From contig JAENWF010000116.1 in assembly GCA_016650215.1 (NCBI GenBank), forward strand, positions 1 through 40,940: 40,940 nucleotides of DNA, in the 5' to 3' direction. Position numbers and translations under genes: made by a program. Positions 1 through 40,940 of this stretch are shown here, one piece after another. This DNA comes from Thermoanaerobaculia bacterium (lineage in GTDB: Bacteria > Acidobacteriota > Thermoanaerobaculia > Gp7-AA8). Within the stretch, counting starts at the first letter, position 1, and every line of letters starts with the position of its first letter. The notes beneath the pieces were generated by a model. The model saw only the letters and a list, made by a program, of their open reading frames with translations, was not told the DNA's origin and searched no databases.

Positions 1-10
1 TCGCGAGCGA

Positions 11-47
11 TGTGGCGCCGGCTCTCAAGCCGGCGGCTTTCCGTCCT
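11..47. repeat. Partial GCCGGC-type inverted repeat
   Basis: A short hairpin, GCCGGC then TCTCAA then GCCGGC, is embedded in GTGGCGCC...GGCTTTCCGTCC. It closely resembles the inner arms of the nested repeat at 32222-32315 (GTGGCGCCGGCTTCAGCCGG, then CGGTCTTTC). It is probably one member or half of the same dispersed family, cut by the window edge. Confidence 0.5.
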
Positions 48-72
48 CTGTTGCGCCCGATCGCAGAGTAGG

Positions 73-216
73 TTCATTAGAAGCCGCGAAGACGGCGAAG
101 GATCTACTGTCCGCACGAGCCACTGACGCGCAGCAGTCGCGCTCGTGCCACGAGCAGGGAAGGTGCGCGTCCGTGGCTCGTGCTCTCAGTAGACCCTTCG
201 CTTCGCTCAGGGTGAC
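73..216. repeat. Long inverted-repeat element (CCTGAG family, copy 1)
   Basis: The left end has the GCCGCGAAGACGGCGAAGG arm followed by ATCTACTG. The right end is the inverted GAAGCGAAGG-type arm, CAGTAGACCCTTCG then CTTCGCTCAGGGTGA. Inside, GCACGAGCCAC pairs with GTGGCTCGTGC, so most of the 144 bp can fold into one long stem. No gene is seen in 1-223 apart from this element and the short repeat before it. It lies just downstream of rex. Confidence 0.75.
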
Positions 217-223
217 GGGGGAA

Positions 224-895
224 TCAATCCGTTCCGCAGGCGGCGTCTTCGGAGTTTTTCAGGTAGTACGAGAGCGATTCGAGGTTGATGCGGAGGTCGA
301 CCGACTTCACCTTCACATCGTCGCGCAGACGAAGTTGCACGGGCGCGAAGTTCAGGATCGCGCAGACTCCGGCGCTCGCGAGCGCATCGTGTACGTTTTG
401 CGCGGCTTCGGCGGAGACGGCGATGATGCCGATCTCCACGGCTTGCGACCGCACGATGGTCTGCAGCTCGTCCCAAACGGCGATCGGCGCGCCGCTGCGT
501 GAGGTCTTGCCGATCTTCTCCGGATCGACGTCGAGCAGTGCGACGATGTGGAAGCCGTTCGTGTTGAATCCGCGATAGTCGGCGAGCGCAAGTCCGAGGT
601 TTCCGGCGCCGACGATGAGGACGTTGCGCTGGCGGTCGATGCCGAGCGTGCGCGACAGATGCGCCTTGAGCCGCGAAACGTTGTAACCGACACCGCGCGT
701 GCCGAGCTCGCCAAAGTGCGCGAGATCTTTTCGGATCTGCGCGGAGTTGAGATGAAACCGCTTCGCCAACTCCTGTGACGAAACGGTCGTCTGCTCGATC
801 GATTCGAGATAGGTGAGGCAGCGCAGATAGACCGACAGGCGCCCTGTGGTGAGCTCGGAGACAGCATCGTTATCGATCACCGGTCGCTGGGTCAT
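224..895 (-). CDS. rex: Redox-sensing transcriptional repressor Rex
   Basis: Rex represses respiratory and fermentative genes and releases DNA when NADH rises. The 223-residue product has the usual Rex length. An N-terminal winged helix (about residues 15-75) contains the recognition segment HLNSAQIRKDLAHFG and the GTRGVGYN turn. A Rossmann NAD(H) domain follows, with VGAGNLGLALADYRGF near residue 95 and the LLDVDPEKIG strand. The C-terminal helix LESLSYYL is the domain-swapped dimer helix. The ATG lies 16 nt after the nuoN stop with no recognisable Shine-Dalgarno, so rex is the last gene of the nuo operon. A near-perfect Rex operator at 10174-10191 lies at the head of the same operon, which implies feedback control. 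Family assignment is secure; the regulatory loop is inferred. Confidence 0.95.
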   Translation of the reverse strand: MTQRPVIDNDAVSELTTGRLSVYLRCLTYLESIEQTTVSSQELAKRFHLNSAQIRKDLAHFGELGTRGVGYNVSRLKAHLSRTLGIDRQRNVLIVGAGNLGLALADYRGFNTNGFHIVALLDVDPEKIGKTSRSGAPIAVWDELQTIVRSQAVEIGIIAVSAEAAQNVHDALASAGVCAILNFAPVQLRLRDDVKVKSVDLRINLESLSYYLKNSEDAACGTD

Positions 896-911
896 GCTTG
901 ATCGCGCGTTG

Positions 912-2366
912 TCAGTGCTGCAGAAATTGCCGGGCCGCGTTCCCGGCCATGTTGAACAGAGGTGTGGGAAAGATTCCGATGATGAGAATGCCGATAACCG
1001 AGATCGCCAGCGCTCCCGTCGCGAAGACGCCGCCGATCGGCACCGCGGTGCCGTCCGGGGCTTCCTTCATGTAGAGGTAGTAGACGACGCGCAGGTAGTA
1101 ATAGACGGAGATGATGCTCGTGAGGATGCCGATCAGCGCGACGCCGGTGTGTCCCGACTCGATCGCCGTCCTGAAGACGTAGAACTTCGAGATGAAGCCG
1201 CCCGTCGGTGGAAGGCCGGAGAGCGAGAACATGCAGACGGCGAGCCCGAGGCCGTAGAACGGACGGCGAAATCCGAGGCCTGCGATGTCGTCGAGCGTCT
1301 GCGGATCGTTCTGGTTCTTCGCGAGCATCGAGACGACGCCGAACGCGCCGATGTTCATCAGCGCGTAGACGATCGTGTAGACGGCGATCGCGGCGATCGA
1401 TTCATCGCTGATGGTGAGCATCGCGATCATCATGTAACCGACATGCGCGATGCCGGAGTACGCGAGCATCCGCTTGAGGTCGCGCTGCACGATCGCCACT
1501 GAATTTCCGATGATCATCGACAGCACCGAGAGGGTGGCGAGCATCGTCACCCAATGCGTCTTCGCCATGACCGGAGCCATCGCGTACAAGAGTCTCGCGA
1601 GCACGATGAGCGTCGCGGCCTTCGGTGCGACCGAGAGCCAACCCGCAACAGGCGTCGGCGCGCCCTGGTACACGTCCGGCGCCCACGGATGGAACGGCGC
1701 GAGCGCGAGCTTGAAGCCGAAGCCCGACATGAGAAGGATGAATGCAACGGTCAGCAACGGGTTGGAGGCGTCGGCGGTCGCGAAGTACTTCGCCATCTCG
1801 GTGATGTTGGTCGAGCGCGAGGCGCCGTAGAAGAGCGCCGTCCCGTAGAGGATGAACCCTGTCGCGAAGGCGCCCATCAGAAAGTACTTGAGGCTCGCCT
1901 CGTTCGAGACAGGCAGTCTCCGGTGGTAGCCGAGGAGAACGAAGATGCAGACCGAGAGGATCTCGAGGCCGAGGACGACGATGAGAAGGTCGAGTCCCTT
2001 CGCCATCATCATCATGCCGACGGTGCCCCAAAGCAGGAGCGCGTAGAACTCGCCGCCTTCGATTCCTTCGCGCTCGAGGTATTCACGCGCGAAGAGTGCC
2101 GCGAGGATCCCCGCGAGGAGGAACGTCAGATCGAACACGCGCGTGATCGCGCTGATCTCATACGTGCCGCCGAAGTACACCCCTTCGCCGACGAGATTTT
2201 CAGCCCAGGTCGTCGCGATGAAGATGATCACCGCAAGTGGCCCGGTGATTCCTCGGCTGCGCGGCGAGAATGCGGTGAGGAGAATCAGCAGCATCCCGCC
2301 TGCCGACAGGATGATCTCGGGCAGGATCGCGCTCAACCAGCCTGCTTCGAGAAGAGGCTGGATCAT
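912..2366 (-). CDS. nuoN: NADH-quinone oxidoreductase subunit N
   Basis: NuoN is one of three antiporter-like, proton-pumping subunits of the complex I membrane arm. The 484-residue product is almost entirely transmembrane helix. It has the family's conserved segments: a lysine-bearing SLKYFLMGAFATGFILYG, the SGFGFKLALAPFHPWAPDVYQGAPTP loop split around broken helix TM7, and LKRMLAYSGIAHVGYM. The start overlaps the end of nuoM by 4 bp (ATGA), which indicates translational coupling. rex follows 16 nt downstream. Length and all motifs are typical, and nothing appears truncated. Confidence 0.96.
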   Translation of the reverse strand: MIQPLLEAGWLSAILPEIILSAGGMLLILLTAFSPRSRGITGPLAVIIFIATTWAENLVGEGVYFGGTYEISAITRVFDLTFLLAGILAALFAREYLEREGIEGGEFYALLLWGTVGMMMMAKGLDLLIVVLGLEILSVCIFVLLGYHRRLPVSNEASLKYFLMGAFATGFILYGTALFYGASRSTNITEMAKYFATADASNPLLTVAFILLMSGFGFKLALAPFHPWAPDVYQGAPTPVAGWLSVAPKAATLIVLARLLYAMAPVMAKTHWVTMLATLSVLSMIIGNSVAIVQRDLKRMLAYSGIAHVGYMMIAMLTISDESIAAIAVYTIVYALMNIGAFGVVSMLAKNQNDPQTLDDIAGLGFRRPFYGLGLAVCMFSLSGLPPTGGFISKFYVFRTAIESGHTGVALIGILTSIISVYYYLRVVYYLYMKEAPDGTAVPIGGVFATGALAISVIGILIIGIFPTPLFNMAGNAARQFLQH

Positions 2367-3916
2367 CGCGCGCCTCCCTTTTCCGCATGCGTAGAATTCG
2401 CGCCCGGGCGGGCGTTCGCAAACATCACTTTCCCTCGATCCTCACTCTTCACTACGGCGAGAAGCTGCTTGACCGACGGCGACATCTTCCTCAGGAACGT
2501 ATTCGGATGCACGCCGATCCAGACCATGAGGATGATCAGCGGCACGAGCGCAGCGACTTCGTTCCACGCGATCTCCGGAATCTTCCGGTTCTCCTCGAGC
2601 GTGATCGGACCGAAGAAGACGCGCTGGACGAGCCACAGCAGATAGATTGCCGCGAGGATGACGCCGGTCGACGCGATGGTCGTCGCAATCGGTGCGGTCT
2701 GGAACGATCCCGAAAGGATCAGGAACTCGCCGACGAATCCGTTGAGCCCGGGCAGTCCGACGGACGAGAGCATCGCGATCACGAAGAACGTGGTGTAGAG
2801 CGGCATCGTGTGCGCGATCCCGCCGTAGTCGGCGAGCATGCGCGTGTGCCGCCGCTCGTATAGAACACCAACGAGAAGGAAGAGCGCGCCGGTCGACAGA
2901 CCGTGATTGACCATCTGCAGAATTGAGCCTTCGATCGACGCCTGGTTCATCGCGAAAATGCCGAGGACGCAGAAGCCGAGGTGCGAGACGGAGGAGTAGG
3001 CGACGAGCTTCTTCATGTCGGGCTGCACCCAGGCGACGAGCGCGCCGTAGACGATTCCGATCACGCTGAGCGCGATGAAGAGAGGCGCGTATTCGATGCT
3101 CGCGTCAGGAAAGTACGGCAGTACGAGGCGGAGGAATCCGTACGTTCCCATCTTCAGCGTGACGCCCGCGAGGATGATCGAGCCGCCGGTCGGCGCCTCG
3201 ACGTGCGCGTCGGGGAGCCACGTGTGCAGCGGGAAGAGCGGCACTTTGATCGCGAACGCGAGTGAGAAGGCGAAGAAGAGCAGCGTCTGTGCGTAGGGAG
3301 TCACGCCGACGCCGTACAGATCGGCGATTGCGAAGCTCGGCCGTCCTGTCGCATGCATGTACTGGAAGCCGATGTAGATGATGCCGAGCAGCATCAGCAG
3401 CGATCCGGTCACGGTGAAGATGAAAAATTTGATCGCCGCGTAGATCCGGTTCTTCCCGCCCCAGACGCCGATGACCAGGTACATCGGGATCAGCGTGAGC
3501 TCGAAGAAGATGTAGAAGAGCACGAGATCGGTCGCGAGGAAGACGCCGATCATGGCGGCTTCCATCACGAGGAAGGAGATGACGTACTCCTTCGGATACT
3601 TGTGGATCGCGTTCCACGACGAGAGCAGGACGACCGGCGTGAGGAGCGTCGTCAGCATCACGAGCCAGAGCGAGATCCCATCGACGCCGAGCGAGTAGCT
3701 GATGCCCCACTGCGGAATCCACGGCGCGAGCTCGACGAGCTGGTAACCGGCAACACCTTCCTTGAAGCCGCTCACGATTCCGAGCGAGAGGAGGAATGTG
3801 ATGAGCGACGCGGCGAAGCCGAAGCCTTTGATGGCGCCTGCCGCCTGCCGCGGGAAGAAGCCGAGTACGAGCGCCGCGACGATGGGAAGCCAGAGAACTG
3901 TGCTGAGTATCGGCAT
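2363..3916 (-). CDS. nuoM: NADH-quinone oxidoreductase subunit M
   Basis: This is the second antiporter-like proton-pumping subunit of complex I. The 517-residue polytopic protein opens with a membrane helix and carries GVDGISLWLVMLT, the charged FFELTLIPMYLVIGVWGG with the conserved pump glutamate, FPLHTWLPDAHVEAPTGGS, and KKLVAYSSVSHLGFC. It lies 7 nt downstream of nuoL and overlaps nuoN by 4 bp, in the standard L-M-N order. The C-terminal tail after the last helix is hydrophilic and somewhat long (about 40 residues). Confidence 0.96.
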   Translation of the reverse strand: MPILSTVLWLPIVAALVLGFFPRQAAGAIKGFGFAASLITFLLSLGIVSGFKEGVAGYQLVELAPWIPQWGISYSLGVDGISLWLVMLTTLLTPVVLLSSWNAIHKYPKEYVISFLVMEAAMIGVFLATDLVLFYIFFELTLIPMYLVIGVWGGKNRIYAAIKFFIFTVTGSLLMLLGIIYIGFQYMHATGRPSFAIADLYGVGVTPYAQTLLFFAFSLAFAIKVPLFPLHTWLPDAHVEAPTGGSIILAGVTLKMGTYGFLRLVLPYFPDASIEYAPLFIALSVIGIVYGALVAWVQPDMKKLVAYSSVSHLGFCVLGIFAMNQASIEGSILQMVNHGLSTGALFLLVGVLYERRHTRMLADYGGIAHTMPLYTTFFVIAMLSSVGLPGLNGFVGEFLILSGSFQTAPIATTIASTGVILAAIYLLWLVQRVFFGPITLEENRKIPEIAWNEVAALVPLIILMVWIGVHPNTFLRKMSPSVKQLLAVVKSEDRGKVMFANARPGANSTHAEKGGAR

Positions 3917-3923
3917 CGGCGCG

Positions 3924-5840
3924 TTACCTCAGGACCCACATGAAGACGACCACGCCGATGAAGAACATCAGCGCGTAGTTGCGAACGTTTCCGGTCTGGA
4001 AGAAGCGGAGCAGATCGCCGAAGCCGCGGACGAAGAATCCGAGCATCGCAGCGATGCCGTCGATGACCGAGTCGACGACTTTCCAGAGGAAGCGCGACCC
4101 GACTTCGAGCGGGGTGACGACCGTGCGACCGTAGATCTCATCGACGTAGTACTTGTTCTCGAGCGTGCGCGCGAGTCCCGGTGACCGGCGCTCGAACGCC
4201 TCGTCGGCCGCAACCCCTCGGTCTCGGTAGAGCCGCATTGCCGCGAAGAGTCCGATCGCCGCGACGAGCGTCGACACGATCATGACCGCCCATTCGACAT
4301 TCGCCGGAATGTGCAGGTCGTGGACGCCCGGGAGCGGCGGAATGATCGGATGCAGCCACTCCGCGAGCCAGTTGTGTCCGAATACGTGCGGGATGCCGAT
4401 CAGGCCGCCGATGGCGGAAAGCGCCGCGAGGACGATCAGCGGAATCGTCATCGTCGCCGGCGACTCGTGAAGGTGATGCTCCTGCTCATGCGTTCCGCGG
4501 AACTTGCCGAAGAAGGTGAGGTAGAAGAGGCGGAACATGTAGAAGGCGGTGAAGAGCGCCGCGATCGTGCCGAGAACGTAGATGAGCTTCCCGAGTCCAG
4601 GAAAGTACGGAGTCGAGAACGCCGACGCGAGGATCTCGTCTTTCGAGAAGAAGCCGGCGAACGGCGGGAAGCCGGCAATCGCGATCGTCGCAATCAGGAA
4701 CGTCCAGGCGGTGATCGGGATCTTCTTCCAGAGCCCGCCCATCTTTCTGATGTCCTGCTCGCCGCTCATCGCATGGATGACCGAGCCCGCGCCGAGGAAG
4801 AGGCAGGCCTTGAAGAACGCATGGGTCACGAGGTGAAAGACGCCCGCGCTGAACGCGCCGACGCCGACGCCGATGAACATGAAGCCGAGCTGCGAGACGG
4901 TTGAGTAGGCGAGAACTTTCTTGATGTCGTTCTGCCGCACGCCGATCGTCGCGGCGAACAGCGCCGTGAGCGCGCCGACCGTCGCGACGACTGCCATCGC
5001 GGTCGGTGAGAGGCGGTAGAGCACGTTCGTCCGCGCGACCATGTAGACGCCGGCGGTGACCATCGTCGCGGCGTGGATGAGTGCCGAGACCGGAGTCGGG
5101 CCGGCCATCGCGTCAGGCAGCCACACGTACAGTGGAATCTGCGCCGATTTGCCCGCGGCGCCGAGGAAGAGGAAGAGACAGATGGCCGTGATCAGGCCGC
5201 CGTCGATCCCTGACCCCATTGCTCGCTGCGAGACTTGAGCAAAGTCGACTGAGCCGAGATACGCGAACATCAGGAACATCGCGATCAGGAATCCAAAGTC
5301 GCCGATACGGTTGACGATGAACGCCTTCTTGCCTGCGGCCGCCGCGAAGTCCCTGTCGTAATAGAACCCGATCAGCAGATACGAGCAGAGTCCGACGCCT
5401 TCCCAACCGACGAACATGAAGAGGTAGCTGCTCCCGAGGATCAGGATCAGCATCGCCGCGAGGAAGAGATTCAGGTACGCGAAGTAGCGCCAGTAACCCT
5501 CTTCGTGCGCCATGTAGCCGGCGGAGTAGACATGGATCAGGAAGCCAACCCACGTCACGACCATCAGCATGACGATCGAGAGGGGATCGAGCTGGAAGGC
5601 GATGTCGGCGCCGATGTTGCCGGAGCTGAACCAGTTGTAGATGACGTTGAGGTGGCGCTCGCCGTGATGGTACTGGCCGGCGTACTCGAAGGCCGCGAGC
5701 GTGCCGAGAGCAGCCGCTGCGAACGATCCGAGCCACGCAACCGCCGTGACGAACGTCTTACCCGCCCGCTTGCCGAAGAACCCGTTGATCAGGAACCCGA
5801 CGAACGGTGCGATGGGGATCAACCACAGATTATTCAGCAT
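3924..5840 (-). CDS. nuoL: NADH-quinone oxidoreductase subunit L
   Basis: This is the distal antiporter-like subunit of complex I, with the lateral amphipathic helix. The 638 residues include the N-terminal helices, FQLDPLSIVMLMVVTWVGF, the pump motif FVGWEGVGLCSYLLIGFYY, the TM7 loop LYVWLPDAMAGPTPVSALIHAATMV, KKVLAYSTVSQLGFM, and a C-terminal helical extension ending in a final membrane segment. The ATG at 5840 has no clear Shine-Dalgarno. It follows directly on an inverted heptamer array (5848-5927) that, with the inserted gene at 5986-6405, separates it from nuoK. It may therefore depend on its own promoter or on readthrough. Confidence 0.96.
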   Translation of the reverse strand: MLNNLWLIPIAPFVGFLINGFFGKRAGKTFVTAVAWLGSFAAAALGTLAAFEYAGQYHHGERHLNVIYNWFSSGNIGADIAFQLDPLSIVMLMVVTWVGFLIHVYSAGYMAHEEGYWRYFAYLNLFLAAMLILILGSSYLFMFVGWEGVGLCSYLLIGFYYDRDFAAAAGKKAFIVNRIGDFGFLIAMFLMFAYLGSVDFAQVSQRAMGSGIDGGLITAICLFLFLGAAGKSAQIPLYVWLPDAMAGPTPVSALIHAATMVTAGVYMVARTNVLYRLSPTAMAVVATVGALTALFAATIGVRQNDIKKVLAYSTVSQLGFMFIGVGVGAFSAGVFHLVTHAFFKACLFLGAGSVIHAMSGEQDIRKMGGLWKKIPITAWTFLIATIAIAGFPPFAGFFSKDEILASAFSTPYFPGLGKLIYVLGTIAALFTAFYMFRLFYLTFFGKFRGTHEQEHHLHESPATMTIPLIVLAALSAIGGLIGIPHVFGHNWLAEWLHPIIPPLPGVHDLHIPANVEWAVMIVSTLVAAIGLFAAMRLYRDRGVAADEAFERRSPGLARTLENKYYVDEIYGRTVVTPLEVGSRFLWKVVDSVIDGIAAMLGFFVRGFGDLLRFFQTGNVRNYALMFFIGVVVFMWVLR

Positions 5841-5847
5841 TTGCGAT

Positions 5848-5927
5848 CAGTGCTGAGTGCTGGGTCCTGAGTCCTGAGCAACCCCCGGGGGCGGGCACTC
5901 AGGACTCAGCACTCAGCACTCAGCACT
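5848..5927. repeat. Inverted heptamer array (TGCTGAG/TCCTGAG type)
   Basis: Four imperfect 7-bp units (TGCTGAG, TGCTGGG, TCCTGAG, TCCTGAG) are followed by a GC-rich spacer containing CCCCCGGGGG. Then come about five units in the opposite orientation (CACTCAG, GACTCAG, CACTCAG, CACTCAG, CACTTCG). The two halves can pair into a long hairpin. The array lies between nuoL and the inserted gene at 5986-6405. Confidence 0.85.
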
Positions 5928-5985
5928 TCGTTCTCCTCACGCCTGTCTACTACCGGCAGGCGCGAAGAGCCGCATCTGCCGGTTG

Positions 5986-6405
5986 CTACGACTTCCGGTC
6001 GCCGTCCTCGCGGACGCGATCGATGTAATCCTCTGATGAAGCGGGATCGAGCTCCCAGCGTTTCTTGTCCCTGCTGCGCTCTTTCTCGCCAACCTTCAAC
6101 ACCTCGTCTGCCGCGTACGTGATGCCCATCGCCTGGCCCATCTCGTCGACCCCGCCGTCGGGCGCCGGCGACCTGCTCACCGCTGACTCGTCGCCGCTGA
6201 ACTGAGCATTGGCCCAGTTTGCGTCGAGGTCGCCCCCGGTGACGATCAGGTCCGCGCTGCCATCCTCACGAAGGCGTTGAGCCAGTTTTGCTGAGCCCGC
6301 ACTCACATCCGGAATCGGCGGCTCGATCGCATCATCGATACCGTTATGGTTCCGGTCCTTCTTCTCGTTCTCTTCCCAGTCAATGAGCTTCTCGGTCTTG
6401 TCCAT
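5986..6405 (-). CDS. DUF6335-like small acidic protein inserted in the nuo operon
   Basis: This 139-residue, very hydrophilic protein has no signal peptide or membrane segment. An N-terminal EF-hand-like or dockerin-like acidic turn, DRNHNGIDDAIEPP, occupies about residues 17-31. Next come VTGGDLDANWANAQFSGDE, then VDEMGQAMGITYAADEVL, then a conserved-looking end, GEKERSRDKKRWELDPASSE. From memory this block order resembles the DUF6335 family, best known from cyanobacteria and of unknown function; a profile search would be needed to confirm it. The ATG has a good Shine-Dalgarno (AAGGAG, 6 nt spacing). It is not a complex I subunit. It sits between nuoK and nuoL with a heptamer array on each side, which suggests late insertion. 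Confidence 0.75.
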   Translation of the reverse strand: MDKTEKLIDWEENEKKDRNHNGIDDAIEPPIPDVSAGSAKLAQRLREDGSADLIVTGGDLDANWANAQFSGDESAVSRSPAPDGGVDEMGQAMGITYAADEVLKVGEKERSRDKKRWELDPASSEDYIDRVREDGDRKS

Positions 6406-6453
6406 GTTCAGCTCCTTAGCTGAGCTGAACCATTGCGACGACCGTGCCTCTAT

Positions 6454-6563
6454 TGAGGACTGAGGACTGAGTGCTGAGTGCTGAGTGCTGAGTGCTGAGT
6501 GCTGAGTGAGCCGCTCCTCGCGTTCCTGCCTACTCAGTCCTCAGTCCTCATCCCTCAGTCCTC
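6454..6563. repeat. Inverted heptamer array (TGAGTGC/TGAGGAC type)
   Basis: Eight consecutive 7-bp units (TGAGGAC twice, TGAGTGC five times, TGAGTGA) are followed by a 22-nt spacer. Four to five units in inverted orientation then follow (TCAGTCC, TCAGTCC, TCATCCC, TCAGTCC). The array ends 3 nt from the nuoK stop codon. With the array at 5848-5927 it brackets the DUF6335-like gene. Confidence 0.87.
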
Positions 6564-6566
6564 TTC

Positions 6567-6869
6567 TTACCAGTGCATCAGATTCGCGTCATCCACATCG
6601 ATCGAGTCTTTGTGGTGGTACATCGAGATGAAAATGGCGAGGCCGACGGCGGCTTCGGCGGCGGCGATCGCCATGATGAAAAAGACGAAGATCAGGCCGT
6701 GGAGCTGGTCGAACTGGCGAGCGTAGGCGATGAACGTCAGGTTCACCGCGTTCACCATCAACTCGATCGACATGAAGATCGTGATCCCGTTCTTGCGCGT
6801 GAGCACGCCGCAGACGCCGATCGAGAAGAGAATCGCGCTGAGGATCAGGAACCATTGGGTCGGGATCAT
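6567..6869 (-). CDS. nuoK: NADH-quinone oxidoreductase subunit K
   Basis: NuoK is a small subunit of the complex I membrane arm that carries proton-path glutamates. The 100-residue product has three transmembrane helices. It contains the family segment [24 protein letters not shown] with its buried glutamate, and [19 protein letters not shown] with the second one. The start is set at the ATG at 6869, which overlaps the nuoJ stop by 4 bp and gives the normal NuoK length. An upstream in-frame extension inside nuoJ would add an arginine-rich, non-homologous tail and is rejected. Confidence 0.96.
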
Positions 6870-7393
6870 CGGATCACCTCGCCGCTGGTGTTCTCGCGTT
6901 GCTCGCTGCGGCCGGTCAGCATGAGCGCACCGACGATCGCCGCGAGAAGCAGGATCGACACGGCCTCGAACGGGAAGATATACGCCTCGAACATCCGGCG
7001 TCCGATCGCGCGGGCGTCGGCGATGAACGGCACCGGCAACGCGCCGCTCATCACCGCGTACTTGCCGAGGTAGTAGACGAGACTGATGGCGAAGGCTGAG
7101 CTCGTGAGGTATCCGAGCCACTGCTGCACGGGACGCGTCGATGGCTCTTTCTCATGCTGCAGGTTCAGCAGCATGATCACGAAGAGGAACAGGACCATGA
7201 TCGCGCCGGAGTAGACGATTATCTGCAGCGCGGCCATGAACGGCGCGTCGAGCAGCACGTACATGACCGCGAGGGCGAAGAACGAGACGACGAGTGAGAG
7301 CGCTCCGACGACCGGGTTGCGGTGAAGGATCACCACGAGCGCGAAGATCACGGCGACCGCGGCGAAGAAGAAGAAGATCAGGTATTCGAACAT
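6866..7393 (-). CDS. nuoJ: NADH-quinone oxidoreductase subunit J
   Basis: NuoJ is the complex I membrane subunit with the pi-bulge helix involved in coupling. The 175 residues contain five predicted helices. The diagnostic segment [23 protein letters not shown] is followed by [27 protein letters not shown]. It overlaps nuoK by 4 bp and starts 31 nt after nuoH ends. In most complete nuo operons nuoI lies between H and J; here the gap is too small to hold it. Confidence 0.95.
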
Positions 7394-7424
7394 GCGTGCC
7401 TAAGCTCTGATCCGGCGCCGCCGG

Positions 7425-8525
7425 TCAGATCCACCTCATCGCGATGAATCCCGCGACCAGCAGGATGTTCACGAACGCCATCGGGAGGAACACCTTCCAG
7501 CCGAGGCGCATGAGGATGTCGTATTTCAGTCGCGGAATCGTCCACCGGATCCAGACGAAGAAGAAGAGCAGAAACCCGACCTTCGCTACGAAGAACAGCG
7601 CGGAGAGCAGAAATCCGAGGAACGTCGGCGGCTCGTTGTACCAGGGGATGTCCCATCCGCCGAGGTAGAGCGTCGCGATCACAGCGCTCATCGACGCCAT
7701 CGCCATGTACTCCGCCATGAAGAAGAGCGCGAACTTCATCGACGAGTATTCAGTGTGGTATCCCGCGACGAGCTCCGCGTCGGCCTCGGCGAAGTCGAAT
7801 GGCAGACGGTTCGTCTCGGCGAATGCGGCGACAACGAACACGATGAAGCTGAGCCACATCGACGGTGAGAGGACGTTCCACGCCGGCAGCCGGAGCGTGT
7901 CGAAGAGGACGAACGTCCCGGTCTGATGCCAGACCACGTCGGTCAATTTCAGCGAGCCGGTCGCCAGCAGCACGCTCACCGCGGCGAGCGTCAGCGCGAG
8001 CTCATACGAGATCATCTGCGCCGATGCGCGGATGCCGCCGAAGAGCGAGTACTTGTTGTTCGACGCCCATCCCGCGGTCGTGATGCCGTAAACGCTGAAG
8101 GACGCGAGCGCGAAGACGACGAGAATTCCGACGCTCACGTCGGCGACGACCGGCACGAACCAGCGGCCACCTTCGAAGAGGATCCGTCCGCCGACTTCAC
8201 GTTCCGCGAGGAGGAACGGGCGTCCCCACGGCACGACCGCGATCGTCGTCAGCGCGGGGAGCAGTCCGATCGCCGGCGCAAGCGTGTAGAGCCACTTGTG
8301 CGCGCGCGCGGGAATGATGTCTTCTTTGAGAATGAACTTGAGTGCATCGGCGAACGCCTGAAAGAGGCCGAAGGGTCCGACGCGGTTGGGGCCGGGCCGG
8401 TCCTGCATCAGCGCGCTGCCGCGCCGCTCGACCCACGCCATGATCGGCGTGACCTGAAGCATCATGGCCAGCACGATCGCGATCTTGACGAGGGAGAGAA
8501 TGACGTCAGTGGTGTCGAATGCCAT
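7425..8525 (-). CDS. nuoH: NADH-quinone oxidoreductase subunit H
   Basis: NuoH anchors the peripheral arm and forms much of the quinone chamber. The 366-residue, roughly eight-helix protein has MAWVERRGSALMQDRPGPNRVGPFGLFQAFADALKF near the N-terminus. It also has the acidic quinone-site loop ETNRLPFDFAEADAELVAGY and the following HTEYSSMKFALFFMAEY. The start lies 3 nt after the nuoG stop. Length and motifs are normal, so the subunit should be functional if the missing subunits are encoded elsewhere. Confidence 0.96.
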   Translation of the reverse strand: MAFDTTDVILSLVKIAIVLAMMLQVTPIMAWVERRGSALMQDRPGPNRVGPFGLFQAFADALKFILKEDIIPARAHKWLYTLAPAIGLLPALTTIAVVPWGRPFLLAEREVGGRILFEGGRWFVPVVADVSVGILVVFALASFSVYGITTAGWASNNKYSLFGGIRASAQMISYELALTLAAVSVLLATGSLKLTDVVWHQTGTFVLFDTLRLPAWNVLSPSMWLSFIVFVVAAFAETNRLPFDFAEADAELVAGYHTEYSSMKFALFFMAEYMAMASMSAVIATLYLGGWDIPWYNEPPTFLGFLLSALFFVAKVGFLLFFFVWIRWTIPRLKYDILMRLGWKVFLPMAFVNILLVAGFIAMRWI

Positions 8526-8528
8526 TCG

Positions 8529-10094
8529 CTACCACGCTCCCGCCGCGGACTCTTCCATCATCGGCGCGTTCTGAATCGCCGGAACGGTCGCGCGGAGCTG
8601 CTTGAAGATGTCGAATGCATCGGCGCTGCGGAACTCCGCGGCCTGCGGGAAGAGCTTCGCACCGACGCGGCGGAAAATCTCGAGGTCGGCGACTGCCTGA
8701 CCCTTTGGCGCGAACGCCTGATGGATGCGCTGCACGCGTCCCTGAAGGTTCGTCCAGGTGCCTTCCTTCTCCGCCGCGGTGGTCGCGGGAAGAAGAATGT
8801 CCGCCGCCTCGGCGAGCGGATGCGTTGCGTCCCAGGCATGAACGATGAGGGTCTTCGCCTTGCGAAGTTCGGCGATGAATGCCGGATCTTTCGCCTTCTC
8901 GCTGAACTCGGCGTCGCAGATGTAGACGACGTCGCTGCTGGTGATCTTGAATGATGGCGCGGCAGGGTTCTGCGATGCGACGCCGAGGACCGCAGCAACG
9001 CCACGGTAGTTCGGCGCGCCCTGCATGCCTTCGAGCCACTCGGTGCGCGACTTCATCCGGATCGGGCCGATCGGATCGACCGTCAGCTCGATCTTCGCTT
9101 TGAGGTGCTCGCCGAAGAGCTTCCCTGCGAGGAACGCCTCTTCATTCGTCATGTTCGCCGAGGCGATGACGGTGACGCTCGCCCCGCGGAGCGCGGTCTC
9201 GATGGCGTCGAGCGCCTCGCCCCAGGTCGAGATGCCGAGGTAATCGTCGGTGCGGACTTTCGGCACGACGACGCGGTCGGTCTCGTAGCGTTCGTACGAG
9301 AAGCGGCCGTAGTCGCAGAGCCAGTGATCGTTGACTTCGGGATTGACGCGCGGGCGGTAGCGGAACACCTGCCCGTTGCGGTGTCCGATGAAGATGTTGC
9401 ATCCGACATCGCAACCGTTGCAGACCGATTCGGTCGAGTCGAGATTCCAGACGCGGTTCTCGAAGCGGAACTCCCGCGTAGTCAGTGCGCCGGTGGGGCA
9501 GACGTCGGTGACGCATGCACTCATCCAGTTGTCGAGCGGCGTATCGGGGAAGACTCCGACCTCGGTCGCTGCGCCGCGCTTGAAGAACGCGAGCTCGCTC
9601 GTGCCGGTGATCTCCTGCGTGAAGCGGATGCACCGCGTGCAGTGGATGCAGCGGTTCATGTTCTGCACGACGTGCGGTCCGATCGAGGTGCGGTCCATGC
9701 CGGGATACGTCCGCTTGAACTCACCGTAACGCGACTCAACGGAGCCGTAGTTGAATGCGTAATCCTGCAGCGGACACTCGCCAGCTTTGTCGCAGATCGG
9801 GCAGTCGAGCGGATGGTTAATGAGCAGGAACTCCATCTGCCCCTTGCGCGCCTTGTCGACCTTCTCGTTGTAGACGTGGATCTTCATCCCGTCCTTCACG
9901 GTGGTCGAGCAGCCGGCCTGCAGCTTCGGCATCCCTTCGACTTCGACCAGGCACATGCGGCACTGGCCGACGACACTCAGGGAAGGGTGATAGCAGAAAT
10001 GAGGCACATGAACGTCGGCCGCTTTCGCGGCTTCGACGATGTTGATGCCTTCCTGGACTTCGACTTCGGTTCCGTCGATGGTAACTTTCGCCAT
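8529..10094 (-). CDS. nuoG: NADH-quinone oxidoreductase subunit G (compact form)
   Basis: NuoG is the iron-sulfur electron-transfer subunit of the peripheral arm. I start it at the ATG at 10094 (MAKVTIDGTE), giving 521 residues; an upstream in-frame ATG would add an unlikely basic leader. Cluster ligands are all visible: 2Fe-2S at C34, C45, C48 and C62; N5 at H94, C98, C101 and C107; N4 at C149, C152, C155 and C199; and an N7-type set at C225, C228, C232 and C260. The molybdopterin-oxidoreductase-like part is much shorter than in E. coli (about 908 residues in total) or Thermus (about 780). It keeps the C-terminal ADILLPATTAAEKEGTWTN signature, so this is compaction rather than truncation. 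It is the first gene of the minus-strand operon. Confidence 0.94.
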   Translation of the reverse strand: MAKVTIDGTEVEVQEGINIVEAAKAADVHVPHFCYHPSLSVVGQCRMCLVEVEGMPKLQAGCSTTVKDGMKIHVYNEKVDKARKGQMEFLLINHPLDCPICDKAGECPLQDYAFNYGSVESRYGEFKRTYPGMDRTSIGPHVVQNMNRCIHCTRCIRFTQEITGTSELAFFKRGAATEVGVFPDTPLDNWMSACVTDVCPTGALTTREFRFENRVWNLDSTESVCNGCDVGCNIFIGHRNGQVFRYRPRVNPEVNDHWLCDYGRFSYERYETDRVVVPKVRTDDYLGISTWGEALDAIETALRGASVTVIASANMTNEEAFLAGKLFGEHLKAKIELTVDPIGPIRMKSRTEWLEGMQGAPNYRGVAAVLGVASQNPAAPSFKITSSDVVYICDAEFSEKAKDPAFIAELRKAKTLIVHAWDATHPLAEAADILLPATTAAEKEGTWTNLQGRVQRIHQAFAPKGQAVADLEIFRRVGAKLFPQAAEFRSADAFDIFKQLRATVPAIQNAPMMEESAAGAW

Positions 10095-10115
10095 AGGGCT
10101 GTCGTCGCAAAGCAG

Positions 10116-10131
10116 ATTTGGGTGCCCAAAT
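10116..10131. promoter_or_regulatory. Perfect palindrome upstream of nuoG
   Basis: ATTTGGG-TG-CCCAAAT is a perfect 7+2+7 palindrome ending 22 nt before the nuoG start codon. It could be a second operator or an mRNA leader hairpin. No protein is known from the sequence to bind it. Confidence 0.4.
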
Positions 10132-10173
10132 CGAGGGCTGGGATCGTGGGAGCGAAAAGTTCCGCCGGTCAGT

Positions 10174-10191
10174 CCGTGAAAAGTTTCACAA
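10174..10191. promoter_or_regulatory. Rex operator at the head of the nuo operon
   Basis: CCGTGAA-AAGT-TTCACAA matches the established Rex operator form TTGTGAA-N4-TTCACAA at 16 of 18 positions. Only the two outermost bases on one side differ. It lies in the 149-bp divergent region between nuoG (minus) and the parvulin gene (plus). A candidate minus-strand -10 (TATTCT) sits just upstream of it relative to nuoG. Rex bound here would be placed to block nuoG-H-J-K-L-M-N-rex transcription and might also affect the divergent gene. Binding is inferred, not shown. Confidence 0.75.
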
Positions 10192-10205
10192 GGGCGGAGA
10201 ATAGT

Positions 10206-10228
10206 CGTTGACGATTTCCTCGTCAACG
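10206..10228 (+). promoter_or_regulatory. Leader hairpin or operator before the parvulin gene
   Basis: CGTTGACGA-TTTCC-TCGTCAACG is a perfect 9-bp inverted repeat with a 5-nt loop. It ends 2 nt before the Shine-Dalgarno AAGGAG (10231-10236). It may be an mRNA 5' hairpin that affects translation or stability, or a protein-binding site. Confidence 0.5.
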
Positions 10229-10243
10229 CAAAGGAGCTCGGAT

Positions 10244-11224
10244 TTGAAGAAAGACGTACTCATCGTCATCGTTGTCATCCTTCTCGTTGCAGGGATCTGC
10301 TACGGGCTCGCCGGAATGCGTCCCGATTTTCCGGCGACAAAGTCGGTCCCGTTCTCAACGACGACGGGGAAGAAGCCGCTGGCGAACGAAACGATCGTCA
10401 TGCGAGTGAACGGCGAGCCAGTGAGCGAGCGCGAGTTCAACGCGCTTCTCACGCAGGCGCCGCCGCAGATGCAGCCGTTCTACGCGAGCCCCGAGGGGCG
10501 GCGCCAGCTCGCGGATGAGTTGGTGAAGTTGAAGGCGCTCGAGCAGGAGGGGGAGCGGCTGGGGCTCGAGAACGAGCCTGACGCGAAGACGCGACTCGAG
10601 ATGACGAGGACGAACATCATGGCCGGCCTCGCCCTTCGAAAGCTGGTTGGCGCAACAGACGAGAAGCGGCTGCGTGCCGAGTATGAGAAACAGAGGCCGA
10701 ATCTCGAGGCGCTCGAACTCAGCCACATTCTGGTCGCGTATCAGGGTGGAGGAGTTCCTCCACGCACCGGCAAGCCGCTCGCACCAGCCGCGGCGATGGC
10801 GAAGGCGATCAGCCTTTCCGTGAAGCTGAAGGGGGGAGGCGATTTTGCCGCGACCGCGCGCCAGCAGTCGGACGATTTGAATACAGCGAAGGACGGGGGA
10901 CTGCTGGGCGCTGTATCGGCTGGCTCACTGCCGCCGGAGCTCGATGCGGTCGCGATGACGCTTCAGCCGGGCCAGGTGAGCGATCCTGCGCGAAGCCAGT
11001 TCGGAATCCATATCTTCAAAGCAGGAAAGCGGACCTCGCAGCCATTTGAATCGGTGAAGGAAGCGCTCGCCGCCCGCATCGAGCGCGTCGAAGCCGAAGC
11101 CGCGCTGACACGCCTGACCAAAAGCGCGAAAGTGGAGTACGACCCGAAGTTCTTTCCGCAGGCGGCGGCAGGGCCGGGACCGGGTAACCGTCCACCGGGG
11201 AGCCAACCGTCAAACCGGCAGTAG
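10244..11224 (+). CDS. Membrane-anchored parvulin-type peptidyl-prolyl isomerase (SurA/PpiD-like)
   Basis: This is predicted to be an extracytoplasmic folding factor that catalyses prolyl cis-trans isomerisation of exported proteins. One N-terminal membrane anchor (about residues 3-22) is followed by a SurA-N-like chaperone region beginning VMRVNGEPVSEREFNALL. The parvulin domain starts at LSHILVAYQGG and contains DFAATARQQSDD, KDGGLLGAVSAGSLPPELD and the FGIHIFKA end. The tail is proline- and glycine-rich. I choose TTG at 10244 because AAGGAG sits 7 nt upstream; the in-frame TTG at 10208 would put the leader hairpin inside the gene. It diverges from nuoG across the Rex operator. Confidence 0.85.
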   Translation: MKKDVLIVIVVILLVAGICYGLAGMRPDFPATKSVPFSTTTGKKPLANETIVMRVNGEPVSEREFNALLTQAPPQMQPFYASPEGRRQLADELVKLKALEQEGERLGLENEPDAKTRLEMTRTNIMAGLALRKLVGATDEKRLRAEYEKQRPNLEALELSHILVAYQGGGVPPRTGKPLAPAAAMAKAISLSVKLKGGGDFAATARQQSDDLNTAKDGGLLGAVSAGSLPPELDAVAMTLQPGQVSDPARSQFGIHIFKAGKRTSQPFESVKEALAARIERVEAEAALTRLTKSAKVEYDPKFFPQAAAGPGPGNRPPGSQPSNRQ

Positions 11225-11230
11225 CGATAT

Positions 11231-11331
11231 GTCATCCTGAGCCGCGAAGACGGCGAAGGATCCCCCGCATCAATACGCGGCTCGCCTGAACGCGGGGGAT
11301 TCTTCGCCGTCTTCGCGGCTCAGAATGACAC
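11231..11331. repeat. Long inverted-repeat element (CCTGAG family, copy 2)
   Basis: GTCATCCTGAG followed by CCGCGAAGACGGCGAAGGAT forms the left arm. The right arm is its near-perfect inverse ending CTCAGAATGAC. The core CCCCCGC...GCGGGGG also pairs. Both arms are of the CCGCGAAGACGGC subtype. The element fills the gap between the parvulin and saccharopine-dehydrogenase-like genes. Confidence 0.85.
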
Positions 11332-11352
11332 CAGCAGGAAAAGGATCTCAAA

Positions 11353-12486
11353 TTGAAACTACTTGTACTCGGCGCCGGCCGCATGGGCCTCGGCGCGGTT
11401 CATGATCTTGCGTCACAGCCGGATGTTGCCGAAGTCACGGTCGCCGACGTCGACGGCGCGAAGGCGCGCGCGATTGCCTCGCGCGTGAAGCACGGGAAAG
11501 TCACCGCTGTCGAAGCCGACATCTCCGACGCGCGTGCGGCGGTGAAGCTGATGCGCGGCCACGCATCAGCGATCAGTTGTGTGAACTACTGGCACAACGA
11601 AAAGCTCGCGCGCGCGGCGATCGAGGCGGGAACGAACTTCTGCGACCTCGGCGGAAACAACGACGTGGTCGATGCCGAGCTCGCGCTCGATGCCGATGCG
11701 CGCAAGGCCGGCGTCAATGTGATTCCCGACTGCGGACTCGCGCCGGGAATGGTCGCGGTGCTCGCTGCGCATGGAGCGGCGCGTTTCAAGAATCTCGACG
11801 AGATTCACATCCGCGTCGGTGGGCTTCCGCAGAATCCGAAGCCGCCACTCGACTACCAGCTCGTCTTCTCTGTCGAAGGACTCATCAACGAGTACATCGA
11901 GCCGGCGAGAGTCATTCGAGGCGGGAAGATCACAACCGTCGAATCAATGACCGAGATCGAGACCCTCGAGTTCCCCGCGCCATTCGGAATGATGGAAGCG
12001 TTTCAGACCTCGGGCGGCACCTCGACGCTTCCCGAGACGTTCCTCGGCAAGATCAAGGAGCTCGACTACAAGACGATCCGTTTCCGCGGGCATTGCGAGA
12101 AGTTCAAGACGATGATCGACCTCGGGCTCTGCAGCAGCGACGCGATCGACGTTGACGGCGTGCGCGTGAAGCCGCGCCGCGTCCTCGGCGATCTCCTGGT
12201 GCGGAACCTGCCAGCCGACGAGCCCGACGTCGTGCTCGTGCGCGTCGAGTTCAAAGGTGACGGGAAGACGCTTACGTACGACATCATCGACCGCCAGGAT
12301 GAGACGACAGGCCTCAGCGCGATGATGCGAACCACCGCATTTCCCGCATCGATCGTCGCACTCATGATGGCCCGCGGTCAGACGACGCCGAAGGGTGCCC
12401 TGCCGCAGGAGCGATGCGTTCCCCCCGAGCTCTTCATGACCGAGCTGGCCAAGCGGAACATCGATGTCAGGCAGCACTGGAGCTGA
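11353..12486 (+). CDS. Saccharopine dehydrogenase-like NAD(P)-dependent oxidoreductase
   Basis: The 377-residue protein has an N-terminal Rossmann fold, LVLGAGRMGLGAVHDLA at residues 3-19. It continues as in the saccharopine/lysine dehydrogenase family: ISCVNYWHNEKLARAAIEAGTNFCDLGG, then a DCGLAPGM motif and a substrate-domain segment GGLPQNPKPPLDYQ. Relatives include saccharopine reductase, lysine 6-dehydrogenase and carboxynorspermidine synthase, so the substrate cannot be fixed from sequence. The TTG start at 11353 is supported by an AAAGGA ribosome-binding site about 8 nt upstream and by placing the Rossmann glycines at the N-terminus. It stands alone between a repeat element and the STAS gene. 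Confidence 0.85.
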   Translation: MKLLVLGAGRMGLGAVHDLASQPDVAEVTVADVDGAKARAIASRVKHGKVTAVEADISDARAAVKLMRGHASAISCVNYWHNEKLARAAIEAGTNFCDLGGNNDVVDAELALDADARKAGVNVIPDCGLAPGMVAVLAAHGAARFKNLDEIHIRVGGLPQNPKPPLDYQLVFSVEGLINEYIEPARVIRGGKITTVESMTEIETLEFPAPFGMMEAFQTSGGTSTLPETFLGKIKELDYKTIRFRGHCEKFKTMIDLGLCSSDAIDVDGVRVKPRRVLGDLLVRNLPADEPDVVLVRVEFKGDGKTLTYDIIDRQDETTGLSAMMRTTAFPASIVALMMARGQTTPKGALPQERCVPPELFMTELAKRNIDVRQHWS

Positions 12487-12488
12487 AG

Positions 12489-12494
12489 TAAACT
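12489..12494 (+). promoter_or_regulatory. -10 box of the STAS gene, leaderless type
   Basis: TAAACT ends 4 nt before the first ATG (12499) and 7 nt before the second (12502). The second spacing puts transcription start at the initiation codon. No Shine-Dalgarno is present. Confidence 0.5.
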
Positions 12495-12498
12495 AAAC

Positions 12499-12849
12499 AT
12501 GATGAACATCATCAAGAACCGGGTCGACGATGTGACCGTGCTCGACATCCAGGGCGTGATCAAGCTCGGCGAGAGCGCGCGCGAGTTCTCGAGCTATCTC
12601 GAAAAAGTGCTCAACGACGAGACCGGCCCGGTCATGATCAACTTCGAGGCGATCAATTACATGGACTCCACCGGCCTCGGCGAATTGATCGGATACCTGC
12701 AGAAATTCGAAGACCGCCAGCGAAAGATGGCGCTCGTCAAACCATCGCATCGCATCCTCGCGCTCCTCAAGATTACCAAGCTCGACGCGATCTTCAAGAT
12801 CTTCGACTCGCGTGAGGGAGCGATGGCGTATCTGACGGACGCTGCTTGA
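12499..12849 (+). CDS. STAS-domain anti-anti-sigma factor-like protein
   Basis: This 116-residue single STAS domain is of the SpoIIAA/RsbV type. It is expected to bind an anti-sigma kinase and to be switched by serine phosphorylation. VTVLDIQGVIKLGE forms the first strands, and the phosphoacceptor motif is MDSTGLGEL, with S57. No partner kinase or SpoIIE-type phosphatase is in the window, so its signalling partner is unknown. Two adjacent ATGs (12499 and 12502) could start it; promoter spacing favours the second, which would remove one methionine. Confidence 0.9.
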   Translation: MMNIIKNRVDDVTVLDIQGVIKLGESAREFSSYLEKVLNDETGPVMINFEAINYMDSTGLGELIGYLQKFEDRQRKMALVKPSHRILALLKITKLDAIFKIFDSREGAMAYLTDAA

Positions 12850-12886
12850 CGTGACGAGTGACGCGTTACGTGTGACGAGTCGCACT
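12847..12886. repeat. Heptamer repeat (GTGACGA type)
   Basis: Imperfect 7-bp units follow the STAS gene stop: GTGACGA, GTGACGC, GTTACGT, GTGACGA, GTCGCAC. The same family recurs at 15290, 16350 and 32188. Confidence 0.75.
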
Positions 12887-12904
12887 CGCACGGATCTTTT
12901 TGTT

Positions 12905-12980
12905 TCCCTCGGCCCTCGGCCCTCGGCCCTCGGCCCCCGGCCCTCGGCCCTCGGCCCTCGGTCCTTGGTCCTTGGCCCTC
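12905..12980. repeat. Heptamer repeat (GGCCCTC type)
   Basis: About ten near-identical 7-bp units read GGCCCTC with variants GGCCCCC, GGTCCTT and GGCCCTC. They sit immediately upstream of the candidate nuoA -10 box. This is a different sequence family from the CTGAGTG and GTGACGA arrays but has the same 7-bp period. The TTGGCC made by the last units could serve as a weak -35. Confidence 0.85.
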
Positions 12981-12992
12981 AACCCGGTGTGC

Positions 12993-13026
12993 TAGCATTC
13001 GCGCCGCTTCAGAAACGCTTCAGAAA
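12993..13026 (+). promoter_or_regulatory. Candidate nuoA promoter and duplicated leader
   Basis: A TAGCAT -10 candidate (12993-12998) is followed by two perfect tandem copies of CGCTTCAGAAA (13005-13015 and 13016-13026). These end 2 nt before the nuoA ATG at 13029. No Shine-Dalgarno is visible, so the short duplicated leader probably makes up most of the untranslated region. Confidence 0.45.
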
Positions 13027-13028
13027 TC

Positions 13029-13406
13029 ATGACGCACAGTTACCTTCCCATCCTCATCATGCTCGCGATCGCCGCCGTTTTCGGGGCGACGTTTCTGTCG
13101 CTGAACTGGGTCGTCGGGAGGCATCAGCGCAATCCGTCCAAGCTCGACCCGTACGAGAGCGGGGTGCCGCTGCTGGACGTGAATCGCAAGCGCGTCAACG
13201 TACGCTTCTACCAGATCGCGATGCTCTTCATCATCTTCGACATCGAGGCGGCCTTCCTCTATCCATGGGCCGTCATCTATAGAGAAGGCGCATTGAGCAG
13301 CCGGGCGACGGCGATGTTCCTCTTTACCGAGATGCTCGTGTTCATCCTTCTTCTTGGCGTCGGCTACGTGTACGTCTGGAAGAAGAAGGCTTTCGACTGG
13401 AAGTAG
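13029..13406 (+). CDS. nuoA: NADH-quinone oxidoreductase subunit A
   Basis: NuoA is the small complex I membrane subunit near the quinone cavity. The 125-residue protein has three helices and the diagnostic loop KLDPYESGVPLLDVNRKRVNVRFYQIAMLFIIFDIEAAFLYPWA. It is followed 15 nt later by nuoE rather than by nuoB. This gives an A-E-F cluster separated from, and opposite to, the G-N cluster. Confidence 0.96.
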   Translation: MTHSYLPILIMLAIAAVFGATFLSLNWVVGRHQRNPSKLDPYESGVPLLDVNRKRVNVRFYQIAMLFIIFDIEAAFLYPWAVIYREGALSSRATAMFLFTEMLVFILLLGVGYVYVWKKKAFDWK

Positions 13407-13421
13407 AAACGGCTCATACGC

Positions 13422-13952
13422 ATGGCTGACCTTCATCCTGACAATCCGTACGCGAAAGTCCGTTTCCCCGACCGCGGGAAACTGGTCGAATTCCTTCCCG
13501 ACGCGAAGAAGCGGTTCGATCACATCCTGACGCGCTATCCGACGAAGGAAGCGGCGCTGCTGCCGACGCTTCATCTTGCGCAGGAAGAATGGGGCTGGAT
13601 CTCACCCGAGGTCGTGCATTACGTGGGATCGCTGCTCGATCTTTCGCCCGCGACCGTCTTCGGTGTCGTCTCGTTCTACAACATGTACAACCAGAAGCCT
13701 GTGGGGAAGTACCACCTGCAGGTCTGCACGAACCTCAGCTGCATGGTGACCAACGCCTACGACATCTACGAGCATCTCTGCGAGAAGCTCGGCGTGAATC
13801 CGGGCGAGACGACCGGCGACGGACGCTACACGGTGGCGGAGGTCGAATGCCTCGGATCGTGCGGCACCGCGCCAGTCGTTCAGGTCAACAACGATTACCA
13901 CGAGAACATGGACGTTAGAAAAATGGACGAGCTGCTCGCGAAACTGAAATGA
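13422..13952 (+). CDS. nuoE: NADH-quinone oxidoreductase subunit E
   Basis: NuoE is the thioredoxin-fold 2Fe-2S subunit of the NADH dehydrogenase module (cluster N1a). The 176-residue protein binds the cluster through C102, C107, C143 and C147, in CTNLSC and CLGSCGTAP. The N-terminal helical part contains ALLPTLHLAQEEWGWI. It lies between nuoA (15 nt gap) and nuoF (16 nt gap), so the three are probably one transcript. Confidence 0.96.
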   Translation: MADLHPDNPYAKVRFPDRGKLVEFLPDAKKRFDHILTRYPTKEAALLPTLHLAQEEWGWISPEVVHYVGSLLDLSPATVFGVVSFYNMYNQKPVGKYHLQVCTNLSCMVTNAYDIYEHLCEKLGVNPGETTGDGRYTVAEVECLGSCGTAPVVQVNNDYHENMDVRKMDELLAKLK

Positions 13953-13968
13953 GCTTCTCTCAAACACC

Positions 13969-15279
13969 ATGCAACCTATCAAGGTACTAACCGCCAACAT
14001 CGACAAGCCGAACTCGGCTTCGGTCGAGACGTATCTCGAGTCGGGCGGGTATGCCGCGGCTCGGAAGGCGCTCGGCATGAAACCTGACGAGATCATCCAG
14101 CTCGTGAAGGATTCCGAGCTGCGCGGGCGCGGCGGCGCCGGGTTTCCAACGGGAAGCAAGTGGGGCTTCGTACCGAAGAACGCGCCGAAGCCGACCTGGC
14201 TTCTGTGCAACGCGGACGAGTCGGAGCCGGGAACGTTCAAGGATCGCGTCATCATCGAGAAAGATCCGCACCTCCTCATCGAGGGGATGATCATCTCGGC
14301 GTTCGCGATCGGTTCGAATCCGATGTCGTACATCTACATCCGCGGCGAGTTTCATTACGGCGCGATGGTCCTCGAGAAAGCGCTTGAAGAGGCGCGCGCG
14401 AAGGGCTTCCTCGGCAAGGGGATCTTCGGCAGCAACTTCGATTTCGACATCACCGTTCATCGCGGTGCCGGGGCTTACATCTGCGGCGAAGAGACGGGAC
14501 TGATCGAGTCACTGGAAGGACATCGCGGTCAGCCGCGCGTGAAGCCGCCATTCCCCGCAGTCATTGGCGTATTCGGCGGTCCGACCGTCGTGCAGAACGT
14601 GGAGACGCTCGCCTGCGTGCCGTTCATCGTCGATAAGGGGGCTGAGTGGTTCAAGGGATTCGGCAGTCCGAAGAACACGGGTCCGAAGCTCTACTGCGTT
14701 TCCGGCAACGTGAAGAAGCCGGGCGTGTACGAGTTTCCAATCGGCGTGAACCTGAAGGAACTGATCTACGAGCATTGCGGTGGCATCACGAACGACCGCA
14801 AGCTCAAGGCTGTGATTCCGGGCGGCGCGTCGGCTCCGATGCTTCTGCCCCACGAGATCGATCTCGCGCTCAACTTCGACGATGTCATGAAGGCTGGCTC
14901 GATGCTCGGCTCGGCCGGCATCATCGTGCTCGACGAGTCGGTCTGCATCGTCGACGCGGTCTGGCGTCTCGCGAAGTTCTTCGCGCACGAATCGTGTGGC
15001 CAATGCACACCGTGCCGCGAAGGAACGAACTGGATGGAGTCGATTCTCGACCGCATGGAGCGGGGAGAAGGACGCCAGCAGGACGCCGATCTGCTCCTCG
15101 ACATGGCGGACAACATCGGCGGCAAGTCGCTCTGCGCTCTCGGCGACGCCGCGATCGGTCCGGTCATCTCCTCGGTGAAAAAGTTCCGAGACGAGTACCT
15201 CCATCACGTGACGCACAAGAGCTGTCTCCCTGGCACGAAGCGCTATCGTCGCCTTGACATGCCGGTCGCTGCGCACTGA
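13969..15279 (+). CDS. nuoF: NADH-quinone oxidoreductase subunit F
   Basis: NuoF carries the NADH and FMN sites and cluster N3 of complex I. The 436-residue protein has the FMN/NADH motif GRGGAGFPTGSKW starting near residue 53. It also has CNADESEPGTFKDR, GAGAYICGEETGLIESLEG and the 4Fe-4S ligands C343, C346, C349 (SCGQCTPC) and C389. All key features are present and length is normal. With nuoE and nuoG it completes the NADH-oxidising module, although nuoG is transcribed from the other strand. Confidence 0.97.
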   Translation: MQPIKVLTANIDKPNSASVETYLESGGYAAARKALGMKPDEIIQLVKDSELRGRGGAGFPTGSKWGFVPKNAPKPTWLLCNADESEPGTFKDRVIIEKDPHLLIEGMIISAFAIGSNPMSYIYIRGEFHYGAMVLEKALEEARAKGFLGKGIFGSNFDFDITVHRGAGAYICGEETGLIESLEGHRGQPRVKPPFPAVIGVFGGPTVVQNVETLACVPFIVDKGAEWFKGFGSPKNTGPKLYCVSGNVKKPGVYEFPIGVNLKELIYEHCGGITNDRKLKAVIPGGASAPMLLPHEIDLALNFDDVMKAGSMLGSAGIIVLDESVCIVDAVWRLAKFFAHESCGQCTPCREGTNWMESILDRMERGEGRQQDADLLLDMADNIGGKSLCALGDAAIGPVISSVKKFRDEYLHHVTHKSCLPGTKRYRRLDMPVAAH

Positions 15280-15289
15280 CTCGAACCTG

Positions 15290-15372
15290 GTGACGAGTGA
15301 CGCGTGACGCGTTACGAGTACGCAAGAACAGGGTGGGTGTGACTCGTCACCCGTCACGCGTCACTCGTTACT
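15290..15372. repeat. Inverted heptamer array (GTGACGA type)
   Basis: Left units GTGACGA, GTGACGC, GTGACGC, GTTACGA are followed by a 19-nt spacer. Inverted units then follow (TCGTCAC, CCGTCAC, GCGTCAC, TCGTTAC). It lies between nuoF and the GNAT gene, which converge here. Confidence 0.85.
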
Positions 15373-15389
15373 TCCCGGTCAGCGTTCGT

Positions 15390-15833
15390 CTACGGCTCAT
15401 GTTCGCGGCGCATCTGAACGTGTGGCGGCGTCTCCGCGATGACACGGAATCCCAGTCGCTCGTACAGCCGGCGCGCACGTGGATTCACCTCGAGGACCTG
15501 CAGTGCTACGGGCAAACGCGCAGCGTCTGCTTCGTCGATGACGAGGCAAACGACCGCTGCTCCGATTCCGCGCCCTTGCGAATCTGGAGCGATCTGAATG
15601 TTCGAGATGACGATTGCTTCGGGGTTGCGATCGATCTCGATCATCCCTGCGGCGTGCCCGTTCACCACCACGATGTACTGCATCGTGACCGAGACTCGAC
15701 TCGCGTGATGGGAGCGCTGCGACGCTTCGTCCCATCCCCAGACCTTCTCGATGTACTCGCGCATCGTCGCCTCGAGCAGTGCGGATAGAAACTCGCGATC
15801 GGAATCGCCGGCGCGTCGCAGCGAAATGTTCAC
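15390..15833 (-). CDS. GNAT-family N-acetyltransferase
   Basis: It is predicted to transfer an acetyl group from acetyl-CoA to an unidentified amine. From the GTG at 15833 the product is 147 residues, beginning with a typical GNAT strand (NISLRRAGDSDREFL) and TMREYIEKVWGWDE. The acetyl-CoA loop is IAPDSQGRGIGAAVV (Q/RxxGxG/A motif), and the C-terminal part is LEVNPRARRLYERLGFRV. An in-frame ATG at 15866 would add 11 residues and overlap the divergent cytochrome gene. I prefer the GTG because a GATAAT box lies just upstream and the fold starts there, but the choice is not certain. Confidence 0.82.
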   Translation of the reverse strand: MNISLRRAGDSDREFLSALLEATMREYIEKVWGWDEASQRSHHASRVSVTMQYIVVVNGHAAGMIEIDRNPEAIVISNIQIAPDSQGRGIGAAVVCLVIDEADAARLPVALQVLEVNPRARRLYERLGFRVIAETPPHVQMRREHEP

Positions 15834-15839
15834 GGCGAA

Positions 15840-15852
15840 CCCATTATCATTT
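15840..15852. promoter_or_regulatory. Overlapping divergent -10 boxes
   Basis: On the plus strand TATCAT (15845-15850) ends 7 nt before the cytochrome ATG. On the minus strand the same AT-rich block reads GATAAT about 9 nt before the GNAT GTG. Both transcripts would be leaderless and could not both be initiated at once from this site. Confidence 0.45.
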
Positions 15853-15857
15853 GGGAC

Positions 15858-16298
15858 ATGCGACATGTGATCGTCATCAGCGCTCTTCTGCTCGTTCTCT
15901 CCGGCTGCACCGCGATTCAGCAGCAGAAGGCGCAGCCGCCGCGTCCCGACGATCTTCACTTTCACAACCTGCAGGTCCTGCCGCAGAACATCGCGCGGAA
16001 GGATTTAGTCGACATCATGAAGGGATTCACCCGAGCTCTCGGCGTCCGCTGCCAGCACTGCCACGTGCAGACTGCGGAGACCCCGAAGGAAACGTTCGAC
16101 TTTCCCTCCGACGCCAAGCCGAAAAAAGACGCCGCCCGCGTCATGATGCGGATGACCGAGCGGATCAACACGCAATACGTCGCAAAGATCAACAACGCCC
16201 ACACCACAGTCACATGCTGGACCTGCCACCGCGGACATACCCAGCCGGACATCCAGCCAAGTGCGCCCGCCGCGGCGCCGGTAGGTGGGGGGCGGTGA
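15858..16298 (+). CDS. Dihaem c-type cytochrome lipoprotein, reaction-centre cytochrome subunit-like
   Basis: This 146-residue lipoprotein has a signal sequence and a lipobox LLVLSGC, with lipidated C17, so it should be membrane-attached on the outer face of the cytoplasmic membrane or in the periplasm. Two haem-binding motifs are visible: CQHCH (65-69) and CWTCH (120-124). The NLQVLPQNI...MKGFTRALGVRCQHCH pattern matches, from memory, the photosynthetic reaction-centre cytochrome c family (PF02276). Non-phototrophic Acidobacteriota and related bacteria carry many stand-alone members. Methionines in MMRMTERIN may be axial ligands. No redox partner is adjacent. Electron transfer is certain in kind, but the pathway is unknown. 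Confidence 0.86.
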   Translation: MRHVIVISALLLVLSGCTAIQQQKAQPPRPDDLHFHNLQVLPQNIARKDLVDIMKGFTRALGVRCQHCHVQTAETPKETFDFPSDAKPKKDAARVMMRMTERINTQYVAKINNAHTTVTCWTCHRGHTQPDIQPSAPAAAPVGGGR

Positions 16299-16321
16299 AC
16301 GCGAGCCGCAAGGCGCTGGAC

Positions 16322-16396
16322 GTTTAACGGTGAACAGTTAGCCGTTAACCGTAGACCCACTCGTCACTCGTAACGCGTCACTCGTAACGCGTCACC
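16322..16396. repeat. Mixed heptamer element upstream of the ECF sigma gene
   Basis: A hairpin-forming block, TTAACGGTGAAC then AGTTAGCCGTTAACC, is followed by 7-bp units CTCGTCA, CTCGTAA, CGCGTCA, CTCGTAA, CGCGTCA. Two sequence families of heptamer thus lie side by side. The element ends about 34 nt before the ECF sigma -10 box. Confidence 0.75.
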
Positions 16397-16429
16397 CACC
16401 CCAATGCACCCGAACCGCCCATTCCTCCG

Positions 16430-16435
16430 TATATA
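16430..16435 (+). promoter_or_regulatory. -10 box of the ECF sigma gene, leaderless type
   Basis: TATATA lies 6 nt before the ATG at 16442. No Shine-Dalgarno is present, so the transcript is predicted to begin at or next to the start codon. Confidence 0.45.
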
Positions 16436-16441
16436 GCCAGC

Positions 16442-16981
16442 ATGACGGCGGTTTTCACGGAGGCGGCGATTCCGGAGGGGTTGCTCGCGAGAGCGCGCGA
16501 GGGCGACCACTCGGCGTTTGCCGGCATCGTCGAAGAGCAGGAGGCGATGGTGTTCAGCATCGCGTTTCATTTCTTCAACGACCGGTCGAGGGCTGAGGAG
16601 ATTGCGCAGGATGCGTTTCTTCAGCTCTACCGGAGCCTTGGGACGATCGAGTCGGAGTCGCACCTGGTGCACTGGCTGCGGCAGGTAACGACGCGGCGGT
16701 GCATCGACTCGATGCGGCGCACGCGTCTGCGGGCGGTCTCGATCGACGAAGTCGCGGAGCTCGCGGGACCGCAGCGCGTCGCCGATCCTCTGCTCGAACG
16801 AAAACTGCGCGAGCTCGTCGCGGGGCTTCCCGAGACGCAGCGTCTCGTCGTCACGCTTCGGTACCAGGAGGACCTCGACCCGGCCGAGATCTGCCGCATC
16901 GTCGGACTGCCGGTCAACACGGTGAAGAGTCATCTGCATCGCGCGTTGCGCGCGCTGCGGCGGAAACTCGGAGATCAATGA
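16442..16981 (+). CDS. ECF-family RNA polymerase sigma factor
   Basis: This 179-residue alternative sigma factor has only regions 2 and 4. Region 2 spans about residues 30-95 (EEQEAMVFSIAFHFFNDRSRAEEIAQDAFLQLYRSL, then LVHWLRQVTTRRCIDSMRR). Region 4 spans about 120-175 (LPETQRLVVTLRYQEDLDPAEICRIVGLPVNTVKSHLHRALRALRRKL). The stop overlaps the start of the next gene (ATGA), a small membrane protein that probably regulates it. The two DUF4252-type genes downstream are likely in the same operon. The signal is unknown. Confidence 0.94.
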   Translation: MTAVFTEAAIPEGLLARAREGDHSAFAGIVEEQEAMVFSIAFHFFNDRSRAEEIAQDAFLQLYRSLGTIESESHLVHWLRQVTTRRCIDSMRRTRLRAVSIDEVAELAGPQRVADPLLERKLRELVAGLPETQRLVVTLRYQEDLDPAEICRIVGLPVNTVKSHLHRALRALRRKLGDQ

Positions 16982-17295
16982 TGGACATCGAACGGGATTT
17001 GAACGATGCGCTCCGGCGCAGAGAGGCGCCTGCGGGCTTCGCCAGCCGCGTGATGGCGCGAATCGAGAGCGGGGAGGCGGACGCGCCTGCCGCTCATCCG
17101 GAGAGAAAACCGTGGCGGGCGATCGCGGCCGCGATCCTTCTCACCGCGGTCCTCGGCGGATGGGCCGCGCATCAGGAATCAGAGCGGCGCGCCGGCGAGC
17201 GTGCCCGCGATGAGGTGCTTCTCGCGCTTCGCATCACGAGCGAGAAGCTGCACGAAGCACGCGAACAGGTCAACGAAATCGGAACGAATCACTGA
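16978..17295 (+). CDS. Single-pass membrane protein, probable anti-sigma factor of the ECF sigma
   Basis: The 105-residue protein has a charged cytoplasmic N-terminal part (DIERDLNDALRRREAPAGFASRVMARIE). One membrane helix follows at about residues 47-62 (AIAAAILLTAVLGGWAA), then a polar helical tail outside. The ATGA overlap with the ECF sigma gene and the one-helix topology are typical of an anti-sigma partner. It has no zinc-binding ZAS motif, so the assignment rests on context. A second ATG follows directly at 16981 and could be used instead. Confidence 0.7.
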   Translation: MMDIERDLNDALRRREAPAGFASRVMARIESGEADAPAAHPERKPWRAIAAAILLTAVLGGWAAHQESERRAGERARDEVLLALRITSEKLHEAREQVNEIGTNH

Positions 17296-17307
17296 CAGGA
17301 GTCATTC

Positions 17308-17826
17308 ATGCGCAAGTACGCTTTCTTTCTTCTTACGATCTTTCTCGCGCTGCCGGCATCCGCGCAGCGCATCAACATCGACATCCCGGGACTGGCCGAA
17401 CGGGCGGCGGAGGTCATCGACGTGACCCTCGACGCGCAGATGCTGCGCGTCGCTTCGAAGTTCTTTTCGAGCAGGGACAGCGACCGCGCAGTGCGGGAGA
17501 TGGTGAACGGTCTCGAGGGGATCTATGTCCGCAGCTACGAGTTCGACAAGGTGGGTGAGTACGATCGCGCCATCGTCGACCGCCTGCGCTCGCAGCTCGG
17601 AGCCGAGTGGAAAAAGATCGTGAACGTGCGGAGCCGCGACCGCGAGAACGTCGAAGTGTTCCTGCACATGCGCGGTGATGCGGTACGCGGTCTCTTCGTC
17701 ATCAGCGCCGAGCCTCGGGAGCTGACCATCGTGAACATCGTCGGGCCGATCGATATCGACAAGCTCGGGAGTCTCGAGGGGCAGTTCGGGATCCCGAAGA
17801 TGTCGATGGAGAAGGGAAAACAGTGA
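17308..17826 (+). CDS. Secreted DUF4252-like protein
   Basis: This 172-residue protein has a cleavable signal peptide (about 1-19, ending PASA). The mature domain has GLEGIYVRSYEF near the middle and later VFLHMRGDAVRGLFVISAEPRELTIVNIVGPIDIDKL. This arrangement matches, from memory, DUF4252, a periplasmic family often encoded beside ECF sigma/anti-sigma pairs. A ribosome-binding site GACAGGAG precedes the ATG. Its stop overlaps the next gene's GTG start by 4 bp. Function is unknown; a role in envelope signalling is suggested only by position. Confidence 0.8.
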   Translation: MRKYAFFLLTIFLALPASAQRINIDIPGLAERAAEVIDVTLDAQMLRVASKFFSSRDSDRAVREMVNGLEGIYVRSYEFDKVGEYDRAIVDRLRSQLGAEWKKIVNVRSRDRENVEVFLHMRGDAVRGLFVISAEPRELTIVNIVGPIDIDKLGSLEGQFGIPKMSMEKGKQ

Positions 17827-18293
17827 AGGGCCGCATCGCCGTCGCGGCGCTTTCTCTGCTCATTGCGCAGCCGATCTTCGCCGACTTCAGCGCGCTGGCC
17901 GGCGCTGTCGAGCGCCACCTCGGCGTCACGCGCACCTGGATGCCGTTTCTCGGGATGGCGCGCGTCTTCGTCCGAGCCGCACATCCGAAAGGCGTTCATG
18001 ACTTCCAGCTCGCGCTCTTCGAGGGAGGTCGCGGATCGGGCGGCGAGACCATCGAGCAGATCCTGAGAAGGGCGGTCGGTCCCGGTTTCTCGCCGATCGT
18101 GCGCGTCCACTCGTCGCGCCGTGACGAGTGGTCGTTCATCTACGCGAAGCCCGGCAACAACGGCGTGATCGAGCTGATGATCGTGAATCATGAGCCGACC
18201 GAGACCGTCGTCGTGCGTGTCACCGCGGATGCGGGCAAGGTGATGAACGAGCTGAACAAGCCGGGAGGCGTCGCGGGGATCGGACGGGACTGA
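17823..18293 (+). CDS. Secreted protein of the ECF cluster, distantly DUF4252-like
   Basis: The 156-residue product has a signal peptide (about 1-20, ending FA) and a compact domain. Its last strands (EWSFIYAKPGNNGVIELMIVNHEPTETVVVRVTADAGKV) resemble the end of the preceding protein (VEVFLHMRGDAVRGLFVISAEPRELTIVNIV). The two genes may be ancient duplicates. The start is GTG, overlapping the previous stop (GTGA). I recognise no named family with confidence. It is the last gene of the ECF sigma operon. Confidence 0.75.
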   Translation: MKGRIAVAALSLLIAQPIFADFSALAGAVERHLGVTRTWMPFLGMARVFVRAAHPKGVHDFQLALFEGGRGSGGETIEQILRRAVGPGFSPIVRVHSSRRDEWSFIYAKPGNNGVIELMIVNHEPTETVVVRVTADAGKVMNELNKPGGVAGIGRD

Positions 18294-18301
18294 GTTTGGC
18301 G

Positions 18302-18307
18302 TAGAAT
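18302..18307 (+). promoter_or_regulatory. -10 box of the sigma-70 gene, short leader
   Basis: TAGAAT lies 20 nt before the ATG at 18328. The implied leader is about a dozen nucleotides and contains no Shine-Dalgarno. Confidence 0.4.
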
Positions 18308-18327
18308 TCGGGCCTCTCAAAATCACC

Positions 18328-19500
18328 ATGGCCCGCTACGAGGAACGCGATACTTCGTACGACCTCCTCAGCCAGTACCTGCAGGAGATCGCGCAGATTC
18401 CGCGCCTTACGCCGGAGCGCGAAAAAGAGCTCGGGCGGCGCGTGCAGCAGAACGACCGCGCCGCGGTCGAAGAGCTGGTCGAAGCCAACCTCCGGTTCGT
18501 CGTCTCCTACGCGAAGCGCTATCGCAACGCGCACGTGCTCTTCCTCGACCTCATCAACGAGGGGAACATCGGCCTGATGCATGCGGCGCGGAAGTACGAT
18601 CCCGACAAGAACGTCAAATTCATCACCTACGCGGTCTGGTGGATCCGCCAGGCAATCCTTCATGCGCTCTCCGAGCAGGGAGGGAACTTCCGCCTTCCGC
18701 CGAAGCGGGCGAATCTGATGTACCGGCTCGAGAAGGCGATCGCCGCCGCGATCAGCGACGGGACTCACGTGCCGACGCCGGAAGAGCTGGCTGCGAGTCT
18801 CAGCATCACCGTGCGTGAGGTCAACACTCTGATGCAGGCCAGCACCGACAACTTCTCGCTCAGCGCCGAGCTCAATGACGAGTCGCACACCGAGCTGGCC
18901 GACATGATCGAGCAGACGAGTGTGCCGAGCGTGGAAGCAGAGATGGAGGGACAGTCGCGCCGCGCCGAGCTCCTGCAGCACATCTCGGTGCTCTCACCCA
19001 AAGAGCGCCTCGTGCTGACCCTCCGCCATGGCGTGAGCGACAACATTCCGAAGCGCGTCGATGAGATCGCTGAATTTCTCAACCGCGACCGCGAGCATGT
19101 CGCGACGATGCTCGAAGGGGCTACGGCGACTGTGTGCGAGGCACTCTCGATCAGCGAGAGCGAGCTCGCGGTACTGCTGCTCCACACGAACCCCAACTCC
19201 GACGCGCCGAAACGTTTCTGGGACGAGCTCGGCGACCTGACGCTGGGGATGACACCGCATATAGACGCGCGCCGCTTCGATGCGCTCAACAGTCTGCGGC
19301 AGCACGGCGCCGTGCAACAGGCTGTCGAGGCGCTTCCCCTCGAAGAGAAGACGATCGTGAAACTCCGATACGGAGTGCTGCAGGATGAAGAGCTCACCCT
19401 GCGCGACATCGGCGAGATCCTCGGCCTCTCGCGCGAGCGCGTGCGCCAGATCGAGTCGCGCGCCGAAGCGAAATGCAGAAGGAGCGTGAAGCGAAGCTGA
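18328..19500 (+). CDS. Sigma-70 family factor with two tandem region-4 domains
   Basis: The 390-residue protein is an RpoD/RpoS/RpoH-type sigma. Region 1.2 is at about residues 11-46 (YDLLSQYLQEIAQIPRLTPE). Region 2 is at about 50-120 (NLRFVVSYAKRYRNAHVLFLDLINEGNIGLMHAARKYD and the -10-binding VWWIRQAI). Region 3 is at about 125-205. A region-4-like helix-turn-helix unit follows at about 213-270 (LSPKERLVLTLRHGV, then VDEIAEFLNRDREHVATMLEGA). A linker spans 271-325, and a second, canonical region 4 lies at about 330-388 (LPLEEKTIVKLRYGV, then LRDIGEILGLSRERVRQIESRA). The first copy lacks the SRERVRQIE consensus, so promoter contact probably uses the second. Group 2 sigmas usually have one region 4. 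The next gene starts inside its stop codon. Confidence 0.9.
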   Translation: MARYEERDTSYDLLSQYLQEIAQIPRLTPEREKELGRRVQQNDRAAVEELVEANLRFVVSYAKRYRNAHVLFLDLINEGNIGLMHAARKYDPDKNVKFITYAVWWIRQAILHALSEQGGNFRLPPKRANLMYRLEKAIAAAISDGTHVPTPEELAASLSITVREVNTLMQASTDNFSLSAELNDESHTELADMIEQTSVPSVEAEMEGQSRRAELLQHISVLSPKERLVLTLRHGVSDNIPKRVDEIAEFLNRDREHVATMLEGATATVCEALSISESELAVLLLHTNPNSDAPKRFWDELGDLTLGMTPHIDARRFDALNSLRQHGAVQQAVEALPLEEKTIVKLRYGVLQDEELTLRDIGEILGLSRERVRQIESRAEAKCRRSVKRS

Positions 19501-19763
19501 TGGCCGACCCTGCGAATCCTCCGATGGGGCGACTCGACGCGTTCGATGTCGGATCGAAGAAGCTGACGATCCAGACCGAGTTCTTTCCCCGTCCCGAGTG
19601 GCATGTCGAGACGAAGGTTTACCTCGCCGGCGCCGTGAAGAAGGTCTACACTGCCGACCTTTCTTCGATGCCGGAAGCCGACCTCCAGAAATTCGTCAAC
19701 GAATTTCACCAGACCAAGATGGACGAGATTGCCGCCGGTCTGCGCAACAAGAGTGCGCAGTAG
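19500..19763 (+). CDS. Small hypothetical protein coupled to the sigma factor gene
   Basis: The 87-residue soluble protein starts at the ATG sharing one base with the sigma stop codon (TGATG). I recognise no family. It has a predicted beta-rich centre (KLTIQTEFFPRPEWHVETKVYLAGAVKKVYTADL) and a C-terminal amphipathic helix (ADLQKFVNEFHQTKMDEIAAGL). Tight coupling suggests co-expression, and possibly interaction, with the unusual sigma factor; that is inference. Confidence 0.7.
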   Translation: MADPANPPMGRLDAFDVGSKKLTIQTEFFPRPEWHVETKVYLAGAVKKVYTADLSSMPEADLQKFVNEFHQTKMDEIAAGLRNKSAQ

Positions 19764-19766
19764 CCC

Positions 19767-20147
19767 ATGCGTCTCGAACATCTGACCGAGGAGGAGGAGG
19801 ACTTCTGGCGAGGCGAGTTCGCCCGGGAGAACTGGATCTTCGGCGCGCTCGAGCTCAGTGTCACCCTCCCTGAATTCGCCGGTGGCGTCCCCGCGCTGCG
19901 GCGCATGCATTTCGGCTACTACCTCCAGCCGCTGCATCTGAATGCCGACGACCGCGAAGACCTCCCGAGAAAACTCGCCTTCGTTCTCGCACGCCGTAAG
20001 CCGCCGCTCGATTTTTTCGAGCTTTCCGGCGCCGGCCTCCGCATCCCGCACTGCTTCCCGACCGGCTTTACCCTCGGATCCGTGCTGCGAATCACACTGC
20101 AGGAGTTGAAGAGACTTCCGCTGCGCGAACCGCTGACGCGGGGCTGA
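19767..20147 (+). CDS. Hypothetical protein, third gene of the sigma operon
   Basis: The 126-residue protein opens with an acidic helix (EHLTEEEEDFWRGEFARENW). It contains VPALRRMHFGYYLQPLHLN, then DLPRKLAFVLARRKPPLDFFELSGAG. No signal peptide, membrane helix or recognised domain is visible. The ATG follows the previous stop by 3 nt. An inverted-repeat element lies immediately downstream and probably marks the operon end. Confidence 0.65.
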   Translation: MRLEHLTEEEEDFWRGEFARENWIFGALELSVTLPEFAGGVPALRRMHFGYYLQPLHLNADDREDLPRKLAFVLARRKPPLDFFELSGAGLRIPHCFPTGFTLGSVLRITLQELKRLPLREPLTRG

Positions 20148-20159
20148 TTGCTGCATTGT

Positions 20160-20257
20160 TATCCTGAGCGAAGCGAAGGATCTTCTGAGAGCACAGGCGA
20201 TGCCTTTGCACGATCGTCGCTCGTGCTATCAGAAGATCCTTCGCTTCGCTCAGGATG
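20160..20257. repeat. Long inverted-repeat element (CCTGAG family, copy 3)
   Basis: Both ends carry the GAAGCGAAGG subtype: TATCCTGAGCGAAGCGAAGG at left and its inverse ending GCTCAGGAT at right. The core CTTCTGA...TCAGAAG pairs, as does AGCAC...GTGCT. It sits 38 bp before the ABC exporter start and could extend artefactual ORFs into non-coding sequence. Confidence 0.87.
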
Positions 20258-20280
20258 AGAAGCACCCGCCTCACTCGAAA

Positions 20281-20286
20281 TACAAT
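20281..20286 (+). promoter_or_regulatory. -10 box of the ABC exporter gene, leaderless type
   Basis: TACAAT lies 9 nt before the ATG at 20296, with no Shine-Dalgarno between them. Confidence 0.45.
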
Positions 20287-20295
20287 GTCCCTCCC

Positions 20296-22038
20296 ATGAC
20301 CCCCGTTCGTCGTCTTTTTCATTATTTCAGTCGGTACCGGATGTCGTTGACGCTTGGGGCGTTGTGTGTCGTCGGTTCGGCGGTGTTTTCGTTGCTCAAG
20401 CCGATGATCATCGGCAACGCTGTGAATCAGCTTGCGCAGGCCGTGTCTCGGGGGACCATGGTCCGCTACGGGTTGCTGCTGGTTGGCGCGGCGGCGATCG
20501 AGGGGGTGTTCCTCTACCTGCAGCGGTCGATCATCATCGGTGCGTCGCGCAGGATCGAGTTCGACATGCGCAACGACTTCTACGGGCACCTGCAGCGGCT
20601 TCCTTTGCGGTTCTACCAGGAGCAGAGAACCGGCGATCTGATGTCACGCGCGACGAACGACCTCGCGTCGGTGCGGATGCTCATCGGTCCAGCGGTGATG
20701 CATGCCTTCTCATCGCTGCTCGTGGTGACCGGCGCGTTCGTGATGATGCTCCGTATCGACCGCAACATGGCCCTGCTGTCGTTGATGGCAGTGCCGGTCG
20801 TCGCGGGTCTCGTGAAATTCTTCGGGCAGCGGATTCACGTCCGCTTCCGCGCCGTGCAGGACTACTTCGGAGATATCTCGGCGCGCGTGCAGGAGAACCT
20901 GTCCGGCGTCCGCGTCGTCCGTGCTTTCACGCAGGAAGATAACGAGATCGCGACGTTCAAGCGGATGAACCGCGAGTACGTCGAGCGCAATCGCTCACTC
21001 ATTCGTCTCAGCGCGATGTTCTATCCGGCGCTGCATGCGCTGATCGGTCTGATGTTCGTGCTGATCTTCTTCCTCGGATCGCGCAAGATCATCGCCGGCC
21101 AGTTCACGATCGGCTCCTTCGTCGCGTTTCAGTTCTACCTCGGACGCATGATCTGGCCGCTCATCGCCCTCGGATGGGTGATCAACCTCTTCCAGCGCGG
21201 CATGGCCTCGATGCAACGGCTCACCGAGATCTGGAACGAGCAGGGTGCGAGCGAGGCGGAGAGCGGCCTGGCGGGCGCACATGCGATTCGCGGCGAGCTC
21301 GAGATCCGCGATCTCACGTTCTCCTACGGCGGCGCGCACTCGGCACTTCGTCATGTGAACCTTCGCGTGCAGCCCGGACAGACGATCGGCATCCTCGGAC
21401 GAACCGGCAGCGGAAAATCGACGTTGCTCTCGCTCGTGACGCGCACGTTCGAGCCTCCGCATGGCACGATTTTCATCGACGGTCGACCGATCGAGACAAT
21501 CCCGATGCGTCAATTGCGCGAATGGATCGGCGTCGTTCCGCAGGAGAGCTTCCTCTTCTCCGAGTCGATCGCCGAGAACATCCGCTTCGGTCGCGCCGAG
21601 GCGAGCGCGGATGAAGTCAGCCACGCCGCCGAGCTCGCGGGGCTGACGAGCGATGTGGCCGCATTTCCGAATGGTCTGGAGACCGTCATCGGCGAACGCG
21701 GCATTACTCTGTCAGGCGGACAGAAGCAGCGCACCGCAATCGCGCGCGCACTCGTCCGTGAGCCCGCGATCCTCATCCTCGACGACTCGCTCAGCGCTGT
21801 CGATACCTCGACCGAAGAGCGAATCCTCTCGGCGCTCCGAAAAGTGCGGAAGGGACGGACCGTTCTGATCGTCTCCCACCGCGTCTCATCGGTCAAGGAC
21901 GCCGACCACATCATCGTTCTGGAGGATGGAACGATCGTCGAGCGCGGCAATCACGAGGCCCTGATCGCAAAAGACGGCTACTACGCAGACCTCTATCGCA
22001 GACAGACGATCGAGGCGGAACTGGAAGAGATCGCTTGA
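20296..22038 (+). CDS. ABC exporter half-transporter, degenerate-site subunit
   Basis: This 580-residue type IV ABC exporter half has six membrane helices (about residues 15-315) and a C-terminal ATPase domain. Walker A is GRTGSGKST near residue 370, the signature is LSGGQKQR near 472, and Walker B ends ILILDDSLSAVD. Aspartate replaces the catalytic glutamate. The partner gene at 22128 has the reverse pattern (normal glutamate, altered signature), the hallmark of heterodimers such as BmrCD or TM287/288. The ATG at 20296 is chosen because the upstream in-frame sequence is an inverted-repeat element. The substrate (drug, lipid or peptide) is not predictable. Confidence 0.92.
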   Translation: MTPVRRLFHYFSRYRMSLTLGALCVVGSAVFSLLKPMIIGNAVNQLAQAVSRGTMVRYGLLLVGAAAIEGVFLYLQRSIIIGASRRIEFDMRNDFYGHLQRLPLRFYQEQRTGDLMSRATNDLASVRMLIGPAVMHAFSSLLVVTGAFVMMLRIDRNMALLSLMAVPVVAGLVKFFGQRIHVRFRAVQDYFGDISARVQENLSGVRVVRAFTQEDNEIATFKRMNREYVERNRSLIRLSAMFYPALHALIGLMFVLIFFLGSRKIIAGQFTIGSFVAFQFYLGRMIWPLIALGWVINLFQRGMASMQRLTEIWNEQGASEAESGLAGAHAIRGELEIRDLTFSYGGAHSALRHVNLRVQPGQTIGILGRTGSGKSTLLSLVTRTFEPPHGTIFIDGRPIETIPMRQLREWIGVVPQESFLFSESIAENIRFGRAEASADEVSHAAELAGLTSDVAAFPNGLETVIGERGITLSGGQKQRTAIARALVREPAILILDDSLSAVDTSTEERILSALRKVRKGRTVLIVSHRVSSVKDADHIIVLEDGTIVERGNHEALIAKDGYYADLYRRQTIEAELEEIA

Positions 22039-22041
22039 AGA

Positions 22042-22120
22042 CGGAGGACTGAGTGACGAGGACTGAGGACTGAGTGCGGCAGAATCAAACTCAGTCCTCA
22101 GCCCTCAGTCCTCAGTCCTG
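22042..22120. repeat. Inverted heptamer array between the two ABC genes
   Basis: Units such as GAGGACT, GAGTGAC, GAGGACT, GAGGACT and GAGTGCG are followed by AGAATCAAA. Inverted units then follow (TCAGTCC, TCAGCCC, TCAGTCC, TCAGTCC). The array fills almost the whole 89-bp gap inside this operon. Confidence 0.85.
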
Positions 22121-22127
22121 ATCATCA

Positions 22128-23978
22128 ATGGCTGACGTAATCGAAAAACACGAAGAAGAAGGCGCGAAGGCCTTCGACAAGCGGCTCACTCGGCGGCTCC
22201 TGCGATATCTCCGTCCGTACCGGTGGCGGGCGGGATTCTCGGTGTTGCTGGTGATCGTGTCGTCGCTGTTCGAGATCGCGGGGCCGGCGATCACGGCGAT
22301 TGCGATCGATCTCTTCGTCAAGCCGCCGGCGCAGGCGAACCCGCTTACGTTCAGCACGCGGGTGGGGGAGTGGCTCACGTCTCAAGGTGTCTCGCCCGAT
22401 CCGCTTACCGGAATCAACATTGCTGCGGCGCTCTACCTCGCGACGCTCGTCGGTGGTTTCTTTGTGCTCTACACCCAGATGAACCTGATGAACCTGATGG
22501 GGCAGTACATCATGTACGACCTCAGAAAACAGATCTTCGGGCATCTGCAGAAACTCGACGTCCAGTTCTACGACCGCAATCCGGTCGGCCGGCTGATGAC
22601 GCGCGTCACGACCGACGTCGACGCACTGAACGACCTCTTTACCGCCGGCTTCGTCGCGATCTTCGGCGACATCTTCGTTCTGGCAGGCATCATCGGGATG
22701 CTTTTCTGGCTGAACTGGAAGCTGGCGCTGGTCCTCTTCTCGATCACGCCGTTCATCGTCATCGCCTCGATCTGGTTCCGCAGCGGCGCGCGCATCACCT
22801 ACCGTCAGGTTCGCTCGCGCATCGCGGCGATCAATGCGTTCCTGCAGGAGCACATCTCCGGTATGCCGACCGTTCAGCTCTTCAACCGTGAGGAGCAGGA
22901 GGCGATGAAGTTCGAAGGGCTGAACCGCCGCCACCGCGACGCGAACATCGACTCGATCTTCTACTACTCAGTGTTCTATCCGGTCATCGAGCTGGTTCAG
23001 ACGATCGGCATCGCGCTCATCGTCTGGTATGGCGGCGGCCAGGTGATTCAGGGGACGCTCTCGCTCGGCGCGCTCGTCGCGTTCTTCCAATACGCGCAGC
23101 GTTTCTACGAGCCGATCTCCGACCTCTCGGAAAAGTACAACATTCTCCAGGCCGCGATGGCGGCGAGCGAGCGGGTCTTCAAGCTGCTCGACACGCCGGT
23201 GAAGATCGAGGACAGCGGGACGCTCGAAGCCGAGGCGTTCGAGTCGATCGAGTTCCGCAACGTCTGGTTTGCGTACAACGCCGAAGAGTGGGTGCTCAAG
23301 AACGTTTCTTTCCGAGTGGATCGCGGCGAGCGCATCGCGGTGGTTGGCCACACCGGCGCGGGGAAGACCACCGTCACCGCGCTGCTGCTGCGTTTCTACG
23401 AAATCCAGCGCGGCGAGATCCTGCTCAACGGCGTCGACATCCGCAAGTACCAGCAGGCGTCGCTCCGCCGCATGTTCGCGATCGTGCAGCAGGACTTTTT
23501 CCTCTTCAGCGGCGACGTCGCGCAGAACATCAGCCTTGGCGACCCGTCAGTGACAGCGCAATCTGTGAAGTCGGCCGCGGTCCGGGTCCAGGCGGACCGA
23601 TTCATCTCGCGGCTGCCTGAGGGATATAACGCGCAGGTGCGAGAGCGCGGCGCTGGATTCTCCGTCGGCGAGAAACAGCTTCTTTCGTTCGCGCGCGCTC
23701 TCGCGTTCGATCCGCCGGTGCTGATTCTCGACGAGGCGACCTCCTCGATTGATACCGAGACGGAGCGGCTCATTCAGGAGGCGATCGAGACGCTGCTCGC
23801 CGGCCGGACCTCGATCGTCATCGCGCACAGACTGTCCACCATTCGCTCTGCCCACACGATTCTCGTTTTTCATCACGGCGAGATCCGCGAGCGCGGTTCC
23901 CATGATGAGCTGATGGCGACCAACGGCCTCTACCGCAGGCTTTACGAAGTGCAGTACCGCGAGAGCGTTGCGGTCTAG
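22128..23978 (+). CDS. ABC exporter half-transporter, catalytic-site subunit
   Basis: This 616-residue partner of the preceding half-transporter has an N-terminal six-helix domain with a cytoplasmic extension of about 20 residues. Walker A is GHTGAGKTT near residue 408. The signature is altered to FSVGEKQL near 510, and Walker B has the catalytic glutamate (VLILDEATSSID). A consensus ATP site would form from this Walker A/B and the LSGGQ of the first subunit, and a degenerate site from the other pair. Only a heptamer array separates the genes, so they are probably co-transcribed. Confidence 0.93.
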   Translation: MADVIEKHEEEGAKAFDKRLTRRLLRYLRPYRWRAGFSVLLVIVSSLFEIAGPAITAIAIDLFVKPPAQANPLTFSTRVGEWLTSQGVSPDPLTGINIAAALYLATLVGGFFVLYTQMNLMNLMGQYIMYDLRKQIFGHLQKLDVQFYDRNPVGRLMTRVTTDVDALNDLFTAGFVAIFGDIFVLAGIIGMLFWLNWKLALVLFSITPFIVIASIWFRSGARITYRQVRSRIAAINAFLQEHISGMPTVQLFNREEQEAMKFEGLNRRHRDANIDSIFYYSVFYPVIELVQTIGIALIVWYGGGQVIQGTLSLGALVAFFQYAQRFYEPISDLSEKYNILQAAMAASERVFKLLDTPVKIEDSGTLEAEAFESIEFRNVWFAYNAEEWVLKNVSFRVDRGERIAVVGHTGAGKTTVTALLLRFYEIQRGEILLNGVDIRKYQQASLRRMFAIVQQDFFLFSGDVAQNISLGDPSVTAQSVKSAAVRVQADRFISRLPEGYNAQVRERGAGFSVGEKQLLSFARALAFDPPVLILDEATSSIDTETERLIQEAIETLLAGRTSIVIAHRLSTIRSAHTILVFHHGEIRERGSHDELMATNGLYRRLYEVQYRESVAV

Positions 23979-23994
23979 CGGGAACATTGATTAT

Positions 23995-24023
23995 TTGACA
24001 TCCGTAAAGATCGGGGCTACCGT
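23995..24023 (+). promoter_or_regulatory. Candidate promoter for the small gene at 24075
   Basis: TTGACA (23995-24000) is a consensus -35. After a 17-bp spacer, TACCGT (24018-24023) is a weak -10. It is the only promoter-like pair between the ABC operon and the small gene. Confidence 0.45.
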
Positions 24024-24074
24024 CTCCTCCATCGCTAACAATCTGGGAGACCCAGGGGAGGAGGGGGAAACGGT

Positions 24075-24287
24075 ATGACCGTGAGGTTTTTCCCCGGCAG
24101 TAAGAAACAAAAGACGAGCCTGATTGCAGGGTTCCTGAGCCGGTTCAAAGTCGTGCACGAAATGGTGCGCCCCGAGGAGTACAAGCATGGCGTGCACCTC
24201 GGCACTGAGCCAGCCGTCGAAGTCGATGGACGCCTGTTCGTCGATCCGAATGAAGACGCCCTGAAGAAGATTCTTCACGTCAAGTAG
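24075..24287 (+). CDS. Small hypothetical protein
   Basis: This 70-residue basic protein has no recognised domain. The ending EPAVEVDGRLFVDPNEDALKKIL resembles the last strand-helix of thioredoxin-fold proteins, but there is no CxxC, so this is only a shape similarity. A strong purine-rich ribosome-binding region (GGGGAGGAGG) precedes the ATG. An upstream CTCCTCC segment could pair with that region (24019-24074). Confidence 0.65.
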   Translation: MTVRFFPGSKKQKTSLIAGFLSRFKVVHEMVRPEEYKHGVHLGTEPAVEVDGRLFVDPNEDALKKILHVK

Positions 24288-24289
24288 CA

Positions 24290-24317
24290 GTCATTCCGAG
24301 CGCAAGCTCGGAGTGAC
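24290..24317. repeat. Minimal inverted repeat related to the CCTGAG family
   Basis: GTCATTCCGAG-CGCAAG-CTCGGAGTGAC is a compact hairpin between two convergent genes. Its ends match those of the element at 26980-27066 (TCATTCCGAG). There is no T-run, so it is not a classic terminator. Confidence 0.65.
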
Positions 24318-24616
24318 TACGCGGTCCGGAACATCGACGCCGCCTCGCGCTCGACCGTCTGACGGATTTTCGACTCGAACGGCAAGGCGAGAAGCGGCAG
24401 TTTCCCGTCGATGATCACGTCGGTTTCCGTAATCTCGACCGTCCCCTTCGCCGAGAATCCCTTCGCTTTCAGATTCACGTAAAGCGTGTCGTTCTGCCAC
24501 TCGTGCTTCACGTCCTTCGCCTTCTCGCCGTGATCCTTCTCGAGATCGCGAAGCCGCGTCTCGATGATCGTCCGCGCTTTCGCGCGCGTGGTGTGGTGGG
24601 GGATTGCGATCTTCAT
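24317..24616 (-). CDS. Polyhydroxyalkanoic acid system-like protein
   Basis: The 99-residue protein matches, from memory, the small family annotated as polyhydroxyalkanoic acid system or PHA granule region protein (PF09650). It starts MKIAIPHHTTRAKARTIIETRL and ends with a helix KIRQTVEREAASMF. Between these lie strands alternating as in the START/SRPBCC-like small fold: HEWQNDTLYVNLKAKGFSAKGTVEITETDVIIDGKLPLLA. No PHA synthase or phasin is nearby, so a link to PHA is not supported by context. The start is an ATG preceded by GGAGACATCG. Confidence 0.8.
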   Translation of the reverse strand: MKIAIPHHTTRAKARTIIETRLRDLEKDHGEKAKDVKHEWQNDTLYVNLKAKGFSAKGTVEITETDVIIDGKLPLLALPFESKIRQTVEREAASMFRTA

Positions 24617-24664
24617 CGATGTCTCCTCACCTTGTGGCTTGCATGGTTTCTACCAAGGGGAGTT

Positions 24665-24772
24665 TCATCCTGAGCGAAGCGAAGGATCTCCTGATAGCGC
24701 TGGCGATGCACGTGCCTCAGGCATCGCCAGCGCTATCAGAAGATCCTTCGCCGTCTTCGCGGCTCAGGATGA
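24665..24772. repeat. Long inverted-repeat element with mixed arms (CCTGAG family, copy 4)
   Basis: The left end is of the GAAGCGAAGG subtype and the right end of the CCGCGAAGACGGC subtype. The core TGATAGCGCTGGCGATGC pairs perfectly with GCATCGCCAGCGCTATCA around an 11-nt loop. It occupies most of the 225-bp gap before yifB, in which no gene is seen. Confidence 0.88.
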
Positions 24773-24841
24773 GACCTACCTCTTGTCACCCCACGCACTC
24801 CGAGGTACCCTCGGTTCGGGACTTCCGCTGGGTCGCTCGCC

Positions 24842-26377
24842 ATGCTCGCAAAAGTGTGGGGCGCAGCGACGCTCGGAATTGATGCTGTACGAATTGTCAT
24901 CGAGGTGGACGGCGGGAGCTACACGGCTCAGCCGGGATTCACGCTCGTAGGGTTGCCGGATGCGGCGGTGCGCGAGGCGTACTCGCGCGTTCGCTCGGCC
25001 CTTCACAACTGCGGTCTGAATCTTCCGCCGCGGCACATCACGGTCAACCTCTCGCCCGCCGACGTACGGAAGGCCGGCTCCGGGTTCGATCTGCCGATCG
25101 CGATCGGGATTCTCCGCGCGCTCGATTTCCTCACCGATGAGAATGTTGCCGGGCGCGTGTTCGTCGGTGAGCTCTCGCTCGACGGCACGCTGACACCGGT
25201 GCGCGGGACGCTATCGATCTCTGCCGCGCTCGCGGGTGACGAGTCGATCCGCGAGCTCGTGGTGCCGGCCGCCAACGGGAACGAGGCTGCCGCCGTCGAG
25301 CGGACGCGCGTGATCGGCGCGCAGCACCTCGTCGTTCTGCTCGCGCATCTTCGTGGCCAGACTTTGATTGCACCGGCAACATCGACCTGCTCGCGCGAAT
25401 CGCAGACGGACTTTGCCGACTTCTGCGACGTGCGCGGCCAGGCTCAGGCGAAGCGCGCTCTCGAAGTTGCAGCGGCGGGCGGTCACAACATCATGATGAT
25501 CGGACCTCCCGGCTCCGGAAAAACGATGCTGGCGAAACGGCTCGCATCGATCCTGCCGCGGCTCTCACCCGAGGAGGCGATCATCACGACCAAGGTTCAC
25601 TCGGTCGCGGGAACCCTGCCCGCCGGGAGCGGGCTGCTGACTCGGCGGCCATTTCGCGCGCCGCATCACACGATTTCGACCGCCGGGATGGCAGGCGGCG
25701 GATCGATGGTCCGGCCGGGTGAGCTGAGCCTCGCGCATCACGGAGTGCTCTTTCTCGACGAGCTCCCCGAGTTCCGGCGGGAGACGCTCGAGGCGATGCG
25801 GCAACCGATGGAGGATGGCCTGGTCACGATCGCGCGCGCCGCGCGCTGCGTCACGTTTCCATCCCGCTTCACGCTCGCCGCTGCGCTGAATCCGTGTCCA
25901 TGCGGATTCTTCAATGATGGGCGGCGGGAGTGTGTCTGCTCGGCGCAGCAGATCGCACGCTATCTGGCGAAAGTATCAGGTCCGTTGCTCGACAGGATCG
26001 ACCTGCAGGTGGAGGTTCGCGCACTGACGAGCGAAGAGATCACGGGCACCGAGGCCGCCGAGGGCTCGGCGTCGATCCGCGATCGCGTTGAGGCGGCACG
26101 CGCCATTCAGCGAGAGCGTTTTCGCCGCGCGAAGATCCAATGCAATGCCGAAATGAGCAGCCGATTGATGCGGCGTTTTTGTGAGCTTGACGCCCCGTCG
26201 AGGAGTCTTCTGGTCAGCGCGATCGAGCGGCTGGCGCTCTCGGCGCGTGCGCACGACCGGATTCTGAAGGTCGCCAGAACCGTGGCCGATCTGGCGGGAG
26301 AGGAGCGAATTGGAACGGCCCATCTGGCCGAGGCAGTGCAATACCGGGCGCTGGACCGAGCCTACTTTCGGGGCTGA
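24842..26377 (+). CDS. YifB/ComM family magnesium chelatase-like AAA+ ATPase
   Basis: The 511-residue protein has the full ComM layout. An N-terminal Lon-protease-like domain (about 10-170) starts TLGIDAVRIVIEVDGG and includes GLPDAAVREAYSRVRSAL and ITVNLSPADVRKAGSGFDLPIAIGIL. An AAA+ core follows, with Walker A GPPGSGKTMLAKRL (about 221) and Walker B GVLFLDELPEF. Last comes the C-terminal magnesium-chelatase domain, with the conserved cysteine-rich loop NPCPCGFFNDGRRECVCS. ComM is a hexameric helicase that promotes branch migration during natural transformation. No competence genes are adjacent. The start is the ATG at 24842. Confidence 0.94.
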   Translation: MLAKVWGAATLGIDAVRIVIEVDGGSYTAQPGFTLVGLPDAAVREAYSRVRSALHNCGLNLPPRHITVNLSPADVRKAGSGFDLPIAIGILRALDFLTDENVAGRVFVGELSLDGTLTPVRGTLSISAALAGDESIRELVVPAANGNEAAAVERTRVIGAQHLVVLLAHLRGQTLIAPATSTCSRESQTDFADFCDVRGQAQAKRALEVAAAGGHNIMMIGPPGSGKTMLAKRLASILPRLSPEEAIITTKVHSVAGTLPAGSGLLTRRPFRAPHHTISTAGMAGGGSMVRPGELSLAHHGVLFLDELPEFRRETLEAMRQPMEDGLVTIARAARCVTFPSRFTLAAALNPCPCGFFNDGRRECVCSAQQIARYLAKVSGPLLDRIDLQVEVRALTSEEITGTEAAEGSASIRDRVEAARAIQRERFRRAKIQCNAEMSSRLMRRFCELDAPSRSLLVSAIERLALSARAHDRILKVARTVADLAGEERIGTAHLAEAVQYRALDRAYFRG

Positions 26378-26522
26378 GCGGGCTCGGCCGTAATGTATGT
26401 CTTTGCCCACGTTCAAGTTAGACGAAATCTGTTACGGTAAATAAGAGAATGCATGTCGATAATTCGGGATTAACTGTTACAGGCGCGACGTTTATCGGAA
26501 GACCAAACTGTGCGATTAATTG

Positions 26523-26550
26523 TTGACAAAATCCATTAGGATTTTATGAT
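26523..26550 (+). promoter_or_regulatory. Strong sigma-70-type promoter in an AT-rich island
   Basis: TTGACA (26523-26528), a 16-bp spacer and TATGAT (26545-26550) form the best promoter match in the window. The surrounding 26395-26575 is clearly richer in A+T than its neighbours. It holds repeated CTGTTAC and GATTAA motifs and a TTACGGTAA palindrome, which may be regulatory sites. Confidence 0.75.
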
Positions 26551-26597
26551 TCTAATCACTACGCCAGCTGGGTTCGTGAAGGGTGAGGAGTCGGAGA

Positions 26598-26978
26598 ATG
26601 GCTTTTGAGAAATGGGAGCCTGCGCCGGAGTTCGAGCGATTTCCCGCATCGGCAACCATCGTTCAGTCTCGCCTGATCCGGCTCCCGGGGCCGGTGGCGT
26701 CGATGCTCCGCCTTCGAGGCAGGAACAGCGCGAACCTCTACTACGACAAAAAGAGGAAAGTGATCGGCATCAAGCCGCTCGACCGGAAGGAAGAGGGCTC
26801 GGCGAAGATTCGGCAGTCGGACAAGTCGACCTCGCTTCACGTCCCGAGCTTCTTCCGCTTCTATGAGATCGATGTGCCGGGGATCAAGCGATTCCACTGC
26901 TGGTACGACGAGAAAGAGCGGATGGCGATGATCGACATTTCGAGGCCATCGCCGCGGGGACGACCTGCTGGGACGTAG
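26598..26978 (+). CDS. Hypothetical protein with a YDxxxxxIGIxP motif
   Basis: The 126-residue soluble protein is predicted to be mostly beta. It contains SRLIRLPGPVASMLRLRGRNSANLYYDKKRKVIGIKPLD and later LHVPSFFRFYEIDVPG. A similar YD-R-IGI-P core occurs, as I recall, in uncharacterised small proteins of Actinobacteria and Chloroflexi; this needs a search to confirm. The ATG at 26598 has GAGGAG 7 nt upstream and follows the strong promoter at 26523, so it is probably well expressed. Convergent with the GDSL gene across a terminator. Confidence 0.7.
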   Translation: MAFEKWEPAPEFERFPASATIVQSRLIRLPGPVASMLRLRGRNSANLYYDKKRKVIGIKPLDRKEEGSAKIRQSDKSTSLHVPSFFRFYEIDVPGIKRFHCWYDEKERMAMIDISRPSPRGRPAGT

Positions 26979-26979
26979 A

Positions 26980-27066
26980 GTCATTCCGAGCCGCGAAGAC
27001 GGCGAGGAATCTGGGAGGTGGGGGGACGGGACGCCGCCCAGATTCATCGCTGGCGCTCGGAATGAC
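26980..27066. repeat. Inverted-repeat element (TCATTCCGAG ends, copy 5)
   Basis: The left end is GTCATTCCGAGCCGCGAAGA then CGGCGAGGAATCTGGG. The right end is CCCAGATTCATCGC then a diverged arm ending CTCGGAATGAC. The outer 11 bp and the ATCTGGG core pair well, but the middle of the right arm is degenerate. Confidence 0.75.
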
Positions 27067-27071
27067 CAAAC

Positions 27072-27097
27072 AAAAGGCGGCCTTTCGGCCGCCTTTT
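27072..27097. terminator. Bidirectional rho-independent terminator
   Basis: AAAAGGCGGCC-TTTC-GGCCGCCTTTT is an 11-bp hairpin flanked by A-run and T-run. It lies between the convergent genes at 26598 (plus) and 27119 (minus) and can serve both. Confidence 0.88.
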
Positions 27098-27118
27098 CGT
27101 TTTCGATGTGAGACGAGA

Positions 27119-28522
27119 TCAGTGACCGGCGCGAGCCCGGCGTGTTTTCACCGGCGTCGCAAGCCGCAAAATCGATTCCGCCGCTGCCGGCGTCATCTCC
27201 CACTCCATGCCTTCGGTCAGCGGAGCGCCCGAACTCGTCGTTGCGAACGCGCCGTTGTTCGCGAAGAACTCCCAGATTCCCATCACCGGGATCTTGCTGT
27301 CATACGTGCGATTGATCGTCCGGATGTACTCGTTCGCGAAGAACATGTAGCCGATGTCGGTGAGATGGAAGCCGTCGAAGCTGAAGATGCCGCCGCTGAT
27401 GTACGACGAGGTGAACGTGAATGGCCCGACGTGATATCCGCCGGTCGCCGCGAAACGGTTGAAGAGACCGTTGATATCAGCGACCGGGATGTCGCGCGAC
27501 TGTGCGGCCTGCGTGATCACGGCGTTGTATTCGGCGGCGCGCGCCACGATCTGAGCCTGCTCGGCCGGCGTCAGCACTTCGGCGTCCGAGAGCGGGGTGC
27601 CGATGTTCGGGAACGAGGCAAAACGCGGGTCGGCACCGAGAGCCGCCGGGAACCCGACGCCCGTCGCGATCCGGGCAGATGCGGGGAGAAGAACGAGACT
27701 GCCGGGCGGGAGTTGACCGAACGTGCCGCCGCCGAGATCGGCGACGAGGAAGATCGGCAGGCCGTTCGGTCCGAGCAGCGGCTGACGTGTCGCGGGATTG
27801 ATGATGACCGGCGGTACGGTCGTCAGCAGCGGCACTGCCACCGGATTCGTCGGAAGTGTGCCGACCACCATTCCCGCGTTCGGCGCGCCCGCGGTGAGCT
27901 GATCGAGCATTGTGTTGTAGGCAGTCCTGAAAGAGTCCGTCGACGTCAGGGTGGCGGGAGTTCCGGTCAGCACCGCCGTGAGAAGGTCGTTGCCTCCGAT
28001 CCAGACCGCGATGAAAGTCGGGTTGAGCGAGACTGCCTGCTGCACCGGCGTGCCGAGGCCGCGCAGGATGAATCGTGCCGCCTGGGCCGCGGTGCCCGTG
28101 GGGTTCTGCTCGCCGCCCGTAAGGGCGGTGAGGTCACGAACATTGGCGCCTGGAATGCTGAGGTTGTTGTAAGCGCGAGGGTAGGTGGTGAGCAGCGGGC
28201 TGCCCAGGCCCGGCGCGGTCACGAGGCGCGGCGGGAAGCTGATTACGTCAACGAGCTGAATCTCCGGTCCGAGGCCGGGGTAGCTGACGAGCGGCTGCAC
28301 AAAACCGGGTGCACCCGTCTGACGAGCAATGATCGCCGGCCAGCTATAGATCTGGTGGCGCTCGTTCATCGAGCCATTCGAGTATCCGGTACCGTAGCTG
28401 TCGCCGAGAGCGACGAACCGGCTGAAGTCCGCATGTCCCCGGGCCGCGAAGCCTGGAACTGCAATCATCGTCATGACAGCGAGTGCTGCTGCGATGCGCG
28501 AGAAGCTGTTGATGCGAGTCAT
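27119..28522 (-). CDS. Secreted SGNH/GDSL-family hydrolase
   Basis: This 467-residue putative esterase or lipase has a signal peptide (about 1-26, ending GFAA). The catalytic blocks are in order: FVALGDSYGTGYSNGS (nucleophile serine, block I), VWIGGNDLL (block III asparagine) and FDGFHLTDIGY (block V Asp-His). It is longer than minimal GDSL enzymes, with large insertions between blocks. The ATG at 28522 is fixed by AAAGGAG 8 nt upstream; the longer reading frame into the preceding gene is non-homologous. It follows the FadL-type porin gene by 26 nt, suggesting hydrolysis of a lipid or ester whose products are taken up. Confidence 0.9.
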   Translation of the reverse strand: MTRINSFSRIAAALAVMTMIAVPGFAARGHADFSRFVALGDSYGTGYSNGSMNERHQIYSWPAIIARQTGAPGFVQPLVSYPGLGPEIQLVDVISFPPRLVTAPGLGSPLLTTYPRAYNNLSIPGANVRDLTALTGGEQNPTGTAAQAARFILRGLGTPVQQAVSLNPTFIAVWIGGNDLLTAVLTGTPATLTSTDSFRTAYNTMLDQLTAGAPNAGMVVGTLPTNPVAVPLLTTVPPVIINPATRQPLLGPNGLPIFLVADLGGGTFGQLPPGSLVLLPASARIATGVGFPAALGADPRFASFPNIGTPLSDAEVLTPAEQAQIVARAAEYNAVITQAAQSRDIPVADINGLFNRFAATGGYHVGPFTFTSSYISGGIFSFDGFHLTDIGYMFFANEYIRTINRTYDSKIPVMGIWEFFANNGAFATTSSGAPLTEGMEWEMTPAAAESILRLATPVKTRRARAGH

Positions 28523-28548
28523 CGGTTTCTCCTTTGGGTTCCGACTGC

Positions 28549-29844
28549 TCAGAATCTCAGGCCCACGTTGGTGAACCAGAGGGTCGCGTTCGTTTTGTAA
28601 TCGCCATTGAGCTCGACGCTGCGGCCTTCGGTGCTGCGGTCTGCGAAGTTGAGAACCAGCAGACCGCCGTCGAAGATCCATGGGCCGTGGTGATAGCCGA
28701 CGCCGAAGGTGACGCCAGTGCGATCCGCATCAGGAAGAAGCGGGCTGACCGCCTCGGTCGGCTGCGGGTTCTGGTCGAACAGGACGCCGAGGCGGACGTC
28801 CCAGTTCTCGGTCGCATGCTTGTTGGCGCCGAGGCGGAACGAGAGCGAGTCGTCCCAGTTCTGCGGGCGTTCGAAACTCGCCGCCGGGGTGGTCGCAAAG
28901 TCGACGGAAAGCGATTCAAAGCGGCTCCACGTCGTGTGGGTGATGTCGAAGTCAATGTCCCAGGTTGGAATCACGCTCGTGCCGACGCCAATCGCGAGGA
29001 TCGCGGGGAAGGGAATCGTGGTCGAGATTTTCTGGTCGGGTGGCAGTGAGGCTAGAACGAGTGCGTCGATCTGCGCGTTGCCCGTCGGGATCTGTGTGAA
29101 ATCAGCGTCGCCTTCGAGGTCGATGTCCATCGGCGCCCGGTACGACGCACCGAAGCGGAATGCTTCGCTCGGCTTGAGCAGCACGCCGACGTTCCATCCC
29201 CAGTTGTCACCCCATTCGCTGTCGAGGTGCGCTTTGGCGATGTCGATGATGCGACCGGTGAAAGGATTCGTGCCGCTCCCGCTGAGCGGGATGTTGCGAG
29301 CGAGCGTGACGTGCGCACGCCGATATTCGGCGCCGAAGCCAACCGCCACGACACCCGATGTGCTCTTCCATGCGATCGAAGGCTGCAGCGACGCGGTCTT
29401 GAGGTTCGCATCGCGCGATGAGAAGCGGCCGATCCACGGATCTTCCCAGTTCGTCCGCAGACCAAACGCGCTGAACATGCCGATTCCGACCGTGAGGTTC
29501 TCGCCGATCGGCATGATTCCGTAGCCATTGGGGGGGATGAACGTGTGGCGGCGATATTTGGCGGTCGCACCCGAGCTGAACTCATCGTTCGGATCGCCGC
29601 GGAATTCGTTGTTGAAGTTGATGATGGTGAGACCGCCGAGCATCGTCGTCTCGCGCTGATACGCGATGCCGGCGACGTTGAAGAAGATTGCACTCGGATC
29701 GTCTGCCGTCGCGGTGAAGGCGCCGGCCATGGAACTGGCCTTCGCTCCCTGTTCAGGAATCAGGAATCCGGAGGCGAACGCTGAAGCGGTTCCGATCAGC
29801 GACAGGAGCAACGTCAAAGAGAGAAGCCTGCAGGTTGACCGCAA
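28549..29844 (-). CDS. FadL/OmpP1-family outer membrane transporter
   Basis: The 431-residue outer membrane beta-barrel belongs to the hydrophobic-compound uptake family. After a signal peptide (about 1-24) comes the family's N-terminal hatch sequence GFLIPEQGAKASSMAGAFTATADDPSAIFFNVAGIA, with the typical NPAG-like position as NVAG. Barrel strands continue to a terminal aromatic residue (WFTNVGLRF). The start is TTG at 29844, supported by GGAGGT 6 nt upstream. It shares an operon with the GDSL hydrolase. The substrate is probably a fatty acid or hydrocarbon, inferred from the family. Confidence 0.92.
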   Translation of the reverse strand: MRSTCRLLSLTLLLSLIGTASAFASGFLIPEQGAKASSMAGAFTATADDPSAIFFNVAGIAYQRETTMLGGLTIINFNNEFRGDPNDEFSSGATAKYRRHTFIPPNGYGIMPIGENLTVGIGMFSAFGLRTNWEDPWIGRFSSRDANLKTASLQPSIAWKSTSGVVAVGFGAEYRRAHVTLARNIPLSGSGTNPFTGRIIDIAKAHLDSEWGDNWGWNVGVLLKPSEAFRFGASYRAPMDIDLEGDADFTQIPTGNAQIDALVLASLPPDQKISTTIPFPAILAIGVGTSVIPTWDIDFDITHTTWSRFESLSVDFATTPAASFERPQNWDDSLSFRLGANKHATENWDVRLGVLFDQNPQPTEAVSPLLPDADRTGVTFGVGYHHGPWIFDGGLLVLNFADRSTEGRSVELNGDYKTNATLWFTNVGLRF

Positions 29845-29940
29845 GGTGTAACCTCCTCAATTTCTAGATCATTACGGGCGGAGAAACGGCCGGATCATAG
29901 CACACGGAATTTACGTCGGCGGACGTCCATTGAGGACGCC

Positions 29941-30723
29941 ATGACTCGCTCGATTTCGTTGATTGCATTGCTCTTCGCCGCGCATTCCGCGTTCGCTGGA
30001 ATCACCTACCAATTCACGAGCGAGACGAGCGGGATGAGATCCCAGACGATCAAGGGAACCGTGCTCGTCGAAGGCCCGCGGATGCGCATTGACTTCACTA
30101 CCGGCGACGGCATGCTGTTCGCGAACGGGTCGCGCGCGATCTCGAGCGATGGCGGCAACACCCTGACAGTCGCCGACCCGCGGGCGAAGACGTTCTACAC
30201 GATCGACCTCGGCGCGATCCTCGGCGGACCCGACTCTGTCGTCCGACAGATGGGCGGACTCCTTAAGTTCGACGTCCGCAATCCGAAGGTGAGCGTAAGC
30301 GATCGCGGGGCCGGTCCGGCGATCGAGGGATACGCGACGCGCAGGTCGGCGATCAGCAACTCCTACGACATGGTCGTTGATGCGATGGGGCAGAAGATGA
30401 CGATCGGAATGAGCGTCGCGACGGACGTCTGGTGGACGGATCGCCTCAGCGCCGAGTACACGAATTTTCTGCAGGCGCGCGGTGTGAAGACCGGCATCGC
30501 CGCGCTCGACAAACACCTCGAAGCCCAGAGCGCCATGATCAAAGGGTTCCCGCTCCGGCAGGTGACGACGACCAATATCGTGATGAATGGGAAGGCGATG
30601 AAGTCGACGTCCACGTCGAACGTGAGCGCGATTCGGAAGTTGACGATCGCGCCCGCCGAATTTGCGATTCCGGCGGGATACAAGAAGGTCGCGAGTCCGA
30701 TGGAGAAGCTGACGGGGAAGTAG
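29941..30723 (+). CDS. Secreted DUF4412-like protein
   Basis: The 260-residue product has a signal peptide (about 1-19, ending AFA). Its mature part begins GITYQFTSETSGMRSQTIKGTVLVEGPRMRIDFTTGDGMLF. It continues with a DARAKTFYTIDL-like strand and ends with FAIPAGYKKV. This LolA/LppX-like beta-sheet pattern matches, from memory, DUF4412 proteins. GAGGA lies 4 nt before the ATG. It diverges from the fadL-like gene; no further functional clue is visible. Confidence 0.75.
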   Translation: MTRSISLIALLFAAHSAFAGITYQFTSETSGMRSQTIKGTVLVEGPRMRIDFTTGDGMLFANGSRAISSDGGNTLTVADPRAKTFYTIDLGAILGGPDSVVRQMGGLLKFDVRNPKVSVSDRGAGPAIEGYATRRSAISNSYDMVVDAMGQKMTIGMSVATDVWWTDRLSAEYTNFLQARGVKTGIAALDKHLEAQSAMIKGFPLRQVTTTNIVMNGKAMKSTSTSNVSAIRKLTIAPAEFAIPAGYKKVASPMEKLTGK

Positions 30724-30738
30724 TCCGTCATTCCTCGC

Positions 30739-32157
30739 TCATGCGCGGGGTGACTCCAGCAGCTCGCGGATCACCTGATTCGCCATCTCCGCGTTCGCTC
30801 TCCCGCGCATCTCCTTCATGAGCTGGCCGACGAGAAAGCCGAAGATCTGAATCTTTCCGGCTCGGTACTGCTCGACCTGCGCTGGATTTCGCTCGAGCAC
30901 GAGTAAAGCGGCGTCGCGGATCGCTGCAGGATCGGAGACCTGCGAGAGTCCCTTCTTTTCGACGATCGTCTCGGGCTGATCGCCGCTTTCCGACATTTCG
31001 TCGAACACTTCCTTCGCCGCTTTGCCGCCGATCGCGCCGGAGTCGATGAGACGGATCAGTCGTCCCAGCATGGCCGGCGTCACCCGATAGTCCGCGAGCT
31101 CAGTCTTCCGGTCGTTCAGAACGCGCAGTACTTCATTGCGAACCCAGTTCGCCGCGCTTTTCGCATTCGCGGCCTCTGCCGCAGTCGCCTCGAAGAAGTC
31201 GGCGATGCCGCGATCCGCGGTCAGGACTTCCGCGTCGCCCGCACTGATCGCGTAATCCTGCTGATAGCGCGCGATGCGCTGGCGCGGGAGCAGTGGAACC
31301 GTGCCGCGGATCGACTCGATCCACGATTGCTCGATTTCGAGCGTGAGCAGATCGGGATCGGGAAAGTAGCGGTAATCGTGCGATTCTTCCTTGGTCCGCA
31401 TCGATCGCGTCTCGCCCGCGGCAGGATCGAACAGCCGCGTCTCCTGCACGATCTTCCCGCCCGACTCGAGAATCGCAGTCTGCCGTTCGATCTCGAACTC
31501 GATCGCGCGCGCCAGGTATCGGAACGAGTTCACGTTCTTCACTTCGCTGCGCGTGCCGAGGGGCGCGCCGGGACGGCGAAGGGAAACGTTCGCGTCGCAG
31601 CGGAGCGAGCCCTCCTCCATGTTTCCATCGCACGCGCCCGTGTACATGAGGATCTGGCGCAGACGCGTAAAGTACGCGGCCGCATCGGACGCTGACCGAA
31701 GATCTGGTTCGGAGACGATCTCGATCAGTGGCGTGCCTGCCCGATTGAGATCGACGAGCGAGCGGTCGCTCTCGTGCATCAGTTTGCCTGCGTCTTCCTC
31801 GATGTGAATCCGCGTGAGACGAACGGTCATGCCGCCGTTCTCCACGTGTCCCCCGGTCCCGATCGGCCGCTCGAACTGCGAGATCTGGTAACCCTTCGGA
31901 AGATCGGGATAGAAGTAGTTCTTGCGGGCGAATACCGATCGCGGCTGAACTTCGCAATCCGTCGCGATCGCCATCCTGATCGCGAGTTCCACAGCGCGCC
32001 GGTTCAGCACCGGAAGCGCGCCGGGATACGCGAGGCAGACGGGGCACACGTGCGTATTCGGCGCCGCACCAAAGCTCGTCGCGCATCCACAGAACAGCTT
32101 CGACTCCGTCAGGAGCCGCGCATGCACTTCGAGGCCGATTACTGCTTCCCACGTCAT
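30739..32157 (-). CDS. gatB: Aspartyl/glutamyl-tRNA amidotransferase subunit B
   Basis: GatB is the kinase/tRNA-binding subunit of the GatCAB enzyme that converts misacylated Glu-tRNA(Gln) or Asp-tRNA(Asn). The 472-residue product has the N-terminal cradle motif EAVIGLEVHARLLTESKLFCGC, zinc-type cysteines (CGC and CPVC), KNYFYPDLPKGYQISQ and EEDAGKLMHE. It also has SYRYFPDPDLLTL-like HDYRYFPDPDLL, and a C-terminal YqeY tail domain (RNPAQVEQYRAGKIQIFGFLVGQLMKEMRGRAN). I start at the ATG at 32157 because homology begins there. A TAAACT box 11 nt upstream may be the -10. gatA and gatC are not in the window. Confidence 0.95.
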   Translation of the reverse strand: MTWEAVIGLEVHARLLTESKLFCGCATSFGAAPNTHVCPVCLAYPGALPVLNRRAVELAIRMAIATDCEVQPRSVFARKNYFYPDLPKGYQISQFERPIGTGGHVENGGMTVRLTRIHIEEDAGKLMHESDRSLVDLNRAGTPLIEIVSEPDLRSASDAAAYFTRLRQILMYTGACDGNMEEGSLRCDANVSLRRPGAPLGTRSEVKNVNSFRYLARAIEFEIERQTAILESGGKIVQETRLFDPAAGETRSMRTKEESHDYRYFPDPDLLTLEIEQSWIESIRGTVPLLPRQRIARYQQDYAISAGDAEVLTADRGIADFFEATAAEAANAKSAANWVRNEVLRVLNDRKTELADYRVTPAMLGRLIRLIDSGAIGGKAAKEVFDEMSESGDQPETIVEKKGLSQVSDPAAIRDAALLVLERNPAQVEQYRAGKIQIFGFLVGQLMKEMRGRANAEMANQVIRELLESPRA

Positions 32158-32187
32158 GACGGACGGCGAGTTTACCGTGTTGGGAAA

Positions 32188-32334
32188 GTGGCGAGTGACG
32201 AGTGACAAGTTAGGGGGGACGGAAGACCGCCGGCTGAAGCTGGCGCCACGTCGCTTTTGAATGCTGCCACAAGCCATGCATGACGTGGCGCCGGCTTCAG
32301 CCGGCGGTCTTTCATCCCTTCCAACTCGTCACTC
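32188..32334. repeat. Nested inverted repeat with heptamer ends
   Basis: Outer GTGACGA-type units (32190-32212) face AACTCGTCACTC (32323-32334). Inside them, GAAGACCGCCGGCTGAAGCTGGCGCC... pairs with the GGCGCCGGCTTCAGCCGG block (32287-32304), flanking a 30-nt core. Two repeat families are thus combined in one element between divergent gatB and the M20 gene. Confidence 0.8.
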
Positions 32335-32345
32335 AAACCATCGTC

Positions 32346-32351
32346 TACACT
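32346..32351 (+). promoter_or_regulatory. -10 box of the amidohydrolase gene, leaderless type
   Basis: TACACT is 6 nt before the ATG at 32358. No Shine-Dalgarno is seen, and the -35 region falls in the heptamer repeat. Confidence 0.45.
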
Positions 32352-32357
32352 TCAGCC

Positions 32358-33641
32358 ATGCGCGCACTGATTCTCACGATTCTCTTTGCCTCGTCGCTGT
32401 CCGCTCAGACGCTCGACCAGCTCGCGGATAAAGCGCTTCCCTCCGTCGTCGCGACGTACAAGACGCTTCACGCAAATCCGGAGCTTTCGACGAAGGAAGA
32501 GAAAAGCGCGGCGCTCGTTGCATCGAAGCTGCGCGAGCTTGGATGGGAAGTGACTGAACGCGTCGGCAAGTACGTCGATCCTTCGCTGACCTCGTACGGC
32601 GTCGTCGCGATGATGCGCAACGGCGAGGGGCCGGTCGTACTCGTTCGCAGCGACATGGATGCTCTGCCCGTACCGGAGAGGACCGGGGTCGACTACGCGA
32701 GCAAAAATCAGGGCGTGATGCACGCCTGCGGACACGATGTGCACATGGCGACGCTCATTGGGACCGCGCAGATGCTTGCGTCGCTCAAGTCGCAGTGGCG
32801 CGGAACGGTGATGCTCGTCGGACAGCCGGCGGAGGAAGTCGTCAAGGGCGCGGATGCGATGCTACGCGACGGACTCTATGAGCGCTTCGCCCGTCCCGAC
32901 TACGCGCTGGCCCTCCACGACTGGGCCACCGTCGAGGCGGGAAAGATCGGCTGGCGCTCGGGCTACGTGCTTGCGAACAGCGACTCGATCGACATCACGG
33001 TGCGCGGGATGGGAGGACACGGCGCGGCTCCGCACACAACGCGCGATCCGATCGTCGTCGCCGCGCAGATCGTGCTTGCGTTGCAGACGCTCGTCAGCCG
33101 CGAGAACTCGCCACTCGATCCGGTCGTGATCACGGTCGGCTCGATTCACGGCGGAGCGAAGCGAAACATCATCCCGGACGAGGTGAAGCTTGCACTCACC
33201 GTGCGCACGTACAAGACCGAGGTGCGCGAACGGGTGCTTGCGTCCATCGAGCGCGTCGCGAAGGGAATCGCCCTCGCCGCAGGGATTCCCGAGAACCTCG
33301 CCCCGCTCGTTGAGGTCATTCGCAGCGAAGCCGCGCAGGCGACATACAACGACCCCGCGTTGACCGAGCGGGTCGTGAACGTCATTCGCACGAAGCTCGG
33401 TGAAGCGAATGTCGTCGAGATCGATCCCGGAATGGCAGGCGAGGACTTTGGCCGCTTCGGACTCGACCGCAAGATTCCCGTCTCACTGCTGATGGTCGGT
33501 GCCGCCGATCCCGCCCGCATCGCCGCCGGACAGCGTCTCCCTTCGCTCCACTCCAGCGAGTTTGCCCCTCCTCCGGAGCTCACGCTGCGGACCGGGATGC
33601 GCGCGATGACAGTCGCGGTAATGGAGCTGCTGCGGAGATGA
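32358..33641 (+). CDS. Secreted M20-family amidohydrolase
   Basis: The 427-residue metal-dependent amidohydrolase belongs to the hippurate/IAA-amino-acid hydrolase branch of M20. A signal peptide (about 1-17, ending LSAQ) implies a periplasmic location. Catalytic and metal motifs are RSDMDALPV, HACGHDVHMA, GQPAEE and the dimerisation lid GMGGHGAAPHTTRDP, followed by GAKRNIIPDEV and a C-terminal LHSSEFAPP containing the metal-binding histidine. The N-terminal HANPELSTKEE is typical. I start at 32358 because the upstream extension is repeat-derived and the signal peptide begins there. Confidence 0.92.
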   Translation: MRALILTILFASSLSAQTLDQLADKALPSVVATYKTLHANPELSTKEEKSAALVASKLRELGWEVTERVGKYVDPSLTSYGVVAMMRNGEGPVVLVRSDMDALPVPERTGVDYASKNQGVMHACGHDVHMATLIGTAQMLASLKSQWRGTVMLVGQPAEEVVKGADAMLRDGLYERFARPDYALALHDWATVEAGKIGWRSGYVLANSDSIDITVRGMGGHGAAPHTTRDPIVVAAQIVLALQTLVSRENSPLDPVVITVGSIHGGAKRNIIPDEVKLALTVRTYKTEVRERVLASIERVAKGIALAAGIPENLAPLVEVIRSEAAQATYNDPALTERVVNVIRTKLGEANVVEIDPGMAGEDFGRFGLDRKIPVSLLMVGAADPARIAAGQRLPSLHSSEFAPPPELTLRTGMRAMTVAVMELLRR

Positions 33642-33762
33642 GGACTGAGGGATGAGTCAAGCATCAGCATTCAACATTCCCGTCTCCCTCAGCGGGGTAA
33701 CGGGAATGTTGAATGTTAAATGTTGAATGTTGACCTCCCTCAGTCTTCATCACTCAGTCCTC
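33638..33762. repeat. Nested heptamer arrays (GAGGACT and AATGTTG types)
   Basis: Outer GAGGACT and GAGGGAT units pair with inverted TCAGTCT, TCATCAC, TCAGTCC. Nested inside are AATGTTG, AATGTTA, AATGTTG, AATGTTG, which face an inverted CATTCAACATTCCCG. The first unit overlaps the stop codon of the amidohydrolase gene. Two unrelated 7-bp sequences are therefore nested in one hairpin-forming element. Confidence 0.85.
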
Positions 33763-33768
33763 TAAACT
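33763..33768 (+). promoter_or_regulatory. -10 box of the hydrolase gene, leaderless type
   Basis: TAAACT lies 6 nt before the ATG at 33775. The preceding bases are heptamer repeat, and no Shine-Dalgarno is present. Confidence 0.5.
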
Positions 33769-33774
33769 ACTCCC

Positions 33775-34389
33775 ATGCACATGATCTTCGACGGTCCCCC
33801 CGACGCGCCGAAGTTTCTGATCGCTCATGGCGCAGGTGGCGCGATGGATACGCCGTGGATGAACCGTGTCGCGACGGGGCTTGCAACGCGCGGGATTCGG
33901 GTCGTCCGATTCGAGTTTCCGTACATGGCGGCGCGGCGGCATGGAGGGAAGCGTGGTGCGCCCGATCGTGCGCCGGTACTTCTCAGCTCGTGGAAGGCAG
34001 CGATCGCCGAAACCGGGGATCCCCGCACGCTCGCCATCGGCGGCAAGTCGCTCGGCGGTCGGATGGCGAGCATGATCGCCGATGAGATGCAGGTCCACAG
34101 GCTCATCTGCTTCGGCTATCCGTTTCATCCGCCGGGCGACACGACGAGGCTGAGGACGGAACATCTCGCGGATCTCAGCACCCCGACGCTCATCATTCAG
34201 GGAACACGCGATCCATTCGGCAACCAGGGTGAGGTGGCGCAGTACAAACTGTCGGCGTCGATCGAGGTGGCGTGGCTCGAGGACGGTGACCATTCGTTCA
34301 AGCCGCGCGTCTCCTCTGGAACGACCGAAAAGGCGAATCTGGAACGGGCGATCGACCTCGCGGCAGCATCCATTTTTGGTGAGGACTAG
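33775..34389 (+). CDS. Small alpha/beta-fold hydrolase (KAN-type)
   Basis: The 204-residue cytosolic hydrolase has an oxyanion segment LIAHGAGGAMDTPWM and a nucleophile elbow GGKSLGGRMAS (S92). The acid is D146 in GTRDPFG, and the histidine is H173 in EDGDHSFKPR. This compact form matches, from memory, the uncharacterised KAN-type alpha/beta hydrolases, often annotated as dienelactone hydrolase-like. Catalytic residues are complete, but the substrate is unknown. It probably forms its own short transcript. Confidence 0.88.
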   Translation: MHMIFDGPPDAPKFLIAHGAGGAMDTPWMNRVATGLATRGIRVVRFEFPYMAARRHGGKRGAPDRAPVLLSSWKAAIAETGDPRTLAIGGKSLGGRMASMIADEMQVHRLICFGYPFHPPGDTTRLRTEHLADLSTPTLIIQGTRDPFGNQGEVAQYKLSASIEVAWLEDGDHSFKPRVSSGTTEKANLERAIDLAAASIFGED

Positions 34390-34409
34390 CTTTGGGCCGC
34401 AGCTTGCAC

Positions 34410-34415
34410 CACAAT
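34410..34415 (+). promoter_or_regulatory. Possible -10 box of the response-regulator gene
   Basis: CACAAT is 7 nt before the ATG at 34423. The box is weaker than others in the window, but the spacing matches the leaderless pattern. Confidence 0.3.
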
Positions 34416-34422
34416 TCCGGAA

Positions 34423-34827
34423 ATGCCACCGCGCGCCCTGGTGGTCGAGGACGACCGAAACACGCGCGACGCTCTTCGCGCCATTATCGAGGGAGAGGGC
34501 TGGATCGTTGACGTTGCCGCCGATGGCGAAACGGCAATTGAACACCTCTCCGAGCTCGAATACGCCCTCATTCTGATCGATATCGTTCTGCCGAAGATGA
34601 ACGGCACCGACGTGATGGAACATCTCGAGGCGACGAACCCCTCAGCGCTCGAGAACGTCGTGGTCGTGACGGGAGTCGCAACCAAGGACATCGCCGCGCT
34701 TTTCCCCGCGGTTCGAGCGACGCTAGCCAAGCCAGTTTTGCCCGCGCGCCTGCGGGCGACCGTGAAGCAATACATGCTCGCCTGGGAGGCGAGCCATCGT
34801 TCCAGCGATACTTCCTCGGTGGCGTGA
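34423..34827 (+). CDS. Single-domain response regulator (CheY-like)
   Basis: The 134-residue protein is a receiver domain only. It has the acidic pair VVEDDRN, the phosphoacceptor D53 in ILIDIVLPKMNG, the switch threonine in VVVTGVATK and the lysine in LAKPVLP. No output domain follows, so it acts by protein contact or within a phosphorelay. No histidine kinase is in the window. A second stand-alone receiver is at 40511-40921. Confidence 0.9.
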   Translation: MPPRALVVEDDRNTRDALRAIIEGEGWIVDVAADGETAIEHLSELEYALILIDIVLPKMNGTDVMEHLEATNPSALENVVVVTGVATKDIAALFPAVRATLAKPVLPARLRATVKQYMLAWEASHRSSDTSSVA

Positions 34828-34879
34828 TCCGGCGCTGCGCACGCTCGATGCACGTGCGAAACCAGCGGATGGTGGGAGA

Positions 34880-36040
34880 ATGAGCTTCGTGCGGATCAGC
34901 ATCATCATCGTTGCAATCGGTTCCATCTTGAACTTCAGCGCGCTCGCGGCGGATGTGCCCGAGCCCGTATCGATGCTCGAGCGGGGAGTCGCGTCGTATC
35001 GCGCAGGTGACTTTGCGGCAGCGGCGAAAGACCTCGATGCTGCCGCGCATGGATTTCTCTCGCCGGAGTTGATGCAGAGCTACGTCAACACCGGGCAGAT
35101 GGCTAATCTCGACAAACTGGAGACGGCACTCGTCTACCTCGCGCTGGCGCACGCGCGGCTCGGCGACGAACCGAGGGCGCGCGACGCGATCCTTCGCCTC
35201 GTGGCCGCGGAACGGATCGCGCCCACATTCGCGACGCTCCCGCTTCCGGCCGATGCCGCCGAGTTCGAATCGATCGCCGCCCGCCTGGTCCCCGCAACCT
35301 CGCTGAAGACGGGCATAGCACCGGTGCAGATCGCGCAAGTCACACCGCCGGCGCAACCGGCACCTGAGCAACCGTTATCTGCGCAAGCAGCGCCTCCTCC
35401 TATTCAGTCCTCAGACCTCAGTCCTCAGTCCTCGGCGCCATCAACGCGCGAGAAGGACCTCGCCGCGCAACTCGCGCGAGAGCGGGCGGAGCGTGAAACG
35501 ATGATCGAGGAGCGACTGGCGCAGGAGCGCGTGAAGATCGAACGCGAAGCGACGGCGCGGATTGCCGCGGCGGAGCGTTCGGCACAGCAGCAGGTCGCGG
35601 CGGCGGAGCGCTCGATTGAAGAACGCGTCGCGGCAGAGCGCGTCAAGCAAAGTGTCGCTTTGCCGCCGATCGTCGGACGCCGCGCGTGGCTCATTGCGCT
35701 ACGCGAGGCATATGCCTACGGTGCCAACGGACAGTTGCGGCAGGCGAATGCGATCTATAACCGGATGGCCGAGGACGATGGAGTGCCGCGCGATGTCCTC
35801 GCGGAAGCGGCGGTCGGGTTGTATCAGACGGGCGCGTATCGCGATGCGGTCCGCGCATTCGAGCGGTTCAGAACGTTTGCGAGAGGGGACGAGGACCTGA
35901 GGTACTACAACGCGGTCGCGCTCTACGAGATCGGCCGCTACGATGACGCGCGGCGGGAGCTCGCGTGCGCCTTGCCGTTCATCGAGCCGAACGATCACGT
36001 GACGCGCTATCGCGCGAAGATCGAGGCGGTGGCCCGATGA
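34880..36040 (+). CDS. Secreted TPR-like protein with a coiled-coil
   Basis: The 386-residue protein has an N-terminal signal peptide or anchor (about 8-23). A TPR-like helical region follows (MLERGVASYRAGDFAAAAKDLDAAA, then ETALVYLALAHARLGDEPRARDAILRL). Next are a proline- and serine-rich linker (about 155-188), a highly charged coiled-coil (about 190-255) and a second TPR-like region (LREAYAYGANGQLRQANAIYNRMAED...GLYQTGAYRDAVRAFERF). Part of the linker (PPIQSSDLSPQSSAPS) is encoded by heptamer repeats. A GGGAG ribosome-binding site precedes the ATG. The next gene overlaps by 4 bp. Function is probably in an envelope assembly, but the partner is unknown. Confidence 0.82.
   Translation: MSFVRISIIIVAIGSILNFSALAADVPEPVSMLERGVASYRAGDFAAAAKDLDAAAHGFLSPELMQSYVNTGQMANLDKLETALVYLALAHARLGDEPRARDAILRLVAAERIAPTFATLPLPADAAEFESIAARLVPATSLKTGIAPVQIAQVTPPAQPAPEQPLSAQAAPPPIQSSDLSPQSSAPSTREKDLAAQLARERAERETMIEERLAQERVKIEREATARIAAAERSAQQQVAAAERSIEERVAAERVKQSVALPPIVGRRAWLIALREAYAYGANGQLRQANAIYNRMAEDDGVPRDVLAEAAVGLYQTGAYRDAVRAFERFRTFARGDEDLRYYNAVALYEIGRYDDARRELACALPFIEPNDHVTRYRAKIEAVAR
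35402..35436. repeat. Heptamer repeat inside a coding sequence
   Basis: TCAGTCC, TCAGACC, TCAGTCC, TCAGTCC then TCGGCGC run through the linker of the TPR-like gene. These are the same units as in the intergenic arrays at 6454 and 22042. The reading frame stays open, encoding a Ser/Pro-rich stretch. Confidence 0.75.
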
Positions 36041-37164
36041 AACGCTCGTTGGCGTTCTTCGTCGCTCTGTTCGCCACGACGTCGATCCTCGCACAGTCAC
36101 GTGCGTTGAACCCGACGGTGAAGGTCGGATCTCGCACGAACATCGCGATCCCGGCCGAGTGCGAAGAGGGCGCGGTTCCGCAGCCGACACCGCGTGTACA
36201 GGTCGCCGAGATTCCGCAGGAGCGCGAAACGAGGGCGGCCGACATGCAGGCGCCTCGCAGCAACGATCTCCGCACGCAGTTTCGCGAGCTGCATGCTGTG
36301 GCCGGGCGCGGCGACCGTGAAGAGTTCACCCGCATGCTCGCCGTCGTGCGCGGCACAGTCGCCGCCTATCCGCCGGGCGGCGAGAAAAGTGCGGCAAGCG
36401 AATCGATCGCGGTCTACAGCGACATCGATCGTCTCTGGGCATACCAGTATTCATCTCCGACCGGCGCGTTCTTCGATCCGACCGCGCAGGACGGCGCGCT
36501 TCTGAAGATGCTCAACAGCTATCGCGGATTCGAAGAAGCGATGCGCCGCGATGTCATCGTCGACTCGAACGGCACGCGCCTCTATCCGACTCGAGAGAGC
36601 CGCGACTTCCTTCTTCGCGAAGCGTCGCAGCGCATCGCACGCCTCGGGGTGCGATCGACCGCTCCGGCGGTTGTGGTCGCCCCTTCCCCTGTCCCGGAGA
36701 AGCCGCGCGCCAGCTCAACAACGCCTCCGCCACCACCTCGCGTCGCGCGCGCCTCACGTCCCGTTTCGAGACGTCCTCGCTCCACAACGTCAGCTCCTTC
36801 GAAGAAACAGCGAACGCGGCACTCTGCGAAAAGGACTTCACCGATTCCGTCTCCTTCGAAGTCCGTCGTGGAAGAGCCGCCCGTGCCGCCCGGCGTAATC
36901 AGCACACCGAGCGAACCGCCGCAGGCTGCAGCCGTCGCGACGCAAACCGAGACCTCGCCAGCGACGATCGACAGCGTGCCGCCGCCGGTTACGACCATGG
37001 CGACGGAAACAACTGCAACTCGGACATCCGAGATCGTGCCCGCGGACGACACCCGCCCGACTCCCGCGCAGAGATCGGCGCGCGGCCGCAACATCATCAT
37101 GCCGCTCGTGCTGATTCTGATTGGCGTCGGCGTGCTGATCGTCCTCTTCCGCGCTTCGTCATGA
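36037..37164 (+). CDS. Membrane-anchored proline/threonine-rich protein
   Basis: The 375-residue product has a signal peptide (about 1-20, ending LAQS). A folded part (about 70-215) includes REEFTRMLAVVRGTVAAYPPGGEKSAASESIAVYSDIDRLWAYQYSSP. A long low-complexity Pro/Ser/Thr/Arg region (about 220-345) follows. The C-terminus is a hydrophobic helix (IIMPLVLILIGVGVLIVLF) at the very end. The ATGA overlap with the TPR gene implies a joint role at the envelope. I recognise no family. The upstream in-frame start is rejected because the signal peptide begins at 36037. Confidence 0.78.
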   Translation: MKRSLAFFVALFATTSILAQSRALNPTVKVGSRTNIAIPAECEEGAVPQPTPRVQVAEIPQERETRAADMQAPRSNDLRTQFRELHAVAGRGDREEFTRMLAVVRGTVAAYPPGGEKSAASESIAVYSDIDRLWAYQYSSPTGAFFDPTAQDGALLKMLNSYRGFEEAMRRDVIVDSNGTRLYPTRESRDFLLREASQRIARLGVRSTAPAVVVAPSPVPEKPRASSTTPPPPPRVARASRPVSRRPRSTTSAPSKKQRTRHSAKRTSPIPSPSKSVVEEPPVPPGVISTPSEPPQAAAVATQTETSPATIDSVPPPVTTMATETTATRTSEIVPADDTRPTPAQRSARGRNIIMPLVLILIGVGVLIVLFRASS

Positions 37165-37213
37165 AATGAGAGGTTGCCGGACTCTGTTCGGCAACCTAGA
37201 ATCCAACCGGTTC

Positions 37214-37290
37214 GCGCCCATAGCTCAGCTGGATAGAGCGACAGCCTCCGGAGCTGTAGGTCGTAGGTTCGAATCCTACTGGGCGCACCA
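37214..37290 (+). tRNA. tRNA-Arg (anticodon CCG)
   Basis: A complete cloverleaf is visible. The acceptor GCGCCCA (37214-37220) pairs with TGGGCGC (37280-37286). The D stem is GCTC/GAGC. The anticodon stem ACAGC/GCTGT encloses CTCCGGA, giving anticodon CCG. The T stem is GTAGG/CCTAC with TTCGAAT. Discriminator A and an encoded CCA end (37288-37290) follow. Confidence 0.96.
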
Positions 37291-37318
37291 AACTCCTTCG
37301 CTTCGTGCGTCGCGTCTG

Positions 37319-37324
37319 TATAAT
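37319..37324 (+). promoter_or_regulatory. Consensus -10 box of prs, leaderless type
   Basis: TATAAT lies 7 nt before the TTG at 37332 and 29 nt after the tRNA end. It fixes the TTG as the likely start. The in-frame GTG at 37305 is upstream of the box. Confidence 0.6.
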
Positions 37325-37331
37325 CACCCGC

Positions 37332-38276
37332 TTGTCGCGTCCTCTGAAGGTCTTCTCAGGCCGCTCCCATCCCGTTCTCGCTCACGAGATCTGTTCGCGC
37401 CTCGGCGTGCAGCCGGGGCACGTGAGTCTCTACAGCTTCTCGGATGGCGAGAACTACGTACAGATCGATGAGAACGTCCGCGGTGCCGACGTCTTCGTGA
37501 TCCAGCCGACCTGCCCGCCGGTCAACGACTCACTGATGGAGTTGCTGATCATGCTCGACGCATTCAAGCGCTCGTCGGCGAGCCGCGTCACGGCAGTGCT
37601 GCCGTACTACGGTTACGCGCGGCAGGATCGGAAAGACAAGCCGCGTGTTCCGATCACCTCGAAGCTCGTCGCCGATCTGATCACCGCAGCCGGCGCCGAT
37701 CGCGTCCTCACCGTCGATCTGCATGCGCCGCAGATCCAGGGCTTCTTCAACATCCCCGTGGACCACCTTTTCGCTGCGCCGGTGATTGTCGGACATCTGA
37801 AGAAGATGGGACTCGAGGACCTCACGATCGTCTCGCCCGACGCCGGGGGCGTGGAGCGCGCGCGGGCGTACGCGAAGCGTCTCGGCGCGACGCTGGCCAT
37901 CATCGACAAGCGCCGCGTCGCCGCGAATCAGACCGAGGTGATGAACATCATCGGCGACGTCAAAGGCCGCAACGTGCTGATCGTCGACGACATCATCGAC
38001 ACCGGAGGCACGCTGATCCACTCGGTTCAGGCGCTCGAGGCGCATGGCGCGAAGTCGATCTCTGCCTCGTGCACGCACGCCGTTCTGTCAGGACCGGCGG
38101 TCACCCGGATCAATGGATCGAATCTGACGAAGGTCATCGCAACGAACAGCATGCCGACAGCCGACAAGGAGCAGGAATGCTCGAAGCTGATGACGCTGTC
38201 GATCGGCGAGCTGCTGGCAGAGGCGCTCAAGCGGATCCATAATGAGGATTCGGTGAGCTCGCTCTTCGAGATGTAG
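37332..38276 (+). CDS. prs: Ribose-phosphate pyrophosphokinase
   Basis: Prs makes PRPP from ribose 5-phosphate and ATP for nucleotide, histidine and tryptophan synthesis. From TTG at 37332 the product is 314 residues, the usual length, and starts SRPLKVFSGRSHPVLAHEIC. Motifs are SDGENYVQI, LPYYGYARQDRKDKPRVPI, LTVDLHAPQIQGFF, VSPDAGGVERAR and the PRPP loop VLIVDDIIDTGGTL. It is followed by rplY, a common neighbour, after an inverted-repeat element. Confidence 0.95.
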   Translation: MSRPLKVFSGRSHPVLAHEICSRLGVQPGHVSLYSFSDGENYVQIDENVRGADVFVIQPTCPPVNDSLMELLIMLDAFKRSSASRVTAVLPYYGYARQDRKDKPRVPITSKLVADLITAAGADRVLTVDLHAPQIQGFFNIPVDHLFAAPVIVGHLKKMGLEDLTIVSPDAGGVERARAYAKRLGATLAIIDKRRVAANQTEVMNIIGDVKGRNVLIVDDIIDTGGTLIHSVQALEAHGAKSISASCTHAVLSGPAVTRINGSNLTKVIATNSMPTADKEQECSKLMTLSIGELLAEALKRIHNEDSVSSLFEM

Positions 38277-38288
38277 TGGGGCGTAAGC

Positions 38289-38410
38289 GGAACCCTGAGC
38301 GAAGCGAAGGGTCAATGGTGGCACCGGCAGGTTTGGCCACGGCACCATTTTCTGGCAAGCTGGCCCCGGTGTCACCGTTGATCCTTCGCCGTCTTCGCGG
38401 CTCAGGATGA
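38289..38410. repeat. Long inverted-repeat element with mixed arms (CCTGAG family, copy 6)
   Basis: The left arm is of the GAAGCGAAGG subtype (CCCTGAGCGAAGCGAAGGGT) and the right arm of the CCGCGAAGACGGC subtype. The core GGTGGCACCGG pairs with CCGGTGTCACC. It fills most of the 203-bp prs-rplY gap, in which no gene is seen. Confidence 0.86.
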
Positions 38411-38479
38411 CCGGGGATAGGAATAATGTAGTGTTCTGTTCGTTTTCCCTGCTTCGCGGTATCTCACAAAGGAGTCACC

Positions 38480-39145
38480 ATGGCTGAAGTTACGTTGGAA
38501 GTGTCGCGCCGCGAGGGCGTGGGTAAGGGAGTGGCGAAGAAGTTGCGCGCGGCAGGCAAGGTGCCCGCGGTCGTCTACGGCGGCCATCGGGAGCCGGTGG
38601 CGATCGAAGTCGATCGCAAGTCGGTCTCCGAGCTGATTCAGAAGAGCGAACACGGCCGGCGCTCCATCTTCCTTCTCAAAATGACCGGAACCGACCAGCA
38701 GCGTCACGCGATGATCAAGGATCTGGTGATCGATCCGATCAGCCGCAAGATGATGCACATCGATTTCGTCCGCGTCGTCATGGACGAGGTGGTCCGCGTG
38801 GCCATTCCGATCCACGTCGTCGGTACTGCGATCGGCGTGAAAGAGGGCGGCCTGCTCGACTGGCAGGTGCGCGAGCTTCATGTCGAGTGTCTTCCGGGTG
38901 CCATTCCCGACAACATCGACGTCGACGTCAGCGCGCTCGACTCGCACGACTATCTTCGCATCTCCGACCTCAAGCTTCCCGGGGGCATCAAGGTTCTCGA
39001 TGACATGGATCGGGTTGTCGTCGGCGTGACGCAGGCGAAGCTCGAGCCCGTTGTGGAAGAAGCGGTTGTCGCGGACGCTGTACCTGTTGCCGAGCCCGAG
39101 GTCATCAAGAAGGGCAAGACAGACGACGAGAAAGAGAAGAAGTAG
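38480..39145 (+). CDS. rplY: 50S ribosomal protein L25/general stress protein Ctc
   Basis: The 221-residue protein is the long (TL5/Ctc) form of L25, which binds 5S rRNA. The N-terminal L25 domain (about 1-90) starts EVTLEVSRREGVGKGVAKKLRAAGKVPAVVYGG. A C-terminal beta domain (about 95-185) contains PIHVVGTAIGVKEGGLLDWQVRELHVECLPGAIPDNIDVDVS. The tail is acidic and lysine-rich. AAGGAG is 6 nt upstream of the ATG. A strong terminator follows at 39169. Confidence 0.95.
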   Translation: MAEVTLEVSRREGVGKGVAKKLRAAGKVPAVVYGGHREPVAIEVDRKSVSELIQKSEHGRRSIFLLKMTGTDQQRHAMIKDLVIDPISRKMMHIDFVRVVMDEVVRVAIPIHVVGTAIGVKEGGLLDWQVRELHVECLPGAIPDNIDVDVSALDSHDYLRISDLKLPGGIKVLDDMDRVVVGVTQAKLEPVVEEAVVADAVPVAEPEVIKKGKTDDEKEKK

Positions 39146-39168
39146 CGTTCCATTATTCGGATCCTCGA

Positions 39169-39194
39169 AAGCCCCGCATCCGCGGGGCTTTTTT
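39169..39194 (+). terminator. Rho-independent terminator after rplY
   Basis: AAGCCCCGC-ATCC-GCGGGGCTT is a 9-bp hairpin followed by a T-run. It separates rplY from the redox operon at 39215. Confidence 0.93.
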
Positions 39195-39202
39195 CGTTTG
39201 AC

Positions 39203-39208
39203 TAGAAT
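39203..39208 (+). promoter_or_regulatory. -10 box of the AhpD-like selenoprotein gene, leaderless type
   Basis: TAGAAT lies 6 nt before the ATG at 39215 and just after the rplY terminator. No Shine-Dalgarno is present. Confidence 0.5.
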
Positions 39209-39214
39209 GTCGGC

Positions 39215-39754
39215 ATGAGCAGACTCACGAAGCTGACCAGGGATCAGGTCGCGGGAGAGACTCGCGACCTGTACACGCGGGTTGGAGAGCAACGCGGTAA
39301 CGTGCCGAACATGTTTCGCGTATTCGCGCACCGGCCCGAGATTCTGAAGACGATGGTCGCGCACATGAACGCGATCACGAACAGCGGCACCGTCCCGGTG
39401 CGGACGAAGGAGCTGGTCGCGACTCTCGTCTCGCGGCTGAATGCGTGCGAGTATTGAGGACGTTCTCACACCGCGCAGGCTGCGCGGCACGGGGCCACCG
39501 AAGAGCAGCTCAGAAAGCTGATGGAGTTCGAGAGCGGCCCGTTCGACGAGAAGGAAAAAGCTGCGCTCGCATACGCACGACAGCTGACACTCGACGCGCA
39601 CGCGGTCGATGAAGCGATGTTCGCGCGGTTGCGCTCGCATTACGATGAGGGAGAAATAGTCGAGATCTCGGCGATGGCCGGCCTCTTCAACTACTTCAAT
39701 CGCGTCAACGACGCACTGCAGATGGAGCCGACGAAACCAGGAGAGGGACTCTGA
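39215..39754 (+). CDS. AhpD-like (carboxymuconolactone decarboxylase family) selenoprotein, Sec at codon 81
   Basis: The frame runs 180 codons with one internal TGA at 39455-39457. If that codon is read as selenocysteine, the product is a normal 179-residue AhpD-like alkylhydroperoxidase-family protein. The active site reads C78-E-Y-U81-G-R-S-H85. E66 lies 12 residues before C78 and H85 lies 4 after U81, so the E-x11-C-x2-C-x3-H pattern of AhpD is complete except that Sec replaces the second cysteine, the peroxidatic one in mycobacterial AhpD. Both halves are typical: RTKELVATLVSRLNA before the site, and HTAQAARHGATEEQL with FDEKEKAALAYARQLT after it. A SECIS-like hairpin follows at 39471-39487. 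A nonsense mutation is the alternative. The stop overlaps the tlpA-like start (TGATG). Confidence 0.87.
39471..39487 (+). promoter_or_regulatory. Putative bacterial SECIS element
   Basis: CCGCGCA-GGC-TGCGCGG is a perfect 7-bp stem with a 3-nt loop starting with G. The loop begins 20 nt after the in-frame TGA. Published bacterial SECIS criteria, as I recall them, ask for a small apical loop with a G in its first two positions about 16-37 nt after UGA; this hairpin fits. GC-rich DNA makes chance hairpins common, so the site counts as supporting evidence only. Confidence 0.68.
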
Positions 39755-40317
39755 TGCTGCGTAGCCTTTTGGTCATGCTGCTGGCGCTGGCGATCGCGTG
39801 CGGAGGTAGAGGAGAGAAGCCGGCGCCGGGGACGGCAAAGCCCGTCGCGCAGGCGGCCGCCCCGGCGGAATCCAAGCCAGTGGACGTTGGCAGTCAGATG
39901 CCTGCCTATGCGGCGCAATATCTGGATGGAAAGACGTTCGACATCAAGGACCAGCGCGGCAAAGTGGTGTTCCTGAATCTGTGGGCGACATGGTGTGGCC
40001 CGTGCCGTTTCGAGATCCCTGAGCTTCAGAAGCTGCACGACTCGTACGCGGCGCGCGGCTTTGCGGTCGTGGGCGTGAGTGTGGATGAGGGCGACATCAA
40101 AGTCGTAAGAGATTTCGTCGCCGAACAGAAGATGACTTACCCGGTGGTGCAGGACTCGGCGGGAAGTCTCGCCGTCCTCCTCGACACGAGCATCCTTCCG
40201 ACGTCGCTGATCCTCGACCGGAGTGGCCGAGTGGTCTGGAAGAAACTCGGAATGGTGACGTCGGCCGACGCGGAGATGGTGCGCGTGATCGAGAAAGCGC
40301 TGGCTCAGGAAGGCTGA
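39754..40317 (+). CDS. TlpA/ResA-like thioredoxin-fold lipoprotein
   Basis: The 187-residue lipoprotein has a lipobox ALAIAC (lipidated C16) and a flexible Ala/Pro-rich linker (about 20-45). A TlpA-type thioredoxin domain follows, with W80-C81-G-P-C84 in VVFLNLWATWCGPCRFEIPELQKL, then FAVVGVSVDEG and the cis-proline region ILPTSLILDRSGRVV. It is a membrane-attached thiol-disulfide oxidoreductase, probably in the periplasm. GGAGAGG precedes the ATG, which overlaps the selenoprotein stop by 1 bp. It overlaps the convergent gene at 40305 by 13 bp. Confidence 0.92.
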   Translation: MLRSLLVMLLALAIACGGRGEKPAPGTAKPVAQAAAPAESKPVDVGSQMPAYAAQYLDGKTFDIKDQRGKVVFLNLWATWCGPCRFEIPELQKLHDSYAARGFAVVGVSVDEGDIKVVRDFVAEQKMTYPVVQDSAGSLAVLLDTSILPTSLILDRSGRVVWKKLGMVTSADAEMVRVIEKALAQEG

Positions 40318-40511
40318 GTCGGCACGTCCGCTTCTTTGCGGCGATCGGGCGTCTCGCGGGAGGCGGTGCGGCGTTCGCGCTGACGCTCGATGAACTCCTT
40401 CACGTTCTTCGCGATGGTACCGACGATGAGGCGAAGCGGGACGTAGGCGAGCGCGACGCCGAGGACGATCGCACCGGCAACGGCGAGGAGGGTCAACAGC
40501 ACTGACGACAT
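40305..40511 (-). CDS. Small single-pass membrane protein
   Basis: The 68-residue protein begins with a hydrophobic helix (about 3-28, SVLLTLLAVAGAIVLGVALAYVPLRLIV). It ends in a charged, arginine-rich tail (FIERQRERRTASRETPDRRKE). The ATG at 40511 overlaps the stop of the response-regulator gene (ATGA), which favours this start over one 14 codons upstream. No family is recognised. Coupling suggests it works with the receiver protein. Confidence 0.65.
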   Translation of the reverse strand: MSSVLLTLLAVAGAIVLGVALAYVPLRLIVGTIAKNVKEFIERQRERRTASRETPDRRKEADVPTQPS

Positions 40512-40921
40512 CAGGCTGCCTCGCTCGCGCCGGCCACTGAAGGCGCAGCGCATGCGCGAACGCGCGAGATGAGCTGGCGGATGTCGAATGGTTTGGAAAG
40601 AATGTCGACGACCGAATCGGTGTCAGTCGAAGCGGCGGCCTGCGGGTTGGCTGTCATGATGATGACTGCCGGTTTAGGGCGCTGGAGCTGCTGTTCGATG
40701 TAGCGAAGGACGCCGAGCCCGTCGACGCCCGGCATCATCAAGTCGAGAAGGATCGTCGCATAGTCGTTACTCGCGAGGTTCTCGATTGCCTCGACGCCGT
40801 CACTGGCGCTCTCGACCACGAATTTCTCGCGTCTCAGCACGCTTTCCAGCATCGATCGGATGGCGGCGTCGTCGTCGACGACCAGTACGCGGGGCAGCTC
40901 CACTTCAGGCAACAGGGACAT
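40511..40921 (-). CDS. Single-domain response regulator (CheY-like)
   Basis: The 136-residue receiver domain has VLVVDDDAAIRSML, the phosphoacceptor D60 in ATILLDLMMPGVDG, the switch threonine in IIMTANPQ and the lysine in LSKPFDIRQL. The short C-terminal tail is Ala-rich, with no output domain. No kinase is adjacent within the window. It overlaps the small membrane protein gene by 3 bp and starts 20 nt from the window edge, so its promoter is mostly outside. Confidence 0.91.
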   Translation of the reverse strand: MSLLPEVELPRVLVVDDDAAIRSMLESVLRREKFVVESASDGVEAIENLASNDYATILLDLMMPGVDGLGVLRYIEQQLQRPKPAVIIMTANPQAAASTDTDSVVDILSKPFDIRQLISRVRACAAPSVAGASEAA

Positions 40922-40940
40922 CCGCCGTAGAACCCTAGCA

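Follow-up and report, generated by a model that had tools for sequence, protein, structure and literature searches.

The window, meaning the whole stretch of 40,940 nucleotides analysed here (contig JAENWF010000116.1 of assembly GCA_016650215.1, a Thermoanaerobaculia bacterium of the Acidobacteriota), carries towards its end a short run of genes in which an AhpD-like reading frame with an in-frame TGA codon lies between a ribosomal protein gene and a gene for a TlpA-like predicted lipoprotein. The features at the locus are as follows.

38480 to 39145, plus strand: rplY/ctc, encoding ribosomal protein L25/TL5, a conserved upstream neighbour
39167 to 39192, plus strand: hairpin resembling an intrinsic terminator, in the gap from rplY to the selenoprotein gene (consensus scan, suggestive)
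39215 to 39754, plus strand: AhpD-like (TIGR01926, CMD/AhpD fold) selenoprotein gene with a CxxU motif, 179 residues (reading frame, profiles and model)
39446 to 39448, plus strand: TGC codon of Cys78, at the position of the resolving cysteine
39455 to 39457, plus strand: in-frame TGA, the codon of selenocysteine 81 (reading frame and ortholog alignment)
39461 to 39496, plus strand: weaker lower stem of the SECIS element, in which 39461-39465 pairs with 39492-39496, the outer pair being broken in the window
39471 to 39487, plus strand: upper stem-loop of a bacterial SECIS element, CCGCGCA-GGC-UGCGCGG, 7 bp, with the GGC loop beginning 20 nt past the UGA
39754 to 40317, plus strand: TlpA-like (AhpC/TSA, WCGPC) predicted lipoprotein gene, its ATG overlapping the stop codon of the selenoprotein gene

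An ordinary tRNA-Arg (CCG) at 37214-37290 closely precedes a ribose-phosphate pyrophosphokinase gene and rplY. A 412-aa antisense ORF at 38402-39640 was taken as a shadow frame of the GC-rich sequence.

The AhpD-like gene starts with the ATG at 39215, terminates with the TGA at 39752-39754 and contains a single internal TGA among its 179 codons, the translation of which gives the active site C78-E-Y-U81-G-R-S-H85. With this TGA treated as a residue, profile searches return TIGR01926 at 102.1 bits (curated cut-off 81.8; residues 2-173, model positions 1-176 of 178) and PF02627 at 58.6 bits (residues 41-122), both matches spanning the TGA, so that the AhpD-like frame is intact apart from one in-frame TGA, as an earlier note on this DNA had claimed. 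The general-base glutamate and the relay histidine stand at family spacing, again as claimed, with Glu66, Cys78, codon 81 and His85 spaced like Glu118, Cys130, Cys133 and His137 of AhpD. A standard ORF caller ends the product at 39457 after 80 aa; the same note had expected such a caller to report two unrelated fragments.

In a first search of 60 relatives, ten full-length relatives with 53-82% identity were recovered, of which nine contain a single internal TGA and the tenth, G033, has TGC at codon 81. A scan of named genomes returned six TGA-containing orthologs, each from an Acidobacteriota record; five apparently represent the same genomes as in the first search, and one (L059) is new. Including two wider searches, codon 81 is TGA in 36 and Cys in 23 of 59 Acidobacteriota orthologs, proportions that derive from best-scoring loci only and do not represent an unbiased census. 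No residue other than these two occurs in this column, in which the earlier note had proposed to look for Cys or UGA. Many genera and several families retain the TGA at this codon, and pN/pS against same-family orthologs amounts to 0.21-0.33 upstream and 0.17-0.37 downstream of it; owing to this similar purifying selection on either side and to the shared position, the TGA is not a product of chance.

Downstream of the UGA, a spacer of 13 nt precedes the upper stem of the hairpin, hence the start of the loop at 20 nt. The published model for bacterial SECIS elements asks for a loop of 3-9 nt, a stem of 4-16 bp, a G in the first two loop positions, a spacing of 16-37 nt and a minimum free energy of at most -7.5 (PMC13188914), and the element in the window, with its GGC loop, 7 bp, 20 nt and -15.4 kcal/mol (for the stretch of 42 nt that follows the UGA), falls within all of these limits. 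As 49 of the 1343 TGA triplets in the window (3.6%) pass a loose version of such rules, a match in a single sequence is weak evidence, and the stability of the window's own hairpin region is unexceptional for its GC content (z -0.3). The weight of the case for the predicted SECIS element lies in the comparison of ortholog sequences. A stem of 6-8 bp with a GGC loop at a spacing of 20 is present in 36/36 TGA genes and in 0/23 Cys genes, which at the place of the hairpin have stems of 0-1 bp. In the first 11 aligned TGA orthologs, three stem pairs show changes in both partners, 100% of the upper-stem cells are paired, and the whole SECIS structure is 97.7% paired vs 26-58% in slid controls. The excess of folding over synonymous recoding peaks only directly past the UGA, with a mean z of -2.21 vs -0.82 to +0.99 elsewhere. 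The hairpin that the earlier note had proposed to look for thus exists downstream of the UGA, fits the published bacterial rules and covaries. A search of Rfam gave no meaningful match for it, which, bacterial SECIS elements being diverse, does not count as evidence against a SECIS.

These comparisons bear on a competing explanation, a broken gene, with either a genuine nonsense mutation at the TGA or an error of sequencing in the metagenome assembly. The source assembly is fragmented (247 contigs, 88% complete) and a single-base change turns TGC or TGT into TGA; against this, the same TGA recurs across many genera and families, in genomes that were assembled independently, the constraint downstream of it equals that upstream, and a covarying SECIS accompanies the TGA copies only. 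The shared TGA and the hairpin already refute a broken gene, the residual probability of which is negligible. That the UGA is mainly a stop, with a functional product of 80 residues and a minor or regulated insertion of selenocysteine, is very improbable as well. Termination generally competes with selenocysteine insertion at UGA, but constraint on the C-terminal half is just as strong, His85 and most helices of the predicted structure are encoded 3' of the UGA, and the Cys orthologs yield the whole protein with no hairpin.

The genome encodes SelA (469.5 bits), SelB (358.6 bits) and SelD (370.7 bits), all found by profile searches above the curated cut-offs; the earlier note had proposed to look for their genes. 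SelD itself is a predicted selenoprotein with an in-frame TGA in GGUACKL (L015, G000:C232:21992-22930) and represents a second UGA gene; GGUACK is a usual selenocysteine site of this protein. SelD has been listed among selenoproteins (PMC2398784).

The tRNA-Sec, named by the earlier note alongside the three proteins, was not found in the own 88%-complete assembly, including the surroundings of selA, selB and selD, while it is present in most relatives. Matches to RF01852 in the own genome, one of them above the cut-off, were assigned by ARAGORN to tRNA-Ser and other ordinary tRNAs and were rejected as tRNA-Sec. Among the relatives, 16/21 show a match of 66-72 bits, and the nine loci run in ARAGORN were identified as tRNA-SeC with the anticodon TCA. 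The remaining five (G001, G002, G004, G012 and G016) gave no strong match, the best at 41-51 bits lying in the range of tRNA-Ser and tRNA-Leu, which may reflect assembly gaps; G002 and G004 have a UGA-containing AhpD ortholog despite this. In three relatives (G008, G011 and G007; L063, L064 and L072) selC occupies a syntenic site, flanked by an exbD-like gene and one for a prepilin peptidase and separate from selA and selB. Neither flanking gene gave a match in the own assembly, in searches that were both run without a positive control of their own; as neither these genes nor the tRNA-Sec were found, a missing segment is the likeliest explanation for its absence.

In some bacteria UGA is reassigned, and these precedents lend some ground to a reading of the codon not as selenocysteine but, for instance, as tryptophan (code 4) or glycine (code 25). 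This reading is nevertheless scarcely credible, since 4/6 family-annotated window genes checked end in TGA, the alternative at column 81 is always Cys, the selenocysteine machinery is present and a SECIS follows the TGA. Decoding of the UGA as selenocysteine, as the earlier note had proposed, is thus strongly supported by the orthologs, the covarying SECIS and the presence of SelA, SelB and SelD, and most checks suggested in that note turned out in its favour. Against it stands the tRNA-Sec, found neither in the own assembly nor among strong matches in a few relatives, G002 and G004 with their UGA ortholog included.

The predicted structure of the protein shows an AhpD-like all-helical fold (pLDDT 94) and TM-scores of 0.83-0.88 against the AhpD-like structures 2prr and 6k40; structural relatives include the debrominase Bmp8 (6ohi, 6ohj) and uncharacterised peroxidase-related proteins. 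By analogy with AhpD, and with column 81 always Sec or Cys, the attacking (peroxidatic) role most probably falls to Sec81; that position 78 is sometimes Thr in Cys forms also fits residue 81 as the essential one. In the proposed mechanism, SelB and tRNA-Sec, directed by the hairpin at 39471-39487, would decode the UGA at 39455-39457 as selenocysteine. A proton relay of Glu66 and His85 would activate Sec81, which would become oxidised by a hydroperoxide or a similar electrophile, Cys78 would resolve the oxidised Sec81 to a selenenylsulfide and a cellular dithiol would then reduce the latter. The probability that the locus encodes such a full-length 179-residue, TIGR01926-type AhpD-like protein, with hairpin-directed decoding of Sec81 by SelB and tRNA-Sec and most likely with Sec81 as the attacking residue, is estimated at about 96%; gene, UGA codon, SECIS and SelA, SelB and SelD are established computationally, and Sec insertion itself, the peroxidase chemistry, the substrate and the reductant are inferred.

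Compatible with the Sec reading would be a selenoprotein of the same fold that is not a peroxidase, acting instead as a dehalogenase-like or disulfide-exchange enzyme. Bmp8 among the solved relatives, the definition of TIGR01926 by similarity and the overlap of a TlpA-like thiol gene with the stop codon speak for such a role, which is possible, if on the unlikely side, as Deinococcus AhpD and the majority of peroxidase-related structures, at 24-31% identity, are closer matches than Bmp8 (22%), and no pointer to halogenated substrates was seen in the neighbourhood.

In several relatives (L025-L030), a TlpA-like homologue is located directly or further downstream. In G007 and G003 another gene, sialidase-like by eye and with a CDCCQT motif, directly follows, with the TlpA homologue further on. 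A functional link between the selenoprotein and the TlpA-like lipoprotein is a conjecture, and a lipoprotein would normally reside outside the cytoplasm.

Three changes account for the Sec/Cys labels on the tree of the 59 orthologs (bootstrap 3-3; 500 shuffles gave a mean of 18.5). With some long branches and many weak forks, the tree does not settle the direction of change. As judged from these sequences, at least three switches between Sec and Cys have occurred, with the presence or absence of the predicted hairpin matching. Cys78 is found in all Sec forms, while position 78 is Thr in 14/23 Cys forms and Cys in the other 9. The Thr78 forms belong mostly to one clade, plus G033, and thus represent few independent events; an early impression of Thr78 in every Cys ortholog (4/4) failed on the wider set. 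More speculative, and rather doubtful, is a coupling of the Sec/Cys choice at residue 81 to the resolving position 78, whereby Sec and Cys versions would differ in resolving chemistry; the Sec enzyme may also be paired with a TlpA-like lipoprotein in the family of the window organism.

AhpD-like selenoproteins have, as the earlier note said, been reported in bacteria before. CxxU forms were described in 2005 with 27 sequences from the Sargasso Sea (PMC1088965), the GOS survey of 2008 distinguished two AhpD-like types, 1 and 2, assigned to COG2128 and pfam02627 (PMC2398784), and TIGR01926 with CxxU is part of a 2026 selenoprotein catalogue (PMC13188914). The novelty implied by the note was therefore overstated, as the family is already catalogued as a selenoprotein family; the window protein shares NCBIfam family and motif with the catalogue entry and differs by host lineage and sequence only. 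The Sargasso Sea and GOS proteins, likened here without alignment, likewise combine CxxU, a downstream SECIS and Cys homologues, but are environmental marine or aquatic sequences unlike the window. In related AhpD-domain families, the YciW-related NF053654, CFYUT NF041238 and GSU3128 NF041047, NCBI names Sec forms, but the window protein scores far under their cut-offs (90 vs 310, 40 vs 175 and 19.6 vs 110 bits, respectively). AhpD of Mycobacterium tuberculosis (1knc, 1gu9) shares the fold, the CxxC site and the spacing of the Glu and His relay, but has Cys for Sec, 10-13% identity and a weak structural match (E about 0.1). Within a partial coverage of the literature, no paper devoted to an AhpD-like selenoprotein in Acidobacteriota was found, and none that reports experiments with a close Sec homologue. 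Further, more distant AhpD-domain matches with one internal TGA occur in G003, G017, G041, G059 and others, suggesting that Acidobacteriota genomes may encode several AhpD-type selenoproteins each.

The AhpD-like protein of the window is thus a genuine and very strongly supported selenoprotein of an ordinary kind, a new member and not a new kind of system. A gene that ordinary callers truncate is now recovered, and it points to the use of selenocysteine in this Acidobacteriota lineage. With 59 orthologs, at least three switches and a SECIS hairpin that accompanies the UGA, the family provides a natural experiment on the gain and loss of selenocysteine.
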